Assembly (NCBI GenBank): GCA_937998865.1
Contig: CALLBR010000029.1
Location: forward strand, 1 to 64,000
Direction of reading: 5' to 3'
DNA length: 64,000 bases
Source of the DNA: an uncultured bacterium
Lineage (GTDB): Bacteria > Nitrospirota > Thermodesulfovibrionia > Thermodesulfovibrionales > Thermodesulfovibrionaceae
This document shows positions 1 through 64,000 of the stretch, one piece after another. The notes under the pieces were generated by a model. That model had not been told where the DNA came from. It did not search any database and saw only the letters and a program-made list of their open reading frames with translations. A program made the position numbers and the translations under genes. Each line of letters opens with the position of its first letter. Position 1 is the first letter of the stretch.

Positions 1-1
1 T

Positions 2-61
2 GCAAAGCCTATTCCAGAAGAAGAATTATTGAAGATGATTAAATCATCCTCTGCAACCTAA
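2..61 (+). CDS. C-terminal tail of an upstream gene (partial)
   Basis: Reading from base 2 gives 19 codons closed by TAA at 59-61. The residues (AKPIPEEELLKMIKSSSAT) are hydrophilic and helix-prone, like the end of a protein. The other frames also close early, so this is only the most protein-like of the possibilities. The start lies outside the window and no family can be named. Confidence 0.3.
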   Translation, partial: AKPIPEEELLKMIKSSSAT

Positions 62-118
62 AGCTTTGCCAGAAATTAGCAATCCGAGGTTGCCAAGAGG
101 CGTTAGCAACCGAGGCAA
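53..118. repeat. Cluster of short complementary and direct repeats
   Basis: GCAACCT (53-59) is the exact complement of AGGTTGC (87-93). GGTTGC (88-93) can instead pair with GCAACC (106-111), and TTGCC (90-94) with GGCAA (114-118), so the pairings are mutually exclusive. TTAGCAA-CCGAGG occurs twice (76-89 with one extra T, and 103-115). The layout could be a REP-like intergenic element, a weak terminator for the upstream gene, or a switch. There is no T-run after it. The identity is not known. Confidence 0.4.
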
Positions 119-132
119 TTTGTATTTCATGT

Positions 133-183
133 CTCTACGGACAGGTTTCTACGGAAGAAGGGTGAAGTGATATTGCCATAGAG
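133..183. other. Possible structured RNA hairpin
   Basis: CTCTACGG (133-140) pairs with CCATAGAG (176-183) with one G-T pair, enclosing about 35 bases. It lies in the 190-base gap before the thioredoxin-like gene. I do not recognise a riboswitch class in it, and it may be chance. Confidence 0.2.
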
Positions 184-237
184 GCTTCCATGTATCTAAA
201 ATTCAAAAATATCAAAGACAAAATATTATCCAAAAAA

Positions 238-267
238 TTGAGATCATCTCTTTAAATGTGTTATACT
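238..267 (+). promoter_or_regulatory. Promoter of the thioredoxin-like gene
   Basis: A -35 box TTGAGA (238-243), an 18-base spacer and a -10 box TATACT (262-267) preceded by TGT. The ATG follows only 8 bases after the -10 box, so transcription would begin within about two bases of the start codon. The GGAG at 268-271 would then not be in the mRNA. Confidence 0.5.
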
Positions 268-275
268 GGAGCTAT

Positions 276-692
276 ATGAAATCTTTGAGATTGCATATTT
301 CTTTAATATTAATTTTATCTCTTATATTTTTATCAATCAATTCCACAGTAGCTGAGAATAAAAAGGATAATAAAAAATCTGTAGTTCTCTATCTATTTTG
401 GAGGGAGGGTTGTCCTTACTGCGAAAAAGAAAAAGAATTTTTATACTCTATAAAGAAAAAGTATCCTAAGCTTGAAATAAGGGATTACGAAGTGATATCA
501 AATCTTGCCTCAAGAGAACTTCTAATGACTATGTCAAAATCTTATGGCATTAATCCATCGGGTGTGCCCGTAACTTTTGTTGGTGACAAGGGCATTGTAG
601 GTTTTGATGAAGAGGTAGCAAGACAAATTGAGGATACTATAAAAGCCTGCCTTAAAAAAGTCTGCCAAGATCCTCTCTTTTATAAAAAATAA
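276..692 (+). CDS. Secreted thioredoxin-fold protein
   Basis: Predicted periplasmic thiol-disulfide protein of 138 residues. An N-terminal hydrophobic segment (about residues 5-25, ending near STVAEN) looks like a signal peptide. It is followed by a thioredoxin-type WREGCPYCEKEK active site (Cys46/Cys49) and a GVPVTF segment supplying the cis-proline. Two further cysteines lie near the C-terminus (KACLKKVC) and could form a second disulfide. An upstream in-frame ATG at 258 exists, but 276 gives a proper signal sequence and sits directly behind the promoter. It precedes a cytochrome c operon, so a role in keeping heme-binding cysteines reduced is possible but unproven. The fold call is firm and the substrate is unknown. 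Confidence 0.8.
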   Translation: MKSLRLHISLILILSLIFLSINSTVAENKKDNKKSVVLYLFWREGCPYCEKEKEFLYSIKKKYPKLEIRDYEVISNLASRELLMTMSKSYGINPSGVPVTFVGDKGIVGFDEEVARQIEDTIKACLKKVCQDPLFYKK

Positions 693-738
693 TAATCAGA
701 TTATTAAAAAAGTTTTATAATTTGTCAAATAATTTTAA

Positions 739-769
739 TTGCTATTATTGGAGCTTTTTGTGTTATAAT
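739..769 (+). promoter_or_regulatory. Promoter of the multiheme cytochrome operon
   Basis: Extended -10 box TGT-TATAAT (761-769) with a weak TTGCTA (739-744) 19 bases upstream. The start codon at 812 has a good GGAG-type ribosome site, so this mRNA would carry a normal leader of about 35 bases. Confidence 0.45.
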
Positions 770-811
770 TTTCCAAATTTAATTTTAAATCTATAAATTA
801 AGGAGTGAGGG

Positions 812-2812
812 ATGAGGGCAATTATTATCGTTGGATTAGTGATTATATGTTTCTTAGTTTCCTACTTGCTTCCTTTAAAAGAAGCAGTATCAGATGATAC
901 CAAGTCCTGTTTGAGATGTCATGGCATCAGTACCCTCAAGAAGACTACAGAGAAAGGAGATTCTATTTCTCTTTTTGTGGATGGAAAAAAATTTGAAAAA
1001 TCAGTTCATGGTGCAATGGATTGCTCATCCTGCCATCCAAATATTACCATGAAAAACCACCCTATACCAAAAAAGATTTACAGTAAAATGGATTATACAA
1101 AAGAATCTTCACCTAATTGCCTTAATTGTCATCCAAAAGATACTCTAATGAAAAATAAAGCCCATGGAGAGCTTGTTAAAAGTGGACAAATCTATTGTTC
1201 TCAATGTCATGGTAGTCATTATATTGGTTCCATAAAGGATTGGAAAAATAAAGTGAGCTTCAATGAATACTGCATGAGTTGCCATAAATTTGATTTAAGC
1301 AAAACCCTGCCAAGTAAGGAAAAGGTAAGCCTCATGGTAAATGAAGAGGAAATAAAAAAATCAGTACATGGTAAATTTCAGTGTATTGTCTGCCATGATG
1401 ATTTTTCTAAGGTAAAACACCCCATCTATAATTTTAAAGACAAAAGGCAATATAGGGCTGAAATGACAAGAATTTGTACTAAGTGTCACACTGATGAAAT
1501 GCTCAGGAAAAACCCTGCTCATTATGCTCTAACTAAAACAGCCTCTTGTATTGAATGTCATGGTGCTCATGGAGTCAAATCTGCTAAGGTTGTAAAGGCT
1601 CTTCCTGAAAATCAATACTGCCTGAGTTGTCACAGTAGACCCCTCACCATGAAAATGCAAAATGGAGAGAGTCTTTCAGTTCAGGTAAAAGAAAATGAAA
1701 TATTAAATTCCGCCCATAAAAAATTAAAATGCACTGAATGTCACAAAGAGTTCTCCCCGACACAGCATCCAGTAAGGAACTTTGCTTCTATTAATGATTA
1801 TAGAGCTAAAGCAAAGGATATTTGTAATAATTGCCATCAGGATGCAGTAAAAAAATATGACATAAGCATTCATGCAGAGGCTTATAAAAAAGGAAATCCT
1901 CAATCACCAGAGTGCATTAAATGTCATGATTATCATAAAGTGACATATATAAGTAAAGACAAACAAGCAGGTTCTGAGTTATGTATCAGCTGTCATACTG
2001 AATCTGGAAAAGCCTTTAAAGGAAGTGTCCATCAACAGGCAGTATTGCAGGGTAAACAAAATGCTCCAAATTGTGTCTCTTGTCACAATTCTCATGATGT
2101 TTTACCTACAAACATTGCAAAATTGGAAGATTCTTGTATTAAGTGTCATAAAGATTCAAAAGTAACTCATTCAAAATGGCTCTGGAATCCTCCTATAAGA
2201 CTGACTTCCTTTGTAGATATTCATTTCAAGTCTGCATCTTGTGCTTCTTGCCATACAAACACTGATAAAGCTGTTTTCTTAACTTTGGTAGAGAAATCCA
2301 AAGGTAAACCAATAAAAGAAGAAGATATAGCAAAATACTTAAATGTGGATGTGAAAGAGGTAAGAAATAAGATCGATCAAAATAAAGATGGAAAAGTTCA
2401 GCAAGAAGAATTATGGCAATTTATGAATTTAATGAAAGATAGAGCCAAAGCTACTCTTTCTGGAAGGATAGACGTTTTAAATGCTAATGATGCTCATAAA
2501 ATAGAATCCAAGGATAAAGCAATAAAAGACTGTGCTTTTTGTCACAATCCTAATTCATCCTTTAAAGCAAAAATTGAGATTAATAAAGAGGGAGCAAAAC
2601 CTGTCAAATTAGAAACAGACGGTAAAGTTTTAAATTCTGCTTATGCCATACCAAATATCAGTGATTTTTATGTACTGAGTCTTACTAAAATAAAAGTTCT
2701 TGACATACTTTTCATCTTAGCTCTTCTTGGAGGTATTGCTGTCCCAATAGGTCACATTACTTTGAGAATTTTAACAGCACCAATTAGAAGAAAGAGAAGG
2801 GAGGGGAAATAA
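812..2812 (+). CDS. Membrane-anchored 17-heme cytochrome c with an EF-hand
   Basis: Large multiheme cytochrome c (666 aa), expected to carry electrons in the periplasm. An N-terminal hydrophobic segment (about 3-22) exports it, and a second one near 628-655 probably anchors it in the membrane. I count 17 CxxCH heme sites, starting at residues 33, 71, 103, 129, 154, 191, 222, 246, 270, 307, 338, 368, 391, 421, 442, 477 and 573. They fall into about four repeats of four hemes, each with a SVHG/SAH, a HPI/HPV and a GAH/GSH-type element supplying extra histidines. Between hemes 16 and 17 is a perfect EF-hand loop (DQNKDGKVQQEE, residues 522-533), implying calcium binding. It overlaps the b-type cytochrome by one base (TAATG). 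No exact family name is recognised. Confidence 0.9.
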   Translation: MRAIIIVGLVIICFLVSYLLPLKEAVSDDTKSCLRCHGISTLKKTTEKGDSISLFVDGKKFEKSVHGAMDCSSCHPNITMKNHPIPKKIYSKMDYTKESSPNCLNCHPKDTLMKNKAHGELVKSGQIYCSQCHGSHYIGSIKDWKNKVSFNEYCMSCHKFDLSKTLPSKEKVSLMVNEEEIKKSVHGKFQCIVCHDDFSKVKHPIYNFKDKRQYRAEMTRICTKCHTDEMLRKNPAHYALTKTASCIECHGAHGVKSAKVVKALPENQYCLSCHSRPLTMKMQNGESLSVQVKENEILNSAHKKLKCTECHKEFSPTQHPVRNFASINDYRAKAKDICNNCHQDAVKKYDISIHAEAYKKGNPQSPECIKCHDYHKVTYISKDKQAGSELCISCHTESGKAFKGSVHQQAVLQGKQNAPNCVSCHNSHDVLPTNIAKLEDSCIKCHKDSKVTHSKWLWNPPIRLTSFVDIHFKSASCASCHTNTDKAVFLTLVEKSKGKPIKEEDIAKYLNVDVKEVRNKIDQNKDGKVQQEELWQFMNLMKDRAKATLSGRIDVLNANDAHKIESKDKAIKDCAFCHNPNSSFKAKIEINKEGAKPVKLETDGKVLNSAYAIPNISDFYVLSLTKIKVLDILFILALLGGIAVPIGHITLRILTAPIRRKRREGK

Positions 2813-3444
2813 TGAAAAAAATCTATCTTCATCCATTACCAGTAAGAATATGGCATTGGATAAATGCATTAGGTTTTATCATTCTCATCTTAACAGGTGC
2901 TCAAATAAGATTTGTTGATTCTATGGGTTTAATGAGTTTTGAAACAGCTGTGCAAATTCACAGTTGGCTTGGCTTCATTCTTTTAATTAATTATTTCATT
3001 TGGCTTCTTTACTATGTGCTTTCGGGAAAATTATTTAGAATCTATATCCCTCCTTTTTGGAGACCCGTTGAATTCATTAAAAAATCAATTAAACAGGCAA
3101 AGTATTACGGTTATGGTATATTGATAGGTGATAAAAATCCTCATCATCCTTCACCAGAAAACAAATTTAATCCAATGCAACAAATATCCTATTTAATGAT
3201 AATGGGAGTTCTTATACCCTTACAAATCATTACGGGTTTAATTCTTTGGGATCCTCAACTTTTCTCCTCATTGAGCTCTTTAATAGGTGGAATTCAAATA
3301 GCTTCACTTATTCATACGGTACTATGGATTTTCTTCAGTGCCTTTATAATAGTTCATTTCTATCTTGCAACTCTTGGACATACTCCAATGGCTCATATAA
3401 AGGCCATGTTCACAGGTTATGAAGAAGAGCATGAAGAGCATTGA
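2812..3444 (+). CDS. Membrane b-type cytochrome (cytochrome b561 / hydrogenase b-subunit type)
   Basis: Integral membrane diheme cytochrome b of 210 residues with about four transmembrane helices and a short His/Glu-rich tail. The opening HPLPVRIWHWINALGF with two histidines, a further IHSW in the second helix and histidines in the last helices (SLIHTV, IVHFY) match heme-b subunits of Ni/Fe hydrogenases and formate dehydrogenases. Such subunits exchange electrons with menaquinone. Its start codon overlaps the stop of the 17-heme cytochrome, so the two are almost certainly co-translated as one quinone-linked complex. The direction of electron flow cannot be read from the sequence. Confidence 0.85.
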   Translation: MKKIYLHPLPVRIWHWINALGFIILILTGAQIRFVDSMGLMSFETAVQIHSWLGFILLINYFIWLLYYVLSGKLFRIYIPPFWRPVEFIKKSIKQAKYYGYGILIGDKNPHHPSPENKFNPMQQISYLMIMGVLIPLQIITGLILWDPQLFSSLSSLIGGIQIASLIHTVLWIFFSAFIIVHFYLATLGHTPMAHIKAMFTGYEEEHEEH

Positions 3445-3475
3445 TAAATAGAGAAATGAAAGGAGGTGAAAAAAG

Positions 3476-3847
3476 GTGAGATCCAAAAAAGGTTTAATAG
3501 TATTAATTACTGTCTGTTTCTTATTTGCTATATCTCTTGCTGGAGCACAAATGCAGGATGTTTACAAGCTTCATTGGGAAGGTGCAAAGTTTCCACCTGT
3601 TGATTTTACACACAAAAAACATATTGAAGATTACAAAATAGACTGTAAACTTTGCCATCACAAAGATCCAAATCCAGCTCAAGGAGTACAGAAATGCATT
3701 TCCTGCCATGACATATCTGAAGCCAAAGGCAATGCTCCGAAGGCTATGGATGCTTATCACAAAAACTGTATTGATTGCCATAAAGCGGAAAACGAGATTG
3801 GCAAAGCAGCACCAACAAAATGTAATGACTGCCATAAAAGAGCCTAA
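3476..3847 (+). CDS. Periplasmic tetraheme cytochrome c (class III / c3 type)
   Basis: Small soluble cytochrome of 123 residues with a signal peptide (about 1-24, ending AGAQ) and four CxxCH sites (CKLCH, CISCH, CIDCH, CNDCH). A FTHKKH element and additional histidines give bis-His ligation, as in c3/c7 cytochromes, which shuttle electrons in the periplasm. The start is GTG, chosen because a strong AGGAGG lies 9 bases upstream (3461-3466) and the next in-frame starts would cut into the signal peptide. As third gene of the operon it is the likely soluble partner of the membrane complex. Confidence 0.88.
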   Translation: MRSKKGLIVLITVCFLFAISLAGAQMQDVYKLHWEGAKFPPVDFTHKKHIEDYKIDCKLCHHKDPNPAQGVQKCISCHDISEAKGNAPKAMDAYHKNCIDCHKAENEIGKAAPTKCNDCHKRA

Positions 3848-3860
3848 TTTAAATCATTTA

Positions 3861-3888
3861 GGGGGCTAAAAGAAGCCCCCTTATTATT
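3861..3888 (+). terminator. Rho-independent terminator of the cytochrome operon
   Basis: A 7-bp stem GGGGGCT (3861-3867) / AGCCCCC (3874-3880) with a 6-base loop, followed by TTATTATT. It sits 14 bases after the stop of the tetraheme cytochrome. Confidence 0.85.
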
Positions 3889-3899
3889 GAGAATTTCAA

Positions 3900-4217
3900 A
3901 TGGAAAAATTTAAATTTTTTATTGGTAAAAAAATTAAGATAGATACCTTTAAAGATCCAAAAAATCTAAAAAAATACTCTTTAATCTGTAAAAACTTGCC
4001 TGAACAGCTTGAAGAATTTGAGGAATTTGAATTTTTTATTGATGATACTGTTATGTGTCTTGCGGTGCTTGAAGGAAAAATTAAGAGAATAATGTTTGTA
4101 AAGGTTGATAAAGAAAATTCTGACATATGCTATCCTCTAACAAAGGAGGAGTTGAGTATTTTTTTAGAAAAAAATGAAGATAATCTTTTGGAATATTTGA
4201 AAAGCATCACAGAATAG
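3900..4217 (+). CDS. Hypothetical acidic protein
   Basis: A 105-residue protein of unrecognised family. It is rich in Phe, Glu and Lys, has no signal peptide or membrane segment, and has two cysteines (SLICKN, TVMCLA). The C-terminal half reads as a helix-strand-helix ending in LTKEELSIFLEKNEDNLLEY. It stands alone between the cytochrome terminator and tRNA-Ser, with only a weak ribosome site. Length, clean frame and protein-like composition support it as a gene. No function can be assigned. Confidence 0.55.
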   Translation: MEKFKFFIGKKIKIDTFKDPKNLKKYSLICKNLPEQLEEFEEFEFFIDDTVMCLAVLEGKIKRIMFVKVDKENSDICYPLTKEELSIFLEKNEDNLLEYLKSITE

Positions 4218-4260
4218 AGAAAATTAACAATATATATTATAATTTCAAAATTTTTTAGTT

Positions 4261-4289
4261 TTAATTACTGCTGGACAATATGCTAAAAT
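4261..4289 (+). promoter_or_regulatory. Promoter of tRNA-Ser
   Basis: TTAATT (4261-4266), a 17-base spacer, then TGC-TAAAAT (-10 at 4284-4289, extended type). The tRNA begins 8 bases later. Confidence 0.4.
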
Positions 4290-4297
4290 AGATTGTT

Positions 4298-4388
4298 GGA
4301 GAGATGCCGGAGTGGCCGAACGGGCGCGACTGGAAATCGCGTGTGGGGTCTAAAAGCCCCACCGAGGGTTCAAATCCCTCTCTCTCCG
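4298..4388 (+). tRNA. tRNA-Ser (GGA)
   Basis: The acceptor stem GGAGAGA pairs with TCTCTCC (4381-4387), with discriminator G at 4388. Anticodon stem CGCGA/TCGCG encloses loop CTGGAAA, giving anticodon GGA. A long variable arm (GTGGGG...CCCCAC) is typical of serine tRNA. CCA is not encoded. The stop codon of the convergent antiporter gene begins one base after the tRNA. Confidence 0.97.
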
Positions 4389-4389
4389 T

Positions 4390-6384
4390 TTATTCCTCTC
4401 TTTTATTTCCTTGGAAAAAATTTAAAGCTTCAATTAACTGTTTTTTATTGCCTACATATGTAATGACGTCTCCTTCTCGAAGTACTAAATCAGGCGAAGG
4501 ATTTAAAATAGTGTCTTTATCCCTTTTAATTGCTATTACTGTCACTCTTGCTTTTTTCCTCAAATCAAGAGATTTGAGAGAGTGACCTATAAGCCATGAA
4601 TTTTTCTCTATTTGGAAGTTATCTATTTCTAAGCCTTCAAAAAGAACACATTCTATGTTAGCTCTTCTTCTGGGGAAATCTGGAGTTCTCAATATTTCAT
4701 ATCCTTCCTGTCTTATTGTTTCAATCATCTGAAGTATTTTATTTCGAGGTACATTAAAAATATGGAGAACTCGTGCAAAAATTTCAAGAGAAGTTTCAAA
4801 TTCCTCGGGAATCACTTCATCAGCACCTAATTGTTTAAGTTCTTCTATTTCTGAAATAAATCGGGTTCTAACAATTATATGTATTTTTGGGTTTTCTATT
4901 TTTGCTATTTGAACTATTTTTCTTGTGGCATTAGGATCTGAAATGGCAATAACAAGCACTTTTGCTCTTTTTAATCCAAGTTTATTAAGTATTTCCGAAC
5001 TTGTACCATCACCGTAATATATAGGTTCTCCTTTTTTCTTCATTTTTCTAACGGTTTCAGGATTTAACTCTAGTATTACGTAAGGAATTTTTGTTTCTTT
5101 TAACACCCGAGCCAGATTTCTTCCATTTAAACCGAAGCCAATTATTATTACATGGTTGGATTTTTTTATAATGCCCTCGGATTCTCTAATTTTCCCTGCT
5201 TTTTCAAAGTATTTGAAAGGTTTCTTTTGTATTATATACTCAATTAAATTAGGGGAATACTTAATAATTAAAGGAGTTAGAAGCATCGTAATTACCGATG
5301 CGGAGATAAAACTCTGATACATATCATCATTAAGAAGACCAACTGATCTTCCCGTAAAGGCAAGGACAAAGGAGAATTCACCTATTTGAGCAAGAAAAAA
5401 AGCAGATTTAAAAGAAACCCTTAAAGAATGCATAAAAACATATGAAATTACTAAAATAATTATGGCTTTTAGAATCAGAATATTGCCAACTAACATTAAC
5501 TCTTCCATTAGATGATTTCTCAAATAATCAAGATCAAGGAGCATACCAACAGAAATAAAAAAAATTCCAGAGAATGTTTCTTTAAAAGGTAAGATGTCAG
5601 AGACTACTTGAGCTGAGTATTCTGATTCAGAAATGACCACGCCAGCTAAAAAAGCTCCTAAAGCAAGAGAAAGCCCAATCTTTGAAGTAAATAGAGCAGT
5701 CCCTAAACAAATAGAGATGGTAACTATTATAAATAGTTCTCTACTTTTCGTTTTTACCACTTCGTGAAGTATATATGGAACTGCTAATCGTGAGAATAAA
5801 AATACAAGTGATAAAATTACAGAGGCTTTAAGAATTACAGTGAAAAAGTTATAATAACTATCTGCCTTTCCTGAAAGCATTTGAGTAAAAAGCATAAGAG
5901 GAACAACGCAAAGATCCTGAAAAAGAAGAATCCCCAGACAAATTTTTCCATGAGGTGAATTTAATTCTCCCCTGTCTGAAAGAATTTTCATTACAATTGC
6001 TGTACTACTTAGAGCAACTATAAAGCCAAAGAAAATTGATTGATTGATTTCAACACTTAGGAAAAATTGACTTATAAAACTTATAGCAAATATGGTTATT
6101 AATACTTGAAGTGTTCCTAAGAGAAAAACTTCTTTTTTCAAAGCCATTAATCGAGGAATTGAAAATTCTATACCAATTGTAAACATAAGCAAAATAACAC
6201 CTATTTCAGCAATTATTTCTACTTCGTGAGGATCTTTTATAAAGCTCAGTCCATAAGGACCGATTATAGTGCCTGCTATTAAAAATCCAACTATGGAGGG
6301 TATGTTAAGTTTTCCCAGGATAAAAATAATGAGTCCTGACACTCCAAAAATAAGTAGTATGGCGAAAAGAAAATCATTAATCAT
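4390..6384 (-). CDS. Kef-type monovalent cation:proton antiporter with RCK domain
   Basis: CPA2-family antiporter of 664 residues, predicted to exchange K+ or Na+ for H+ across the inner membrane. Residues 1 to about 380 are hydrophobic with many transmembrane helices (Na+/H+ exchanger fold, with GTIIGPYG and GAFLAGVVISES elements). At about 408-525 is an RCK/TrkA-N Rossmann domain (VIIIGFGLNGRNLARVLK), and about 575-660 is a TrkA-C domain. These domains gate transport by nucleotide or ligand binding. It lies alone on the minus strand with its 3' end touching tRNA-Ser. The start ATG has no ribosome site and sits 6 bases behind a -10 box. The ion specificity is not evident. Confidence 0.9.
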   Translation of the reverse strand: MINDFLFAILLIFGVSGLIIFILGKLNIPSIVGFLIAGTIIGPYGLSFIKDPHEVEIIAEIGVILLMFTIGIEFSIPRLMALKKEVFLLGTLQVLITIFAISFISQFFLSVEINQSIFFGFIVALSSTAIVMKILSDRGELNSPHGKICLGILLFQDLCVVPLMLFTQMLSGKADSYYNFFTVILKASVILSLVFLFSRLAVPYILHEVVKTKSRELFIIVTISICLGTALFTSKIGLSLALGAFLAGVVISESEYSAQVVSDILPFKETFSGIFFISVGMLLDLDYLRNHLMEELMLVGNILILKAIIILVISYVFMHSLRVSFKSAFFLAQIGEFSFVLAFTGRSVGLLNDDMYQSFISASVITMLLTPLIIKYSPNLIEYIIQKKPFKYFEKAGKIRESEGIIKKSNHVIIIGFGLNGRNLARVLKETKIPYVILELNPETVRKMKKKGEPIYYGDGTSSEILNKLGLKRAKVLVIAISDPNATRKIVQIAKIENPKIHIIVRTRFISEIEELKQLGADEVIPEEFETSLEIFARVLHIFNVPRNKILQMIETIRQEGYEILRTPDFPRRRANIECVLFEGLEIDNFQIEKNSWLIGHSLKSLDLRKKARVTVIAIKRDKDTILNPSPDLVLREGDVITYVGNKKQLIEALNFFQGNKREE

Positions 6385-6390
6385 ATTTTA

Positions 6391-6419
6391 ATTATTCATT
6401 AAATATAAGAATATTTCAA
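6391..6419 (-). promoter_or_regulatory. Promoter of the antiporter gene, predicted leaderless
   Basis: Read on the minus strand: TTGAAA (6419-6414), a 17-base spacer, AATAAT (6396-6391), then 6 bases and ATG. Transcription would start at or next to the A of ATG, consistent with the absence of a Shine-Dalgarno sequence. Confidence 0.45.
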
Positions 6420-6569
6420 GAAAACTGTAAATTTTTATATTTTCAAGGGAGATTTTTTCTATGTATGTAATCTTTATTGTTTCCAAGAAGTAAAACCCTT
6501 TTTTTTCATTGCGATCAAAAGAGGGATGAGAAGAATTTATATCTTAATAAAGTAAATTCATTTAAATTA

Positions 6570-6599
6570 TTGACTTTTTAAAAATTATGACTTTAAACT
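6570..6599 (+). promoter_or_regulatory. Possible promoter of the rubredoxin pair
   Basis: TTGACT (6570-6575), an 18-base spacer and TAAACT (6594-6599), about 30 bases before the first start codon. The -35 is good and the -10 is weak. The rest of the 245-base gap is AT-rich with no gene seen. Confidence 0.35.
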
Positions 6600-6629
6600 A
6601 AATCAAAAATAGAAATTAGGAGGCTAGGT

Positions 6630-6743
6630 ATGGCAATATTTAAATGTTCAAAATGTGGAGCTACAAAAGAGGGAAGATGTAAACCACAAAAATGTCCAAA
6701 GTGTGGTGAAAAAGGGACAATGGAAAAGACTAAAGATGAATAA
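6630..6743 (+). CDS. RCKP-type rubredoxin-like small iron/zinc protein
   Basis: A 37-residue protein with two CxxC pairs (CSKCG and CPKCG) and the sequence GRCKPQKCPKCGEKGTMEK. This is the RCKP-type rubredoxin-like domain seen in anaerobes. The four cysteines of the two knuckles would bind one iron or zinc atom. An additional cysteine is in RCKP itself. The start has a good AGGAGG site (6618-6623). It lies 23 bases upstream of a conventional rubredoxin, with which it is probably co-transcribed. A redox role is inferred from family and neighbour. Confidence 0.8.
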   Translation: MAIFKCSKCGATKEGRCKPQKCPKCGEKGTMEKTKDE

Positions 6744-6766
6744 GATTTCTCAGGAGGAAGACAAGA

Positions 6767-6949
6767 ATGTCAGAAGAGAAAATAAAAAAGAAAGCTTACC
6801 GATGTAGTCACTGTGGTTATATATACGATCCTGAAAAGGGATGTGAAAAAAATAAAGTCAAACCTGGTACTCCTTTTGAAGACACACCAGAAGAGTATAG
6901 ATGTCCTGTATGTAAATCTAAAAAAGCGGGCTTTTATGAGATAAAATAA
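6767..6949 (+). CDS. Rubredoxin
   Basis: One-iron electron carrier of 60 residues. The two iron-binding knuckles are CSHCGYIYDPEKG and CPVCKSKKAGF, with the conserved PGTPFED between them, all in normal positions. A short lysine-rich N-terminal extension (about 10 residues) precedes the domain. An AGGAGG lies just upstream (6751-6756). It follows the RCKP-type gene and is closed by a clear terminator. In anaerobes rubredoxins usually serve superoxide, peroxide or oxygen reductases. The partner is not in this window. Confidence 0.95.
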   Translation: MSEEKIKKKAYRCSHCGYIYDPEKGCEKNKVKPGTPFEDTPEEYRCPVCKSKKAGFYEIK

Positions 6950-6954
6950 AAAGA

Positions 6955-6986
6955 GGGAGCTGGAAACCTTTTCACAGCTCCCTTTT
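6955..6986 (+). terminator. Terminator of the rubredoxin pair
   Basis: GGGAGCTG (6955-6962) pairs with CAGCTCCC (6975-6982) across a 12-base loop and is followed by TTTT. Its T-run ends four bases before the 3' end of the opposing tRNA-Glu. On the minus strand the stem is followed by CTTTTTATTTTAT, so it could also end the tRNA transcript. Confidence 0.85.
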
Positions 6987-6989
6987 CTA

Positions 6990-7064
6990 CGTCCCCAAGG
7001 GGATTCGAACCCCTGTTACCGCCTTGAAAGGGCGATGTCCTGGGCCGGGCTAGACGATGGGGAC
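6990..7064 (-). tRNA. tRNA-Glu (TTC)
   Basis: On the minus strand the acceptor GTCCCCA pairs with TGGGGAC, discriminator G. Anticodon loop CTTTCAA gives TTC. The T arm is CAGGGGTTCGAATCCCCTT. It is the last gene of a three-tRNA cluster, and CCA is not encoded. Confidence 0.97.
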
Positions 7065-7073
7065 AATTATAAA

Positions 7074-7146
7074 TGAGCCGCGTTGGATTCGAACCAACGA
7101 CACCCGCCTTAAAAGGGCGGTGCTCTGCCTGCTGAGCTAGCGGCCC
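7074..7146 (-). tRNA. tRNA-Lys (TTT)
   Basis: Acceptor GGGCCGC pairs with GCGGCTC (one G-T pair), discriminator A. Anticodon loop CTTTTAA gives TTT. D and T arms are standard. Only 9 bases separate it from tRNA-Glu, so the two are one transcript. CCA is not encoded. Confidence 0.97.
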
Positions 7147-7197
7147 TAGTATCTTAATAATTTAAAAACTTTAATATCATTTTGTCAAATATCTGAA

Positions 7198-7270
7198 TGG
7201 GTAGGGACGGAATCGAACCGCCGACACGGGGCTTTTCAGGCCCCTGCTCTACCGACTGAGCTACCTACCC
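7198..7270 (-). tRNA. tRNA-Phe (GAA)
   Basis: Acceptor GGGTAGG pairs with CCTACCC, discriminator A. Anticodon loop CTGAAAA gives GAA. It is first in the Phe-Lys-Glu cluster. A TTGACT -35-like box lies upstream on the minus strand at about 7320-7325. CCA is not encoded. Confidence 0.97.
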
Positions 7271-7349
7271 GGGAAGATTCTTAAACTTATTAAAATTACT
7301 ATATTTTAAACATAAAAGTCAATAACAGCAATCCAAATCAATAATTTTG

Positions 7350-7378
7350 CTTACATAACTTTACTTTTTTGTTATAAT
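7350..7378 (+). promoter_or_regulatory. Promoter of wrbA
   Basis: CTTACA (7350-7355), a 17-base spacer and extended -10 TGT-TATAAT (TATAAT at 7373-7378). The start codon at 7414 has GGAGG at 7402-7406, so this transcript has a conventional leader. Confidence 0.6.
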
Positions 7379-7413
7379 TAATAGACAAATTATAGTATTT
7401 TGGAGGTCAAGCC

Positions 7414-8019
7414 ATGAAGATATTGATAGTTTATTATAGCACCTTCGGGAACACATACAAAATGGCAAAATTAATTGCCGAGGGAGTAAAAGAGGCTGGA
7501 GCTGAACCGATAATTAGAAGATGTCCTGAACTCTTACCTCAATCTATAATTTCTTCCAGACCGGACATACAAGCTGGCATAGAAATGCAGAAAGATGTTC
7601 CCTTTGTAACTCTTGAAGATTTTAAAATTGCTGATGGATATGCTTTTGGAACTCCCACAAGGTTTGGAAATGTTTCTGCTCAGCTTAAAAATGTAGTTGA
7701 TCAATTTGGTCCTCTTTGGATGCAAAGGGTTTTTGAAGGAAAACCAGCTGGTGTCTTTGTGTCCACCGGGACAATGCACGGAGGACAAGAGTCTACAATT
7801 TTGACTTTTATGACAGTATTACTTCATTTAGGCTGCGTTATTGTTGGGGTTCCCTATTCAGTTCCCTCTTTGTATTTAACTAAGGGAGGAGGTTCACCTT
7901 ATGGACCAGGGCATGTGGCAGAGGCAGAAAATAAGAGAGAAATTGACGAAAATGAATCAAATATTTGTAAAATTTTTGGAAAGAGACTAGCTGAAATTGC
8001 AAAAAAGCTTAAGGGATAA
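7414..8019 (+). CDS. wrbA: NAD(P)H:quinone oxidoreductase, WrbA family flavoprotein
   Basis: Flavodoxin-like protein of 201 residues that binds FMN and reduces quinones by two electrons, protecting against redox cycling. The FMN phosphate loop is YYSTFGNTYKMA (about residues 7-18). Downstream are FGTPTRFGNVSAQLKNVVDQ and STGTMHGGQE, both typical of WrbA. The length matches the family, and no membrane segment is present, so it acts in the cytosol. It is monocistronic, with its own promoter and GGAGG site, and ends one base before the stop of the convergent ZIP transporter. Confidence 0.93.
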   Translation: MKILIVYYSTFGNTYKMAKLIAEGVKEAGAEPIIRRCPELLPQSIISSRPDIQAGIEMQKDVPFVTLEDFKIADGYAFGTPTRFGNVSAQLKNVVDQFGPLWMQRVFEGKPAGVFVSTGTMHGGQESTILTFMTVLLHLGCVIVGVPYSVPSLYLTKGGGSPYGPGHVAEAENKREIDENESNICKIFGKRLAEIAKKLKG

Positions 8020-8020
8020 A

Positions 8021-8833
8021 CTATTTAAAGGCTACATCGAGAATCATCATGAGGGTGAAACCTATAATAAATCCTGCTGTTGCAATATCAGAATTTCCAT
8101 TTCTTTGAGATTCAGGTATCAGTTCTTCCACTGTAATAAAAATCATAGCTCCTGCTGCAAATCCGAGAGCGTATGGTAAAAAGCTATGCATGGTGTTAAC
8201 AAAAAGTACTCCTATTACGGCAAAGAAAGGTTCAACTAATCCAGAGATTTGCCCGTAAAAGAAACTTTTAAATTTTGAAAAACCCTCGCCTCTTAAGGGC
8301 ATTGATATAGCAAATCCCTCAGGAATATTCTGAATTCCTATACCAAAGGCTAGGATAATTGATGATAAAAGACTAACAGAGGAGGGATCTAATCCATGAG
8401 CTCCGAAAGACACGCCAATTGCTAAACCCTCTGGTATATTATGTAAGGTAACTGCTAAAACAAGAAGAGTAGTTCTTTTGAAAGAGGTTTTTAATCCCTC
8501 CGCTTCCTTCATTGATGCTTGAAAATGCAAATGAGGTAAAATCATATCAAATATTCTTAAAAATAAAGCACCAATTAAAAAACCTATTGCTGGCGGAATC
8601 CAGGGAGGAATCACCTTGCCTTGCGACATCTCTATAGCAGGGTCAAGTAGTGACCAAAAGCTTGCTGCGATCATGACACCAGCAGCAAAACCCAAGGCAG
8701 TGTCCAGTATTTTTCTATTTATCCCCTTAAAGAGAAAAACTAATGAAGCTCCTAAGGCAGTAAGAGACCAAGTAAATAATCCTGCAAATAAAGCTAAAAA
8801 GAGAGGTGACAAATTATCTGTGATATTTTCCAT
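8021..8833 (-). CDS. ZIP-family divalent metal transporter
   Basis: Inner-membrane permease of 270 residues for zinc or related divalent metals. It has about eight transmembrane segments, and the signature LHNIPEGLAIGVSFG in the fourth helix is followed by QNIPEGFAIS in the fifth. These carry the metal-binding His, Asn and Glu. A His-containing loop (DMILPHLHFQASMKEAEG) lies between helices 3 and 4. It resembles the GufA/ZupT branch, and the metal specificity cannot be told. It is divergent from the DUF523 gene with 25 bases between start codons and no ribosome site at a useful distance. Confidence 0.9.
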   Translation of the reverse strand: MENITDNLSPLFLALFAGLFTWSLTALGASLVFLFKGINRKILDTALGFAAGVMIAASFWSLLDPAIEMSQGKVIPPWIPPAIGFLIGALFLRIFDMILPHLHFQASMKEAEGLKTSFKRTTLLVLAVTLHNIPEGLAIGVSFGAHGLDPSSVSLLSSIILAFGIGIQNIPEGFAISMPLRGEGFSKFKSFFYGQISGLVEPFFAVIGVLFVNTMHSFLPYALGFAAGAMIFITVEELIPESQRNGNSDIATAGFIIGFTLMMILDVAFK

Positions 8834-8842
8834 CCTAAATAA

Positions 8843-8850
8843 ATTATAAT
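8843..8850. promoter_or_regulatory. Symmetric shared -10 element for divergent genes
   Basis: ATTATAAT is its own reverse complement and offers TATAAT on both strands: plus at 8845-8850, minus at 8848-8843. The plus start codon (8859) is 8 bases beyond it and the minus start codon (8833) is 9 bases beyond it. Both genes would then have leaders of a few bases at most. No strong -35 is seen on either side. Confidence 0.45.
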
Positions 8851-8858
8851 ATAAATCA

Positions 8859-9773
8859 ATGATAAAACCTAAATTGCTTATAAGTAAGTGTTTTTCTCAA
8901 CCAGTAAGATACAATGGCGGAATTGTTAATGATGAATTTATAAGAAAATTAAAACAATATATAGATTTTATAGATCTTTGTCCCGAGTTGGAAATTGGAT
9001 TAGGCGTCCCACGACAACGATTGATTATACTGGATGGGCAATTTACTAAAAGATTAATTCAGCCTGAAACCGGAAAGGACTTTACCGATAAAATAGATGA
9101 ATTTTCAAGAAAAACTCTTAGCCATCTTCCAGATTTAGATGGATTTATCTTGAAAGCTAAATCACCCTCTTGCGGAGTAGGTTCAACAAAACTTTACAGA
9201 AATAATGCCGTTATGGGTAAAACTTATGGACTTTTTGCTGAAGCAATAAAAAAGGCTTTTCCTCATCTTCCATTAGAAGATGAAGGAAGACTTAGAGACG
9301 AAGGCATTAGAAACCACTTTTTAACAAGAATTTTTGCCTATGCTGAGGCAAGAAATATATTAGTAGATAATGAAGCTCACACATTGGTAAGATTTCATAC
9401 AAGGTATAAGTATCTTCTTATGACTTACAGTCAGAAACATCTTAAAGAGCTGGGCAAATTAGTTGCTAATAGTAGTATTCCTATAGATGAGAAATTTAAG
9501 ATCTATAGATTAAAATTTTATGAAGCTTTTCAAAAGAAACCAACCTTAAAAAGGCATGTTAATACTCTCACCCACTTAATGGGACATTTTTCAAGGAAAT
9601 TGAATCTTAAGGAAAGACAACACTTAATAAGCTTGATAAACAAATTTGGTGAAGGAAAAATTCCTCTGAAATCTATTATTGAATTACTCAAAAGCATCTC
9701 TTACAGATTTGACAATGATTATATTTTGATTCAGAAATATATAGAACCCTATCCTGAGGATTTGGATGTATAG
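8859..9773 (+). CDS. DUF523 + DUF1722 (YbgA-like) protein
   Basis: Two-domain protein of 304 residues. Residues 1 to about 150 form DUF523, with conserved LLISKCFSQPVRYNGG, CPELEIGLGVPR and AKSPSCGVGS elements containing the family cysteines. About 180-295 is DUF1722, the YbgA domain (LVRFHTRYKYLLMTYSQ, KRHVNTLTHLMGH). The biochemical function is not established. The YbgA domain is repeatedly found next to photolyase genes, as here, where the stop overlaps the photolyase start by 8 bases. A link to DNA repair, perhaps via the cysteines binding a cofactor, is inference. There is no ribosome site and a predicted leader of 0-2 bases. Confidence 0.85.
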   Translation: MIKPKLLISKCFSQPVRYNGGIVNDEFIRKLKQYIDFIDLCPELEIGLGVPRQRLIILDGQFTKRLIQPETGKDFTDKIDEFSRKTLSHLPDLDGFILKAKSPSCGVGSTKLYRNNAVMGKTYGLFAEAIKKAFPHLPLEDEGRLRDEGIRNHFLTRIFAYAEARNILVDNEAHTLVRFHTRYKYLLMTYSQKHLKELGKLVANSSIPIDEKFKIYRLKFYEAFQKKPTLKRHVNTLTHLMGHFSRKLNLKERQHLISLINKFGEGKIPLKSIIELLKSISYRFDNDYILIQKYIEPYPEDLDV

Positions 9774-11097
9774 AAGAGCTATTTATTGGTTTAAGAGAGA
9801 CTTAAGAATTGATGACAATATAGCCTTCAAAAGAGCCTGTGAGAAAAGCAAAGATTTGATACCCCTTTTCATCTTTATACCAGAATTGCTTAATAAATTT
9901 AAAGGCTACTATAGCAGATTAGGTTTCCTAGCGGAGGCAGTAAAAAACTTATCTCATGAAATACAAAAGAAGGGTGGAATACTATATTGTTTTCATGAAG
10001 CTCCCTTTCAAGTTTTTGATAGGCTAATAAAAAAATATAAACCTGTTGCTGTTTTTACAAATAAAGCTTTTTCTTGGACAGGTCAAGACCTTGAAAGTCA
10101 AATAGAAAAATTGTGTAAGGAGAATAAAATTCCTTTTCACTCAATAGTTGATAATTTTTTGGTTCAAATAGAGAAAATACCTTACAAAAAAATTTACTCA
10201 AGTTTTTACAAGCACTGGAGAGTAAACATTTCAATCCACTCAGTGTCTTCACCTGAAAAAATTAATACACCAATCCTATCTGAACCAGATGTTTACAAAA
10301 CAATTGATAACCTTCCCTATGAATTTAACAAAACTTGGGATTTATCTTTTGGTTTTAAGAGGATTTTTAACTTTAATTTTCACGACTACGAAAATACCCG
10401 AAACAGACTTGATTTAGATGGTACTTCAAAATTGTCTCCTTACATAAGGTTTGGCTTGATTTCATTGAGAAAATTATACACAAAAGCCTCCGAACAAGCA
10501 GGACAAGACTGTCAATTTTTAAAAGAACTTGCCTGGAGAGAATTTTGGTATCACATAAAAATAAATTTTCCCCAATTCAATGAATTGGAGTTTCTTGAAA
10601 AAAGGAGAAATATTAATTGGCAATATGATGAAAAATTATATAAGTCATTTATCGATGGGAAAACTGGATATCCTATTGTAGATGCTTCAATAAGTCAGCT
10701 TAAAAAAGAAGGATGGATGCATAACAGAGCTAGAATGATTGTAGCAAACTTTTTTACTAAGGATTTGCTGATGGATTGGAGACTGGGGGAGAAATTTTTT
10801 ATGGAGTATCTTCTAGACTATGATGAAGTAGTAAATGTGGGTAATTGGCAATGGAATGCTTCTGTTGGCCCAGATCCAAAACCTTTAAGAATTTTCAATC
10901 CTATTCTTCAGGCTAAAAAATTTGATCCAGAGGCAAAATTCATAAAAAAGTATCTTCCTGAACTAAAGAATATTCCTGCAGAGCAATTGCATGATCCATT
11001 AAGTTTTAAATTAAGATATTATTCTCCCATTGTAAATCACTACGAAAGAGTAATTTTGATTAGAAAAGCTTACTCCCTTAATCGTGGTTCTCAATAG
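9766..11097 (+). CDS. phrB: Deoxyribodipyrimidine photolyase
   Basis: Light-driven repair of cyclobutane pyrimidine dimers by an FAD enzyme of 443 residues. The N-terminal antenna domain opens YWFKRDLRIDDNIAF. The C-terminal FAD domain shows LAWREFWYHI, WMHNRARMIVANFFTKDLL, and DYDEVVNVGNWQWNAS with the tryptophans of the electron chain, as in class I CPD photolyases. It is translationally coupled to the DUF523/DUF1722 gene. Its 3' end overlaps that of the convergent ABC ATPase by 7 bases. Possession of a photolyase suggests occasional exposure to light. Confidence 0.95.
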   Translation: MYRRAIYWFKRDLRIDDNIAFKRACEKSKDLIPLFIFIPELLNKFKGYYSRLGFLAEAVKNLSHEIQKKGGILYCFHEAPFQVFDRLIKKYKPVAVFTNKAFSWTGQDLESQIEKLCKENKIPFHSIVDNFLVQIEKIPYKKIYSSFYKHWRVNISIHSVSSPEKINTPILSEPDVYKTIDNLPYEFNKTWDLSFGFKRIFNFNFHDYENTRNRLDLDGTSKLSPYIRFGLISLRKLYTKASEQAGQDCQFLKELAWREFWYHIKINFPQFNELEFLEKRRNINWQYDEKLYKSFIDGKTGYPIVDASISQLKKEGWMHNRARMIVANFFTKDLLMDWRLGEKFFMEYLLDYDEVVNVGNWQWNASVGPDPKPLRIFNPILQAKKFDPEAKFIKKYLPELKNIPAEQLHDPLSFKLRYYSPIVNHYERVILIRKAYSLNRGSQ

Positions 11098-12023
11098 AGA
11101 AAACATCTAACTTTTCTGTTGTTAAAGCTTTTCAGAGGAGGTATCTTTTCTTGGCATATTTTCATACGAAAAGAGCATCTATTGTAAAATCTACAACCTT
11201 TTAGTGTCCAAGAAGCTTTATCTTCAGTGCTAATTTTTGGAATTTTTTCTCTCTCCCTTCTATGAAAGCCTGGGATACTGGCTAGAAGTATTTTTGTGTA
11301 GGGATGAAGAGGTTCTCTAAATATTTCCCTTGTAAGAGCTTCTTCAACAATTCTGCCTAAATGCATTACAGCAATTTTTGTACTCACAGCTCTGACGATA
11401 TTTAGATCGTGGGTAATCATTAGTATTGCCAATTTTCTCTTATCTCTTATTTCCATTAACTGATTTAAGATAGAGGCTTGAAGTGAGATATCTAAAGCAG
11501 AGAGAGGTTCGTCAGCAAGGAGAATTTCTGGTTCTAAAATTAATGCCCTTGCTAGAGCAACTCTCTGTCTTTGCCCTCCACTTAGTTGATGAGGATATAG
11601 GTTTAATAATTCAGAATTCAGTCCTAATTCGTTGAAAGTTTTTATTATTCTTAATTTTGCCTCCTTTTTTTCATATTTATTATGTATTTTTAGAGGTTCC
11701 TCCACTATCGTATGGATTTTCATTCTTGGATTCAAAGATGAATAGGGATCTTGGAAAACTACTCCTATGGAATGATAAAAATCCTTTAAATTCTCCTTGG
11801 AGTTTTGCCAGATATCCATATCTTTAAATACTATCCTACCTTTATCAGGCTTAGTTAGTCTTAGGAGTAGTCTTAAAAATGTTGATTTACCAGAGCCACT
11901 TTCACCAACTAAGGCAAAGAAGTAATTAGAATTTATTTCAATGTTCAAATCTTCAACTGCTGGGATTTTAAGATTTTTCAGCTTGAAGGTTTTATTTAAT
12001 TGGAAGGTTTTTATAAGGGTCAA
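11091..12023 (-). CDS. Oligopeptide/dipeptide-type ABC transporter ATP-binding protein
   Basis: ATPase subunit of 310 residues of the OppF/DppF type. It has Walker A GESGSGKST, signature LSGGQRQRVALARAL, Walker B ILLADEPLSALD and switch His in MITHDLN. The C-terminal oligo/HPY domain carries four cysteines (277, 283, 290, 307), the arrangement known in some OppD/DppD proteins to bind a 4Fe-4S cluster. No permease or binding protein is nearby, so it is an orphan here. The start is TTG immediately after the TAA of the small upstream gene, a tight coupling. The substrate is unknown. Confidence 0.88.
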   Translation of the reverse strand: MTLIKTFQLNKTFKLKNLKIPAVEDLNIEINSNYFFALVGESGSGKSTFLRLLLRLTKPDKGRIVFKDMDIWQNSKENLKDFYHSIGVVFQDPYSSLNPRMKIHTIVEEPLKIHNKYEKKEAKLRIIKTFNELGLNSELLNLYPHQLSGGQRQRVALARALILEPEILLADEPLSALDISLQASILNQLMEIRDKRKLAILMITHDLNIVRAVSTKIAVMHLGRIVEEALTREIFREPLHPYTKILLASIPGFHRREREKIPKISTEDKASWTLKGCRFYNRCSFRMKICQEKIPPLKSFNNRKVRCFLY

Positions 12024-12263
12024 TTAAGTCTCCCAGAGATTAAATTCTTCAATGAGTCTAATTCCCATGTAGTAACAGCACATCTGGTGGTCAAGATTGT
12101 TAATAAAGGATCTCTCTTGGCCATCTTCAAAGATGATCCTCACAAAACATAATCCACCTGGGAGGTTAGAGTTTCGCTCCTCAATTACTTCTCCAATACC
12201 CCAAATGGCATAGTGAATATGCCTAACTTTATCACCAACTTTTAAGTAAGTTTTTTGATACAT
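12024..12263 (-). CDS. Small DUF3553-like protein
   Basis: A 79-residue protein with a compact beta-rich pattern: VGDKVRHIHYAIWGIGEVIEE followed by FVRIIFEDGQERSFI. This resembles the KOW-like DUF3553 or CarD-type small barrels that often bind nucleic acid or RNA polymerase. The C-terminal part has a CC pair (HQMCCYYMG). It abuts the ABC ATPase gene with no space. Its ATG has no ribosome site and follows a good -10 box by 6 bases. The family assignment is tentative and no function is known. Confidence 0.65.
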   Translation of the reverse strand: MYQKTYLKVGDKVRHIHYAIWGIGEVIEERNSNLPGGLCFVRIIFEDGQERSFINNLDHQMCCYYMGIRLIEEFNLWET

Positions 12264-12269
12264 TTTTTA

Positions 12270-12297
12270 ATTATACCATTTGCATGGGAGTATTCAA
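12270..12297 (-). promoter_or_regulatory. Promoter of the DUF3553-like gene, predicted leaderless
   Basis: Minus strand: TTGAAT (12297-12292), a 16-base spacer, TATAAT (12275-12270), then 6 bases to ATG at 12263. It interleaves with the divergent promoter of the heptosyltransferase gene. Confidence 0.55.
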
Positions 12298-12309
12298 TAA
12301 GCTTAAAAT
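12280..12309 (+). promoter_or_regulatory. Promoter of the heptosyltransferase-GmhB gene, predicted leaderless
   Basis: TTGCAT (12280-12285), an 18-base spacer and TAAAAT (12304-12309), then 6 bases to ATG at 12316. No Shine-Dalgarno sequence lies before the start. Its -35 box is inside the spacer of the opposite promoter and vice versa, so the two cannot be occupied together. Confidence 0.5.
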
Positions 12310-12315
12310 ACTTAA

Positions 12316-13755
12316 ATGGGTGTACTTATTCGATCTGTAAACTGGCTGGGTGATGCTGTAATGAGCTTACCTGCAATAAGGGCAATTAGAAAGCTTCATC
12401 CTAATGATAAAATTTCTATTTTAACTCGAAGAACACTATGTGAGCTCTTTCAATTAGAGAGTTCTATTGATGAGGTAATTATTTATGAGAAGGGACTAAC
12501 AGGCAAGATTAGAGCAATAAGAGAATTAAGAGAGAAAAAGTATCAAAGAGCTTACCTTCTTCAGAATGCTTTTGATGCAGCCCTTATGACTTTTTTAGCT
12601 GGAATACCAGAAAGAGTAGGATGGAACAGAGACTGTAGAAGATTTTTTCTAACTCATCCAGTGCCTTATAATGGAGAGGACAGAAGAATGCATCATATAG
12701 ATTATTTTTTCGAGATCCCTCGTAGATTCAATCCCTCTCTTACTCCTACCTATCCTTGGATTAAAATTTCTTTAGAGAAGAGAATGTTAGGAAGACAAAG
12801 ACTTAACGACTTAAGGAGACCAATTCTTGCAGTAGCACCCGGAGCTAAGTATGGTGATACAAAGAAATGGGTTACATCAAGATTTAATGAAATAGTGAAA
12901 AAATTTATTTATGAATATGGCTCTGTTGTTATCTTAGGTCAAAGAGGAGAGGGATTAAATCTCATGGAAGAGGACTCTATATTAGATCTCACAGGAAAAA
13001 CCTCCCTTTCTGAACTAATTTATATACTTTCAGAGTGCGATCTTCTCTTATGCAATGATTCAGGAATTATGCATCTTGGATATGCCCTTGGTGTACCCTT
13101 AGTAGCTATCTTTGGTTCTACCTCACCAGAACTTACAGGACCTCCCCGGATGTCTGGGAAAGTCTTGACAGCAAAAGTATCTTGTAGCCCTTGTTTTAAG
13201 AACAAATGCGATACCATAGAGTGTATGAAATCAATTAATACAGAGGATGTATGGAATGCTATTTTGGAGATTATTCCTAAAAGAAAAGCAGTTTTCTTTG
13301 ATAGAGACGGCACCCTTTGTAGAGATGCTCATTATTTGAATCGCTGGGAAGATTTTGAAGTGTCAACCCAAATTGAAACAATAAGAGAACTTAAAGAATT
13401 AGGCTTTCTTCTTATAGGAGTCTCTAACCAGTCAGGAATTGCTAGAGGTATTGTAGATGAAAACTTTGTAAGAGAGGTTAACAAATTTTTCATTGAAAAT
13501 TATGGTTTTGATGATTTCTTTTACTGTCCCCATCATCCTGAGGAAGGTTGCTTTTGTAGAAAGCCAAATCCAGCAATGCCTCTTATAGCCAGATATAAAT
13601 ATGGAATTGATTTTAGAAGATCTTATGTGGTGGGAGATAAAGACATAGATGTTAAGTTAGCTGAAATGATTGGTGCAAAAGGAATTCTTATAGGCAAAGA
13701 GGCAACTAATTTAAAAGAAGTAGTAGAAATCATAAAAAAGGATTTGAATGCTTAA
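12316..13755 (+). CDS. Fusion: heptosyltransferase (GT9) + heptose bisphosphate phosphatase (GmhB)
   Basis: A 479-residue fusion of two LPS-core enzymes. Residues 1 to about 320 are a GT9 heptosyltransferase of the WaaF type (IRSVNWLGDAVMSLPAIRAI, APGAKYGDTKKW, CNDSGIMHLGYALGVP, FGSTSPELTGP). From about 325 is a HAD phosphatase of the GmhB type: FFDRDGTL nucleophile, SNQSGIARG, zinc knuckle CPHHPEEGCFC, and VGDKDIDVKLAE. GmhB removes the 7-phosphate from D,D-heptose bisphosphate, the step before nucleotide activation. WaaF adds the second heptose. Joining precursor synthesis to transfer is unusual. It overlaps waaC by 8 bases. No frameshift is needed, so the fusion is real. Confidence 0.9.
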   Translation: MGVLIRSVNWLGDAVMSLPAIRAIRKLHPNDKISILTRRTLCELFQLESSIDEVIIYEKGLTGKIRAIRELREKKYQRAYLLQNAFDAALMTFLAGIPERVGWNRDCRRFFLTHPVPYNGEDRRMHHIDYFFEIPRRFNPSLTPTYPWIKISLEKRMLGRQRLNDLRRPILAVAPGAKYGDTKKWVTSRFNEIVKKFIYEYGSVVILGQRGEGLNLMEEDSILDLTGKTSLSELIYILSECDLLLCNDSGIMHLGYALGVPLVAIFGSTSPELTGPPRMSGKVLTAKVSCSPCFKNKCDTIECMKSINTEDVWNAILEIIPKRKAVFFDRDGTLCRDAHYLNRWEDFEVSTQIETIRELKELGFLLIGVSNQSGIARGIVDENFVREVNKFFIENYGFDDFFYCPHHPEEGCFCRKPNPAMPLIARYKYGIDFRRSYVVGDKDIDVKLAEMIGAKGILIGKEATNLKEVVEIIKKDLNA

Positions 13756-14761
13756 AGGCTCTGAAAAGCTCCTTGTAATCAAACCAAGCTCTCTTGGTGA
13801 TATTATTCATTCATTGGCTTTTTTAAATTCATTAAAAGAAAACTTTCCTTCTCTTAAAGTTCATTGGGTAGTGGCAAGTGGATTTGAAGAACTATTAATA
13901 GATCATCCTATGGTAGAAAAAGTCTTTGTAATAAATAAGGATAAATGGAAATTAATTAAAAATCTCTATGAGACGATAAGAGAATTTTCAAATCTTAGTG
14001 CGCAACTTAAAAATGAAAATTATAAAATCGCTGTTGACCTTCAAGGATTATTAAGAAGTGGAATAATTACTGCTTTAAGTGGAGCAACCTTAAGGTTTGG
14101 GTTTAAAGAAGGAAGGGAACTAAGCACCTTCTTTTATAACAACACTGTCTCAGCATCGGTAAATATGCATGCTATTATGCGCTACCTTGAAATGGCAAAA
14201 GCCTTAGGTTGTCAAATAAAATCTATCCAATTTCCTCTTCCTCATGAAAAGCAACCTGAATGGCTCAAAGATTTCAATGACTATGTTATTATAATTCCCT
14301 CAGCAAGATGGCAAACAAAAAACTGGCCTATACCCTATTTTGTTGAACTCATAAAAATGTTACCCTATAATTTCTTGATCATAGGCTCAAAGAAAGAGGA
14401 GGCTCATGCTCTTAATATTGAAAAATACTCTCAAGGAAAAGCAAAATCTGTAGCAGGTAAAACCTCTCTTCGAGAACTAATAGCAGTATTTAAAAAATCC
14501 CTTTTTGTGATAACTCCTGACACGGGCACAATGCATCTTGCTGTGGCTTGTGGGAAAAAGGTAGTTGCTCTATTTGGTCCCACTTCCTCCGCTAGAACAG
14601 GTCCTTTTGGGGAGGGGCATCTAATAATAAAATCCTCTCTTTCCTGTAGCCCTTGTTTTAGAAAATCTTGCCCTGATTTAAAGTGCATGAAGGATATAAA
14701 GCCTGAAATGGTCTACCATAGAATAATTCAATGGAGGCAATATGAAATATCAAAAAGGTAA
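13748..14761 (+). CDS. waaC: Lipopolysaccharide heptosyltransferase I
   Basis: GT9 glycosyltransferase of 337 residues that would attach the first heptose to Kdo of the LPS inner core. It opens with LLVIKPSSLGDIIHSLAFLN. It then has AVDLQGLLRSG, the nucleotide-sugar region VITPDTGTMHLAVACGKKVV, and LFGPTSSARTGPFG, which fit WaaC better than WaaF. A conserved SCSPCFRK-type cysteine cluster near the end is shared with the neighbouring heptosyltransferase. It follows the WaaF-GmhB fusion with an 8-base overlap, giving a compact heptose operon. Confidence 0.88.
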   Translation: MLKGSEKLLVIKPSSLGDIIHSLAFLNSLKENFPSLKVHWVVASGFEELLIDHPMVEKVFVINKDKWKLIKNLYETIREFSNLSAQLKNENYKIAVDLQGLLRSGIITALSGATLRFGFKEGRELSTFFYNNTVSASVNMHAIMRYLEMAKALGCQIKSIQFPLPHEKQPEWLKDFNDYVIIIPSARWQTKNWPIPYFVELIKMLPYNFLIIGSKKEEAHALNIEKYSQGKAKSVAGKTSLRELIAVFKKSLFVITPDTGTMHLAVACGKKVVALFGPTSSARTGPFGEGHLIIKSSLSCSPCFRKSCPDLKCMKDIKPEMVYHRIIQWRQYEISKR

Positions 14762-15176
14762 TATTGGAAGAGTTTTTATTGTAAAATTTGATGATGGAGA
14801 GTCTCCTTTAGAGAAATTAAAGGAAATGGCAAAAAGTGAAGGTATTTACTCAGCTATATTCTGGTTGATTGGTGGTCTCAGAAAAGGAAGATTTGTAGCA
14901 GGTCCTATAGATGAGGAGATGCCGCCAAAACCTATTTGGAAAGAAATTACTGGAAATAATGAAATACTCGCTATTGGAACAATCTTTTGGTTTGAAGAAG
15001 AACCCCGCATACATCTTCACGGAGTTTATGGAAGGGAAGATAAGGTAAAAATGGGCTGTCTTAGGGAAGAAGCAGAGGTCTTTTTAATTCTTGAAGCAGT
15101 AGTTATGGAAATATCACATGTGAACGTAAAGAGAGAATTTAATGAAAAATCAAAAATGATTTTACTGGAAGTATGA
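14742..15176 (+). CDS. PPC/DUF296 domain protein
   Basis: A 144-residue protein made of one PPC (plant and prokaryote conserved, DUF296) domain. The region GIYSAIFWLIGGLRKGRFV and the metal-binding style HLHG element (PRIHLHGVYGRED) are typical. Bacterial members form trimers, and their function is largely unknown. In plants the domain accompanies AT-hook DNA binding, but no AT-hook is present here. The start overlaps waaC by 20 bases and has GGAGG at 14733-14737. The stop is followed directly by the trpF start. Its place between LPS and tryptophan genes gives no clear functional hint. Confidence 0.8.
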   Translation: MKYQKGNIGRVFIVKFDDGESPLEKLKEMAKSEGIYSAIFWLIGGLRKGRFVAGPIDEEMPPKPIWKEITGNNEILAIGTIFWFEEEPRIHLHGVYGREDKVKMGCLREEAEVFLILEAVVMEISHVNVKREFNEKSKMILLEV

Positions 15177-15827
15177 ATGATAAAGGTTAAAATCTGCGGT
15201 ATAACAAATTTAGAAGATGCTCTATGGGCAGTTCATTGCGGTGCTGATGCCTTAGGCTTTATTTTCTATGAAAAAAGTCCTCGCTATATCTCTCCTGAAA
15301 AAGCAAAAGAAATAATTGGCTCCCTTCCTCCTTTTATTAGTACTGTAGGAGTTTTTGTTAATGAGTCAGTAGATAATATTAAAGAAATTATATCTTTAGC
15401 AGGTATTGAGATTGTTCAACTTCACGGTGAAGAGACTCCAGAGTTTTGCAAAAATTTTAGGAGAGTAATAAAAGCCTTTAGAGTAACAGCAGAGGGAAAA
15501 TTACCTGAAGGAATTTTCTTAGAAGATGTGTTACCTAAGTATGAAGTATCAGCTTTTTTACTAGATAGCTTTAGCAGTGCAGAATATGGAGGGACTGGTA
15601 AAACTTTTGATTGGCAAATAGCATTAAAAGCCAAGAAATTTGGAAGAATAATTTTATCAGGAGGCCTCAATGTATTCAATATAGAAGAAGCTATACAAAA
15701 GGTCTTACCCTATGCTGTTGATGTATCAAGTGGAGTTGAAATTAAAAAAGGCAAAAAAGACCCTGAACTTGTAAAAAAATTCATTGAAAGGGCAAAATTA
15801 AAAAAACAAAAAGGGGGAAGGAAATGA
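15177..15827 (+). CDS. trpF: Phosphoribosylanthranilate isomerase
   Basis: Third step of tryptophan synthesis, an Amadori rearrangement in the cytosol. The 216-residue TIM barrel has the catalytic cysteine in KVKICGITN at the N-terminus. The catalytic aspartate is in [19 protein letters not shown], and phosphate-binding glycines are in [13 protein letters not shown]. It starts immediately after the stop of the PPC gene and overlaps the following DUF255 gene by 4 bases. No other trp genes are in the window, so trpF is separated from the rest of its pathway. Confidence 0.95.
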
Positions 15828-17617
15828 TTAAGTGGTTATCTTACACTAGAGAATCTTTGCAAAGGGCAGAAATAGAGAATAAGCCTATATTCCTTCATAT
15901 TATTGCAAAATGGAGTGCTTATTGCGAAAAAATGGAAAAAGAAATTCTTCAAGATCCCGACATATCAGAGATAATTAATAGAGATTTTATCCCTATCTTA
16001 GTTAATCGTGATGAAAGACCAGATTTAGATTCGATTTATCAAAAAGCTTCATACATAATAGGACAGGCAACTGGATGGCCTCTGAATCTTTTTTTATGTC
16101 CTGATGGAAAACCCTTTGCAGGAGTAATTTATAAAGCAAATGAACATAAAGATTACTTTACTACCATGTTAAAAAAAGCATTAGAAATATTTCATACTAA
16201 TGAGGAAAAAGTCTCAAAAAGAGCTCAAGTTATAATTGATGCTATAAAGCCAATTGAAATTGCGCCTTCCCCTATTAGAGAGGAGCTTATTCAAAATCCC
16301 GAGGAAGACATAGTAAAGGAAATAGATTATGAATACGGAGGATTTAAAAAAACTCCGAAATTTGCACCTTTTGCACATATGGATCTTCTTTTATGGAAAC
16401 ACTGGATAAAACCAAAACCATGGGTATTGGATGCTATTAAAAAAACTTTCGAAGGCATGCTCCAGGGTGGAATATATGACCACATTGAAGGAGGTTTTCA
16501 CAGATACTGCACAGACAAGGAATGGAAATTACCTCAATTTGAGAAACTTGCTGTTGATAATGCCTGGCATATTATTAATTTTTCTTATGCTTATACCATA
16601 CTTAAAAGGGAACTTTTCAGAGAAATAGTTACGGAGATAACAAATTACTTTAAAGAAAATTTGCTTATAGATAAGGGATATTTTGCTGCTAGTCAGTTTG
16701 GAGATTCTTTCTATTACACTTGGACAGAAAAGGAACTAATGAAAATATCCCCTCTGACAATGACTCTAGTTGATGAAAAAGCTAAGGTTAATGATAGATT
16801 TATACTTATTGGAAGAGAAAGAGAAATCCTAAAGCAGCTTAGAGAGGAATTTTTATCAGAGAGAAAAAAGAGACCCTTGCCTCCTATAGACTCTGAACTT
16901 TATGCCAATGTTAATGGCATTTGTGCTGAGGCTTTCATTTTAGGTTGGCGTATTACGAAAAATAAAGAACTATTAGATATTGCTCTAAAAGCCCTTGATA
17001 TAACTCTTAGAGAGTTATTTAAAAATGGAGATTTTTATAGAACACCTCATGGGACAAAGGCATTAATAGATGATTATGCCTATGTAATTTCAGCTCTTAT
17101 TTCTGCTTATGAAGTAACAGGGCAGGATTTATATCTTCAAATTGCTGTTAGGCTTTTGGATTTAGCTCTAGAAAAACTATGGGATCAAAAGAATGGAGGT
17201 TTCTATGAAGGAGAAGACTCAGTATTAGAGATTAGAAATAAAAATATTCATGACACCTCCTATCCATCTTCAAACTCAATAATGATTATCAATTTATTGA
17301 AACTTTACGGCATACTTAAAAATAGCAAACTTTTAAGCTTTGCGGAAGCTTCTTTGAAAGCCTTTTCAAATAGTGTTTCTGCCTATCTCTCGCCCTATTA
17401 TATAAAGGCATTATTAAGCTATTTTGATATGCTTGTTCTTAATTTTTATACAACTTTAGATTCCCCTCTTGGCAAGGCTGCTATTGAAAAAATAACACCT
17501 TTTACTGTTTTTGCTCATAGAGAGAGGAGTAAGGATTACATAATACCTTCTGTAGGAGAAAAAATCTTTGAACCAATAACAAATTCTGATGATTTGTCAA
17601 AATTCTTAAGGATATGA
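15824..17617 (+). CDS. DUF255 thioredoxin-like protein with altered active site
   Basis: YyaL/SSP411-type protein of 597 residues. It has an N-terminal DUF255 thioredoxin fold (about 1-150, with [20 protein letters not shown] and [15 protein letters not shown]) followed by an (alpha/alpha)6-barrel resembling sugar epimerases ([29 protein letters not shown]). In the family the thioredoxin site is usually CHWCH. Here it reads WSAYCEKME, so the first cysteine and the histidines are gone and only one cysteine remains. It is also somewhat shorter than usual. The function of the family is uncertain. The ATGA overlap with trpF indicates an operon. Confidence 0.85.
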
Positions 17618-17653
17618 TAGTATATATAAAAAATTTTTTATAGGAGGTTGAAA

Positions 17654-17902
17654 ATGGAGATAAAAATTCTTGGTCCAGGATGTATTAATTGTTACAAAGT
17701 AGAAGAGACAGTAAAGAAGGTAGTATCACAGCTTGGTATTCAGGCAGAAATAACTCACATAAAAGATATGAAAGAAATTTTCAAATATACTCAAGTAACA
17801 CCAGGGCTTCTTGTAAATGGTAAATTAAAACATTCTGGATTTCCTCTTCCTTCAGAGGAAAAAATAAGAAACATCTTAATTGAAGAGCTTCATTCAAAAT
17901 AA
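17654..17902 (+). CDS. Mini-thioredoxin (redox-active disulfide protein)
   Basis: An 82-residue thioredoxin_3-type protein with active site GPGCINCYKVEE at residues 8-19 and VTPGLLVNGKLKHSG containing the cis-proline. It lacks the first strand and helix of classical thioredoxin. Such proteins act as small thiol carriers, often in anaerobes. The ATG at 17654 was chosen over an in-frame TTG at 17648 because TAGGAGG (17641-17647) lies at correct spacing. It is flanked by the DUF255 gene and a TauE-type exporter, suggesting sulfur or thiol handling. Confidence 0.88.
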   Translation: MEIKILGPGCINCYKVEETVKKVVSQLGIQAEITHIKDMKEIFKYTQVTPGLLVNGKLKHSGFPLPSEEKIRNILIEELHSK

Positions 17903-17953
17903 TTTTATTTACCCATAAAAAATTTTTAATTAAAATTTGGATATGGAAGGCAT

Positions 17954-17959
17954 TATAAT
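17954..17959 (+). promoter_or_regulatory. -10 box of the TauE-type gene, predicted leaderless
   Basis: TATAAT (17954-17959) lies 5 bases before the ATG at 17965. GGAAGG at 17945-17950 is upstream of the -10 box and could not act as a ribosome site for a transcript starting here. No clear -35 is seen. Confidence 0.35.
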
Positions 17960-17964
17960 TTCAA

Positions 17965-18879
17965 ATGCTTGATTTTCTTAATTACACTTTTCCCACATCT
18001 GGTGTTACAACAAATGTACTTATTCCACCTATTGTTGCTTTTATTATCTCCTTTTTTACTTCTATGGGTGGAGTATCTGGTGCCTTTTTGTTGATGCCTT
18101 ATCAAGTTAGTTTCCTTAATTATACTTCTCCCGGAGTAAGCGGCACAAACTTTATTTTTAATGTGGTTGCTATTCCCTCTGGTGTATACAGATATCAAAA
18201 GGAGAAAAGAATTCCCTGGCCCCTTGCTTGGATAATTATGTTAGGAACTGTTCCAGGCATAATAATTGGCTATTACATTAGAATAAAAATTCTTCCAGAT
18301 CCAAAATCCTTTAAGTTCTTTGTAGGACTTGTTCTTCTCTACATTGGAATAAGACTTTTTAGTGATGCCTTCAAAAAGAAAAAAACAGCTTCGCAAAAAA
18401 AGTTTGACCAAAAACTTAGTGGAGAGGCAACAGTTAAAGCAATATCATTTTCGTTGAAAAAGACTGTGTATGAATTTTGGGGTGAGAGATTTGCTTTTAA
18501 CACGATAGGAGTTTTTATTCTTGCTTTTGTTATAGGAGTAATTGGTGGTGCCTACGGTATAGGTGGTGGTTCAATTATGGCACCTTTCTTAGTAACCTTT
18601 TTCCGTTTACCAGTTCACAGCATAGCTGGTGCATGCCTAATGGGTACAGCCACAGCTTCAGTTTTCGGAGTTATTTACTATGCGCTTTTACCATCTCCAG
18701 AAGGTCTTCAAACAAAGCCTGATTGGTTGCTTGGTTTGCTTTTTGGTTTGGGAGGGGCTTTTGGAATGTATCTTGGAGCAAGGATGCAAAAACATATGCC
18801 TCAAAAATACATTAAGCTTATTTTAAGTGTTTTAATTGTTTACATAGCTTTAAGATATGTAATTCAATTTTTTAGCTAA
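17965..18879 (+). CDS. TauE/SafE-family sulfite or organosulfur exporter
   Basis: Inner-membrane transporter of 304 residues, TSUP family, with about eight transmembrane helices in two repeats. The repeat signatures are AFIISFFTSMGGVSGAFLLMP and GVIGGAYGIGGGSIMAPFLV. The cytoplasmic linker between repeats (KKKKTASQKKFDQKL) is lysine-rich. Family members move sulfite, sulfoacetate, thiosulfate or related anions. In a sulfate reducer it may export or import sulfur intermediates. It overlaps the convergent dapF by 8 bases. The substrate cannot be read from the sequence. Confidence 0.88.
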   Translation: MLDFLNYTFPTSGVTTNVLIPPIVAFIISFFTSMGGVSGAFLLMPYQVSFLNYTSPGVSGTNFIFNVVAIPSGVYRYQKEKRIPWPLAWIIMLGTVPGIIIGYYIRIKILPDPKSFKFFVGLVLLYIGIRLFSDAFKKKKTASQKKFDQKLSGEATVKAISFSLKKTVYEFWGERFAFNTIGVFILAFVIGVIGGAYGIGGGSIMAPFLVTFFRLPVHSIAGACLMGTATASVFGVIYYALLPSPEGLQTKPDWLLGLLFGLGGAFGMYLGARMQKHMPQKYIKLILSVLIVYIALRYVIQFFS

Positions 18880-19702
18880 TTTTTAATTTTCCTTCAAAAA
18901 CTTCCTCTGCAGGACCTGTCATATACACATGGTCATCGGCAGCCCACTCAATTTGTAAATCTCCTCCCAAAAGATGGACAGTAACTGTTTTTTCAGTAAA
19001 TCCCTTTATCATTGCAGCCACGGCAGTTGCACAGGCACCGGTGCCACAGGCAAGTGTTTCTCCTGCTCCTCTTTCCCAAACACGCATGGTTATTTCCTTT
19101 GGATTATTTACAAAGGCAAATTCTACATTCGTTCTCTTTGGAAATATAGGATGATTTTCAATGAGGGGACCATATTTTACTACAGCAAAATTTTTGGGCT
19201 CTTCATCAAGAAAAATTACTGCATGTGGATTCCCCATGCTTACACAATTCAATTTTGCATGCCATCCTAATATTTCAAGTAACAAATCAAAGGCTTTATC
19301 TCCTTCTGCATCTACAGGTATTTTTGAGGGATGAAACTCTGGTTTTCCCATATCAACTTGCACAAGTTCTCCTACTTTTTTTGGTTTTATAATACCGGCA
19401 AGGGTTTCAACGCTAAGGATTTCTTTGTCAGATAAATTCCTATCCCAAATATATTTTGCAAAGCATCTAATGCCATTACCACACATCTCAACTTCTGAAC
19501 CATCGGCATTAAATATTTTCATCTTAAAATCAGCAATTTCTGAAGGATAAAGGAGCAATAGCTGATCTGCACCTATTCCAAAACGGCGATGGCAATATTT
19601 TTTTGCAAATTCCTCAGGGTTATCAATTTGTTGATTTAAACAATCAATAAGAATAAAATCATTGCCAAGACCTTGCATTTTTACGAATTCAATATTTTTC
19701 AT
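18872..19702 (-). CDS. dapF: Diaminopimelate epimerase
   Basis: Converts L,L- to meso-diaminopimelate for lysine and peptidoglycan. The 276-residue protein has both catalytic cysteine motifs, EMCGNGIRCFAKY and ETLACGTGACATA, and opens with the standard VKMQGLGNDFILID. It is the second gene after lysA, and the ATG overlaps the lysA stop by one base. Its product is the substrate chosen by the MurE of this window (DNPR motif). Confidence 0.97.
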   Translation of the reverse strand: MKNIEFVKMQGLGNDFILIDCLNQQIDNPEEFAKKYCHRRFGIGADQLLLLYPSEIADFKMKIFNADGSEVEMCGNGIRCFAKYIWDRNLSDKEILSVETLAGIIKPKKVGELVQVDMGKPEFHPSKIPVDAEGDKAFDLLLEILGWHAKLNCVSMGNPHAVIFLDEEPKNFAVVKYGPLIENHPIFPKRTNVEFAFVNNPKEITMRVWERGAGETLACGTGACATAVAAMIKGFTEKTVTVHLLGGDLQIEWAADDHVYMTGPAEEVFEGKLKIS

Positions 19703-20958
19703 TAAAGCAAATCCTCCGGTATGATTTCATTTCTAATTAAGTCTTTATAGGTCTCTCGTTTTCTTATTAAAGTATACCTATCACCCTTTACTAAGACCTC
19801 GGCAGCACGGGGTCTGCTATTGTAATTTGATGCCATGGAGAAACCATAGGCTCCTGCGCTCATAACAGCAAGATACTCTCCTGGTGATAATTTTTCTATT
19901 TCTCTGTCTTTAGCAAGAAAATCACCGGATTCACATATGGGACCTACTATATCAACTACAATTTTGTCTCTGTCTTTAGAGACAACAGGTTGGATTTCAT
20001 GATAAGAGCCATATAGAGTTGGCCTAATGAGATCGTTCATGCCAGCATCAACTATGAAAAAGTTTTTATTTTCAGTCTTTTTAGTATATAAGATCTTTGT
20101 AACTAATATTCCTGCATTTCCCACAATAGATCTTCCCGGTTCTAAAATTAGTTTACCTCTTTTATTTTTTAGTAGAGGCAAAAGACAATTTGCTAAATCC
20201 TTTGGAAGTGGTGGAGATTCATCCTTATAGGTTATTCCTAATCCACCACCAATATCAAGATAATCGATTTTTAAATCAAATTTGATGAGTTTATCATAGA
20301 GATTGATAATCTTAGATAGTGCCTCCTCATAGGCTTTTGTGTCAGTTATTTGTGAACCAATGTGTTTATGAATACCTACTACTTCAATGTGGTCAAGAGA
20401 TTTAGCGATCTTATAATATTCAATAGCTTTTTCAATAGGAATGCCGAATTTACTTGTTTTGAGCCCTGTAGCAATGTATTTATGGGTTTTTGGGTCAATG
20501 TCAGGATTAACTCTTAGTGCCACTTGTGCCTTTTTCTTTAATCTTTTTGCTATATCATTTATTTTGTATAATTCCTCTTCTGATTCTACGTTAAACATTA
20601 AGATATCGTTTTTTAAGGCATATTCTATCTCTTCATCACTTTTTCCCACTCCAGCAAATACAATTCTATAATTTTTTATCCCGGCTTTTAATGCCCTAAA
20701 AAGCTCCCCACCTGAGACTACATCTGCTCCGAGTCCTAATTGAGCAAATATATTTAGAAGAGCAAGGTTAGAATTCGCTTTTACAGCATAGCAAATGATG
20801 TGTGGTACTTCGCAAAAAGCCTCTTCGTAAGCTCTTATATGCCTTATGATAGTGCCATAGCTATAGATATAAAGAGGTGTTCCGAATTCCTTAATAATTT
20901 CAATTACAGGAATATCCTCTGCATAAAGTTCTCCATTTTTGTAGGTAAAGAAATGCAC
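19702..20958 (-). CDS. lysA: Diaminopimelate decarboxylase
   Basis: PLP enzyme of 418 residues for the last step of lysine synthesis. The PLP lysine is in ICYAVKANSNLALL. Other family elements are HKHIGSQITD, YLDIGGGLGI, LEPGRSIVGNAG and, at the dimer active site, CESGDFLAKDRE and GAYGFSMASNYNSRPRAAE. The start is GTG with GGAGG 6 bases upstream on the minus strand. It leads a two-gene operon with dapF. No lysine riboswitch was recognised upstream. Confidence 0.97.
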   Translation of the reverse strand: MHFFTYKNGELYAEDIPVIEIIKEFGTPLYIYSYGTIIRHIRAYEEAFCEVPHIICYAVKANSNLALLNIFAQLGLGADVVSGGELFRALKAGIKNYRIVFAGVGKSDEEIEYALKNDILMFNVESEEELYKINDIAKRLKKKAQVALRVNPDIDPKTHKYIATGLKTSKFGIPIEKAIEYYKIAKSLDHIEVVGIHKHIGSQITDTKAYEEALSKIINLYDKLIKFDLKIDYLDIGGGLGITYKDESPPLPKDLANCLLPLLKNKRGKLILEPGRSIVGNAGILVTKILYTKKTENKNFFIVDAGMNDLIRPTLYGSYHEIQPVVSKDRDKIVVDIVGPICESGDFLAKDREIEKLSPGEYLAVMSAGAYGFSMASNYNSRPRAAEVLVKGDRYTLIRKRETYKDLIRNEIIPEDLL

Positions 20959-21442
20959 TGTACCTCCTTTTCTGCCAAAAAATATAATAATTATACAAAA
21001 ATTTTATGCTTTTATGGAATTGTAGAAGAAAAATATTTCGTAAGTCAGAAAAAATCATAAAGTTTGCCCCATAGATAAGAAATTATTTACCTTATTCTTT
21101 TTATTTAAAGGAATTAAAGGTAGATCCTTTGGCAGTCTAACCACATAATTAAAATGAAAGTGGAGATGAAGTTATAGGTCGCTACATCGTAAACATATGT
21201 AAGATAAAAGACTCCATAATCTGGAGTCGCCAAACTTGAAGAAGAGGCTCTTTTAGTAAGCTGCGAGAAATAAAAATTTTTAAGAAGTTTAGGACTTTCT
21301 ATAGTAGATAAAAAATGCTTGAACTATCCTTTACTTATCTTCTTAGAAAACAAAGAGATGACATAGGAGTAGATTATTAAATTTATCTGACAAATATGTA
21401 TGTGTTACTATATTACATTAAATTGTGTTTTTCGGAGGGAAA
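20959..21442. other. Long intergenic region between lysA and resB
   Basis: The only gap over 300 bases. It holds the divergent promoters of lysA (minus TATAAT near 20994) and resB, plus one perfect hairpin: GACTCCA (21210-21216), loop TAATC, TGGAGTC (21222-21228), with no T-run. A minus-strand frame stays open for about 70 codons (ending at 21114) but has no start or ribosome site. No gene, riboswitch class or insertion sequence was recognised, although the size is out of keeping with the otherwise tight packing. Confidence 0.5.
21387..21414 (+). promoter_or_regulatory. Possible promoter of the cytochrome c maturation operon
   Basis: CTGACA (21387-21392), a 16-base spacer and TATATT (21409-21414), about 28 bases before the ATG at 21443, which has GGAGGG at 21434-21439. 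Confidence 0.35.
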
Positions 21443-22858
21443 ATGGCTAAGTGGAAACTAGAAAATTTGAATGAGAAAATTTGGAATTTCTTTGCTTCTG
21501 TAGATCTGGCAGTGGCTTTGTTTATTGTAATATCCTTAGCTGCTGCTATTGGTACTGTAATTCCTCAGCAATTAGAACCTGAGGCTACCATTAGATTTTT
21601 TTCGAAATTTTTCTCCATGGATACTTCATTGAAAATTCATGAAATAGTGAGTCTTTTAGATTTAAATAATGTATATCATAGCTGGTGGTTTACTTTTTTA
21701 CTCTTTATGTTTGCTCTTAACTTAGTAGTTTGTTCTATTGATAGACTTCCCAATTTATTGAAATCTTATAGGACATTACCTCAAGCATTATCAATGAAAG
21801 TTTTGGAGAGTATGCCTCTAAAAAAACAGCTCATCTTATCAGATATTTCTCACCTTAAAGAAAAACTCTCAGAAATTCTTAAAAGAAAGGGTTTCTCTGT
21901 TAACGTCTTTGATACTCCTGAGGGTATTCAACTTCAGGCAAAAAAGTGGAGCAAAACACGGCTGGCTGTTTATCTTACCCATTTTAGTATAATTGTTATT
22001 CTTACTGGAGCTTTGTTAGGTACTTTTTTTGGGTTTAGAGGACATATGAATATATTAGAGGGTACGGCTTTAGATTTTATAATTTCTGATGAGGGAAAGA
22101 CTATCCCACTTGATTTTCAAATTTTATGTGAAAAATTTGAGGTAGAATATTATGAAAATTCAGCAGTTCCCAAGGCTTTTAGAAGTTATTTGAAGATTTT
22201 ACAAAAGGATAAACCTGTGATGATTAATGGTAAAGACACAGTAATATTGGAGGTAAACGAGCCTTTTTCCTATGGAGGATTAACCTTTTATCAAGCAAGC
22301 TACGGTTTTCAGCCAACAGAACACGCAGAGTTTCGTTTTACTTTTCTTCATGAACAGGATAGAAAAATTCCTATAAGAGTAAAATTTGAAGAAAAAGTTA
22401 GGATACCAAACAGTGCAGTTTTATTTTCAGTTATAGATTTTTCTCCTGCCTTAGGTATAGATGAAGAGGGAAGATTGTTTAATATGACAACAGATATGAT
22501 TAATCCAGCTGTTTTAGTAGAGTTTGATAATCAAGGTAAAAAGACTCAACAATGGATACTCAAAAAAATCCCCCAGACTTGGGATACTCCTTATGGTAAA
22601 TTAAGATTTGACGAGTTGTGGGGTGCTCAATTCACAGGGCTTCAGGTTAGAAAAGACCCTGGAGTACCTTTTATATACTTTGGTTCTATATTACTTTGCG
22701 TAGGACTGTTTGTATCTCTTTTTCTCAGACCAATCAATTATTTTGTCATAATAGATAAAAATAAGGTCACTTTTTACTCCCCTACTCTAAAGGGTAAGGT
22801 GACTATTGAAAAACAACTTGAGGAGATAATTAAAAAATTAAAAGGAGAGGGAAAATGA
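21443..22858 (+). CDS. resB: Cytochrome c biogenesis protein ResB/Ccs1
   Basis: System II cytochrome c maturation: with CcsA/ResC it delivers heme and attaches it to CxxCH sites outside the membrane. The 471-residue protein has three N-terminal transmembrane helices (DLAVALFIVISLAAAIGTVI; WFTFLLFMFALNLVVCSIDR; RLAVYLTHFSIIVILTGALL). A large periplasmic domain follows (SYGGLTFYQASYGF is conserved), then one C-terminal helix near 415-435. An in-frame GTG at 21425 is rejected because the GGAGGG ribosome site lies within it. It overlaps the next gene by 4 bases. It would serve the cytochromes at the start of the window. Confidence 0.93.
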   Translation: MAKWKLENLNEKIWNFFASVDLAVALFIVISLAAAIGTVIPQQLEPEATIRFFSKFFSMDTSLKIHEIVSLLDLNNVYHSWWFTFLLFMFALNLVVCSIDRLPNLLKSYRTLPQALSMKVLESMPLKKQLILSDISHLKEKLSEILKRKGFSVNVFDTPEGIQLQAKKWSKTRLAVYLTHFSIIVILTGALLGTFFGFRGHMNILEGTALDFIISDEGKTIPLDFQILCEKFEVEYYENSAVPKAFRSYLKILQKDKPVMINGKDTVILEVNEPFSYGGLTFYQASYGFQPTEHAEFRFTFLHEQDRKIPIRVKFEEKVRIPNSAVLFSVIDFSPALGIDEEGRLFNMTTDMINPAVLVEFDNQGKKTQQWILKKIPQTWDTPYGKLRFDELWGAQFTGLQVRKDPGVPFIYFGSILLCVGLFVSLFLRPINYFVIIDKNKVTFYSPTLKGKVTIEKQLEEIIKKLKGEGK

Positions 22859-23913
22859 GTTATCAAATAATCTCTATTGCTGGTTTAATCTACATTATTG
22901 CTATGCCTATTTACATTATTTATTTGCTTACAAAAAAGGAGAAAATTGGTTATTTAGGAACTGGAGCCCTCTGTATAGGTGTATTAATTCATTTGTTTGG
23001 CTTTATTCAGCGATTTAGGGAGATGTATGAGATAAATCACTCTTTTATAAGAAGCATCCCTATTACAAATCTCTACGAAAGTTTGGTCTTTTTTGTTCTC
23101 TGTTTAGTACTGGGATATCTTATCGTTGAGTGGAAATATGGGAAAAAAGGTTTTGGTGTCATAGTCTCCCTAATTGCTGGCATAGCTATAGGCCTTACGG
23201 AATTACTGGGGGTAACAAAGGAAGTACAACCACTGGTGCCTGCTTTGAAAAGTAATTGGTTACTTGCACATGTAACATTAAGCTTTATCGCCTATGCAGC
23301 CTTTGCTATAAGCTTTGTAGCTGGTTTATTTCATGTACTCATGACTTCTGAAAATAGAAAATCCTTTAAATATATCCTATCTACAACAATTTTAGCTTTT
23401 ATGTTTTTTCTCATATTATCAGTGATTATTGATATGGCTACAGTAGAGAATCAAAAGTCAATAAAAATATTTCATTTCACCTTGGGGAATTCTTCCCTAT
23501 TTGTGGCAATTTTAAGTTGGTCTGCTCTTCTTGCTTTTATCTTTGTTTTTTGGAGATGGGGTGAGGTTATAGTAAGAATTTTAAAGGAATTTAAAATAGA
23601 TGCTAATTTGCTTGAGGAGATAACTTATAAAGGCATTGCCTTTGGATTTCCCCTTTTCACTATAGGAGGGCTTGTCTTTGGAGCTATATGGGCAGATCAG
23701 GCTTGGGGAAGATATTGGGGTTGGGATCCCAAGGAAACTTGGTCTCTAATTACGTGGTTTGTCTATGCTTTTTATCTTCACGCTAAATTTATAAGAGGTT
23801 GGAGTGGATCAAAAACTTCCGTTATAGCTGTTGTAGGATTCTTAGTTACCATATTTACATATCTGGGAGTAAATCTATTTCTTAGCGGTCTACACTCCTA
23901 CGGTAGCATGTAA
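22855..23913 (+). CDS. ccsA: Cytochrome c biogenesis protein CcsA/ResC (heme handling)
   Basis: Heme-transporting and ligating partner of ResB, 352 residues with about eight transmembrane helices. The tryptophan-rich WWD heme-binding segment is WADQAWGRYWGWDPKETW, near residues 277-294. Conserved histidines lie in flanking helices (LLAHVTLSF, YLHAKFI). The start overlaps resB (ATGA), and the stop is followed directly by tsaD. The system II arrangement (ResB plus CcsA) is what is expected in Nitrospirota and many sulfate reducers. Confidence 0.95.
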   Translation: MSYQIISIAGLIYIIAMPIYIIYLLTKKEKIGYLGTGALCIGVLIHLFGFIQRFREMYEINHSFIRSIPITNLYESLVFFVLCLVLGYLIVEWKYGKKGFGVIVSLIAGIAIGLTELLGVTKEVQPLVPALKSNWLLAHVTLSFIAYAAFAISFVAGLFHVLMTSENRKSFKYILSTTILAFMFFLILSVIIDMATVENQKSIKIFHFTLGNSSLFVAILSWSALLAFIFVFWRWGEVIVRILKEFKIDANLLEEITYKGIAFGFPLFTIGGLVFGAIWADQAWGRYWGWDPKETWSLITWFVYAFYLHAKFIRGWSGSKTSVIAVVGFLVTIFTYLGVNLFLSGLHSYGSM

Positions 23914-24915
23914 ATGCTCATACTAGGTATTGATACATCCTGTGATGATACATCAGTAGCTGTATTAGAGGACAGAAGAATACTTAGTAACATCGTTTCT
24001 TCACAAATTAAATTCCACAGTAAATATGGTGGTATTGTTCCTGAGATTGCCTCCAGAAAACATATGGAATGGATTTGGAATGTGACAGAAGAAGCTTTGG
24101 CTTCAGCCACAATCAAACTAAAGGATATTGACTTAATTGCAGTATGTCATGGTCCAGGACTCATAGGATCATTATTGGTAGGACTGTGCTTTGGAAAGGC
24201 ATTGAGCTTTTCAATAAAAAAACCTATTGTGGGAGTTAATCATTTAGAGGGTCATATTCAAGCCGTATTTTTAGAGGAGAAATTTCCAGATTTCCCTTTT
24301 CTTAGTCTCATTGTATCTGGAGGTCACACAAGTTTGTACAGAGTTGATGAGTTTGGTGAATATAGAGAAATTGGTAGAACAAGAGATGACGCTGCAGGAG
24401 AAGCCTTTGATAAAGTGGCAAAAATGCTTGGTTTAGGATATCCTGGAGGTCCAGTAATTGATAATTTGGCTCAGGAAGGAGATCCACTCAAATATGGTTT
24501 ACCAAAACCTTTTTTGCCTGGAACCTTTGATTTCAGTTTCAGCGGTTTAAAAACAGCTGTGAAAGTTCTCTTTAAAACTGTTGGGATACAAGAGGGGAAT
24601 GCACCGGATGATTTTAAAAGAGATTTAGCAGCAGCATTTCAGAAGGTGGTTGTAGATGTTTTGATTGAGAAAACAAAAATGGCCTTAAAAGCTGAAAAGC
24701 TTGATAAAGTAGTGATTACCGGAGGTGTAGCAGCAAATATTTTTCTAAGAAAGAAGGCAAAGGAGCTTCAAGAGGAAGGGTTTCAAGTTTATCTTCCCTC
24801 AAAAGCTTTATGTACTGACAATGCAGCAATGATAGCAGTTGCAGGTTTTCATAAATTCAAAAGAGGTATAAAGTCAGATTTTTTCCTAAATGCTCGAGCT
24901 TATTTACCTTTATAG
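23914..24915 (+). CDS. tsaD: tRNA N6-adenosine threonylcarbamoyltransferase
   Basis: Transfers the threonylcarbamoyl group to A37 of ANN-decoding tRNAs, working with TsaB, TsaE and TsaC. The 333-residue ASKHA-fold protein begins ILGIDTSCDDTSVAVLED. It has the metal site VNHLEGHIQAV plus VSGGHTSLY, and the ATP region TGGVAANIFLRKKA. The ATG directly follows the stop of ccsA, and the 3' end overlaps the convergent bioF by 6 bases. Confidence 0.97.
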   Translation: MLILGIDTSCDDTSVAVLEDRRILSNIVSSQIKFHSKYGGIVPEIASRKHMEWIWNVTEEALASATIKLKDIDLIAVCHGPGLIGSLLVGLCFGKALSFSIKKPIVGVNHLEGHIQAVFLEEKFPDFPFLSLIVSGGHTSLYRVDEFGEYREIGRTRDDAAGEAFDKVAKMLGLGYPGGPVIDNLAQEGDPLKYGLPKPFLPGTFDFSFSGLKTAVKVLFKTVGIQEGNAPDDFKRDLAAAFQKVVVDVLIEKTKMALKAEKLDKVVITGGVAANIFLRKKAKELQEEGFQVYLPSKALCTDNAAMIAVAGFHKFKRGIKSDFFLNARAYLPL

Positions 24916-26064
24916 TCTCCCTAAAGCCTCTATCAATACTTCGATTTCTTCCTCTGTGTGAGCAGCTGTGATAGTGAGTCTAATTCTTGGTATTTTAACA
25001 GTTGGTGGCTTTATGACTGGTGCATAAATGTTTAATCCTTCTAAAATTTTTGATGCCTTTAAAGCCTCCTTTAAGTTTTTAAACAGAATCGGAATAATTG
25101 GAGTTTGAGAGGGAGTTGTTAATAAATCCAGTTTTTTTATACTTTCTTTTACTCTATTTGTATTTTCCCAAAGTTTTTTTATTAAGCTATTGTCCTCTAA
25201 TATAAGTTTTAGAGCAGAGTAACAAGAAGCTACTATAGCGGCTGGAAGAGCTGTGGAATATATAAAACCTCTTGAAGTATTTATTAGCCAATCTATCAGA
25301 AAAGGTGAACTACATATGAAAGCTCCAAAGGAACCTAAAGCTTTAGAAAAAGTTCCCATTTGGATCACAAAATCTTCTGTTTTTAGTCCAAAATGTTTAA
25401 GGGCTCCAAAGCCACCTCCTAAAACACCTGTTCCATGAGCATCATCAAGATAAAGTATAGCTTCTTCATTTCTACAGATTTCGTAAAGTTCCTTAAGAGG
25501 TGCTATATCGCCATCCATACTGAATACTGTATCAGTTATAATTATTCTCTTTCCTTTACATTTGGTTTTCTTAAGTAGTCTGAGTAGGTCCTCTAGGTCA
25601 CAGTGTTTATAAATATGTTTTTCTGCTTTGCTCAATCGGCAGCCATCAATTATGCTTGCGTGATTCAATTCATCACTGAGGATGAGGTCTCCCTCTTCTG
25701 CAATTGATTGGATTACAGATAAATTGGCAGTATAGCCTGAATTAAATATGAGAGATTTTTGAGAATTTTTAAACTTAGAGAGTAATTCCTCCAGTTTTTT
25801 GTGAAAAATGGTACCTCCACTAAGTAATCGAGAAGCTCCTCCTCCTATCCCAAATAGTTTTATGGCCTCTATTGCAGAGTTTTTTATAACTGGATGTTGA
25901 CTTAATCCAAGATAGTCATTAGAGGCAAAATTTATAAATTTTTTACCCTTTATTGTGATTTTCATTCCTTCTCTGCTTTTTAAGTCTCTTACTGAACGAT
26001 ATAGATTTTGAAGTTTTAAATTTTCTATCTTTTTTTCAAAAATTTCAAAAATTTTTTCTGACAT
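24910..26064 (-). CDS. bioF: 8-amino-7-oxononanoate synthase
   Basis: PLP enzyme of biotin synthesis that condenses pimeloyl-thioester with alanine, 384 residues. FASNDYLGLSQHP, GIGGGASRLLSGG, FNSGYTANLSV, DDAHGTGVLG and the PLP lysine in GTFSKALGSFG are all present. Related enzymes (2-amino-3-ketobutyrate CoA ligase) look similar, so the biotin assignment is probable, not certain. No other bio genes are nearby. It is divergent from mraZ, with AAGGGG upstream of ATG on the minus strand. Confidence 0.88.
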   Translation of the reverse strand: MSEKIFEIFEKKIENLKLQNLYRSVRDLKSREGMKITIKGKKFINFASNDYLGLSQHPVIKNSAIEAIKLFGIGGGASRLLSGGTIFHKKLEELLSKFKNSQKSLIFNSGYTANLSVIQSIAEEGDLILSDELNHASIIDGCRLSKAEKHIYKHCDLEDLLRLLKKTKCKGKRIIITDTVFSMDGDIAPLKELYEICRNEEAILYLDDAHGTGVLGGGFGALKHFGLKTEDFVIQMGTFSKALGSFGAFICSSPFLIDWLINTSRGFIYSTALPAAIVASCYSALKLILEDNSLIKKLWENTNRVKESIKKLDLLTTPSQTPIIPILFKNLKEALKASKILEGLNIYAPVIKPPTVKIPRIRLTITAAHTEEEIEVLIEALGRL

Positions 26065-26076
26065 CTTTAATACCCC

Positions 26077-26103
26077 TTGACAAAATTTTCATATTGGTAT
26101 AAT
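26077..26103 (+). promoter_or_regulatory. Promoter of the dcw (division and cell wall) cluster
   Basis: Consensus TTGACA (26077-26082), a 15-base spacer and consensus TATAAT (26098-26103). The expected start site near 26110 falls in the MraZ repeat array, so bound MraZ would block initiation. Confidence 0.65.
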
Positions 26104-26107
26104 ATTG

Positions 26108-26131
26108 GTGGTAAATAGTGGTGGAAAGTGG
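26108..26131 (+). promoter_or_regulatory. MraZ operator: three GTGG repeats with 10-bp period
   Basis: GTGG begins at 26108, 26118 and 26128, exactly one helical turn apart. MraZ is known to bind short direct repeats of this kind (TGGG or GTG-centred, about 10-bp period) in front of its own gene and so repress the dcw cluster. The array lies between the -10 box and the mraZ start codon. Confidence 0.75.
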
Positions 26132-26134
26132 AGT

Positions 26135-26590
26135 ATGATATCTTTCATAGGAAAATATTACCATAATTTAGATCAAAAGGGAAGAGTTATCTTGCCAGCT
26201 CCTCTGAGAGAGGTTTTAGTAAACAAATATTCCTCTCAGAAGCTTTACTTAACAAATGCTCCTTTTGATAAGTCTCTGTATCTTTATCCCCTTGAAGAAT
26301 GGCTCAAAATGGAGGAAAAAATAAGGGAACTTCCTCGCTCCGATGAGGCAGTGATGTTCTTTTTAAGAAGGGTAATAGCTGGAGCAGTCCCTGTGGAGCT
26401 TGACAAGCAAGGTAGACTCCTCATTCCTTATGAACACAGGCAGGATGCTGGTATTAATTCAGAAGTTGTTATTGTAGGACAGATTGACAGGATTGAATTA
26501 TGGGATAAAGTAACTTGGGACAATATTACAGATCCAACAAAAGTAGACATTAAGAGGCTTCAGGATGCTCTTGCAAAGTATGGAATATAA
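26135..26590 (+). CDS. mraZ: Transcriptional regulator MraZ
   Basis: DNA-binding regulator of the dcw cluster, 151 residues, acting as a ring-shaped oligomer. Two tandem SpoVT/AbrB-like halves each carry the DxxxR motif: [16 protein letters not shown] and [16 protein letters not shown]. An in-frame GTG at 26105 would give ten extra residues encoded by the operator itself. The ATG at 26135 starts at the usual family position and is preferred. The 3' end overlaps rsmH by 26 bases. Confidence 0.95.
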
Positions 26591-27461
26591 GAGTCCCCAC
26601 ATTCCTGTAATGGTTAAGGAAGTAATACAACTATTAAATATTAACAAAGATGGAATCTATGTAGATGCCACATTAGGTTGCGGAGGTCATTCAATAGAAA
26701 TTCTCAAGAAATTAGGGAGCAAAGGGTTATTAATTGGATTTGACAGAGATGCTGAGGCAATTGAATGTGCGAGGGATATTATTGATGACGAAAGAGTTAT
26801 ATTTAAAAAAGCTAATTTTTCTCAAATTGTGGATGTACTTAAAGAATTAGGTGTGGAAGAAATTGACGGAATTCTCTTTGATTTGGGAATTTCCATGCTT
26901 CAGATTAAAGATTTATCAAGAGGATTTAGTTTTAACTCCCCTGAGACTCTGGATATGAGGATGGATCAATCACTGCCCCTAAGGGCATGGGATGTGGTAA
27001 ATAAATATCCAGAATATAAATTGATTCAAATATTTAAAGATTACGGGGACGAGCCTTTCTCAAAGAGAATAGCTAAAGAGATTGTTAAGCAAAGACAGAA
27101 AAAGACCATTGATTCTTGTAAAGAATTAGCAGATTTGGTAAAGAAAATAATTCCTAAAAAAGGCAATATTCATCCAGCAACTCAAGTATTTCAGGCAATT
27201 AGAATGGAGGTTAACAGAGAATTAGAGGAACTCAAAGAGGGACTTAAAAAGGCAATGCAAGTGCTCAAAAAGGGAGGAAGAATAGTTGTCATATCTTACC
27301 ACTCGGGTGAGGACAGAATAGTGAAGACTTTTTTTAGGGAGGAGGAGAAAGGGGGCAATATTTTTATTTTAACGAAAAAACCTATTTTTCCCTCTTTAGA
27401 AGAGATAACAAAAAATCCCTCATCAAGAAGTGCAAGATTAAGGGGAGGCGAGAAGTTATGA
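26565..27461 (+). CDS. rsmH: 16S rRNA (cytosine1402-N4)-methyltransferase
   Basis: SAM-dependent methylation of C1402 in 16S rRNA, 298 residues. [10 protein letters not shown] opens the domain, the SAM loop is [14 protein letters not shown], and [22 protein letters not shown] and [13 protein letters not shown] are conserved. ATG 26565 is preferred over 26580 because GAGG (26554-26557) lies 7 bases upstream. It is the second gene of the dcw cluster and overlaps both neighbours. Confidence 0.96.
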
Positions 27462-27784
27462 ACAAATTTTTTTATAGAAGTAGAAATTTTGTAATAATTT
27501 CGGGTATATTAATGTTTCTTGGAGTCTTATCATTGTTTGGTATTTTATGGATAAGATCCAATGTTATTGCACTTGAATATCGATTAAGCCAGTTAGAAGA
27601 AAAAAAGAAACATCTAATGAGACAACAGAGAATTTTATTGGCAGAAAAAGCCTCTTTAACGAGTATAGCGAGGTTTGAAAAGGGTGATATTATAAATCTC
27701 TATTTTCCTGATAGGAAAAAAGTAGTTTATATAACAGAAAAAGCTCCATCTATCAGCACAGTTAGTTTTAATCGTCGAGACTAA
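27458..27784 (+). CDS. ftsL: Cell division protein FtsL (putative)
   Basis: Small bitopic protein of 108 residues: a short basic cytoplasmic start, one transmembrane helix (about 11-33, [20 protein letters not shown]), then a coiled-coil segment ([20 protein letters not shown]). Sequence conservation in FtsL is always low. The call rests on topology, size and position between rsmH and ftsI. It overlaps rsmH by 4 bases. FtsL works with FtsB and FtsQ to activate FtsWI. No ftsB is seen in the cluster. Confidence 0.75.
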
Positions 27785-27787
27785 AGT

Positions 27788-29512
27788 ATGAATCTAAGGA
27801 TTAAAATCCTTAAGTATATTACCATTTTACTTTATGGAGTGATTATTTTTCGTCTTTTTCTGATAATGTTTATTGAGCATGAAGCCTATCTCCAAAAGGC
27901 AAATAAGCAGCATGTAAAAAAAGAGGAAATATCCCCAAAAAGAGGTAATATCTATGATAGATTAGGTAGAGAGTTAGCCATTTCTCTAGAGAAAGATTCA
28001 CTATTTATTGATCCTGCCATGATAAAGGGAGGGGAAACACTGAATCTCTTAAGTAATTATGTTAAAGTGGACTTTAGAGAAATATCAGAGAGTGCTGAGA
28101 GTAATAAGAGATTTATATGGGTAAAAAGAAAGCTTGATGACGAAGTATCGAAGAAAATAAAAGATTTAAAGATTCAGGGTGTTGGTTTTGTTACAGAAAA
28201 TGTCAGGTTTTATCCTAAAGGCTCAATTGCCTCTCATGTTTTAGGTTTTGTAAATATTGATGAGGAGGGAATAGAAGGTTTAGAAAAATATTATGATAAA
28301 TATCTTAGAGCACAAAGAGCCTCAAAGGTGGTATTAAGAGATGCTACAGGTAAAAAATTATCAGATGGTGTTTACTGGGAGATGAAAGGTAATGATATTT
28401 TTGTTACTCTGGACGAGGGCTTACAACACATTGTTGAAAAATATCTTGATGAAGCTATGATTAAATGGAAAGCTTCATCAGCATCAGCTATAATGATGGA
28501 TCCTTTTACTGGTGAAATTCTCGCATTAGCAAATAGACCTACTTATAACCCTAATGAAATCTTTTCAATAAAGAATTTAGCCAATGTGAGAAATAGAGCA
28601 ATAACCGATGTATATGAACCAGGATCCACTTTTAAAGTAGTCACAGCTACTGCAGCATTAGAGGAGAAAATTATTTTAAGAAATACAAAAATAGATTGTT
28701 CACCAGGATATATTGAAGTGGGAGGGAAAAAAATTAAAGATGTCCATAAACATGGAGTTCTTACTTTCGAAGAGGTTATTCAAAAATCCTCTAATGTAGG
28801 TACAATAAAAATTGCTAAGATGCTTGGCAGAGAAAAGCTTTATGAGTATATTAAAAAGTTTGGTTTTGGTGTAAAGAGTGGGATTGATCTCCCAGGAGAG
28901 GTAGCAGGTCAAGTAAAGCCTATTAATAAATGGTCTGGAACATCTATGGGAGCTATTCCTATTGGTCAAGAAGTGGCAGTTACCCCTCTTCAAGTTTTAA
29001 GAGCCTATTGTGCTGTAGCAAATGGCGGATATCTTGTAAAACCCTTTGTTGTATCTGAAATAAGGTCACCTGATGGAAATCTGATTTATAAGGCTGTAGT
29101 GCAGCGAGAGAGAATTTTTTCTGAGAAAACAGCTTATACTTTAAGAGAAATCCTTACTAAAGTTACTGAGGAAGGTGGAACGGCTACTACAGCTCGAGTA
29201 GAAGGTAATGAAGTAGCTGGAAAAACAGGAACAGCTCAAAAGTATGATCCAAAAATTAAAACATACTCAAAGGACAAGTATGTAAGTTCTTTTGTAGGGT
29301 TTATTCCTGCTAATGATCCTAAGATTGCTCTAATAGTTATTGTTAACGAGCCAAAGGGAGCTCACTATGGAGGGGTTGTTGCGGGACCCATCTTTAAGGC
29401 AATTTCTGATGAAGCTTTAGCATACTTGAATGTTCCAAGAGATGATGTAAAACAAAAGGGAGTTATTGTTAGTATAAATAATGTTAATAGAGAGGTAGTA
29501 TTATCAAGATGA
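27788..29512 (+). CDS. ftsI: Peptidoglycan D,D-transpeptidase FtsI (PBP3)
   Basis: Septal penicillin-binding protein of 574 residues that cross-links new peptidoglycan with FtsW. It has one N-terminal transmembrane helix (about 10-28) and a dimerisation/pedestal region beginning KRGNIYDRLGRELA. The transpeptidase domain has active-site serine PGSTFKVV, second motif KSSNVGT and third motif GKTGTAQ. No PASTA domain follows. It lies 3 bases after ftsL, and its stop overlaps the murE start. Confidence 0.95.
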   Translation: MNLRIKILKYITILLYGVIIFRLFLIMFIEHEAYLQKANKQHVKKEEISPKRGNIYDRLGRELAISLEKDSLFIDPAMIKGGETLNLLSNYVKVDFREISESAESNKRFIWVKRKLDDEVSKKIKDLKIQGVGFVTENVRFYPKGSIASHVLGFVNIDEEGIEGLEKYYDKYLRAQRASKVVLRDATGKKLSDGVYWEMKGNDIFVTLDEGLQHIVEKYLDEAMIKWKASSASAIMMDPFTGEILALANRPTYNPNEIFSIKNLANVRNRAITDVYEPGSTFKVVTATAALEEKIILRNTKIDCSPGYIEVGGKKIKDVHKHGVLTFEEVIQKSSNVGTIKIAKMLGREKLYEYIKKFGFGVKSGIDLPGEVAGQVKPINKWSGTSMGAIPIGQEVAVTPLQVLRAYCAVANGGYLVKPFVVSEIRSPDGNLIYKAVVQRERIFSEKTAYTLREILTKVTEEGGTATTARVEGNEVAGKTGTAQKYDPKIKTYSKDKYVSSFVGFIPANDPKIALIVIVNEPKGAHYGGVVAGPIFKAISDEALAYLNVPRDDVKQKGVIVSINNVNREVVLSR

Positions 29513-30984
29513 AAGTTTCAGAAATTTTAAGAGAAGATTTTGAAATTTTAGGATCCATAGATAAGGATTTCAAAGACATTAAATTTAATTCAAAAGAAGT
29601 GCAAAGAGATACCCTTTTTGTGGCGATTGTAGGTCAGAACAGTGATGGTCATAAATTTATAAAAGAAGCTATTCAAAATGGTGCCATAGCAGTAGTATAT
29701 GAAAAAAATCTTTACAAACCTGAAAATAGCCATGTTACATGGATAGGTGTTGATGACAGCAAAGATGCCCTTGCGTGGATATCTCATAAATTTTATGGAA
29801 GCCCCTCAAAAAAAATTCATCTCATAGGTATCACAGGAACTAATGGAAAAACAACTACCTCTTATCTAATAAGAGATATTTTAAAAGAGAATGGGAAAAG
29901 AACTGGTTTAATAGGTACAATTAAGTATTCTATTGACGATAAGGAAATAAAGGCGATTCATACAACACCCGATGCTTTACAATTTCAGAGTTTACTAAGA
30001 GAAATGTATTCTAAAGGTATTGATTATGTAATTTCTGAAGTTTCCTCCCATGCTTTGGCTTTAAAAAGGGTTGATTATTCAGAGTTTGAAGTAGCAGTTT
30101 TTACAAATCTTTCCAGAGATCATCTTGATTTTCATAAAGACATGGAGGAGTATTTTCAGGCAAAAAGGAGGTTATTTAAGGAACTTTTAAAAAAAGACGG
30201 TTTTTCTGTAATAAATATAGATGATGAATATGGAAGAAGATTAGCAAAGGAAGTGGAAGGCAAAAAATATTTATTATCATTGCAAGATGACAAAAGCAAT
30301 ATTTATGTGAAAAACTACAAATTGAGTTTTGAGGGAACAGAAATAGAAATTAAAATAGAGGGACAAAATCATTATTTTAAAACCTCTCTTGTAGGTATTC
30401 CAAATATTTACAATACCCTTAGTGCGATGGCCGTAGCTTTATCCTTAGGTGTTTCTTTAGATAAGATAGCGTCAGCATTAGCAAAAGCAAAAGCACCTGA
30501 AGGAAGATTCGAAAACATTAAGGAAGGACAGAATTTTCATGTTTTTGTAGATTATGCCCATACTCCTGATGCTCTCTACAGACTTCTTACAAGCGTAATT
30601 AGGCTGAAGGAGGAATTGGCTTCTACAGGAAGAATTATTACAATCTTTGGATGTGGTGGGAATCGTGATAAAGGCAAAAGACCTCAAATGGGAAAAATTG
30701 CCACAGAACTAAGTGATTTTGTAATCATTACCTCTGATAATCCAAGATGGGAAGAGCCCAGACAAATTATAAGAGATATTGAAGAGGGTATAAGCAAGGA
30801 TAACTTTATAGTGGTTTGTGATAGGTGGGATGCCTTAAAAATAGGTGTAAGAATGTGTGAAAAAAATGATATTTTGATAGTGGCTGGCAAAGGGCATGAA
30901 GATTATCAAGAAATAAAAGGAGCGAGATTATCTTTTAGCGATAAAGAGATGTTAAGGAGTATATTAAAGGAGTTTAAAAAATAA
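29509..30984 (+). CDS. murE: UDP-MurNAc-tripeptide synthetase (meso-DAP adding)
   Basis: Adds the third residue to the peptidoglycan stem, 491 residues in three Mur-ligase domains. The ATP loop is GITGTNGKTTTSYL, and the conserved lysine region is near HDFHK-type residues in SRDHLDFHKDMEEYF. The substrate motif TSDNPRWEEP contains DNPR, which selects meso-diaminopimelate over lysine. This agrees with dapF and lysA in the window. It overlaps ftsI (ATGA) and murF by one base. Confidence 0.97.
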   Translation: MKVSEILREDFEILGSIDKDFKDIKFNSKEVQRDTLFVAIVGQNSDGHKFIKEAIQNGAIAVVYEKNLYKPENSHVTWIGVDDSKDALAWISHKFYGSPSKKIHLIGITGTNGKTTTSYLIRDILKENGKRTGLIGTIKYSIDDKEIKAIHTTPDALQFQSLLREMYSKGIDYVISEVSSHALALKRVDYSEFEVAVFTNLSRDHLDFHKDMEEYFQAKRRLFKELLKKDGFSVINIDDEYGRRLAKEVEGKKYLLSLQDDKSNIYVKNYKLSFEGTEIEIKIEGQNHYFKTSLVGIPNIYNTLSAMAVALSLGVSLDKIASALAKAKAPEGRFENIKEGQNFHVFVDYAHTPDALYRLLTSVIRLKEELASTGRIITIFGCGGNRDKGKRPQMGKIATELSDFVIITSDNPRWEEPRQIIRDIEEGISKDNFIVVCDRWDALKIGVRMCEKNDILIVAGKGHEDYQEIKGARLSFSDKEMLRSILKEFKK

Positions 30985-32321
30985 TGTTCACTCTTGATGA
31001 TCTTATTAAGGCAACGGAAGGTAAAGTTTTATCAAAAGGTGATAATATTTTCTTCAGTGCCTCTATTGATACGAGAAATATAGGGGATAGAGATTTATTT
31101 TTTGCCCTTAAAGGGAATAAAAGAGATGGTCATGAATTCATTAATGAAGCTCTTAAAAAAGCTTCTGGTGCAGTAATTTCAAAAGACTTGGCAGTTGATT
31201 CTTCTGGTAAAACAGTGGTAAAAGTTAAGGACACTCTTAAAGCATTGCAGGATTTAGCAAAACATTTGAGAGAGAATTTTCGAGGCAAAGTCATATCAAT
31301 TTTAGGAAGCAATGGGAAAACAACTACAAAAGAATTATTAGCTGCTTTCTTAGCAAAAAAATATGCAGTCTTAAGAACAGAAGGAAACCTAAACAACAAC
31401 ATAGGAGTTCCTTTGTGCCTAAGTAAAGTGGAGAATAATACAGAAATAATGGTTTTGGAACTTGGTACAAATAGGAGAGGAGATATAAGAGAACTTTGCC
31501 AGATTGTTAAACCTCAATATGCTTTAATCACAAACATTGGCTATGAGCATTTAGAGGGTTTTGGTTCCTTAGAAGGTGTCAGAGAAGAAGAACTGGAAGT
31601 ACTTTCCTTTGTCAAAACAGTTTTTGTCAATGGAGATGATGAGTTTTTAATGGAAGGTTTGAGAAATTGGAATGGAAATATTGTAACTTTTGGACTAAAG
31701 GACAAATATGACTATTATGCCACTGATATTGAATTTAACCAAGAGGGAGTAAGGTTTATTTTTAATACAGAGACTTCTAACTTCATACTAAATTCACATC
31801 TTGTGGGCTTACATAATGTTTACAACATAACAGCTGCTTGTGCAGTGGCAGTGCATTTTGGGATATCCAAGTGCATGATAAAAGAGGTTTTAGAAGCTTT
31901 TTATCCACCAAAAATGCGTGGAGAAATAATAAAAATTGATGATATAGAGATATTTTTTGATGCTTACAATGCTAATCCCTCATCCATGAAAGTAGCCATT
32001 GAAGAGCTTGCAAGAAGAAAAGGAAACAGAAAAGCCATAGCTGTCCTGGGTGACATGCTTGAGCTGGGAGACTTCTCTCAGAAAGCCCATGAATATTTAG
32101 GTATTTGGCTCAAAGACATGAAAATAGATGGTTTTGTAGGAGTAGGAAACTTTATTAAAAATGCATTAAGATATGTGGAAGGACCTGTTTTTGAAAAAGC
32201 TGAAGAGGCTGGGAAGTTTCTTAAGAAAGAGCTGAAAGGTGGTGAGGTTCTTTTGATTAAAGGTTCAAGAGGAATGAAAATGGAGGATATACTAAAAATT
32301 TTGGATGAAGGTGGAAGATAA
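30984..32321 (+). CDS. murF: UDP-MurNAc-pentapeptide synthetase
   Basis: Adds D-Ala-D-Ala to the UDP-MurNAc-tripeptide, 445 residues. N-terminal substrate-binding domain with DTRNIGDRDLFFALKG, ATP loop ISILGSNGKTTTKELLA, central ELGTNRRGDI, and C-terminal domain with FDAYNANPSSMK and VLGDMLELG. It is in the standard position between murE and mraY, with one-base TAATG overlaps at both ends. Confidence 0.97.
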   Translation: MFTLDDLIKATEGKVLSKGDNIFFSASIDTRNIGDRDLFFALKGNKRDGHEFINEALKKASGAVISKDLAVDSSGKTVVKVKDTLKALQDLAKHLRENFRGKVISILGSNGKTTTKELLAAFLAKKYAVLRTEGNLNNNIGVPLCLSKVENNTEIMVLELGTNRRGDIRELCQIVKPQYALITNIGYEHLEGFGSLEGVREEELEVLSFVKTVFVNGDDEFLMEGLRNWNGNIVTFGLKDKYDYYATDIEFNQEGVRFIFNTETSNFILNSHLVGLHNVYNITAACAVAVHFGISKCMIKEVLEAFYPPKMRGEIIKIDDIEIFFDAYNANPSSMKVAIEELARRKGNRKAIAVLGDMLELGDFSQKAHEYLGIWLKDMKIDGFVGVGNFIKNALRYVEGPVFEKAEEAGKFLKKELKGGEVLLIKGSRGMKMEDILKILDEGGR

Positions 32322-33406
32322 TGATTTATGAAATATTTTATAGTCTAAGCGATGAAATTTCTTTTTTCAATGTTTTTAGATATATAACCTTTAGAACAAT
32401 GCTTGCTATTTTGACCTCCTTTTTTTTTACTTTTGTTATTGCACCTAAATGCATAAGATGGCTAAAAAATTTTTCTCTTACCCAACACATAAGGGATGAC
32501 GGACCTAAAAGTCATCTAAGGAAAGAAGGAACTCCTACAATGGGAGGAATAATAATTATAGGCTCTGTTTTGATTTCTGTTTTACTGTGGGGAAATCTTC
32601 GAAATCATTACATGTGGATAATGATTCTTAGCTTTTTAGGTTTTGGCCTAATAGGTTTTATTGATGACTATCTAAAAGTTTCAAAGAGAAACTATAAAGG
32701 CCTGCCAGGAAGATATAAATTACTTCTTCAAATATCATTAGCCTTAACAGTAACTTTATTTCTTTATTTCAATCCAAAGGATCCTTATTCAACCGTTTTA
32801 AGTATACCTTTTTTTAAACAATGGCTAATTGATTTAGGGGTTTTTTACATACCCTTTGCTATATTTGTTATTGTTGGTGCTTCCAATGCTGTCAATCTTA
32901 CTGATGGAATGGATGGACTTGCAGCAGGCCTGGTAGGAATAGCATCCATTGTTAATGCAGTGTTGCTTTATATATCTGGTCATGCTGTATTTGCTAAATA
33001 TCTCTATGTTCTTTATATTCCAGGTACCAGTGAACTTGCTGTATTTTGTGGGGCTATGCTTGGAGCATGTTTAGGATTTCTTTGGTACAACTCTTATCCT
33101 GCAGAAGTTTTCATGGGCGATGTAGGTTCTTTAAGCCTCGGCGGAGCTCTAGGAGCATTAGCAGTTATAACAAAACATGAGATTATTCTTGCTGTTGTGG
33201 GTGGAATTTTTGTTGCAGAGGCCATATCAGTGATTCTTCAGGTTTGTTATTTTAAGTTAACAGGTGGAAAAAGAATTTTTCGCATGGCACCACTCCATCA
33301 TCATTTTGAATTAAAAAAGTGGCCTGAAACAAAAGTTATTGTGAGATTTTGGATTATAGGCATTATTCTTGCTCTTTTAAGTCTTTTAACCTTAAAATTG
33401 AGGTGA
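32321..33406 (+). CDS. mraY: Phospho-MurNAc-pentapeptide translocase (lipid I synthase)
   Basis: Polytopic membrane enzyme of 361 residues joining phospho-MurNAc-pentapeptide to undecaprenyl phosphate. It has about ten transmembrane helices, a GTPTMGGI element and the Mg2+-binding aspartates in FIDDYLKVSKRN and NLTDGMDGLAAGL. APLHHHFELKKW near the end is also conserved. It overlaps murF by one base and is followed, unusually, by a D,D-carboxypeptidase gene 4 bases on. Confidence 0.97.
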   Translation: MIYEIFYSLSDEISFFNVFRYITFRTMLAILTSFFFTFVIAPKCIRWLKNFSLTQHIRDDGPKSHLRKEGTPTMGGIIIIGSVLISVLLWGNLRNHYMWIMILSFLGFGLIGFIDDYLKVSKRNYKGLPGRYKLLLQISLALTVTLFLYFNPKDPYSTVLSIPFFKQWLIDLGVFYIPFAIFVIVGASNAVNLTDGMDGLAAGLVGIASIVNAVLLYISGHAVFAKYLYVLYIPGTSELAVFCGAMLGACLGFLWYNSYPAEVFMGDVGSLSLGGALGALAVITKHEIILAVVGGIFVAEAISVILQVCYFKLTGGKRIFRMAPLHHHFELKKWPETKVIVRFWIIGIILALLSLLTLKLR

Positions 33407-33410
33407 TGAT

Positions 33411-34427
33411 ATGAGAAATTTGGCATTTTACGTAGTTTTTATATCTATGTTTTTCTGGATATTTGCCACTTTTTGTTACAGTGAAGAGATTAACGCCCCT
33501 GCAGCAGTAGTAGTGGATGCACAAACAGGCGAAATACTATACGGGAAGAATCCTCATCTTAAGCTTCCTCCTGCCAGCACAACAAAACTTGTAACAGCCA
33601 TCATTGCACTGGAAAAACTTTCACCAGACTATAGAGTAACTATATCTGCTAAAGCAGCTAATACCCCAAGCGTTTCACCAAAATTAAAGGAAGGTGAAGT
33701 TTACACAGTTAGAGATTTGATACATCTTGCCCTCATGCGGTCTGTTAATTCTGCTGCAGTAGCTTTAGCAGAGGCTGTAGCTGGCTCTGAAGAGAATTTT
33801 GTTAAGATCATGAATGAAAAAGTATATAAAATGGGTGCAAAAAATACAAAATTAGCAAATGCCTCAGGTTTGCCAGGTGGAGACCAATACATAACAGCCT
33901 ATGATCTTACTAAAATTATGTCTCATTCTTTGGCTTATCCACTGATAAGAGAGGCTATACAAACACGGGTTCACATAGTATATTCAGAAAATGGATCAGA
34001 ACATTTTATTCAGAATACTAATCAACTCTTATGGACAGAGGACAATATAATTGGTGGCAAAACTGGATATACAAAAACAGCAAGACATTGCTTCGTAAGT
34101 GCTGCAAGAATAAACAACAGACTTGTTTATGTAGCCCTATTGGGTGTTCCTAATAGGGATAAACTCTGGGAGGATACAAAAATTCTCTTAACAAAGGCAG
34201 AAAGTGTAATATCGGGAAAGGATGAGCCCATTGTCATGTATACCAATGAAAAGCCTATTGTTAAGGCTCATTATAAGAAAATAAAATTTGCAGATAAAAA
34301 AAAGCAGATTGTAAAAACAAAAGAAAAAATTTTAGTTAAAAAAGATGTAAAGACTAAAAAAGTGAAAAATAAAAACTCTAACCAAAAGAGGGTAAAAAAT
34401 GCAAGGATTGATCAAAGATCTATCTGA
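33411..34427 (+). CDS. D-alanyl-D-alanine carboxypeptidase (PBP5-type) with lysine-rich tail
   Basis: Secreted peptidase S11 family protein of 338 residues that trims the terminal D-Ala of stem peptides. It has a signal peptide (about 1-25) and the three active-site motifs PASTTKLV, RSVNSAAVAL and GGKTGYTKTA. After the catalytic domain (to about 275), the usual beta-rich PBP5 C-terminal domain and amphipathic anchor are replaced by about 60 strongly basic residues rich in Lys and Asn. That tail might hold it on acidic surface polymers. It sits between mraY and murD, where most dcw clusters have none, and overlaps murD by 29 bases. Confidence 0.9.
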   Translation: MRNLAFYVVFISMFFWIFATFCYSEEINAPAAVVVDAQTGEILYGKNPHLKLPPASTTKLVTAIIALEKLSPDYRVTISAKAANTPSVSPKLKEGEVYTVRDLIHLALMRSVNSAAVALAEAVAGSEENFVKIMNEKVYKMGAKNTKLANASGLPGGDQYITAYDLTKIMSHSLAYPLIREAIQTRVHIVYSENGSEHFIQNTNQLLWTEDNIIGGKTGYTKTARHCFVSAARINNRLVYVALLGVPNRDKLWEDTKILLTKAESVISGKDEPIVMYTNEKPIVKAHYKKIKFADKKKQIVKTKEKILVKKDVKTKKVKNKNSNQKRVKNARIDQRSI

Positions 34428-35847
34428 GATAAATAACAAAGTTATAGCTATAGTGGGAGTAGGGAAGAGTGGAATGGCTCTTGCAAAACTACTGTCGCTT
34501 TTGGGAGCTAAATTAATTTTAAATGATAAAAAGCCAAAAGAAGAAATAGAGGGACAGATAAAATTTATTTCTCAAAATGTATACAAAATTTATTGTGGAG
34601 ATCATCCTCCAGAAGCCTTTGAAGACGCCCAAATTGTAGTAGTAAGCCCTGGAATTCCACTTAGCACACCATCCATTGTTTCTGCAATTTACAAGGGGAT
34701 TCCTGTCATTGGTGAAATTGAGATGAGCTGGGAAATTTTAAAGATAATTAAACCAGAAATAAAAATAATCGGTATAACAGGATCAAATGGAAAATCTACT
34801 ACTTCTACACTTGTTTATGAAATTTTAAAAAAGGATGGCAAAATGGTTGCTCTAGCAGGAAATATAGGATTTCCCTTTGCAGAAGTAGTTTATGAGATCT
34901 ACAATAATGGCGTTCAAATTGACTATATAGTATTAGAACTCTCCAGTTTTCAGCTTGAAGGAATAAAAAATTTGAAAGTTCATTCAGCTTCTATTCTTAA
35001 CATAACTCCTGATCACATGGATAGATACTCCAGTATAAAAGAATACACAGAGGCGAAATCAAAAATATTTCAGAATCAAGACGGCGAAGATTATCTTGTT
35101 CTTAATATGGATGACAAAAATACTTTTTCAGCAATAGAAGGTTTGCGAAATGTTTATCTAAAAAGAGGTAAATTACCTCATATTTTCTATTTTAGTCGTA
35201 GACAAAAAGTTTATGGTGCTTTCCTGGAAGAAAATTTTGTGAAATTTAATCCAAGGGAGGAGATTCCGCAAGAAATAGTAAAGGAAATGGAAAATACCCT
35301 ATTGCCAATTGATTCTTTTAAAATAAAAGGTGTTCATAACATTGAAAACATAATGGCTGCAAGTCTTCTTGCCTTTTCAGTGGGATGTAAGGGAGAAACC
35401 ATAAAAGATGTAGTAAAGGAGTTTCCTGGTCTACCACATAGAATGGAATTTGTAAGAAAGCTAAAGGGAGTAGTTTATATAAACGATTCAAAAGGAACAA
35501 ATGTAGATGCTGTAGCAAAATCTTTAGAGAGTTTTTCAGGCAATGTAATATTAATTGCAGGTGGTAGGGACAAAGACGGTGATTTTACAGCATTGAGAGA
35601 CCTTGTGAAAAGTAAAGTAAAGGCTTTAATTTTAATAGGAGAGGCGAGTCAAAAAATAGCAAATGCTCTTGGTGACCTTGTATCCCATTATTTTGAAAAA
35701 GACATGAAATCTGCTGTTGTCAGGGCTAAGCAATTAGCTGAAGAAGGAGATACTGTTTTACTGTCTCCTGGTTGTGCAAGTTTTGATATGTTTAAAAATT
35801 TTGAACATCGTGGAGAAGTATTTAAGGAGATAGTAAATTCCTTATGA
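34399..35847 (+). CDS. murD: UDP-MurNAc-L-alanine:D-glutamate ligase
   Basis: Adds D-Glu to UDP-MurNAc-L-Ala, 482 residues. N-terminal Rossmann domain VIAIVGVGKSGMALAKLL, ATP loop GITGSNGKSTTSTL, NITPDHMDRYSS, and C-terminal YINDSKGTNVDAV and LLSPGCASFDMFKNFEHRG. The start lies inside the end of the carboxypeptidase gene, with GAGGG 7 bases upstream. This coupling ties the two genes together. It overlaps ftsW by 4 bases. Confidence 0.97.
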   Translation: MQGLIKDLSEINNKVIAIVGVGKSGMALAKLLSLLGAKLILNDKKPKEEIEGQIKFISQNVYKIYCGDHPPEAFEDAQIVVVSPGIPLSTPSIVSAIYKGIPVIGEIEMSWEILKIIKPEIKIIGITGSNGKSTTSTLVYEILKKDGKMVALAGNIGFPFAEVVYEIYNNGVQIDYIVLELSSFQLEGIKNLKVHSASILNITPDHMDRYSSIKEYTEAKSKIFQNQDGEDYLVLNMDDKNTFSAIEGLRNVYLKRGKLPHIFYFSRRQKVYGAFLEENFVKFNPREEIPQEIVKEMENTLLPIDSFKIKGVHNIENIMAASLLAFSVGCKGETIKDVVKEFPGLPHRMEFVRKLKGVVYINDSKGTNVDAVAKSLESFSGNVILIAGGRDKDGDFTALRDLVKSKVKALILIGEASQKIANALGDLVSHYFEKDMKSAVVRAKQLAEEGDTVLLSPGCASFDMFKNFEHRGEVFKEIVNSL

Positions 35848-37022
35848 CAAGAGAATCCATAGATAAATTTCTTTTAATTACCGTAATCTTTCTCGTAATT
35901 ATTGGACTTATCTCTGTCTATAGTGCTACTTCAGTTTTACCATCTGTAAAGGCAAAATATGCCGAAAAAGGGGGGTTAATTTATTTACAAAAGCAGCTTT
36001 TTACTCTTGCCATAGGTTTTTTTGTAATGATGATTTTTCTTTTTATATCCAAAGAAAGATTGAAAAGTTTAGTTTTCCCTCTTCTAATTATTTCTTTTAT
36101 CATGCTTGTTTTAGTGTTTTCACCCTTGGGTGTGAGTGCTGGCGGTGCCAGAAGATGGATAAAACTATGGCCTAGTGTTTTTCAGCCTTCTGAACTAGTC
36201 AAACTGGCTATGGTTTTTTTCCTTGCATGGTTTTTAGCTAAACCTGACTACAATAAAGATAAATTAATTCACTTTCTGATACCCATCGGTATTATGGCAA
36301 CTTTTCAATTAATTTTTCTCAAACAGCCTGATTTTGGAGCAGCTATGACCTTAGGTATTATTACTTTTACTATGCTTTTTGTTGGAGGAATCAGTTTAAG
36401 ATATCTTGGCATATCTTGTTTGCTGGCAATACCTTTAATATTTTATCTTGCTCGAGAACCTTATCGGTGGAGAAGAATCACATCCTTTCTTGATCCCTGG
36501 GCAGACCCTCAAGGAAGTGGCTTTCAACTTGTCCAATCCTTAATAGCACTTGGAAGCGGTGGTCTTACAGGTCAGGGACTTGGTGAAGGAAAACAAAAAC
36601 TTGCTTATCTACCGGAAATTCATACAGACTTTATTTTAGCTCATATAGGAGAAGAAATGGGTTTCATAGGAGCAACGTTAGTTATTGTTCTTTTTTTGGT
36701 AGTAATGTTAAGAGGCTATAGAATTGCAATGAAACAGAGTAAACCTTTCTTTTATCTTTTAGCTTTAGGCATTACTATTATGATTTCTGTGCAAGCATTA
36801 ATAAATTTCGCAGTTGTTACTGGTCTTGCTCCTACAAAAGGATTACCTTTACCTTTCATAAGTTATGGTGGTTCTTCTATGTTAGTAAGCCTCATGGCAG
36901 TTGGTATTCTGTTGAATCTATCAAAAAATAATTCTAAACCTTTAGAGAGAAATTTATCTCAGAGTGCTGCGAATTTAAATATAAGATATAAATATTACTA
37001 TAGAGGGAGAAAATTTTCATGA
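35844..37022 (+). CDS. ftsW: Septal peptidoglycan glycosyltransferase FtsW
   Basis: SEDS-family polymerase of 392 residues with about ten transmembrane helices, forming glycan strands at the septum with FtsI. Conserved features include IYLQKQLF, GARRWIKLWPSVFQPSELVK, REPYRWRRITSFLDPW, GLGEGKQKLAYLPEIHTDFI (catalytic Asp region) and GLAPTKGLPLPFISYGGSSM. ATGA overlaps occur on both sides with murD and murG. Confidence 0.96.
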   Translation: MTRESIDKFLLITVIFLVIIGLISVYSATSVLPSVKAKYAEKGGLIYLQKQLFTLAIGFFVMMIFLFISKERLKSLVFPLLIISFIMLVLVFSPLGVSAGGARRWIKLWPSVFQPSELVKLAMVFFLAWFLAKPDYNKDKLIHFLIPIGIMATFQLIFLKQPDFGAAMTLGIITFTMLFVGGISLRYLGISCLLAIPLIFYLAREPYRWRRITSFLDPWADPQGSGFQLVQSLIALGSGGLTGQGLGEGKQKLAYLPEIHTDFILAHIGEEMGFIGATLVIVLFLVVMLRGYRIAMKQSKPFFYLLALGITIMISVQALINFAVVTGLAPTKGLPLPFISYGGSSMLVSLMAVGILLNLSKNNSKPLERNLSQSAANLNIRYKYYYRGRKFS

Positions 37023-38119
37023 GGGTAATAATAGCTGGTGGCGGAACAGGTGGTCATTTGTTTCCTGGAGTTGCCTTAGCTTCATATATAAGGAATAATT
37101 ATCAAAAGGCAGAGATTCTTTTTATTGGAACTGAAAAAGGTTTAGAGGCAAAAGTTATCCCAAAACTGGGCTATGAATTAAAACTTATTTCCATGAGAGG
37201 TTTTGTTGGGAAATCAGTAAATGAAAAGATAAGGGCTTTGTTTGGACTTATTAAATCTCTGGCAGAATGTAAAGAAATCATTAAAAGTTTCTCACCTCAT
37301 ATTGTCTATGGAGTAGGTGGATATGCATCTTTGCCAATGGTTTTTACTGCTTATTTAAAAAAAATTCCTACTGTTATTCTTGAACAAAATGCAGTTCCTG
37401 GCCTTGCCAATAAAATTCTTGGTAAATTTGTAGATGCCATCGCCATAACCTATGCAGAGACCATGGATTATTTCCCAAAAGAAAAGGTCTATTTAACCGG
37501 AACTCCCATAAGAAATGAAATTTTATCTGGCAATATACAAAAGGCTTTTGAAATCTTCAAACTTTCTGAGGATAGATATACCTTGCTAATTTTTGGGGGC
37601 AGTCTCGGAGCAAGAAAGATAAACAAGGCAGTCACTGAAAGTTTATCCTATCTAATACCCTTAAGAAATAAAATACAGATAATTCACCAGACTGGAGAAG
37701 CAGATTATGAGTGGGTTTTAAAGGAATATAAAAATCTATCTTTTCAAGCTACTGTCTTACCTTTTATATATGACATGGCAGAAGCTTATGCAATAGCTGA
37801 TTTGATAATTTGTCGGGCAGGTGCATCCACAGTGGCAGAGATTACAGCATTAGGAAAAGCTTCAATTTTAATTCCTTATCCATATGCTGCTTATAATCAT
37901 CAAGAGGTTAATGCAAGAAGGCTTTTAAGTGGTGGAGCCTGTGAGATGATTCTTGACAGAGACCTTAATGGTGAAATTATTGCCAGAAAAATAAAAAAGA
38001 TTTTGACAAATCAGCATCTTCGAAAAGAAATGGAGATGGCTTCTTTAGCTTTCGGGAAGAGAAATGCTTCAGAAAAAATTGTCCAAATTGGAGAATCTTT
38101 ATTAAGGAGGAGATCTTAA
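37019..38119 (+). CDS. murG: Lipid II synthase MurG
   Basis: Adds GlcNAc from UDP-GlcNAc to lipid I on the inner face of the membrane, 366 residues, GT28 family. The N-terminal GGGTGGHLFPGVALA loop, YGVGGYASLPMVF, EQNAVPGLANK, GGSLGARKIN, and the acceptor/donor region CRAGASTVAEI with PYPYAAYNHQEVNA are all present. It overlaps ftsW (ATGA) and murC (TAATG). Confidence 0.97.
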   Translation: MRVIIAGGGTGGHLFPGVALASYIRNNYQKAEILFIGTEKGLEAKVIPKLGYELKLISMRGFVGKSVNEKIRALFGLIKSLAECKEIIKSFSPHIVYGVGGYASLPMVFTAYLKKIPTVILEQNAVPGLANKILGKFVDAIAITYAETMDYFPKEKVYLTGTPIRNEILSGNIQKAFEIFKLSEDRYTLLIFGGSLGARKINKAVTESLSYLIPLRNKIQIIHQTGEADYEWVLKEYKNLSFQATVLPFIYDMAEAYAIADLIICRAGASTVAEITALGKASILIPYPYAAYNHQEVNARRLLSGGACEMILDRDLNGEIIARKIKKILTNQHLRKEMEMASLAFGKRNASEKIVQIGESLLRRRS

Positions 38120-39489
38120 TGTATCAGTTTAAGAAAATCCACTTCGTTGGAATTGGTGGAATAGGAATGAGCGGTATTGCTGAAGTTTTAAAAAATATGG
38201 GATATACAGTTTCAGGCTCTGATATAAAGGAGTCTGATACAGTAAGAAGATTGAGGAATCTGGGGATAGAGGTTTTTATTGGACATAGTGCTGAAAACTT
38301 AGATGAATCGGATGTGGTAGTTTTCTCATCTGCTGTGAAACCAGATAATCCAGAGCTATTGAAAGCAAAGTCTATGGGAATTCCTGTAATTCCAAGAGCT
38401 GAAATGCTTGCAGAGCTATGCAGATTAAAATACTCTGTCTTAGTGGCAGGAGCTCATGGGAAAACAACAACAACCTCCTTAATAGCTACTCTGTTAACAG
38501 ATAGTGGATTTGATCCAACAGTTGTCGTAGGTGGTAAGCTTAAGTCTCTTGGAACTAATGCTAAACTTGGTCAAGGTGAATTTCTTGTAGCAGAAGCTGA
38601 TGAAAGTGATGGAAGTTTTCTTAAGTTAACTCCTACAATAGCTGTTATAACTAATATTGATAGGGAGCATCTTGATTATTTTAAAAATCTGAGACGTATA
38701 AAAAGAGCATTTCTTGAATTTGCAAATAAAGTTCCCTTCTATGGTGTCTCAGTTCTGTGTAAAGAGTGTAGACACATAAAAGATTTAATCCCTCACCTGA
38801 ATAGAAGATATACAACATATGGATTTAGTGAAGATGCTGATTTTTTTGCAAAAAATATTACCTATAAGGCACCTTATGTGAATTTTGAGGCTTACTATCG
38901 GAATAAGGACCTCGGAAAGTTTAGAATCACAGTGCCAGGAAAACACAACGTTTTAAATGCCTTGGCAACAATTGCAGTATCTCAAGAACTCTCAATCCCT
39001 TTAGATAAGGTAAAAGATTCTCTTCAGAATTTTAAAGGCATTGGTAGAAGATTCGAGTTTAAAGGAGAGAAAAGAGGAATAAGATTTTATGATGATTACG
39101 GCCATCATCCTACAGAAATAAAAGCTGTAATAAAAACTGCTTTATGGTTTAAGCCAGAAAGGTTATGTGTTATTTTTCAACCACATAGATACACAAGAAC
39201 AAGAGATCATATGGATGAATTTGTTCAAGTTTTTAGAAGTACATTAAGAAAAAAGGACATACTCTTCTTAATGGATATTTATCCTGCTAGTGAATCTCCT
39301 ATTGATGGAGTAAGCAGTGAGGTTTTATATAGAAAAATGAGAGACTCAGGTATCAATGTAAAATACAATCCTGACAATGAAAGCATGAAAGTGGACATTC
39401 TGAGAAATTTAAAAAAAGGAGACATGGTTTTCACAATTGGTGCTGGAAATGTTTATAAGATTGGAGAAGGTTTATTAGAAAAACTATGA
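38119..39489 (+). CDS. murC: UDP-MurNAc:L-alanine ligase
   Basis: First amino acid ligase of the peptidoglycan stem, 456 residues. HFVGIGGIGMSGIAEVL is the UDP-binding loop, and AGAHGKTTTTSLIATLL is the ATP loop. EADESDGSFL, NIDREHLDYF and DDYGHHPTEIKA are characteristic of MurC. Overlap of 4 bases with murB. Confidence 0.97.
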   Translation: MYQFKKIHFVGIGGIGMSGIAEVLKNMGYTVSGSDIKESDTVRRLRNLGIEVFIGHSAENLDESDVVVFSSAVKPDNPELLKAKSMGIPVIPRAEMLAELCRLKYSVLVAGAHGKTTTTSLIATLLTDSGFDPTVVVGGKLKSLGTNAKLGQGEFLVAEADESDGSFLKLTPTIAVITNIDREHLDYFKNLRRIKRAFLEFANKVPFYGVSVLCKECRHIKDLIPHLNRRYTTYGFSEDADFFAKNITYKAPYVNFEAYYRNKDLGKFRITVPGKHNVLNALATIAVSQELSIPLDKVKDSLQNFKGIGRRFEFKGEKRGIRFYDDYGHHPTEIKAVIKTALWFKPERLCVIFQPHRYTRTRDHMDEFVQVFRSTLRKKDILFLMDIYPASESPIDGVSSEVLYRKMRDSGINVKYNPDNESMKVDILRNLKKGDMVFTIGAGNVYKIGEGLLEKL

Positions 39490-40373
39490 AGAAAATAGAT
39501 AAATTTTTAAAAGAAAGAGGGTTTTTTTACAAAAAAAATGAACCCCTTGCTCCTTATACTACCCTTGGAATAGGCGGTGTTGCAGAATACATTGTTTTCC
39601 CAAAGGAGGAAAATCTTATTTATTTGATGGAAATCTTAAAGAGTGAGAGTATTCCTTTTTATGTAATTGGAGGTGGAAGCAATATCCTTGTAAGTGATAA
39701 AGGTTTTCATGGAGTGATCATTAATACGAAAAGAATTGATTTTATGGAACTTAAGGGCTTTCACCTTACAGTAGGTTCTGGTGTCAAGCTTGGCAAAATA
39801 ATTGCCTTTCTATTTAAAAAAAACCTTTCAGGGATGGAAGGCTTAGTAGGGATTCCTGGAACTATTGGTGGTGCTGTTTTTGGTAATGCTGGTTCTTTTG
39901 GTTATGAGACAAAAGATTGCATTGAAGAAATAGAGATTATTGACGAAGACTTGAAAGAGAAGGTTTTGAAAAAGTCTGTAATTTCTTTTACTTATAGAAA
40001 TTCTGGGCTTCCCCAAAACACTGTAATAAAAAGAGTAACATTGGCTCTTAAAGAGACAAAAGAGGATATTTTTCTTAAGATGATAGATTATCTTAATAAA
40101 AAAAGACAAACTCAGCCACTTAAGGAACGCTCTGCAGGATGTGTATTTAAAAATCCTGAAGGCATCTCAGCAGGAGCTTTAATAGAAAGGGCAGGATTGA
40201 AAGGGTTTAGAGTAGGTGATATTGTGGTAAGCCATGTTCATGCCAATTATTTTATAAATTTGGGACGAGGTAGCTGTAAGGATTTTCTCCAATTGATGGA
40301 CATCGTAAGAGAAAGGATATTTAAAGTATTTTCCGTAGAATTGGAACCAGAGATTAAAATTTTGGAGGTTTAA
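39486..40373 (+). CDS. murB: UDP-N-acetylenolpyruvoylglucosamine reductase
   Basis: FAD- and NADPH-dependent reductase that makes UDP-MurNAc, 295 residues. [18 protein letters not shown] opens the FAD domain. [33 protein letters not shown], and [11 protein letters not shown] with the catalytic serine region follow, and [13 protein letters not shown] is in the substrate domain. It resembles the shorter type II enzymes. murA is not in the window. It is one base upstream of ddl. Confidence 0.96.
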
Positions 40374-40374
40374 G

Positions 40375-41286
40375 ATGAAAGTAGGAGTAATTGCTGGAGG
40401 ATTGTCCTCTGAAAGGGAGGTTTCCCTCAGAAGTGGACAAGCAGTTTTTAAAGCTTTAGAGGAACTTGGTTACCAGGTGGTATTTATAGATGCTGATAAA
40501 AATGTTTGTGAAAAGATAAGAAATGAAAGAATTGACATAGCTTTTTTAGCCCTTCATGGTGGTTGGGGAGAAAATGGTGGAATTCAGGGAATGCTTGAGG
40601 TAATGGGAATTCCTTATACAGGATCTGGAGTCTTAGCTTCAGCATTAGCAATGGATAAGGAAGCTACTAAAAAAGTTTTTTTATATCATGAAATACCCTT
40701 TCCACCTTTTAAAACCATAGAGTCATTTTATGAGTTTGATTTTTATGAATTAATCCCCTTTGAGTATCCTCTTGTGGTAAAGCCTGCTCAAGAGGGTTCT
40801 TCTGTAGGAGTGAGTATAGTAAGAGAAGAAAGGGAACTTAAAGATGCTCTTTATGAAGCTTTTAAATTTGGCAAGAAAGTTATCATAGAAAAATTCATAG
40901 AGGGCAGAGAGATTCATATTGGAGTGCTTGCAGACAAGGCTTTAGGAGGAGTGGAGGTTAGACCTAAAAGGGGATTCTATGACTACGAGGCTAAATATAC
41001 TAAAGGACTTACTGAATATATTTTACCGCCTGAAATTGAAGAACCTATCTATAAAAAACTTAAGAGTTTAGCTCTAAAAGCTCATAAAGCCTTGGGTTGT
41101 GACGGAGCCACAAGAATTGATATGATTCTTTCTAAGGATGGGAATCCCTATGTTCTTGAGGTAAACACCCTTCCCGGAATGACGGAGACCTCTCTTTTAC
41201 CAAAAATAGCCTCCTTAGCAGGTTATGACTTTAAAGGGCTTGTAAAGGAAATATTGGAGCTTGCATTGAGAAAAAATGGGAAATAA
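40375..41286 (+). CDS. ddl: D-alanine--D-alanine ligase
   Basis: ATP-grasp enzyme of 303 residues that makes the D-Ala-D-Ala dipeptide used by MurF. It has [14 protein letters not shown] at the N-terminus, [15 protein letters not shown], the ATP loop [14 protein letters not shown], and the metal-binding end [20 protein letters not shown]. The position between murB and ftsQ is the classic ddlB site. Its 3' end overlaps ftsQ by 11 bases. Confidence 0.97.
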
Positions 41287-41977
41287 AAGATTAATATTAC
41301 TTGGGGTAGGATTTATAAGTTTAGTGTCATTTATTTTAATCTTTTCTTTCAAAATCCTTGTGATAAGGCAGATAGTAATCGCAGGTAATAAAAATCTTAC
41401 GGAGCCACAAATAAGAAGTGCTTTAGGTATAAAAGAAGGTTCATCTATTTTCTATCCCTCCTCAAGAATAATATATGAAAGACTAAAAAAGATTCCATGG
41501 ATAAAAGATGCCATTATTAGAAAGGATTTAAATGGAACTTTAACAATTCATGTAAAAGAATCCTATGCTGTTGCGATTTTAATATTTAATGATAAGGCCT
41601 ATTTGATTGATTATGAGGCATTGTTACTGGAAGAGATTCCTTTTAACCTGAGCGAGAATAAAATTTTTTTACCACTCATTAAGGATATTGATCCTTTTAA
41701 TAATAAGGAAGCACTGCATGCAGCAATTTCACTGATTAATTTTTTAAATTCCAGGAAGCTTTTAAGTCCAGAAAGTTCAATAATAATTACAGGAAACCAC
41801 CCTGATAATTTAATTATGTACGTGAATAATTTAAAGATAATTGTGGGAGAGGGTGATTTTGAAAATAAATTTGCCAAATATGCTACAGTAAAGGAAGAAA
41901 TTCAGAAAAGAGGTTTAAATGTGGAATATGTGGATTTAAGATTTCCTGACAAAGTAATCGTAAAACCTTTAGAGTGA
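41276..41977 (+). CDS. ftsQ: Cell division protein FtsQ
   Basis: Bitopic division protein of 233 residues. It has a short cytoplasmic start, one transmembrane helix (about 6-26), then a POTRA domain ([20 protein letters not shown], with [19 protein letters not shown]) and the FtsQ beta domain ending [17 protein letters not shown]. It links FtsL to the divisome. Sequence is divergent, but the domain order and place upstream of ftsA make the call secure. Confidence 0.92.
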
Positions 41978-41986
41978 AAGGTAAAA

Positions 41987-43300
41987 ATGGAAGATTTAGT
42001 AAGCATAATTGACATTGGGACATCTAAAATATCACTTTTAATTGGCAAATTAAATGGGCAAAGGATAGATATAATTTTCATCAATAGCTATCCAAATTCA
42101 GGAATAAAAAAAGGTAAAGTTGTAGATATGGAGGCATTAACAAACTCATTAAGGAGATCTATAGAGGATTGTGAGGAGAAATTAAAGATAAAATTAAAAA
42201 AAGCCACTATCTGTTATTCTGGAGTAGATGTAAAAGGAATAGTAAGCAGTGGTACTGTAAGAGTGAGGAAAAAGATTATAACTGAAGAGGATGTGAATTT
42301 TGTAATTGATTCAGCCTCTGCCATGGTTTTACCTCCAGATAGAGAAATTTTGCATGTTTTACCAGTAGAATTCATAGTTGATGAGAACAATGGTATTAGA
42401 GATCCTGTTGGTATGAAAGGACTTAGGCTTGAAGCAAAGGTTTATATCGTTACTGCTGCTTCAAATCAAATTCAAAACATTTTAACCTGTTGTAACAAGG
42501 CAGGATTTGAAGCAGAAGAGGTAATTATTCAGGCTATAGCTTCATCAGAGGGTGTCTTAGGACAACATGATAAGGATTTTGGATGTTTAGTCTTAGATAT
42601 TGGAGCAGGAACAACAGACATGACTGTGTTTTTCGATGGTTACATTAGACATGTGGCTAATACAGCAATTGCTGGTAACCACATCACCAATGATCTTGCA
42701 ATAGGTCTTAAAATTACTCATTACGAAGCAGAGAGAATAAAGAAAGAGTATGGGAATGCTTTGCCTAATATTAACCTTATAAGCTATGGAAACAAATTAA
42801 ATGAAAACTATTCAATAATGCAAGACTTAAAAAACAACATTTCTGAGATAGAGATTATAGGAATTGATCGGAATCCTGTTAAAATTCCATCTACTGTTAT
42901 AAATGAAATAATCAATGCCCGCTGTGAGGAAGTGGTGGATATGATTAAAAAGGAGATTAGTTTATTGCCAGAAGAGGTAAGTATTTCTTCCGTCATAATG
43001 ACAGGAGGGACATCTCTTTTGAGGGGTTTGGCACCTTTTGTTGAAAGTCTCATATCTCTTCCTGTGAGAATTGGAAGACCTGATGTAGGATTGATATCCC
43101 TACTTTTTGAATTGGGATTGGATGATAGCTGGGTATATGAAGATGAAAATTTAGCCAAATTTCTCACACCTGAATACTCTTCCCTTATTGGTGCTTTTAT
43201 CTTTAGAGTAAGAGAGAAAATATATGGGGAGTCATATTCAGAAATGGATAGATTTTATGAAAGATTAAAAAAATTCATCAAAAGTTTGATAAAAATTTAA
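41987..43300 (+). CDS. ftsA: Cell division protein FtsA
   Basis: Actin-like protein of 437 residues that tethers FtsZ to the membrane and recruits later proteins. The ATP-binding segments are SIIDIGTSKISLLIG, LDIGAGTTDMTVF and IMTGGTSLLRG. The last residues (RFYERLKKFIKSLIKI) form a basic amphipathic helix, the membrane-targeting sequence. It lies 9 bases after ftsQ and 11 before ftsZ. Confidence 0.96.
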   Translation: MEDLVSIIDIGTSKISLLIGKLNGQRIDIIFINSYPNSGIKKGKVVDMEALTNSLRRSIEDCEEKLKIKLKKATICYSGVDVKGIVSSGTVRVRKKIITEEDVNFVIDSASAMVLPPDREILHVLPVEFIVDENNGIRDPVGMKGLRLEAKVYIVTAASNQIQNILTCCNKAGFEAEEVIIQAIASSEGVLGQHDKDFGCLVLDIGAGTTDMTVFFDGYIRHVANTAIAGNHITNDLAIGLKITHYEAERIKKEYGNALPNINLISYGNKLNENYSIMQDLKNNISEIEIIGIDRNPVKIPSTVINEIINARCEEVVDMIKKEISLLPEEVSISSVIMTGGTSLLRGLAPFVESLISLPVRIGRPDVGLISLLFELGLDDSWVYEDENLAKFLTPEYSSLIGAFIFRVREKIYGESYSEMDRFYERLKKFIKSLIKI

Positions 43301-43311
43301 GGAGGTATACC

Positions 43312-44733
43312 ATGTTTGAAATTGAAGAACAAGAGAGACCAATTGCTAAAATAAAAGTGATAGGAGTTGGCGGAGCTGGTACAAATGCTGTAAATACTAT
43401 GATATCAGCTGGGGTTTATGGTGTTGAATTTATTGCTGTAAATACTGATATCCAGCATTTGGATATCTCTCTTGCTCCTATAAAAGTTCAGATTGGAAAA
43501 AGTTTAACAAGAGGGCTAGGGGCAGGTTCTGATCCTGAATTGGGAAAACAAGCAGCCTTAGAAGATAGAGATACTTTAATGTCATGTATTGAAGGTTCTG
43601 ATCTTGTTTTTATTACAGCTGGAATGGGTGGTGGAACAGGAACAGGTGCTTCCCCTGTAATCGCTTCTTTAGCAAAAGACTTAGGAATTCTCACTGTTGC
43701 TGTTGTTACAAAACCTTTCTATTTTGAGGGGAAGAAGAGACTTCATAATGCTGTTGTGGGGATTAAGGAACTTAAAAAATATGTGGATACAATAATAACA
43801 ATCCCAAATGATAGAATTCATCTAATAGTTGAAAAAGGTACTCCCTTAGTTAAATCCTTTGCTATTGCAAATGATATTTTAAGACAAGCAGTTCAAGGAA
43901 TTTCCGATTTAATCCTAAGTCCTGGATTTATCAATAGAGATTTTGCTGATGTTAAGACAATTATTGAAAAATCTGGTAAAGCTGTTATAGGTCTTGGGAC
44001 TTGCTTAAGGGAAGAGGGGGCAAAACAGGCAGCTTTGAAGGCAATTAAGAATCCTCTACTTGAAGAAACCTCTATTGAAGGTGCAAAAAGAATTCTTATT
44101 AACATCACAGGAGGATTTGATTTAACTTTAGATGAAGTGCAAGAAATTGCTTCAACAGTGCATGATATTGCTCATGAAGAGGCAAACATTATATTTGGAA
44201 CTGTAATTAAACCAGAATTGGAAAACGAAATTTTTGTAACAGTAATAGCCACTGGTTTTGAGGATAAACCAGAAGAAATGGAAATTTCACAGGCTGAGAA
44301 GTGGATGCCCAAAAATTCTGGGATATCCCTTAAAGAAACAAAAAGAATTATATCTAAAAACATGAATGCCCTATCATCTTTAAAGGGAAATTCTCTTAAT
44401 GCTTATTTATTCTCAGATCATGTGGATTTCGAAAAAACAGATACGAAAAAAGAGAAAGAAATAGATTTAGACAATAACTTCACCGTAAATAACAAAATAG
44501 CAAGCTCTTCTGAATTAGAGGAACAAAAATTATTTCCAACAAAGAGAGAAGAAACCACAGATTCATTAGAGGTTAACTTAACCAGTGAAAATAAGATAGA
44601 ACAAAAAGCCAAAGAAAAGATAGAAATAATAAAAGAGCCTTCCTTAGAAATTCCCGAAAGTATTGAGGATGAAACAGATATTCCTGCTTACCTAAGAAAA
44701 AAAAGTAAAAATTTTAATGAGAAAGATAATTGA
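43312..44733 (+). CDS. ftsZ: Cell division GTPase FtsZ
   Basis: Tubulin-like GTPase of 473 residues that forms the Z-ring. The nucleotide loop is GMGGGTGTGASPVIA, and the T7 loop NRDFADVKTI supplies the catalytic aspartates for the neighbouring subunit. The core ends near residue 325, followed by a long charged linker of about 120 residues and the conserved C-terminal peptide DIPAYLRKKS that binds FtsA. A strong AGGAGG lies 7 bases before ATG, so its translation is not only coupled to ftsA. The 3' end overlaps the radical SAM gene by 17 bases. Confidence 0.97.
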   Translation: MFEIEEQERPIAKIKVIGVGGAGTNAVNTMISAGVYGVEFIAVNTDIQHLDISLAPIKVQIGKSLTRGLGAGSDPELGKQAALEDRDTLMSCIEGSDLVFITAGMGGGTGTGASPVIASLAKDLGILTVAVVTKPFYFEGKKRLHNAVVGIKELKKYVDTIITIPNDRIHLIVEKGTPLVKSFAIANDILRQAVQGISDLILSPGFINRDFADVKTIIEKSGKAVIGLGTCLREEGAKQAALKAIKNPLLEETSIEGAKRILINITGGFDLTLDEVQEIASTVHDIAHEEANIIFGTVIKPELENEIFVTVIATGFEDKPEEMEISQAEKWMPKNSGISLKETKRIISKNMNALSSLKGNSLNAYLFSDHVDFEKTDTKKEKEIDLDNNFTVNNKIASSSELEEQKLFPTKREETTDSLEVNLTSENKIEQKAKEKIEIIKEPSLEIPESIEDETDIPAYLRKKSKNFNEKDN

Positions 44734-46360
44734 AAAAGTTAATTCTCTTCTTAAAAAAGAGAAAGGTACTATCAGGAAGGATCCAGGTGGTAAAATAAAA
44801 GTTTGCCTCCTTTATCCAAACATTTATAGGATTGGTATAGGTAATTTAGGTTTCCAGACAGTTTATAGACTCTTCAATGAGAGAAAAGATGTAGTTTGTG
44901 AACGAGGTTTTCTTCCTTCTGAAGAAGATTTGAAGGAATACGAGAATAAAGCGCTTTTTTCCTATGAGTCAAAGATCCCTCTTTATGAATTTGATATTAT
45001 AGCTTTTAGCTTAAGTTTTGAAAACGATTATCCAAATATTATTAAAATTCTTCAGCTTTCAAAAATACCCACCTTAAGAGCAGAAAGAAAGTCCTTTCAT
45101 CCTTTAGTAATAGCTGGTGGAGTAGCATGTTTTTCTAATCCTGAACCTTTTTCTGAGATTTTTGATGTAATTTTCATTGGAGAAAGTGAAGCATTAATTC
45201 ATGTTTTTTTAGATAAGTATGTTAGCATAAAAAATTCTTCTTACGAAAAGGATTTTAAAGATAATTTAAAAAGGGAACTTATAAAATTAGAAGGTTTTTA
45301 TATCCCGGAAGCTTATGAGGAGTTAACTGATAGTACTGGAAAAATCTATGAAAGAAAAATTTTATGGAGCAATGCACCCACTAAAATAAAAAAGGTTTAT
45401 TGCAAGGATTTCCATGACAAATTCAGTTTTTCACAAATAATTACAGATGCCTCCATTTTTTCCAATATGTATTTAGTTGAGACAATGAGAGGTTGTCCTT
45501 TTCGTTGCCGCTTTTGCTTAATAGGCTATGTTTACAATCCTGTTCGCAAAGCCTCCATTGAAAAATTAAAGATAAAACTTAATGATTTTGATGATTCACA
45601 GAAAAAAACAATAGGACTTATTGCTCCATCTATCTCTGTCTATGAGGAGATAGGAGATTTAATAAAAAAGGAGAATATTGAGCTTTCCTTTACTTCTTTG
45701 AGAGCAGATGAGTTAACCATGAGAATTATTGATAATTTTCCTAAGAGAAGAACGATTACTTTAGCTCCTGAAGCAGGTTCGGAAAGGCTCAGAAGAGTTT
45801 TAAAAAAGGGGATTTCAGAGGAAGGTTTCTTAAGAATTGTAGAGAAAATTGAAAAAAAGGGAATCGAAAATCTTAAACTTTACTTTATGATAGGATTGCC
45901 TCTTGAAAGAGAGGAAGATATAGACGAAATTGTCAAATTCATAAAAAAATTGAGGACAATTTTCTCAAGAAAAATAATAGCAAGCATAAGCATTTTTGTT
46001 CCAAAACCTCATACTCCTTTTCAATGGCATAGGATGGATGACTTTGATGTTGTAAGGGAGAAATTAAAAAAACTAAAAAGAGATTCCTTGAAGATTAAAG
46101 GAGTAAATCTCTTGCATGAAGTTCCTAAATATGCTTATATGGAAGGTTATTTCTCAAGGGGGAACAGAAGTGCTTTGTCTGTAATAAAGAGAGTTTCAGA
46201 TGGCGAAAATTTCGGTAAAATATTAGAAGAAGTTGAAAGTCAACTATATTCACAAAGGAATTATCAAGATATTTTGCCGTGGGATTTCATTGAACACGAG
46301 GGAATAACAAAGGAACTTTTATGGAAAGAATATAAAAAGGCCTTATCCTTCTTTGATTAG
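44717..46360 (+). CDS. Radical SAM protein with B12-binding-type N-terminus, function unknown
   Basis: A 547-residue protein. Residues up to about 200 resemble the cobalamin-binding-type domain that precedes many radical SAM cores (KVCLLYPNIYRIGIGNLG, LVIAGGVACFSNPEPF, FIGESEALI). The 4Fe-4S motif is RGCPFRCRFCLIGY near residue 260. TLAPEAGSERLRRVLKKGIS and YFMIGLPLEREEDIDEI belong to the Elp3-like barrel. It is the terminal gene of the dcw cluster, starting inside ftsZ. The family (TIGR03960-like radical SAM) has no settled role, and its coupling to ftsZ is notable. It ends overlapping waaA by 18 bases. Confidence 0.85.
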   Translation: MRKIIEKVNSLLKKEKGTIRKDPGGKIKVCLLYPNIYRIGIGNLGFQTVYRLFNERKDVVCERGFLPSEEDLKEYENKALFSYESKIPLYEFDIIAFSLSFENDYPNIIKILQLSKIPTLRAERKSFHPLVIAGGVACFSNPEPFSEIFDVIFIGESEALIHVFLDKYVSIKNSSYEKDFKDNLKRELIKLEGFYIPEAYEELTDSTGKIYERKILWSNAPTKIKKVYCKDFHDKFSFSQIITDASIFSNMYLVETMRGCPFRCRFCLIGYVYNPVRKASIEKLKIKLNDFDDSQKKTIGLIAPSISVYEEIGDLIKKENIELSFTSLRADELTMRIIDNFPKRRTITLAPEAGSERLRRVLKKGISEEGFLRIVEKIEKKGIENLKLYFMIGLPLEREEDIDEIVKFIKKLRTIFSRKIIASISIFVPKPHTPFQWHRMDDFDVVREKLKKLKRDSLKIKGVNLLHEVPKYAYMEGYFSRGNRSALSVIKRVSDGENFGKILEEVESQLYSQRNYQDILPWDFIEHEGITKELLWKEYKKALSFFD

Positions 46361-47611
46361 ATTGTTTAATAATTCCAGAGTCTTTTCTGCAGCTCCCCTA
46401 TTCCTCTGTAGGATTTCATGGGCTTTTCTCCCTAAATTTTGACTAAATTCAGAATCAGAGATAAGTTTTTTCATTATTTCTGGAAAAGAAGCTTTATCTA
46501 TAATTAGGCAGGCTTTCTCTTTTGCAAATTCCTCAATGAAAGGAAAATTATTCATATGGGGACCACATATGATAGGTTTTTTCCAATAAGCAGGCTCTAA
46601 AGGATTTTGACCGCCATGGGGAATAAAACTACCTCCTATTATTGCTATATCACATATTCTATAGAGAGAACCAAGAATTCCAATCTTATCAACAAGAATT
46701 ATATTTGCTTCATTATCATCTTTTAGTTTTGAGCAGAATTCCGATAATTTGAAGAGAGAGATTTTTCTCTTCATTGTAGAGAGTTTTTTTTCGATAAGAA
46801 TTCTTACTTCTTCAAATCTCTCTGGGTGTCGTGGCGCTATAAGGAGCGTGCCTTTCAATTTAAGATTTAAAAAAACTTCTAAAATCATTTCCTCTTCTGG
46901 ATAATGGGTACTTCCTGCCAAAATAACAGGCTTTGGAATATCATTTTCCCATTCAAAATTCATTTTTTCTAATTCAATATCAAATTTTAAATTACCTGTA
47001 ACATATAATTTTTCTTCATGAGCACCAAGCTTGATAAATCTATATCTGTAGGATTCATTCTGTATGCAGATTAAAGTAAGCTTTCTTATTATGGGCTCCA
47101 TGAAAAACTTTAATTTTTTATAACCCGCGAAAGATTTATCACTCAATCTTCCGTTTATGAGAATTACGGGAAATTTTTTTGAAGCAATCCATATTAGATT
47201 GGGCCAAAGCTCTGTTTCTGTGAGAATTAATGCCTTTGGATTAAAAGTTTTAATGGTTCTTTCTATTACAGAGGGCATATCAAAGGGAAGATAAATTATA
47301 GTTACAGAGAAGTCTTTAAATCTCTGAGCAGCCACCTTTTGACCAGTATCAGTAATTGTGCTTAATAGGATTTCATATTCTTGCGATAATTTTTTTATTA
47401 ATGAAGATACCGCTATCACTTCTCCCACAGATACGGCATGAAACCAGATTTTAGGTTTTGGATTTGAATTTTTTTTGCTGAAAAATCCAAACTTTTCTCT
47501 TAACCATCTGTTTCTTAATTCTTTTGGCCTCTTTAGATATTCCTGGGGCAACAAAAATATAATGAAAATTGAATAAAGAAAGGTATATATCAGCAGAATA
47601 AATCTAAACAT
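46343..47611 (-). CDS. waaA: 3-deoxy-D-manno-octulosonic acid transferase
   Basis: Adds Kdo to lipid A precursor at the inner membrane, 422 residues. An N-terminal membrane anchor (about 3-22) is followed by GT30 features: RWLREKFGFF, the acceptor site WFHAVSVGEVIA, TETELWPNLIW, INGRLSDKSFAGYK, and IIGGSFIPHGGQNPLEPAYWKKP for CMP-Kdo binding. It overlaps lpxB by 22 bases. Together with lpxB this is the lipid A-Kdo branch. Confidence 0.96.
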   Translation of the reverse strand: MFRFILLIYTFLYSIFIIFLLPQEYLKRPKELRNRWLREKFGFFSKKNSNPKPKIWFHAVSVGEVIAVSSLIKKLSQEYEILLSTITDTGQKVAAQRFKDFSVTIIYLPFDMPSVIERTIKTFNPKALILTETELWPNLIWIASKKFPVILINGRLSDKSFAGYKKLKFFMEPIIRKLTLICIQNESYRYRFIKLGAHEEKLYVTGNLKFDIELEKMNFEWENDIPKPVILAGSTHYPEEEMILEVFLNLKLKGTLLIAPRHPERFEEVRILIEKKLSTMKRKISLFKLSEFCSKLKDDNEANIILVDKIGILGSLYRICDIAIIGGSFIPHGGQNPLEPAYWKKPIICGPHMNNFPFIEEFAKEKACLIIDKASFPEIMKKLISDSEFSQNLGRKAHEILQRNRGAAEKTLELLNNLIKEG

Positions 47612-48735
47612 AGCCTACTTACTTCCTTTGATGCTTCTTTTTTTTGAAAATGAGTACTTATACTTTTAAGAAAGTTGATTATTTGGTTTCTGTATTGAAA
47701 GTCCTCTATTAATTTATACATTTCTTCAGATATTCTCTCCACCTTTAGGTCTTGAATAAATTCAGGAACTCTCACAGAGTTTATCTTTAAGAAGTCAGCA
47801 ATTACATTAGGCAAGGAGATGTGTTTTACTCCCCTTATTAAGATTTTTCCAACTAGATAGGATAAAGGATTAACTTTATACACTACAATCATTGGAATGT
47901 TAAGAAGGGTTGCCTGCAAGGTGGCAGTACCAGAAGTGATAACTGCAAGGTCACTCATAGCAAGGGAAGTAAAGGCTTGTTCCTTAATCACTGTAACATT
48001 GCTTTTCTGCCTTATCTTGTTCATAAATTTATAAGGAAATTCAATGTTTGGGGCTTTTGGAATGATAAAATGAAACTTATTCTTATCAAATAATTCAATG
48101 ATATTTACCATTAGAGGCATTTTTCTTATTATCTCTGAAGGTCTACTACCGGGCATGAGGGTTATTACTTTACCTTTTGAGATTTTAAATTTTTCTCTCA
48201 ATCTCTCTTTTATATCTTCAGTTAAAGATGTATCTCCTAATTCTTTTTTCATAATTTCATACATGGGATGACCCACATATTTAACAGGAATTTTAGCCTC
48301 TCTATAAAAATGTTCTTCAAAGGGTAAAATCACAGCCATGTAATCTACATATTTTTTTAATAGCTTTATTCTACTTCTTCTCCATGCCCATATTTGAGGG
48401 CTTACATAATAAAGTACTTTTTTGCCTAAGGCTTTTGCTTTTTTGGCAAGTTTAAGATTGAAATCAGGAAAATCTATCAGTATTAAGCCATCTATTTCCT
48501 TAAGAGTTTCTTCAGCTTTTTTGAAGTTTTCTTTTAATTTCCTTATTTGTCCAAAAATCTCAAATAATCCGAAAGCATTAGTAATATGAGCAATTAGATC
48601 TACTCCAGCCTCTTTCATATGTTTTCCGCCAATCCCTAAAAGTTGAAAATTCTTTTTTAAATGACTTGCAAGAAGAGCTCCATAGAGTTCACCTGATGTC
48701 TCGCCACTTAATATTAAGAGTTTTCTTTGAGGCAT
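47590..48735 (-). CDS. lpxB: Lipid-A-disaccharide synthase
   Basis: GT19 enzyme of 381 residues joining UDP-2,3-diacyl-GlcN with lipid X. ILSGETSGELYGALLASHL, GIGGKHMKEAGVDL, YYVSPQIWAWRRSRIK, LPFEEHFYREAKIPVKYVGHP and LMPGSRPSEI are typical. Overlaps of 22 bases occur with both neighbours (waaA downstream and the aminotransferase upstream), a strong sign of translational coupling in a lipid A operon. Confidence 0.97.
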   Translation of the reverse strand: MPQRKLLILSGETSGELYGALLASHLKKNFQLLGIGGKHMKEAGVDLIAHITNAFGLFEIFGQIRKLKENFKKAEETLKEIDGLILIDFPDFNLKLAKKAKALGKKVLYYVSPQIWAWRRSRIKLLKKYVDYMAVILPFEEHFYREAKIPVKYVGHPMYEIMKKELGDTSLTEDIKERLREKFKISKGKVITLMPGSRPSEIIRKMPLMVNIIELFDKNKFHFIIPKAPNIEFPYKFMNKIRQKSNVTVIKEQAFTSLAMSDLAVITSGTATLQATLLNIPMIVVYKVNPLSYLVGKILIRGVKHISLPNVIADFLKINSVRVPEFIQDLKVERISEEMYKLIEDFQYRNQIINFLKSISTHFQKKEASKEVSRLCLDLFC

Positions 48736-49817
48736 CTTCTTATAATTTGGGATATTTCAAAGACTTCTTCCTCAGGAATTTCAGGATAAATTGGAAGAGC
48801 AAGGATTTCTTTTGAAACATCCTCTGCAATAGGAAAGTCTTTAGGCTTGTAACCAAGAAATGCTAAGGCAGGCTGTAAATGCATGGGTACAGGATAATAA
48901 ATCACTGATGGAATTCCATAATTTTTTAAAGTTTCTTGAATTTTTTCTCTTTCTTTTGAGCGGATACAGTAGAGATGATAGACATGATAACTATTTTCCA
49001 TTTCCTTAGGTGTAATAACTGCTTCATTAAGATACTTATTGTAAAGTTCAGCTTTTTTTCTTCTCATCTCGTTGTATTTATCCACATACTTAATTTTAAC
49101 TCTTAAAATACCTGCCTGAATTTCATCAAGTCTTGAATTTATTCCAATCTCTTTGTGAATATATTTTCCTGATGATCCGTGGTTTCTCAATATTCTAATT
49201 TTCTCTGCTAATTCAGGATTATTTGTTACAATCATTCCTCCATCACCATAGCATCCGAGATTTTTGCTTGGATAGAAACTGAAACAGCCCAAATGGCCTA
49301 AGCTTCCCACTTTTTTATTTTTAAAAGTTGCACCAAAGGCTTGAGCAGCATCTTCAATAACCCAAAGACCATATTTATTGGCAATGGAATTTATTTTTTC
49401 CATGTTTGCAGGACATCCGAAAATATGGACAGGTATTATAGCCTTCGTGTTTGGGGTGATTTTCGCTTCAATTTTGTCAGGATCAATATTATAAGTTTTT
49501 TCTTCAATATCCACAAAGACAGGCTTTGCCCCTACATAAATTATTGCCTCAACAGTGGCAAAGAAGGTAAAGGGAGTAGTTATTACTTCATCCCCTTTTC
49601 CGATATTTAGAGCTTTTAAAGCCAAATGAAGAGCATCAGTTCCAGAGGCTACGCCAACAGCCTCCTTAACCTGAAGATAATCTTCAATTTCCTCTTCCAA
49701 GGCTTTAACATTATCTCCTAATATATAGTGAGAACTTTCAAGAATTTCATTTATGCATTTTATTATTTCATCTTTAATGCTTATATACTGAGATTTTAGA
49801 TCAATGAATGGTTTCAT
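48714..49817 (-). CDS. DegT/DnrJ/EryC1 aminotransferase, GnnB-like candidate
   Basis: PLP sugar aminotransferase of 367 residues. MKPFIDLKSQYISIKDEI opens the family domain. GVASGTDALHLALKAL, EDAAQAFGATFKNKKVGS and the PLP lysine in SFYPSKNLGCYGDGG are present. The ATG at 49817 is chosen over 49832 because GGAGGG lies just upstream of it. The setting, after a Gfo/Idh dehydrogenase and before lpxB, suggests GnnB, which makes UDP-GlcNAc3N from the 3-keto sugar for an amide-linked lipid A. WbpE-like or other sugar transaminases are alternatives. Confidence 0.88.
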   Translation of the reverse strand: MKPFIDLKSQYISIKDEIIKCINEILESSHYILGDNVKALEEEIEDYLQVKEAVGVASGTDALHLALKALNIGKGDEVITTPFTFFATVEAIIYVGAKPVFVDIEEKTYNIDPDKIEAKITPNTKAIIPVHIFGCPANMEKINSIANKYGLWVIEDAAQAFGATFKNKKVGSLGHLGCFSFYPSKNLGCYGDGGMIVTNNPELAEKIRILRNHGSSGKYIHKEIGINSRLDEIQAGILRVKIKYVDKYNEMRRKKAELYNKYLNEAVITPKEMENSYHVYHLYCIRSKEREKIQETLKNYGIPSVIYYPVPMHLQPALAFLGYKPKDFPIAEDVSKEILALPIYPEIPEEEVFEISQIIRRCLKENS

Positions 49818-50748
49818 CTGCTGTCCCTCCATTTATTTTCCTTATGATTTTCAAGACTTCTATTATCTCATCAGGCGTGGGAGCAATCTTAGAGAGAGTT
49901 TTCTTTCTCACACAATTAAGAAAATCTCTTATTTCTTCAAATAAAGGCTGTTTATCCCTCTCTTTTACCTCTATTTCTTTTAAGTTTCCCTTTCCATCAA
50001 TTCTCATTATTGTCTTTTTTATTAAATCTGCATGAATTGTAAAATCTTCCTCAATAATGGAGAAAATTCTTTGATAATCAAAATTTATCCTGCTTGCAGT
50101 AAGAGTTGTTTTCAAAATTTTACTGTCTACCTCCAATTCAAGCCAGACAGTAGCAAAATCATATTTATCTGTGATTAACCTTTTAGTAAAGGCTTTTAAA
50201 TCTATTAACTTTAAATTCCCTCTTGTTTTTAGAATTTTCCAGATTAAATCAAGGTCATGTATCATTAAATCAAAGGTTACAGCTGTGTCAGTAGCTCTCC
50301 CTAAGAAGGGAGAGAGTCTTTGGGCAGATATAAATAGGGGATTGTTTATGTGTTCCATCAAAGTTTTGATAACTGGGTTAAATCTCTCTATTAATCCTAC
50401 TTGAAAAATTATCCCTTTCTGGAGAGCTTTTTTTATCAAAAATGAGGCTTCCTGAGGATTTTCAGTTATAGGTTTTTCTATGAAAATGTTTTTTTCTGCT
50501 TCAATTAACTTCTCTGCAATTTCTGAATGCGTGTGCGTGGGAGTAACTATAAAAAATGTTTCTGCTTTGTCAAGTAGATACCTATAATCTTGAGTTACTT
50601 TTAATCCAAATTGATAGGCAATTTCATTAGCTCTGTTAATATCTTTATCTACAATTCCTACAATTTCTGTATCTTCCATTTGAAGGAGAGTTTTAATGTG
50701 TCTTTGTCCAAAATAACCTGCTCCTATGACTGCTACTTTATGTTTCAT
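49801..50748 (-). CDS. Gfo/Idh/MocA oxidoreductase, GnnA-like candidate
   Basis: NAD(P)-dependent sugar dehydrogenase of 315 residues. It has a Rossmann domain VAVIGAGYFGQRHIKTLL, the FIEKPITE motif with the catalytic lysine, and a C-terminal sheet domain (TFDLMIHDLDLIW). Next to a sugar aminotransferase and lpxB it fits GnnA, which oxidises the 3-position of UDP-GlcNAc. The enzyme class is sure and the substrate is inferred from context. It overlaps the aminotransferase by 17 bases and the siroheme gene by 11. Confidence 0.88.
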   Translation of the reverse strand: MKHKVAVIGAGYFGQRHIKTLLQMEDTEIVGIVDKDINRANEIAYQFGLKVTQDYRYLLDKAETFFIVTPTHTHSEIAEKLIEAEKNIFIEKPITENPQEASFLIKKALQKGIIFQVGLIERFNPVIKTLMEHINNPLFISAQRLSPFLGRATDTAVTFDLMIHDLDLIWKILKTRGNLKLIDLKAFTKRLITDKYDFATVWLELEVDSKILKTTLTASRINFDYQRIFSIIEEDFTIHADLIKKTIMRIDGKGNLKEIEVKERDKQPLFEEIRDFLNCVRKKTLSKIAPTPDEIIEVLKIIRKINGGTADETIH

Positions 50749-51376
50749 TGATAATTTTATCTATCTCCTCCTTTGTTTTTTTGAAACCTTTTTGTCTCAA
50801 AATTGACACAATTTCTCTTGAGGCTATTTTTTTAAAAATTTTTTTTCTCCTTTTTTGATTAAGGATTTTTCCTTTTAATTCTTTTCGGAGTTTCTTTAGA
50901 TATTTTAAGTATAATGCAAAATCTTTGCCATAAAAATTTTTAATTTCTCCCTTAATAGTTTTACTAATTGCTGGGAAATTAGTAGAAATAGCTATAGTAA
51001 GATCTCCTTTTTGGAGAATTGAAGGGACAATATATCTTATATTGTTAGTCCTTGCTTGAATTGAAAGATTCTCTACAGGATTTACTAAAAAAGGAGCATC
51101 TCTTAATATCTGTTCATTTACAGTAGTGTCTGAAGTGGCTGCTACAACTAATAATGCATCCTTTATATCATTAATTGAATATGATTTTTGAATGTAAGAG
51201 ATTTTTTTTAATTCAACAAGTTTTTTTATTCCCTCAGTTATATCAGGACTTATGACAACAACTCTTGCTCCATATTTAAGAAGAGTTTTAATCTTTCTTT
51301 CAGCAACAGCTCCGCCTCCCACCACAACACACTTTTTGTCATGTATGTTAATAAAGATAGGGAAAAGATTTGACAT
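50738..51376 (-). CDS. Precorrin-2 dehydrogenase / sirohydrochlorin ferrochelatase (CysG N-terminal type)
   Basis: Siroheme synthase of the Met8/CysG-B type, 212 residues. FPIFINIHDKKCVVVGGGAVAERKIKTLL is the NAD site. LVVAATSDTTVNEQI, PSILQKGDLTIAISTNFPAISK and the conserved Asp/Asn region LVNPVEN follow. Siroheme is the cofactor of sulfite reductases, consistent with a sulfate reducer. In such organisms the same precorrin route also feeds alternative heme synthesis. Unusually it is coupled to lipid A genes by an 11-base overlap. No SAM methyltransferase domain is attached. Confidence 0.9.
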   Translation of the reverse strand: MSNLFPIFINIHDKKCVVVGGGAVAERKIKTLLKYGARVVVISPDITEGIKKLVELKKISYIQKSYSINDIKDALLVVAATSDTTVNEQILRDAPFLVNPVENLSIQARTNNIRYIVPSILQKGDLTIAISTNFPAISKTIKGEIKNFYGKDFALYLKYLKKLRKELKGKILNQKRRKKIFKKIASREIVSILRQKGFKKTKEEIDKIINET

Positions 51377-51392
51377 CTAATGTTATGTTATT

Positions 51393-52139
51393 TTAATCCT
51401 TTAGTTTTTTTGTATAGGGGCTGTCAGGAAACTTTTCTCTAAGCATCATAGAATATTGGTTTACTTTATCAGAAATTTCCAATTTTTTATAGGAATCTAC
51501 GAGTAAATAGAGTGTTTCATCAAGATTTTTAAAATCAGGATATTCTTTTAGAATTCCTTCAAGTCTTCCAATTGCTGCTTTATAGGACCCTTTTTTGTGA
51601 TAGAATTTTCCAATTAATAATTCTCCTTCTGCTATAATATTCCTGCATTTTTGAATTCTCAGAGGAAGAATTTCTCCATAGGGATGTCTTGGATACATTT
51701 CCTGAAGCTTAAGAAATTCCTCAAGAGCTTTTTTAGCATTACCGGCTCCCCTTTCTGCGCTTTCTATTTGTCTGAAATAAGCCATTCCAATGCTGTATTG
51801 AGCATAGGGTGCATAAGTAGATTCAGGATATAGTTCAATAAACCTTCTATATTCAGTGACAGCAAGCTCAGTTTCATCTTCTTTAAGATAGGAGTCAGCT
51901 ATTTTAAGTTGGGCAATAGGTGCATATTCCTTTGCTGATTCTCTATTTTTTATTTCGAGCAGAAGTTTTCTTGCTTCTTCAAATTCTTTTTTTGCGATTA
52001 ATTCATCAGCTTTTTTAAGATATGCTACAGGATCAAATTCATCTTTTTTAAGGGAAGTTTTTCCACCACAGCCAGTTATGATAACAAATAGACAAATTAT
52101 AAGGCTTAGGGAAACAAAAGATTCAATATTCTTTAACAT
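51393..52139 (-). CDS. bamD: Outer membrane assembly lipoprotein BamD
   Basis: Lipoprotein of the Bam complex for beta-barrel insertion, 248 residues. The signal peptide ends in lipobox ITGC (Cys24). TPR repeats follow, with BamD-specific YPESTYAPYAQYSIGMAYFR, YPRHPYGEILPLRIQKCR, EGELLIGKFYHKKGSYKAAI and RLEGILKEYPDF. The ATG at 52139 is chosen over 52178 because AGAGGTG precedes it and the signal peptide then has normal length. It is transcribed after the acylphosphatase gene. Confidence 0.9.
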   Translation of the reverse strand: MLKNIESFVSLSLIICLFVIITGCGGKTSLKKDEFDPVAYLKKADELIAKKEFEEARKLLLEIKNRESAKEYAPIAQLKIADSYLKEDETELAVTEYRRFIELYPESTYAPYAQYSIGMAYFRQIESAERGAGNAKKALEEFLKLQEMYPRHPYGEILPLRIQKCRNIIAEGELLIGKFYHKKGSYKAAIGRLEGILKEYPDFKNLDETLYLLVDSYKKLEISDKVNQYSMMLREKFPDSPYTKKLKD

Positions 52140-52155
52140 AAATAACACCTCTTTT

Positions 52156-52431
52156 TTAAACAGTTTTTTTAATTTCAAAATCAGTTAATCCCTCACTTTT
52201 TTCCCAAATTATTTCAATACTATCAACCTTTGCATGAGGTGGACCTTCTTTACATCTTTCTATGGCAATAGATATTTTATCTTCATCTCCCTCAAAGACT
52301 GCCTCAACTCTACCATCTCGTAAATTTCTTACCCAACCTTTTAATCCTAAGGATTCTGCTACATCTTTTGTAAATGCTCTATAGAAAACACCTTGGACTC
52401 TACCACTTATGAAAAGATGGGCTCTTTTCAT
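52156..52431 (-). CDS. acyP: Acylphosphatase
   Basis: Hydrolyses acyl phosphates, 91 residues, cytosolic. The phosphate loop [11 protein letters not shown] with catalytic arginine and the catalytic asparagine in [18 protein letters not shown] are intact. It lies between the M48 protease and bamD in a minus-strand operon, 12 bases after the protease gene's stop, with GGAGG upstream. Stand-alone acylphosphatases are common in thermophiles. The physiological substrate is unclear. Confidence 0.95.
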
Positions 52432-52443
52432 CTTTTACCTCCT

Positions 52444-53727
52444 TTAGTAACCACGCAGAATTCTAATTCTTCTCTCAGCATCAGGTTCCCAACCTCTTTT
52501 ACCATCAGAAAGTTTCAGGGCTGTAATTAAATTATCAAGTGCTTCTCTTTTATTTCCTACTTGGTGATAGTCCACTCCGAGATAATAATAAAGATCTGGA
52601 TTATCACTTACCAATTTTTTTGCTATCTCAAGGGTATTGATGCTTGCATTCCATTGATTTAATTTATTTTGGGCAATACCTTTTATTAGCATGGGATTAA
52701 AATATAAGCTATCAAGCATTATTGCTTTATCAGCATTGTATATTGCTTCAGTGTATTTTTGAAGGTTTAGATAAACTAAAGCACGATAAGTATAAGCCTG
52801 ATTGCTTCCAAAAATTTCAATTGCTTTATTAAGAAAAATTAAGGCTTGGTTGTAATTTTTCTGCTTAATATATTTTTTAGCCTCTTCCACATAATTATAT
52901 GATTCGTTGGTTGAATTTATCAAGGCTTTAATTCTACTAAATTCTGCACTATTCTGTCTTAAGCCTCTAAATCCTCCATATTGGTCAGAAATCATTTTTT
53001 TTACATTTTTTATCCTTGTATCTGGCAAAGGATGAGTGCTTAGCCACTCAACTGACCTACCTCTTTCAAGAGATTTGAATTTTTCAAACATACTAATAAG
53101 ACCTCTGGGATCATAACCAGCCTCATAAGTATATCTTACTCCTAAGGCATCAGCTTCGTTTTCTTGGTCACGGCTATATTTGAGCTGAAGAAGTCCTGCA
53201 GAGACTTGGGCTAAACTCATTACTGCGGAGGCATAATCGCTACCTTGTAAAGCAATGCTCAGAATGCCAAGTAGGAAATTCATTCCATAAGTTTTCTCAA
53301 GAAATTTCGCGTGATGTCTTGCATTAATATGGCCTAATTCATGGGCAAGAACTCCTACGAGTTCGCTTTCATTTTCCATTTTGAGTAAAATTCCTCTTGT
53401 AATAAAGACTGGTCCTCCGGGTAGAGCAAAAGCATTTATATCAGAGGAATTTACTATATAAAACTGATAATTTACTCTTCTATGAGTAACAGTAGCTATT
53501 TTAGAACCTAAATTTCTAATGTAGTCTTGAACTTCTCTGTCAGGATATAAACCATCGTTTTCATTTATGGCTGAAGGAATAATCTTACGTCCAATTTCAA
53601 TCTCATGTTCAGTGGAAAGTATGGTATATGTTTTTTTCCCTGATAGGGGATCCACTTCAGCTACACAAGAATAGAAAAAAATTGACAGTATACTTAAAAC
53701 AAAAATTTTAAAATATTTCTTCTTCAT
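52444..53727 (-). CDS. M48-family metalloprotease lipoprotein with TPR repeats (BepA/YfgC-like)
   Basis: Periplasmic zinc protease of 427 residues. A short signal peptide ends in FYSC (Cys21, probable lipobox). The M48 domain carries HELGHINARHH with zinc ligands and catalytic Glu, then NEADALGVRY with the third ligand. From about residue 290 several TPR units follow (AEKAI-like IFLNKAIEIFG, YLNLQKYTEAIYNADKAI, YYLGVDYHQVGNKREALDNL). BepA-type proteins oversee outer-membrane protein assembly, matching bamD nearby. A TTG at 53733 is an alternative start. ATG 53727 with AGAGA upstream is preferred. Confidence 0.9.
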   Translation of the reverse strand: MKKKYFKIFVLSILSIFFYSCVAEVDPLSGKKTYTILSTEHEIEIGRKIIPSAINENDGLYPDREVQDYIRNLGSKIATVTHRRVNYQFYIVNSSDINAFALPGGPVFITRGILLKMENESELVGVLAHELGHINARHHAKFLEKTYGMNFLLGILSIALQGSDYASAVMSLAQVSAGLLQLKYSRDQENEADALGVRYTYEAGYDPRGLISMFEKFKSLERGRSVEWLSTHPLPDTRIKNVKKMISDQYGGFRGLRQNSAEFSRIKALINSTNESYNYVEEAKKYIKQKNYNQALIFLNKAIEIFGSNQAYTYRALVYLNLQKYTEAIYNADKAIMLDSLYFNPMLIKGIAQNKLNQWNASINTLEIAKKLVSDNPDLYYYLGVDYHQVGNKREALDNLITALKLSDGKRGWEPDAERRIRILRGY

Positions 53728-54058
53728 TGACAATCTCTTTTTTAATCCTTGTCACTAACTCCTCTAAAGCTGGAAATACATCAGTTCTAAATCTCCCTGC
53801 TATAAGAACCTTCATTATATCATCACCAATATTAAGAAGTCCTTCATTTATCCACACTTTTACTGAATAAATTCCCTCTCTTTTCATTATTTCATTGACT
53901 AATACTTCAAGCTTTTTTTTGTCATAGGATAATTTGAGAGCTTTAATAGGTATGCCCTTCTTAGATGTTTCTCTCACAATGCCATTATGAATTAAGAACA
54001 TACCTACTGCTTTGCTATTAGGATTTTCTTTTATCTCCCTTATCCATGCCTCAATCAT
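53708..54058 (-). CDS. MoaE-like protein lacking the C-terminal active-site tail
   Basis: A 116-residue protein resembling the large subunit of molybdopterin synthase: AVGMFLIHNGIVRETSKKG, ALKLSYDKKKLEVLVNEI, VKVWINEGLLNIGDDIMKVL and a FPALEELVTRIKKEI region align with MoaE in order. True MoaE continues with a segment containing the catalytic lysine (PxWKKE type). Here the protein stops just before it. It may therefore be inactive, regulatory or a diverged family. The start of the M48 gene overlaps its end by 20 bases. Recognition of MoaE similarity is moderate. Confidence 0.6.
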   Translation of the reverse strand: MIEAWIREIKENPNSKAVGMFLIHNGIVRETSKKGIPIKALKLSYDKKKLEVLVNEIMKREGIYSVKVWINEGLLNIGDDIMKVLIAGRFRTDVFPALEELVTRIKKEIVNEEEIF

Positions 54059-54062
54059 AACC

Positions 54063-54091
54063 TCTATAGTTTAACAAAATTTTATTTCCAA
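54063..54091 (-). promoter_or_regulatory. Promoter of the MoaE-like/M48/bamD operon
   Basis: Minus strand: TTGGAA (54091-54086), a 17-base spacer, TATAGA (54068-54063), then only 4 bases to ATG at 54058. It is back to back with the tRNA-Leu promoter. Confidence 0.35.
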
Positions 54092-54092
54092 C

Positions 54093-54122
54093 TTGAATAT
54101 TTTTTTAAAATTTTTGTATCTT
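54093..54122 (+). promoter_or_regulatory. Promoter of tRNA-Leu (and probably galU)
   Basis: TTGAAT (54093-54098), an 18-base spacer and TATCTT (54117-54122). The tRNA begins 7 bases later. No second promoter is seen before galU. Confidence 0.45.
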
Positions 54123-54129
54123 ATTAATA

Positions 54130-54215
54130 GCCGGAGTGGCGGAACTGGTAGACGCAAGGGACTTAAAATCCCTCGGAGGGCGACCTCCGTACGAGTTCGA
54201 GTCTCGTCTCCGGCA
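54130..54215 (+). tRNA. tRNA-Leu (TAA)
   Basis: Acceptor GCCGGAG pairs with CTCCGGC, discriminator A. Anticodon loop CTTAAAA gives TAA. A long variable arm (CGGAGGGCGACCTCCG) is typical of leucine tRNA. CCA is not encoded. The 3' end lies 21 bases before the galU start codon. Confidence 0.97.
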
Positions 54216-54236
54216 TTATTTTTATTTGGAGGAATG

Positions 54237-55100
54237 ATGATCAAAAAAGCAGTCCTACCAGTTGCTGGATTAGGCACTCGATTTCTTCCAGCCACAAAGG
54301 CATCTCCCAAAGAAATGCTTCCTATCTTGGACAAACCTTTAATACAATATGCTGTAGAGGAGGCTGAAAGAGTTGGTATCAAAGATTTTATATTCATTAC
54401 AGGTAAACATAAGAGAGCAATAGAGGATCATTTTGACAAGGCAGTGGAGCTTGAGGAGAGATTAATTAAAGCTGGTAAACTTGATCTTTTGAAGAAAATA
54501 AACTCTTTTGAACATCTTAATTTTGCCTACATTAGACAAAAAGAGCCAAAGGGACTTGGTGATGCCATTCTTTGTGCTAAATCTTTTATAGCTGATGAGG
54601 CTTTTGCAGTCTTATTAAGTGATGATGTCATAGATCCCAATTTTTCAGTTTTAGAAAAAATGATAGCTCTTTATGAAGAGAAGAAAGCTCCTATAATAGC
54701 TTTAGAAGAAGTGTCACCAGAAGAAGTTTCCAGATATGGAATTGTAGCAGGGAAGAAAATAAGTGATGACTTTTATCTAATAGAAGATATGATTGAAAAA
54801 CCTGACAAATCAAAGGCACCTTCTAATTTAGCCATTATTGGAAGGTATTTACTCACTCCATCTATTTTTAGGTATCTTGAGGGATTAACTCCAGGTAAAG
54901 GTGGAGAAATTCAGTTAACTGATGCCTTAAGAGAGTTACTCAAGGAAACACCTGTTTATGGATATAGAATAAAATGTCGAAGATATGATGCGGGAGAGAA
55001 ATTTGGATATTTAAAAACAATCATTTATTTTGCCCTCTCAGATCCTGATATATCTCATGATTTTCGAAAGTTTTTAAAAGAACAGTTATCCTGTATTTGA
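54237..55100 (+). CDS. galU: UTP--glucose-1-phosphate uridylyltransferase
   Basis: Makes UDP-glucose for polysaccharide synthesis, 287 residues. [64 protein letters not shown] and the region [17 protein letters not shown] are typical. An open frame extends upstream through the tRNA, but the true start is ATG 54237 behind GGAGG (54228-54232). No terminator separates it from tRNA-Leu, so a shared transcript is likely. Confidence 0.96.
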
Positions 55101-55182
55101 TTTCATAAAACTTTACATAAATAATCAAAAGTTAAAAAAAACTGTTAAAATTAGAAAAATAAATTTTAAGTTGGAGGCACAA

Positions 55183-57603
55183 ATGGAAGAAATAAAACAA
55201 GATCAAGATATAAATAATAGCGAAAATATTAATGGAAAAGAGATTGAAATTCCAAATGAATTACCAGTATTAGCAGTAAGAGACATAGTAATATTTCCCT
55301 ATATGATAATTCCTCTTTTCGTAGGAAGAGATATTTCCGTTAAAGCCGTCGAGCATGCTCTTAATACGAATAGATTAATTCTTCTTCTTACTCAAAAAGA
55401 CTTTAATATAGAAGTTCCTCAACCGTCAGATCTATATGATATTGGTACAGTCTGTATGATCATGCGAATGCTAAGACTTCCTGATGGTAGGCTTAAAATT
55501 TTAGTTCAAGGTATAAGTAAGGCAAGAGCTATAGATTTTTATCAATCAGAGGGATTTTTTGTAGCTAAGATAGAAAAAATACAAGATGAAGTCATTAAGG
55601 AACTATCCATAGAAGATGAGGCTCTCATAAGGACAGTAAAAGAGCAGTTAGAAAAGGTAATATCCTTAGGTAAAAATATACCACCTGATGCCATGGTTAT
55701 CATTGAAAATATAGATGAGCCAGGTCGTTTGGCAGATTTAATTGCTTCAAATTTAGGTTTAAAGAGTGAACAGGCTCAGGAAATTCTTGAAATTACTAAT
55801 CCTAAGGACAGATTAAAAAAGATAAATGAGATCCTTAATAGAGAAATTCAGCTTTTAACAATACAACAAAAAATACAAAAAGATGCCAGAAATGAAATAG
55901 ATAAAACCCAAAGAGAGTATTTTTTAAGAGAACAATTAAAAGCAATTCAGAGAGAACTTGGCGATATAGATGAAAAAGCAGAGGAAATAAATGAGTTTAG
56001 AAAGAAAATAGAAGAAGCGAAGATGCCGGAAAAGGTAAGAGAAGAAGCTGAAAAGCAACTTAAAAGATTGGAAAGAATGCATCCTGAAGCAGCAGAATCA
56101 GCCATAATCCGTACCTATTTGGAGTGGCTTACAGAACTTCCTTGGTCCAGGTCTACTGAGGATAAGCTTGATATCAAATATGCCAAGGAAGTTTTAGATA
56201 AGGAGCATTATAATCTTGAAAAAATTAAAGAAAGAATCTTGGAATATCTTAGTGTAAGAAAGTTAACTCAAAAGATTAAAGGACCTATTTTATGCTTCAT
56301 TGGACCACCTGGTGTTGGTAAGACTTCTTTAGGTCGTTCAATAGCACGAGCATTGGGAAGAGAATTTGTAAGAATTTCTCTTGGTGGAGTTAGAGACGAA
56401 GCCGAAATAAGGGGACATAGAAGAACTTATGTGGGAGCACTACCGGGAAGAATAATTCAAGGAATTAAGCAGGCTGGCACTAATAACCCTGTTTTTATGC
56501 TTGATGAAATAGATAAATTAGGGATGGATTTTAGAGGAGATCCTTCTAGTGCGCTTCTTGAGGTTCTTGATCCAGAACAAAATAATAGTTTTGTTGATCA
56601 CTATCTGGCGGTTCCCTTTGATTTAAGCAAAGTAATGTTTATATGTACAGGTAACATAGCAGACACTATACCATCAGCACTAAGAGATAGAATGGAGATT
56701 ATATATTTGTCTGGTTACACTGAGGAAGAGAAACTTCAGATTGCGAAAAGATATCTTGTCCCCAAACAGATAGAAGAACATGGATTAAGTCCTTCCATGC
56801 TAAAAATAAGCGATGATGCTATTAGGTATATTATCACCCATTATACAAGAGAGGCAGGAGTTAGAAATCTTGAGAGGGAGATAGCAAACTTATGCAGAAA
56901 AATTGCCAAAAATATTGCCGAAGGAAAAAATAAAAAATTCCTGATTATTCCCAAGAATGTTTCAAAGTTCTTAGGAGCCCCTAAATATTTGCCAGAAGAG
57001 GAACTTAAAAAGGAAGAAATAGGTGTTGCCACAGGCCTTGCTTGGACAGAGTCTGGTGGTGATGTAATATATATTGAAGCTACTACTATGAAGGGAAAGG
57101 GTAATCTAATCCTCACAGGTCAACTTGGTGAAGTTATGAAAGAGTCTGCTCAAGCAGCATTAAGCTATGTAAAATCAAAGGCAAAAGAATTAAACATAGA
57201 CGAAAAACTTTTCAGTACAACGGATCTTCATATACATGTACCTGCAGGAGCTATACCAAAGGACGGTCCCTCTGCAGGAATTACTATGGCCTGTGCAATT
57301 GCTTCTGTTTTTACTGATAGACCTCTTAGAAAAGATGTTGCCATGACTGGTGAGATTACCTTAAGAGGTAGAGTGCTTCCCATTGGAGGATTAAAAGAAA
57401 AGGTTCTTGCTGCAAAAAGGTTGGGAATTAAAACAGTTATTATTCCAAAGAGAAATAAAAAAGATCTTGAAGAATTGCCTAATTATGTAAAGGAAGGAAT
57501 TAGATTTATTATCGTAGAGTCTATGGATGAAGTTTTAAAAAATGTATTTGCTGATTTAAAATCAAAATCACTTAGGAGAAGAAAAGAGGAAGAATTAGCC
57601 TAA
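55183..57603 (+). CDS. lon: ATP-dependent Lon protease
   Basis: Quality-control protease of 806 residues in the cytosol. The LON substrate-binding domain begins [20 protein letters not shown] (to about 215), followed by a coiled coil. The AAA domain has Walker [13 protein letters not shown] and Walker [13 protein letters not shown]. The protease domain (about 605-790) has the catalytic Ser in [12 protein letters not shown] and Lys in [16 protein letters not shown] at 55171 is in frame but is part of the TTGGAGG ribosome site, so ATG 55183 is the start. It is followed by thiL 6 bases on. Confidence 0.98.
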
Positions 57604-57609
57604 TAACTC

Positions 57610-58602
57610 ATGAAAAAAAATGAAATTGAAATTATAGAGGAAATTAGGAAAAGATTTTCATTTCCAAAAAATTTAGGGACCGGTATAGGTGATGATTCGG
57701 CTTTTTTCAGATTAGAAAAACCCGCTCTTTTGACAGCTGATCTAATGATTGAAGATGTTCATTTTGATCTAAGTTACTTTTCTTTTTATCACCTGGGGTT
57801 TAAAATAGTCTCTGTCAATGTAAGTGACATATATGCAATGGGTGGAAAGTTTTTGGCATTTCTACTTTCACTGGGATTACCCCAGAGTATCTCAGAAGAA
57901 CAATTAAATGATTTATTTGATGGCATACAGGAGGCTTTAGAACATTATAAGGGACATCTGATTGGAGGAGATATTTCTAAAAGTGAAAAAGTCATTCTTT
58001 CTGGTTTTGCTATTGGTGAATGTGATAAACCCATTCTAAGAATAGGTGCTGAGCCAGGAGACAAAATTTTTATTACAGCACCAACAGGATTGTCTTCAGC
58101 AGGGCTTAGCCTTTTAAGGGGTTTTACTGAGGAAGAAAAAAGGCAAATAAAAGAGACTAAAGACTTATCAAAATTAAATCACTTAGATGAAAAGTTTGGC
58201 TTTTCAGTGAGAAAGTTAATTCAGAGGCATCTAATGCCCCAGGCTCGGAATCCTCATAGATTTAAAAGAATTGCAAAAGCCATGATAGATATAAGCGACG
58301 GTTTATTAATTGATTTATATCGACTTTGCAAAGAAAATGCTTTGGGCGCTGAAATATATTTAGCAAGATTACCTATCTTGTCAGCAGTAGTAAAAGCTGC
58401 AGAATATACTAACACTGATCCACTGAAATTTATTCTATCTGGCGGCGAGGACTATGAGCTATTAGTAATTTCCAAAGATGAAAGAGCAGAAGATTTAGGG
58501 CTTATTCCAATTGGAAGAATAATTAAGGAAGAAGGAATATATTTAAATGATCCAGGAAAGGGAATAATTCCTTTAAAGCCGGAAGGGTGGCAGCACTTCT
58601 AA
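57610..58602 (+). CDS. thiL: Thiamine-monophosphate kinase
   Basis: Phosphorylates thiamine monophosphate to the active diphosphate, 330 residues, AIR-synthase-like fold. LGTGIGDDSAFFRL, LTADLMIEDVHFDL, NVSDIYAMGGKF, IGGDISKS, MIDISDGLLIDLYRL and LSGGEDYELLVIS mark the Mg-ATP and substrate sites. It lies between lon and rimO, with no other thi gene and no TPP riboswitch seen. Confidence 0.96.
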   Translation: MKKNEIEIIEEIRKRFSFPKNLGTGIGDDSAFFRLEKPALLTADLMIEDVHFDLSYFSFYHLGFKIVSVNVSDIYAMGGKFLAFLLSLGLPQSISEEQLNDLFDGIQEALEHYKGHLIGGDISKSEKVILSGFAIGECDKPILRIGAEPGDKIFITAPTGLSSAGLSLLRGFTEEEKRQIKETKDLSKLNHLDEKFGFSVRKLIQRHLMPQARNPHRFKRIAKAMIDISDGLLIDLYRLCKENALGAEIYLARLPILSAVVKAAEYTNTDPLKFILSGGEDYELLVISKDERAEDLGLIPIGRIIKEEGIYLNDPGKGIIPLKPEGWQHF

Positions 58603-58604
58603 TT

Positions 58605-59882
58605 ATGAGAAACTTTACGCTTATAACCTTAGGATGTCCTAAAAATATTGTTGATTCAAGAAATTTAATAGATTCTCTAATTAAAGAGGGCTTTATATAT
58701 GTGGAAGATTTTAAAAAAGCTGATTTTATTTTAATAAATACCTGCTGTTTTATTGAAGATGCAAAAGAGGAGTCCATAGAAGAAATTTTAACAGCAGCCA
58801 AGTTTAAATCTGACAGAATTCTTATAGTTTTTGGATGCCTTTCAAAAAGATACGGTCAAGAATTAAAAAGAGAAATACCTGAGATTGATGTTCTTTTTGG
58901 AATTGATGAAGAGAGTAAGATTCTGGAATATATGCAAAGATTTAAAAATGGCGTATGGGAAAATACTAAAAATCATGAATACACAGAGGAACCTCCCAGT
59001 TACAGATATATCAAAATAGCGGAAGGTTGCAGTAGAAAATGCACTTTTTGTGTAATTCCAGATATTAGAGGAAAATTCAGAAGCATCAAACCAGAAATTA
59101 TATTAAAGGAGGTAGAAGGTTTTATAAAATCTGGGATTAAAGAAATAATCTTAGTGGCACAAGACATAACTCAATACGGAAAAGATCTTAAAGGATATAC
59201 TTTAAAAGAACTTCTTAAAGATCTATGTCAAATTAGTGGAGACTTTTGGCTTCGACTCCTTTATCTCTATCCAACTGATGTGGATGGAAAACTTCTGCAA
59301 GTCATAAAAGATAACGATAAAATAGTAAAATATCTTGACATACCCTTACAACATTCTGAAGACAGAATTCTCAGACTCATGGGAAGGAGAGGTTCAAGGA
59401 AGGAATATCTAAGAAAAATAAGAGAAATAAAGGAAGCTATACCTGAAGTGGCATTGAGAAGCTCCTTTATCGTTGGTTTTCCAACAGAGACAGAGGATGA
59501 ATTTCATGGACTTCTTGATTTCATAGAGGAAGTTCAATTCAATCATGTGGGAGCTTTTAAATACTCAAGACAAGAAGATACTATAGCTTACCATCTAAAA
59601 GGTCAAATACCAGAAAAGATTAAAGAAAGAAGATATTTTGACATCATGTCACGGCAAGCCTTGATCTCTCTTGAAAAAAATAGAAATCTTGTGGGGAGGA
59701 AATTTGATGCCTTAATAGATTATGTAGAGCCAGATATAGCTTTAGGTAGGCTCTATTGCCATGCACCAGAAATAGATGGTGTAGTAATGATAGAAAATGC
59801 TCTAAATTTAAAAGCAGGAGATAAGGTTAAAGTTCTTATCACCGAAGCTTATGATTATGATGTTAAAGGGGTTCTGGTTTAG
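58605..59882 (+). CDS. rimO: Ribosomal protein S12 methylthiotransferase
   Basis: Radical SAM enzyme of 425 residues that methylthiolates an aspartate of S12. The N-terminal auxiliary cluster domain has TLGCPKNIVDS, LINTCCFIEDAKEES and VFGCLSKRYG. The radical SAM motif is CSRKCTFCVIPDIRG. A C-terminal TRAM domain binds the substrate. LGCPKN..VDS and the FIEDA..ES spacing favour RimO over MiaB. A GTG at 58587 is an alternative start, but ATG 58605 gives the family-standard N-terminus. The stop overlaps the next start. Confidence 0.95.
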   Translation: MRNFTLITLGCPKNIVDSRNLIDSLIKEGFIYVEDFKKADFILINTCCFIEDAKEESIEEILTAAKFKSDRILIVFGCLSKRYGQELKREIPEIDVLFGIDEESKILEYMQRFKNGVWENTKNHEYTEEPPSYRYIKIAEGCSRKCTFCVIPDIRGKFRSIKPEIILKEVEGFIKSGIKEIILVAQDITQYGKDLKGYTLKELLKDLCQISGDFWLRLLYLYPTDVDGKLLQVIKDNDKIVKYLDIPLQHSEDRILRLMGRRGSRKEYLRKIREIKEAIPEVALRSSFIVGFPTETEDEFHGLLDFIEEVQFNHVGAFKYSRQEDTIAYHLKGQIPEKIKERRYFDIMSRQALISLEKNRNLVGRKFDALIDYVEPDIALGRLYCHAPEIDGVVMIENALNLKAGDKVKVLITEAYDYDVKGVLV

Positions 59883-60709
59883 TGAAAAGATATTTGATTC
59901 CCTTTATTTTATTTTTAACTACAATTTTTACAACACTTTTTGCAGGAGCTTTGCAGCAAGGAATAGATCTTTTTAAAGAACCTATTAGATTTTGGGAAGG
60001 TTATCCCTTTTCTTTAAGTATAATGACAATTCTACTTGGTCATGAGATGGGACATTACTATGCTTCAAAAATACATAAAACTAAGGCAACTTTACCCTAT
60101 TTTATTCCAGCACCTTCAATAATTGGAACCTTTGGAGCTTTTATAAAAATGAAATCTCCTATTCTCACAAGAAAAGCCCTTATAGACATAGGAGCAACAG
60201 GACCTCTTGTTGGTTTTGTCCTCTCTATCATTGCTTCTATCATAGGATTAAAGATGTCAAAAGTTATACCAACCACAGGTCAAGAAGAATTTTTTACCTT
60301 AGGAGATTCAATTTTATTTTTTTTACTCATTAAGCTTACTATTGGAGATGTTCCTGCAGGATATGATGTTCTTCTTCACTCTGTTGCCTTTGCAGGCTGG
60401 ATTGGATTATTCGTTACTTCCATGAATTTAATACCAATCGGTCAACTTGACGGAGGTCATATTTCTTATGCTTTATTTGGGAGATGGCATTTTTATATAT
60501 CAAGAATTTGCCTCTTAATTATAGCTGTTACAGGAATTTTATATTGGTATGGATGGCTTGTCTGGGGATTATTACTCCTTTTTCTTGGAATAGATCATCC
60601 ACCTATTTTGATTTGGGAGAGCAGTTTGTCAAAGAGTAGAAAAATTATTGGAATTTTATCTTTCATTATTTTTATTCTAACTTTCACCCCCATGCCTTTT
60701 AAATTCTGA
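59882..60709 (+). CDS. Site-2-type membrane protease (peptidase M50, EGY1-like)
   Basis: Intramembrane zinc metalloprotease of 275 residues with about seven transmembrane helices. The zinc motif LLGHEMGHYYASK is near residue 53. ALIDIGATGPLVGFVLS is the GxxxN/P-type element, and the second zinc ligand is in LIPIGQLDGGHISYALFG. There is no PDZ domain, unlike RseP. The conserved pattern matches the EGY1/archaeal-like branch. The start is GTG, overlapping the rimO stop. The substrate is unknown. Confidence 0.9.
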   Translation: MKRYLIPFILFLTTIFTTLFAGALQQGIDLFKEPIRFWEGYPFSLSIMTILLGHEMGHYYASKIHKTKATLPYFIPAPSIIGTFGAFIKMKSPILTRKALIDIGATGPLVGFVLSIIASIIGLKMSKVIPTTGQEEFFTLGDSILFFLLIKLTIGDVPAGYDVLLHSVAFAGWIGLFVTSMNLIPIGQLDGGHISYALFGRWHFYISRICLLIIAVTGILYWYGWLVWGLLLLFLGIDHPPILIWESSLSKSRKIIGILSFIIFILTFTPMPFKF

Positions 60710-60774
60710 TTTAGTGAAGCTCTAAAAAACAATGAGCCTTTAAGTTTGAATATTTAAATTGTCAATCAATAAGC

Positions 60775-60804
60775 TTGACTAATCTTTAACAAATCCTTTA
60801 TTAT
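60775..60804 (+). promoter_or_regulatory. Promoter of tRNA-Pro
   Basis: TTGACT (60775-60780), an 18-base spacer and TATTAT (60799-60804). The tRNA begins 8 bases after the -10 box. Confidence 0.6.
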
Positions 60805-60812
60805 CAAACAAT

Positions 60813-60887
60813 CGGGGCGTAGCGCAGCCTGGTTAGCGCACTCGCTTGGGGTGCGAGTGGTCGGCCGTTCAAATCGGCTCGCCCCGA
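60813..60887 (+). tRNA. tRNA-Pro (GGG)
   Basis: Acceptor CGGGGCG pairs with CGCCCCG, discriminator A. Anticodon stem CTCGC/GCGAG with loop TTGGGGT gives GGG. D arm with GCGC and T arm GGCCGTTCAAATCGGCT are present. CCA is not encoded. A short T-run follows. Confidence 0.97.
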
Positions 60888-60916
60888 TTTTTAATTTTCC
60901 TTTTCAAAAGGTATAA

Positions 60917-60945
60917 TTGACTAAAAAGATCCAAGGGGGTATAAT
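60917..60945 (+). promoter_or_regulatory. Strong promoter of lysS, predicted near-leaderless
   Basis: TTGACT (60917-60922), an ideal 17-base spacer and consensus TATAAT (60940-60945). ATG begins 8 bases after the -10 box. The only purine-rich ribosome-site-like tract, AAGGGGG (60933-60939), is inside the promoter spacer and would not be transcribed. Confidence 0.7.
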
Positions 60946-60953
60946 TTATTTTT

Positions 60954-62438
60954 ATGCAGGAAACACCATTAGCAGAACTAATACAACAAAGATTAAAAAA
61001 ATTAGAAAATTTAAAAAATTTAGGAGTAGATCCTTACAGTGGTATCTTCACTCCTTCACTTAAAACTTCAGATATTTTTTCTCAATATGCTGATTTAGAT
61101 AAAGAGGCCTTAGAGGAAAAAGACATTAATGCTTCTGTAGCTGGAAGAATTATTCTTTTGAGGGACTTTGGCAAAGCAGCCTTTGCTCATTTGCAGGATT
61201 CAAAAGGCAAGATACAGATATATTTTAGAAAAGACCTCTTGGCTGATAAATTTCAATTAGTCAAGTATATTGATATAGGTGACATAATAGGAGTGGAAGG
61301 AAGACTTTTTAGAACTAAAACTAATGAGCTAACCATAGAGGTAAAAGATTTCACTTTTTTAAGTAAATCCCTCAGGCCTTTACCTGAAAAATGGCATGGT
61401 TTAAAGGATGTGGAGGCAAGATACAGGCAGAGGTATGTGGATCTTATTGTAAATCCTTCTGTAAAAGAAACCTTCATAAAAAGGCAACAAATAATAAAAT
61501 ATCTAAGAGAATTTCTCGAAAATGAAGGTTTTCTTGAGGTAGAAACTCCTATGATGCATACGATAGCGGGTGGAGCAAGGGCTAAACCCTTTAAAACTTA
61601 TCATGAGGCTCTGGATATGGAACTTTACCTAAGGATTGCTCCAGAACTATATTTAAAGAGACTTCTTGTGGGAGGTTTTGAAAGGGTTTTTGAAATTGGG
61701 AAAAACTTTAGAAATGAGGGAATCTCCACAAAACATAATCCAGAATTTACCATGATAGAATTCTATGTTGCCTATAAAGATTATCTATGGCTTATGGAAT
61801 TTACAGAAAAACTGTTAAGTTACATTGTTGAAAAGGTTTGTGGAAACCTTAGAGTAAAATTTGGCGAATACACTATTGATTTTACACCACCCTATAGGAG
61901 ACTGACACTTTACGACGCTCTCAGAGAAAAAAATGTACCAGCAGATGTTTTTGGAGATGCTGAAGCAGCAACTAAATGGGCATTAAAAAAGGGAATAGAT
62001 ATTCCTAAGGGAGCCACTTTATCTAAGGTATTGGATGAGATTTTTAAAGAGATTGTGGAACCAGAACTTATTCAGCCTACCTTCATAATTGATTATCCTG
62101 TTGAGCTTTCTCCTTTAGCAAAGAGGAAAAAGGAGCAGCCAGAGCTTGTGGAACGTTTTGAATTATTTATTGCTGGAAGAGAGATTGCCAATGCCTTTTC
62201 AGAGCTTAATGATCCAATTGATCAGAGGGATAGATTTCTGAAGCAAGTGCAAGAGAGACTTCAAGGTGATGAAGAAGCTCCAGAGATGGATGAAGACTTC
62301 ATCAAAGCCTTAGAAGTAGGGATGCCTCCAGCGGCAGGAGAGGGCATTGGAATAGACAGATTGGTTATGCTACTTACGGATAATCAATCAATTAGAGATG
62401 TTATTCTTTTCCCCCTCTTAAGACCTGAGCCTAAATGA
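60954..62438 (+). CDS. lysS: Lysyl-tRNA synthetase, class II
   Basis: Charges tRNA-Lys, 494 residues. An OB-fold anticodon-binding domain (about 55-150, VAGRIILLRDFGKAAFAHLQD) is followed by the class II catalytic core. Motif 2 is FRNEGISTKHNPEFTMIEFY, the aspartate-rich strand is ANAFSELNDPIDQRDRF, and motif 3 is GEGIGIDRLVMLLT. The length matches bacterial LysRS. The start codon follows a strong promoter by 8 bases. It overlaps the lol permease gene by 4 bases, linking translation and lipoprotein export genes. Confidence 0.98.
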   Translation: MQETPLAELIQQRLKKLENLKNLGVDPYSGIFTPSLKTSDIFSQYADLDKEALEEKDINASVAGRIILLRDFGKAAFAHLQDSKGKIQIYFRKDLLADKFQLVKYIDIGDIIGVEGRLFRTKTNELTIEVKDFTFLSKSLRPLPEKWHGLKDVEARYRQRYVDLIVNPSVKETFIKRQQIIKYLREFLENEGFLEVETPMMHTIAGGARAKPFKTYHEALDMELYLRIAPELYLKRLLVGGFERVFEIGKNFRNEGISTKHNPEFTMIEFYVAYKDYLWLMEFTEKLLSYIVEKVCGNLRVKFGEYTIDFTPPYRRLTLYDALREKNVPADVFGDAEAATKWALKKGIDIPKGATLSKVLDEIFKEIVEPELIQPTFIIDYPVELSPLAKRKKEQPELVERFELFIAGREIANAFSELNDPIDQRDRFLKQVQERLQGDEEAPEMDEDFIKALEVGMPPAAGEGIGIDRLVMLLTDNQSIRDVILFPLLRPEPK

Positions 62439-63640
62439 GACTCCCTATCTATATTGCATTAAGATACTTGAAAAGTAAAAAAAGGGGAGTATCTCTTGGC
62501 ACTATAATATCCGTCAGTGGAGTAGCTTTAGGAGTAATGGCTTTGATTATTGTTATCTCTGTAATAAGTGGCTTTCATGAAGATCTTCAAAGGAAGATTC
62601 TCGGTGCACAGGCACATGCTGTTATATTAAATTTTGAAGGAGGAATTGAGAACTACACTTCTCTCATACCTAAAATAGCTAAGAATGAAGAGATTTTAGG
62701 TTATTCACCTTTTGTCATGGGACAAGTCCTCATTTCAACAACAAAGAGATCTCATGGAATTTATTTAAGAGGAATTCTTCCTGAATTTGACAGAAAAACT
62801 ACAGAGATATTTAATCATATCAAATATAAGTATGAAAACTTTACTGATTTCCCTTGGATAATAATCGGAAAAGAGCTTGCTAACTTATTAGGGGTTTTAC
62901 CGGGAGACACTGTTACTGTTATATCACCAATGGGTACCATTGGTCCCTTGGGAATCATACCTAAGGCAAAACAATTCATTGTAACAGGAATATTTGAAAT
63001 AGGCATGTTTGAATATGATGCGAATCTTGCTATTGTAGATTTAAAAACAGCTCAAGAATTTTTTTCCTTGGGGGATAAAGTTACCGGAATACAATTAAAA
63101 TTAAAAAATGTCTACAAAGCTAATATTTTAAGTGTAAATTTAACTAAAGAATTAGGAGATCCTTATTATGTTAAAGATTGGATGCAGATGAACAGGAATC
63201 TCTTTTCTGCACTAAAGCTTGAAAAATTTGCCATGTTCATAATTTTAACTTTAATTGTGATTGTGGCATGTTTTAATATAATTAGTATATTGATGGTTAA
63301 TGTAACTGAAAAACAGAGAGAAATTGCAATACTTAAATCAATGGGAGCCACTGATAGATTGATAAGAAATATTTTTATGTTTCAAGGAATTATAATAGGA
63401 TTCCTAGGCACAATATTGGGATTAATAGGCGGACTTTTAGTATGTGAAATTATAAAATCCTATGATATCATAAAATTGCCATCTGAAGTTTATTACTTAA
63501 GTAAATTACCTGTCAAGGTAAAATTAATAGATGTGATGATTATATCTCTATCTGCTCTCCTTATAAGCTTAATATCTACTTTATATCCAGCTCATAGAGC
63601 ATCAAAAATTAACCCCATTGAAATATTGAGGTATGAATAA
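62435..63640 (+). CDS. lolC: Lipoprotein-releasing ABC transporter permease (LolC/LolE type)
   Basis: Inner-membrane subunit of 401 residues of the Lol system, which extracts lipoproteins for transfer to the outer membrane. It has an N-terminal helix (ISVSGVALGVMALIIVISVI), a periplasmic MacB-like domain (about 45-250), then three helices (about 265-290, 315-345, 365-390) with the conserved REIAILKSMGATDRLIRNIF cytoplasmic loop and a YPAHRASKINPIEILRYE end. A single fused-type permease (LolF-like) is possible, since only one is seen before the window ends. One-base overlap with the next gene. Confidence 0.93.
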   Translation: MRLPIYIALRYLKSKKRGVSLGTIISVSGVALGVMALIIVISVISGFHEDLQRKILGAQAHAVILNFEGGIENYTSLIPKIAKNEEILGYSPFVMGQVLISTTKRSHGIYLRGILPEFDRKTTEIFNHIKYKYENFTDFPWIIIGKELANLLGVLPGDTVTVISPMGTIGPLGIIPKAKQFIVTGIFEIGMFEYDANLAIVDLKTAQEFFSLGDKVTGIQLKLKNVYKANILSVNLTKELGDPYYVKDWMQMNRNLFSALKLEKFAMFIILTLIVIVACFNIISILMVNVTEKQREIAILKSMGATDRLIRNIFMFQGIIIGFLGTILGLIGGLLVCEIIKSYDIIKLPSEVYYLSKLPVKVKLIDVMIISLSALLISLISTLYPAHRASKINPIEILRYE

Positions 63641-63894
63641 TGTTTAAATTTATAAGAAATCTTGGATGTTTAACAATAATTCTATTGATTGTATTTTTGA
63701 TAGTGTCTTTACTTTTCGGAGGCTCTAAAATAAGAGAGATAGGAGACAGAACAACTGGATTTGTTAAAAAAACTTTCCATTACGCTGCTAAAAAGGCTGA
63801 CGAGATTCATGATGCTGTAAGAGAGAAATTTGAAGAAATGAGCAAGCCCTTTAAGTCAGATGAAAAAAGAGATATTAAGGACAAAAAACCTTAA
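63640..63894 (+). CDS. Small single-helix membrane protein between lolC and lolD
   Basis: An 84-residue protein of unknown family. One transmembrane helix (about 8-28, LGCLTIILLIVFLIVSLLF) is followed by an amphipathic, charged helix (IREIGDRTTGFVKKTFHYAA to EKFEEMSK) and a lysine-rich end. A cysteine just before the helix is not in a clear lipobox. It overlaps lolC by one base and the ATPase gene by 35 bases, so it is embedded in the export operon. A role as an accessory subunit is inference. Confidence 0.7.
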   Translation: MFKFIRNLGCLTIILLIVFLIVSLLFGGSKIREIGDRTTGFVKKTFHYAAKKADEIHDAVREKFEEMSKPFKSDEKRDIKDKKP

Positions 63895-64000
63895 GAAAAA
63901 ATATATAACAAAGGCTGGGCAATTAGAAGTACTTAAGGGTATAAATCTTAATGTTTATGAAGGAGAAATGATTGCAATTACCGGCGCTTCTGGGGCTGGC
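63860..64000 (+). CDS. lolD: Lipoprotein-releasing ABC transporter ATP-binding protein LolD (partial, cut by window end)
   Basis: The first 47 codons are present. The start is ATG 63860, inside the preceding small gene. The residues read as a LolD/MacB-type ATPase: a short basic opening, YITKAGQLEVLKGINLNV, then EGEMIAITGASGAG, the beginning of Walker A. The gene order permease-small protein-ATPase supports the Lol assignment. The remainder lies outside the window. Confidence 0.88.
   Translation, partial: MKKEILRTKNLKKKYITKAGQLEVLKGINLNVYEGEMIAITGASGAG

Follow-up and report, generated by a model that had tools for sequence, protein, structure and literature searches.

The operon at the start of this stretch of DNA is, by homology, of the CbcBA type, an enlarged version of a complex known from Geobacter, and its new part is an N-terminal extension. 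We analysed a window of 64,000 nucleotides lying at a contig end (G000:C29:1-64000), in which consecutive genes encode a 17-heme membrane-anchored cytochrome c, a cytochrome b and a tetraheme cytochrome c3 (Table 1). The source organism is probably a member or near relative of Thermodesulfovibrio, a genus of heat-loving sulfate reducers. The operon's probable products are a quinone:cytochrome c oxidoreductase of the CbcBA type, in which the heme wire is enlarged, and a soluble carrier; the complex would act reversibly between menaquinone and c3.

Table 1. Features of the operon and its surroundings (positions in the window).
Feature	Position	Strand	Details
Exported thioredoxin/glutaredoxin-like protein, CPYC motif	258..692	+	Pfam Glutaredoxin E=5e-6
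17-heme membrane-anchored cytochrome c, CbcA-type with N-terminal extension	812..2812	+	666 aa
Heme module M1	908..1210	+	residues 33-133; true repeat by sequence comparison, M1-M2 z=12
Heme module M2	1271..1561	+	residues 154-250; apparently gained by duplication
Heme module M3	1619..1927	+	residues 270-372; true repeat by sequence comparison, M2-M3 z=10
CbcA-like core	1976..2809	+	residues 389-666: hemes 13-17, EF-hand, membrane helix
EF-hand loop DQNKDGKVQQEE	2375..2410	+	residues 522-533
C-terminal helix from residue 628	2693..2809	+	membrane anchor, positively charged tail, His648 (2753-2755)
CbcB-type cytochrome b, diheme type	2812..3444	+	predicted ligands His15, His50, His168, His182
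Tetraheme class III cytochrome c (c3), soluble carrier	3476..3847	+	4 CxxCH
Terminator-like hairpin ending the operon	3860..3881	+	consensus scan only

The 17 CxxCH motifs of the first product lie at residues 33, 71, 103, 129, 154, 191, 222, 246, 270, 307, 338, 368, 391, 421, 442, 477 and 574. All of them were noted in a sequence-only reading of this DNA, together with the EF-hand loop, the C-terminal membrane helix and the order of the three genes; the open reading frames and Pfam bear this out, including the single base, 2812, that the first two genes have in common. The observation is not a product of chance: genome-wide, 221 CxxCH-type DNA matches were counted against 45 for a reversed control pattern, and all relatives examined have retained the pairing of cytochrome c and cytochrome b genes. 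An AlphaFold2 model of the 17-heme protein (pTM 0.52) places a long helix from residue 628 onward, and a Foldseek search with this model returned nothing better than E=0.35. Residues 482-666, which hold the EF-hand, last heme and helix of CbcA-type proteins, match no Pfam or NCBIfam model above its cut-off. A fragment at a contig end in the assembly of another species (G009:C10:3-584) codes for residues 473-666 with 100% protein identity, while the full copy in that assembly is 93% identical to the window protein; the fragment probably stems from a second strain within that assembly.

The link to CbcBA rests on several comparisons. A phmmer search with the window protein alone matched PDB entry 28pb ('Cytochrome c', 278 residues) over hemes 13-17, EF-hand included, at E=1.5e-14; this is the independent figure, since the value of 8.7e-85 obtained with the A3 profile is partly by construction, A3 including Geobacter-type CbcA. 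A genome scan with the 28pb fragment led to five Geobacter/Desulfuromonadaceae loci, on which all our heme counts outside Nitrospirota are based and whose cbcA genes are 58-77% identical to 28pb. At each locus the first gene product has 7 hemes, an EF-hand loop and a helix at its C-terminus; a cytochrome b gene comes second, and at three of the five loci a 12-heme cytochrome is encoded third. Because heme motifs inflate alignment scores, the core was compared with CbcA using 300 shuffles in which every CxxCH was kept in place. The core, from heme 13 to the C-terminus, scored 238-260, and the means of the shuffles were 57-62 (z=16-20). The tail past heme 16, which holds a single heme, aligned with CbcA at 99.6% hhalign probability (E=1.8e-24). 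For the cytochrome b, identity to CbcB proteins is 42-44% (E about 1e-55 to 1e-63).

The operon thus has a close match to a characterised complex. The sequence-only reading, which recognised no named complex of this composition and listed such a match as a refutation, is not supported on this point. A CbcA-homologous anchored multiheme cytochrome c and a CbcB homologue encoded by the next gene are both present; the seven heme c of CbcA are replaced by 17 here and by 13 in other Nitrospirota, and for this reason we regard the protein as an enlarged homologue and not as CbcA itself. According to two published accounts, the Geobacter complex comprises a 7-heme CbcA, a b-type CbcB and an 11-heme CbcC (PMC10989804), cbcC is also called omcQ, and deletion of cbcBA lowers Fe(III) reduction (PMC11434368).

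This homology, together with the conserved gene pair, supports the proposal of the sequence-only reading that a membrane complex connects a quinone-type cytochrome b with periplasmic carriers. We infer, rather than observe, complex formation, c3 docking, direction and energy coupling. The cytochrome b would exchange electrons with menaquinone, and the CbcA domain, held beside it by the C-terminal helix, would relay them to or from the b hemes. The three four-heme modules would carry a chain of bis-histidine hemes out into the periplasm, where c3 would dock. A periplasmic hydrogenase or formate dehydrogenase would reduce c3, which would pass its electrons to menaquinone and on to the complexes of sulfate reduction; the opposite course, in which quinol supplies electrons to Fe(III) or a partner, would be possible. 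By analogy with FdhN, the quinone site would lie on the cytoplasmic side, near His182, a conserved NPHH loop and perhaps His648. With the site placed there, flow from c3 to quinone would build membrane potential.

The potential partners were inventoried by family searches of the genome. PF02085 detects one standalone c3, the operon's own, and one 16-heme HmcA-like protein. The periplasmic [NiFe] hydrogenase is soluble; its small subunit carries a Tat-type signal, and a maturation protease is encoded next to the enzyme, beside which no cytochrome b or membrane subunit was found. No protein in the genome reaches the QrcA cut-off, the best scoring 18.9 of 180 bits. According to Frank et al. (PMC5165239), strain N1 has the same hydrogenase layout, and its periplasmic formate dehydrogenase, too, is without a membrane subunit; Murali et al. 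proposed that CbcBA works in reverse, reducing quinone, in the Qrc-less Seep-SRB2 (PMC10553843). The single c3 detected, the enzymes without membrane subunits, the missing QrcA match and the proposal of a reversed CbcBA favour flow from c3 to menaquinone, which is probably the usual direction in this sulfate reducer. The Hmc complex is present as well and could take c3 electrons instead; c3 followed by Hmc is what Frank et al. propose for strain N1, in passages that do not mention this operon (PMC5165239).

The same complex might instead run mainly outward, as a menaquinol oxidase from which electrons would leave along the 17-heme chain and by way of c3 for Fe(III) or for a syntrophic partner. 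Geobacter CbcBA works in this way near -0.2 V, and Thermodesulfovibrio species reduce Fe(III), although slowly in strain N1 (PMC5165239). However, our search of the genome for a porin of the MtrB/PioB type found none, the Paired-CxxCH model matches only the 17-heme protein, and the cytochrome c/b complex is conserved in 16/16 genomes of a genus that is described there as sulfate-reducing and as using H2 and formate (PMC5165239). We consider mainly outward flow less likely, and the extracellular partners suggested earlier have so far no support from the genome, as searched for MtrB/PioB porins.

In Thermodesulfovibrio-type sulfate reducers, the enlarged CbcBA and its dedicated c3 might replace Qrc as an unrecognised entry of periplasmic H2 and formate electrons into menaquinone, energy being conserved as they cross to a quinone site on the cytoplasmic side, and the longer wire being adapted to that direction; we put this wider proposal forward tentatively. 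The c3 gene lies within the operon only in this genus, and c3 is therefore not an obligate partner across the family of complexes. In the genomes checked of a neighbouring family (f10), PF02085 matches lie only in proteins of 500-670 residues, so other members must use other carriers.

The cytochrome b, of 210 residues, matches Pfam Ni_hydr_CYTB (PF01292, E=1e-31), and its four predicted histidine ligands are invariant in 52/52 proteins. With its structural model, Foldseek found FdhN gamma (probability 1.00, TM 0.61) and the Hyd-1 cytochrome b as nearest; a PDB profile search using the cytochrome b alignment gave no match. One could suppose from the Ni_hydr_CYTB match and from a hit to the PhsC-type NCBIfam model NF011582 (141 bits) that this subunit belongs to a hydrogenase, formate dehydrogenase or thiosulfate reductase, the multiheme protein being an accessory. 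This is highly improbable: all the curated cut-offs were missed (141 of 204, 79 of 121.5 and 64 of 115.85 bits), no catalytic subunit of any of the three enzymes adjoins the gene, its pair is always the multiheme gene, and it matches CbcB at the E values given above. We accordingly rejected these three assignments on the missed cut-offs and the lack of a partner enzyme. In f10 (L041-L046), the cytochrome b has a C-terminal tail rich in His (HGHSHDEGH or the like) that is missing in this genus and perhaps binds metal.

The product of the third gene matches Cytochrom_CIII (PF02085) at E=9e-15, with 55.4 bits against a cut-off of 22.9; it was rejected as TmcA, reaching 64.6 of 114 bits with NF045722. 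Upstream, the thioredoxin-like gene ends 119 bases before the 17-heme gene and holds the same place in 9/9 genus loci compared, and its product possibly helps in cytochrome or heme maturation. This gene was not seen in f10, whose loci have a rhomboid-like gene and groEL nearby. Beyond the terminator-like hairpin, an open reading frame at 3900-4217 (105 aa) has no family match above cut-off and recurs in 6/9 genus loci.

The histidines of the 17-heme protein point to electron transfer and not to catalysis. Outside the CxxCH motifs it has 18, each conserved in the 12/12 aligned 17-heme proteins. Seventeen of them could act as distal ligands, one per heme, while the eighteenth, His648, is present in 52/52 proteins, CbcA included. 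Since the conserved distal histidines match the hemes in number, the protein looks, from its sequence, like an electron wire. That it is a catalytic enzyme of the nitrite, sulfur or metal reductase type, as weak profile matches to NrfB-, NrfH- and C554-type families might hint, is very doubtful and was rejected, because every motif is a plain CxxCH, no heme is left open by the count of distal histidines and no catalytic family reaches its cut-off.

How the wire became longer can be followed among relatives. We collected 47 cytochrome c/b pairs from Nitrospirota, and in 47/47 the cytochrome b gene directly follows the multiheme gene; the multiheme protein has 13 hemes in 32 of them and 17 in the other 15, and no other count occurs. 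The 17-heme proteins belong to this genus and to five members of f10. In a tree of the CbcA core and cytochrome b, rooted on the Geobacter-type proteins (a root on a long branch, to be read with caution), the 17-heme state would most simply have arisen once, in the ancestor that the genus has in common with most of f10, later than the split of the 13-heme L128 (supports 100, 96 and 100). A single loss would have followed, in a subclade of f10 with the 17-heme L105 as its sister (support 99).

Module comparisons, again with heme motifs held in place during shuffling, indicate which parts were copied. M1 and M2 are 36% identical (z=12), M2 and M3 35% (z=10), and M1 and M3 about 30% (z=5). The sequence-only reading had seen four consecutive four-heme modules, and for the first three this stands. 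The fourth is no copy of M1 (z=-0.5) or M2 (z=0.8) and was rejected as such, its z=4 with M3 coming from one common diheme pair; on this evidence only three modules are true repeats, and hemes 13-16 are part of the CbcA domain. M2 is chimeric by halves: in L123, identity of the first half of M2 is 56% with the first half of M3 and 40% with that of M1, while the second half of M2 is 54% identical to the second half of M1 and 38% to that of M3. The pattern recurs in L124, L105, L042 and the window; among diverged members, L033, L039 and L041 have a second half in which it is weak or reversed. An M3-like first half and an M1-like second half indicate an out-of-register tandem duplication, from the second half of M1 to the first half of M3, in a 13-heme ancestor. 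In the secondary 13-heme clade, comparison of L043 with L105 assigns the first half to that of M1 (56 vs 38%) and the second half to that of M2 (55 vs 41%), as expected from a later deletion running from the second half of M1 to the first half of M2. The tree and the half-module comparison thus support one tandem duplication, from 13 to 17 hemes, and one later deletion, and with the repeats themselves they uphold the earlier suggestion of a heme wire grown by module duplication.

A second kind of 13-heme protein, of about 480-500 residues, has a C-terminal helix and modules akin to M1-M3 and is without the CbcA domain (L144:5532-7775, minus strand; L145:4009-6229, plus; L146:4094-5581, plus). 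It is common in the order and was not found in this genus. In L144 and L145 its gene is followed by one for a different cytochrome b-like membrane protein (about 250-280 aa) and by a sensor kinase/response regulator pair.

The EF-hand is the sole DxDxDG-type loop of the 17-heme protein. It has the canonical 12-residue form, with D1, N3, D5 and E12, between helices modelled at residues 514-521 and 531-545; Pfam EF-hand_5 scores it at E=3.5e-4 and 20.3 bits, under its cut-off of 25.9. Positions 1, 3, 5 and 12 are canonical in 15/15 17-heme proteins, 5/5 Geobacter-type CbcA proteins and 5/32 13-heme proteins. In the remaining 27/32 the loop is non-canonical, so not every member of the family requires calcium, although L044 and L110 differ only by D in place of E12, or nearly so. 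This distribution makes the EF-hand a feature that these proteins share with Geobacter-type CbcA and that is dispensable in some lineages. For a lone EF-hand beside the last heme, with predicted calcium binding, stabilisation of the fold seems more likely than calcium sensing. We found no publication that brings together a multiheme cytochrome, an EF-hand, quinol and the inner membrane.

These results place a quinone:cytochrome c oxidoreductase of metal-reducing Geobacter in a sulfate-reducing Nitrospirota lineage, for which the published model sends c3 electrons to Hmc (PMC5165239). They give the sole small c3 detected in the genome a testable role, and the series of 7, 13 and 17 hemes, with one gain and one loss, offers a natural experiment on extra hemes in a biological wire. 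We believe that the system is worth following for its clean history of duplication and deletion, its link to that c3 and its occurrence where no QrcA was found.

Among known systems, QrcABCD resembles this complex in its proposed role of passing electrons from c3 to menaquinone; it has no cytochrome b and contains Fe-S and molybdopterin-like subunits, and membership was rejected because the QrcA model was not matched above its cut-off. HmcA of the Hmc complex is likewise a large multiheme cytochrome and an expected acceptor of c3 electrons; the 17-heme protein was rejected as HmcA, reaching 28.7 of 400 bits with NF045713. FdhN gamma (1kqf_C) is similar in its cytochrome b fold and in its histidine spacing, whereas its partner is an Fe-S/molybdenum enzyme. 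The CbcL/MtrH/MtoC family also pairs a multiheme c with a diheme b as a quinone oxidoreductase, and its heme motifs, from 3 to 23, are a precedent for variable heme number (PMC6295460). In CbcL, however, the c and b domains are fused, whereas here they are encoded by two separate genes, on which ground CbcL was rejected; the window cytochrome b showed no significant match to the fused CbcL-like L057 (E=0.02). The 28pb protein is like the window protein in hemes 13-17 and the EF-hand and is without the extra modules. CbcBA of the Geobacter Cbc5 cluster (cbcEDCBA) has 7 hemes in its CbcA against 17 in the window or 13 in other Nitrospirota, and an 11- or 12-heme cytochrome in place of the tetraheme c3; cbcD and cbcE were not seen in the window operon. 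The two systems are alike in the core with its EF-hand, the last heme behind the EF-hand, the His-bearing C-terminal helix, the CbcB-type cytochrome b encoded next and, in the three Geobacter-type loci mentioned above, a soluble multiheme cytochrome after it.
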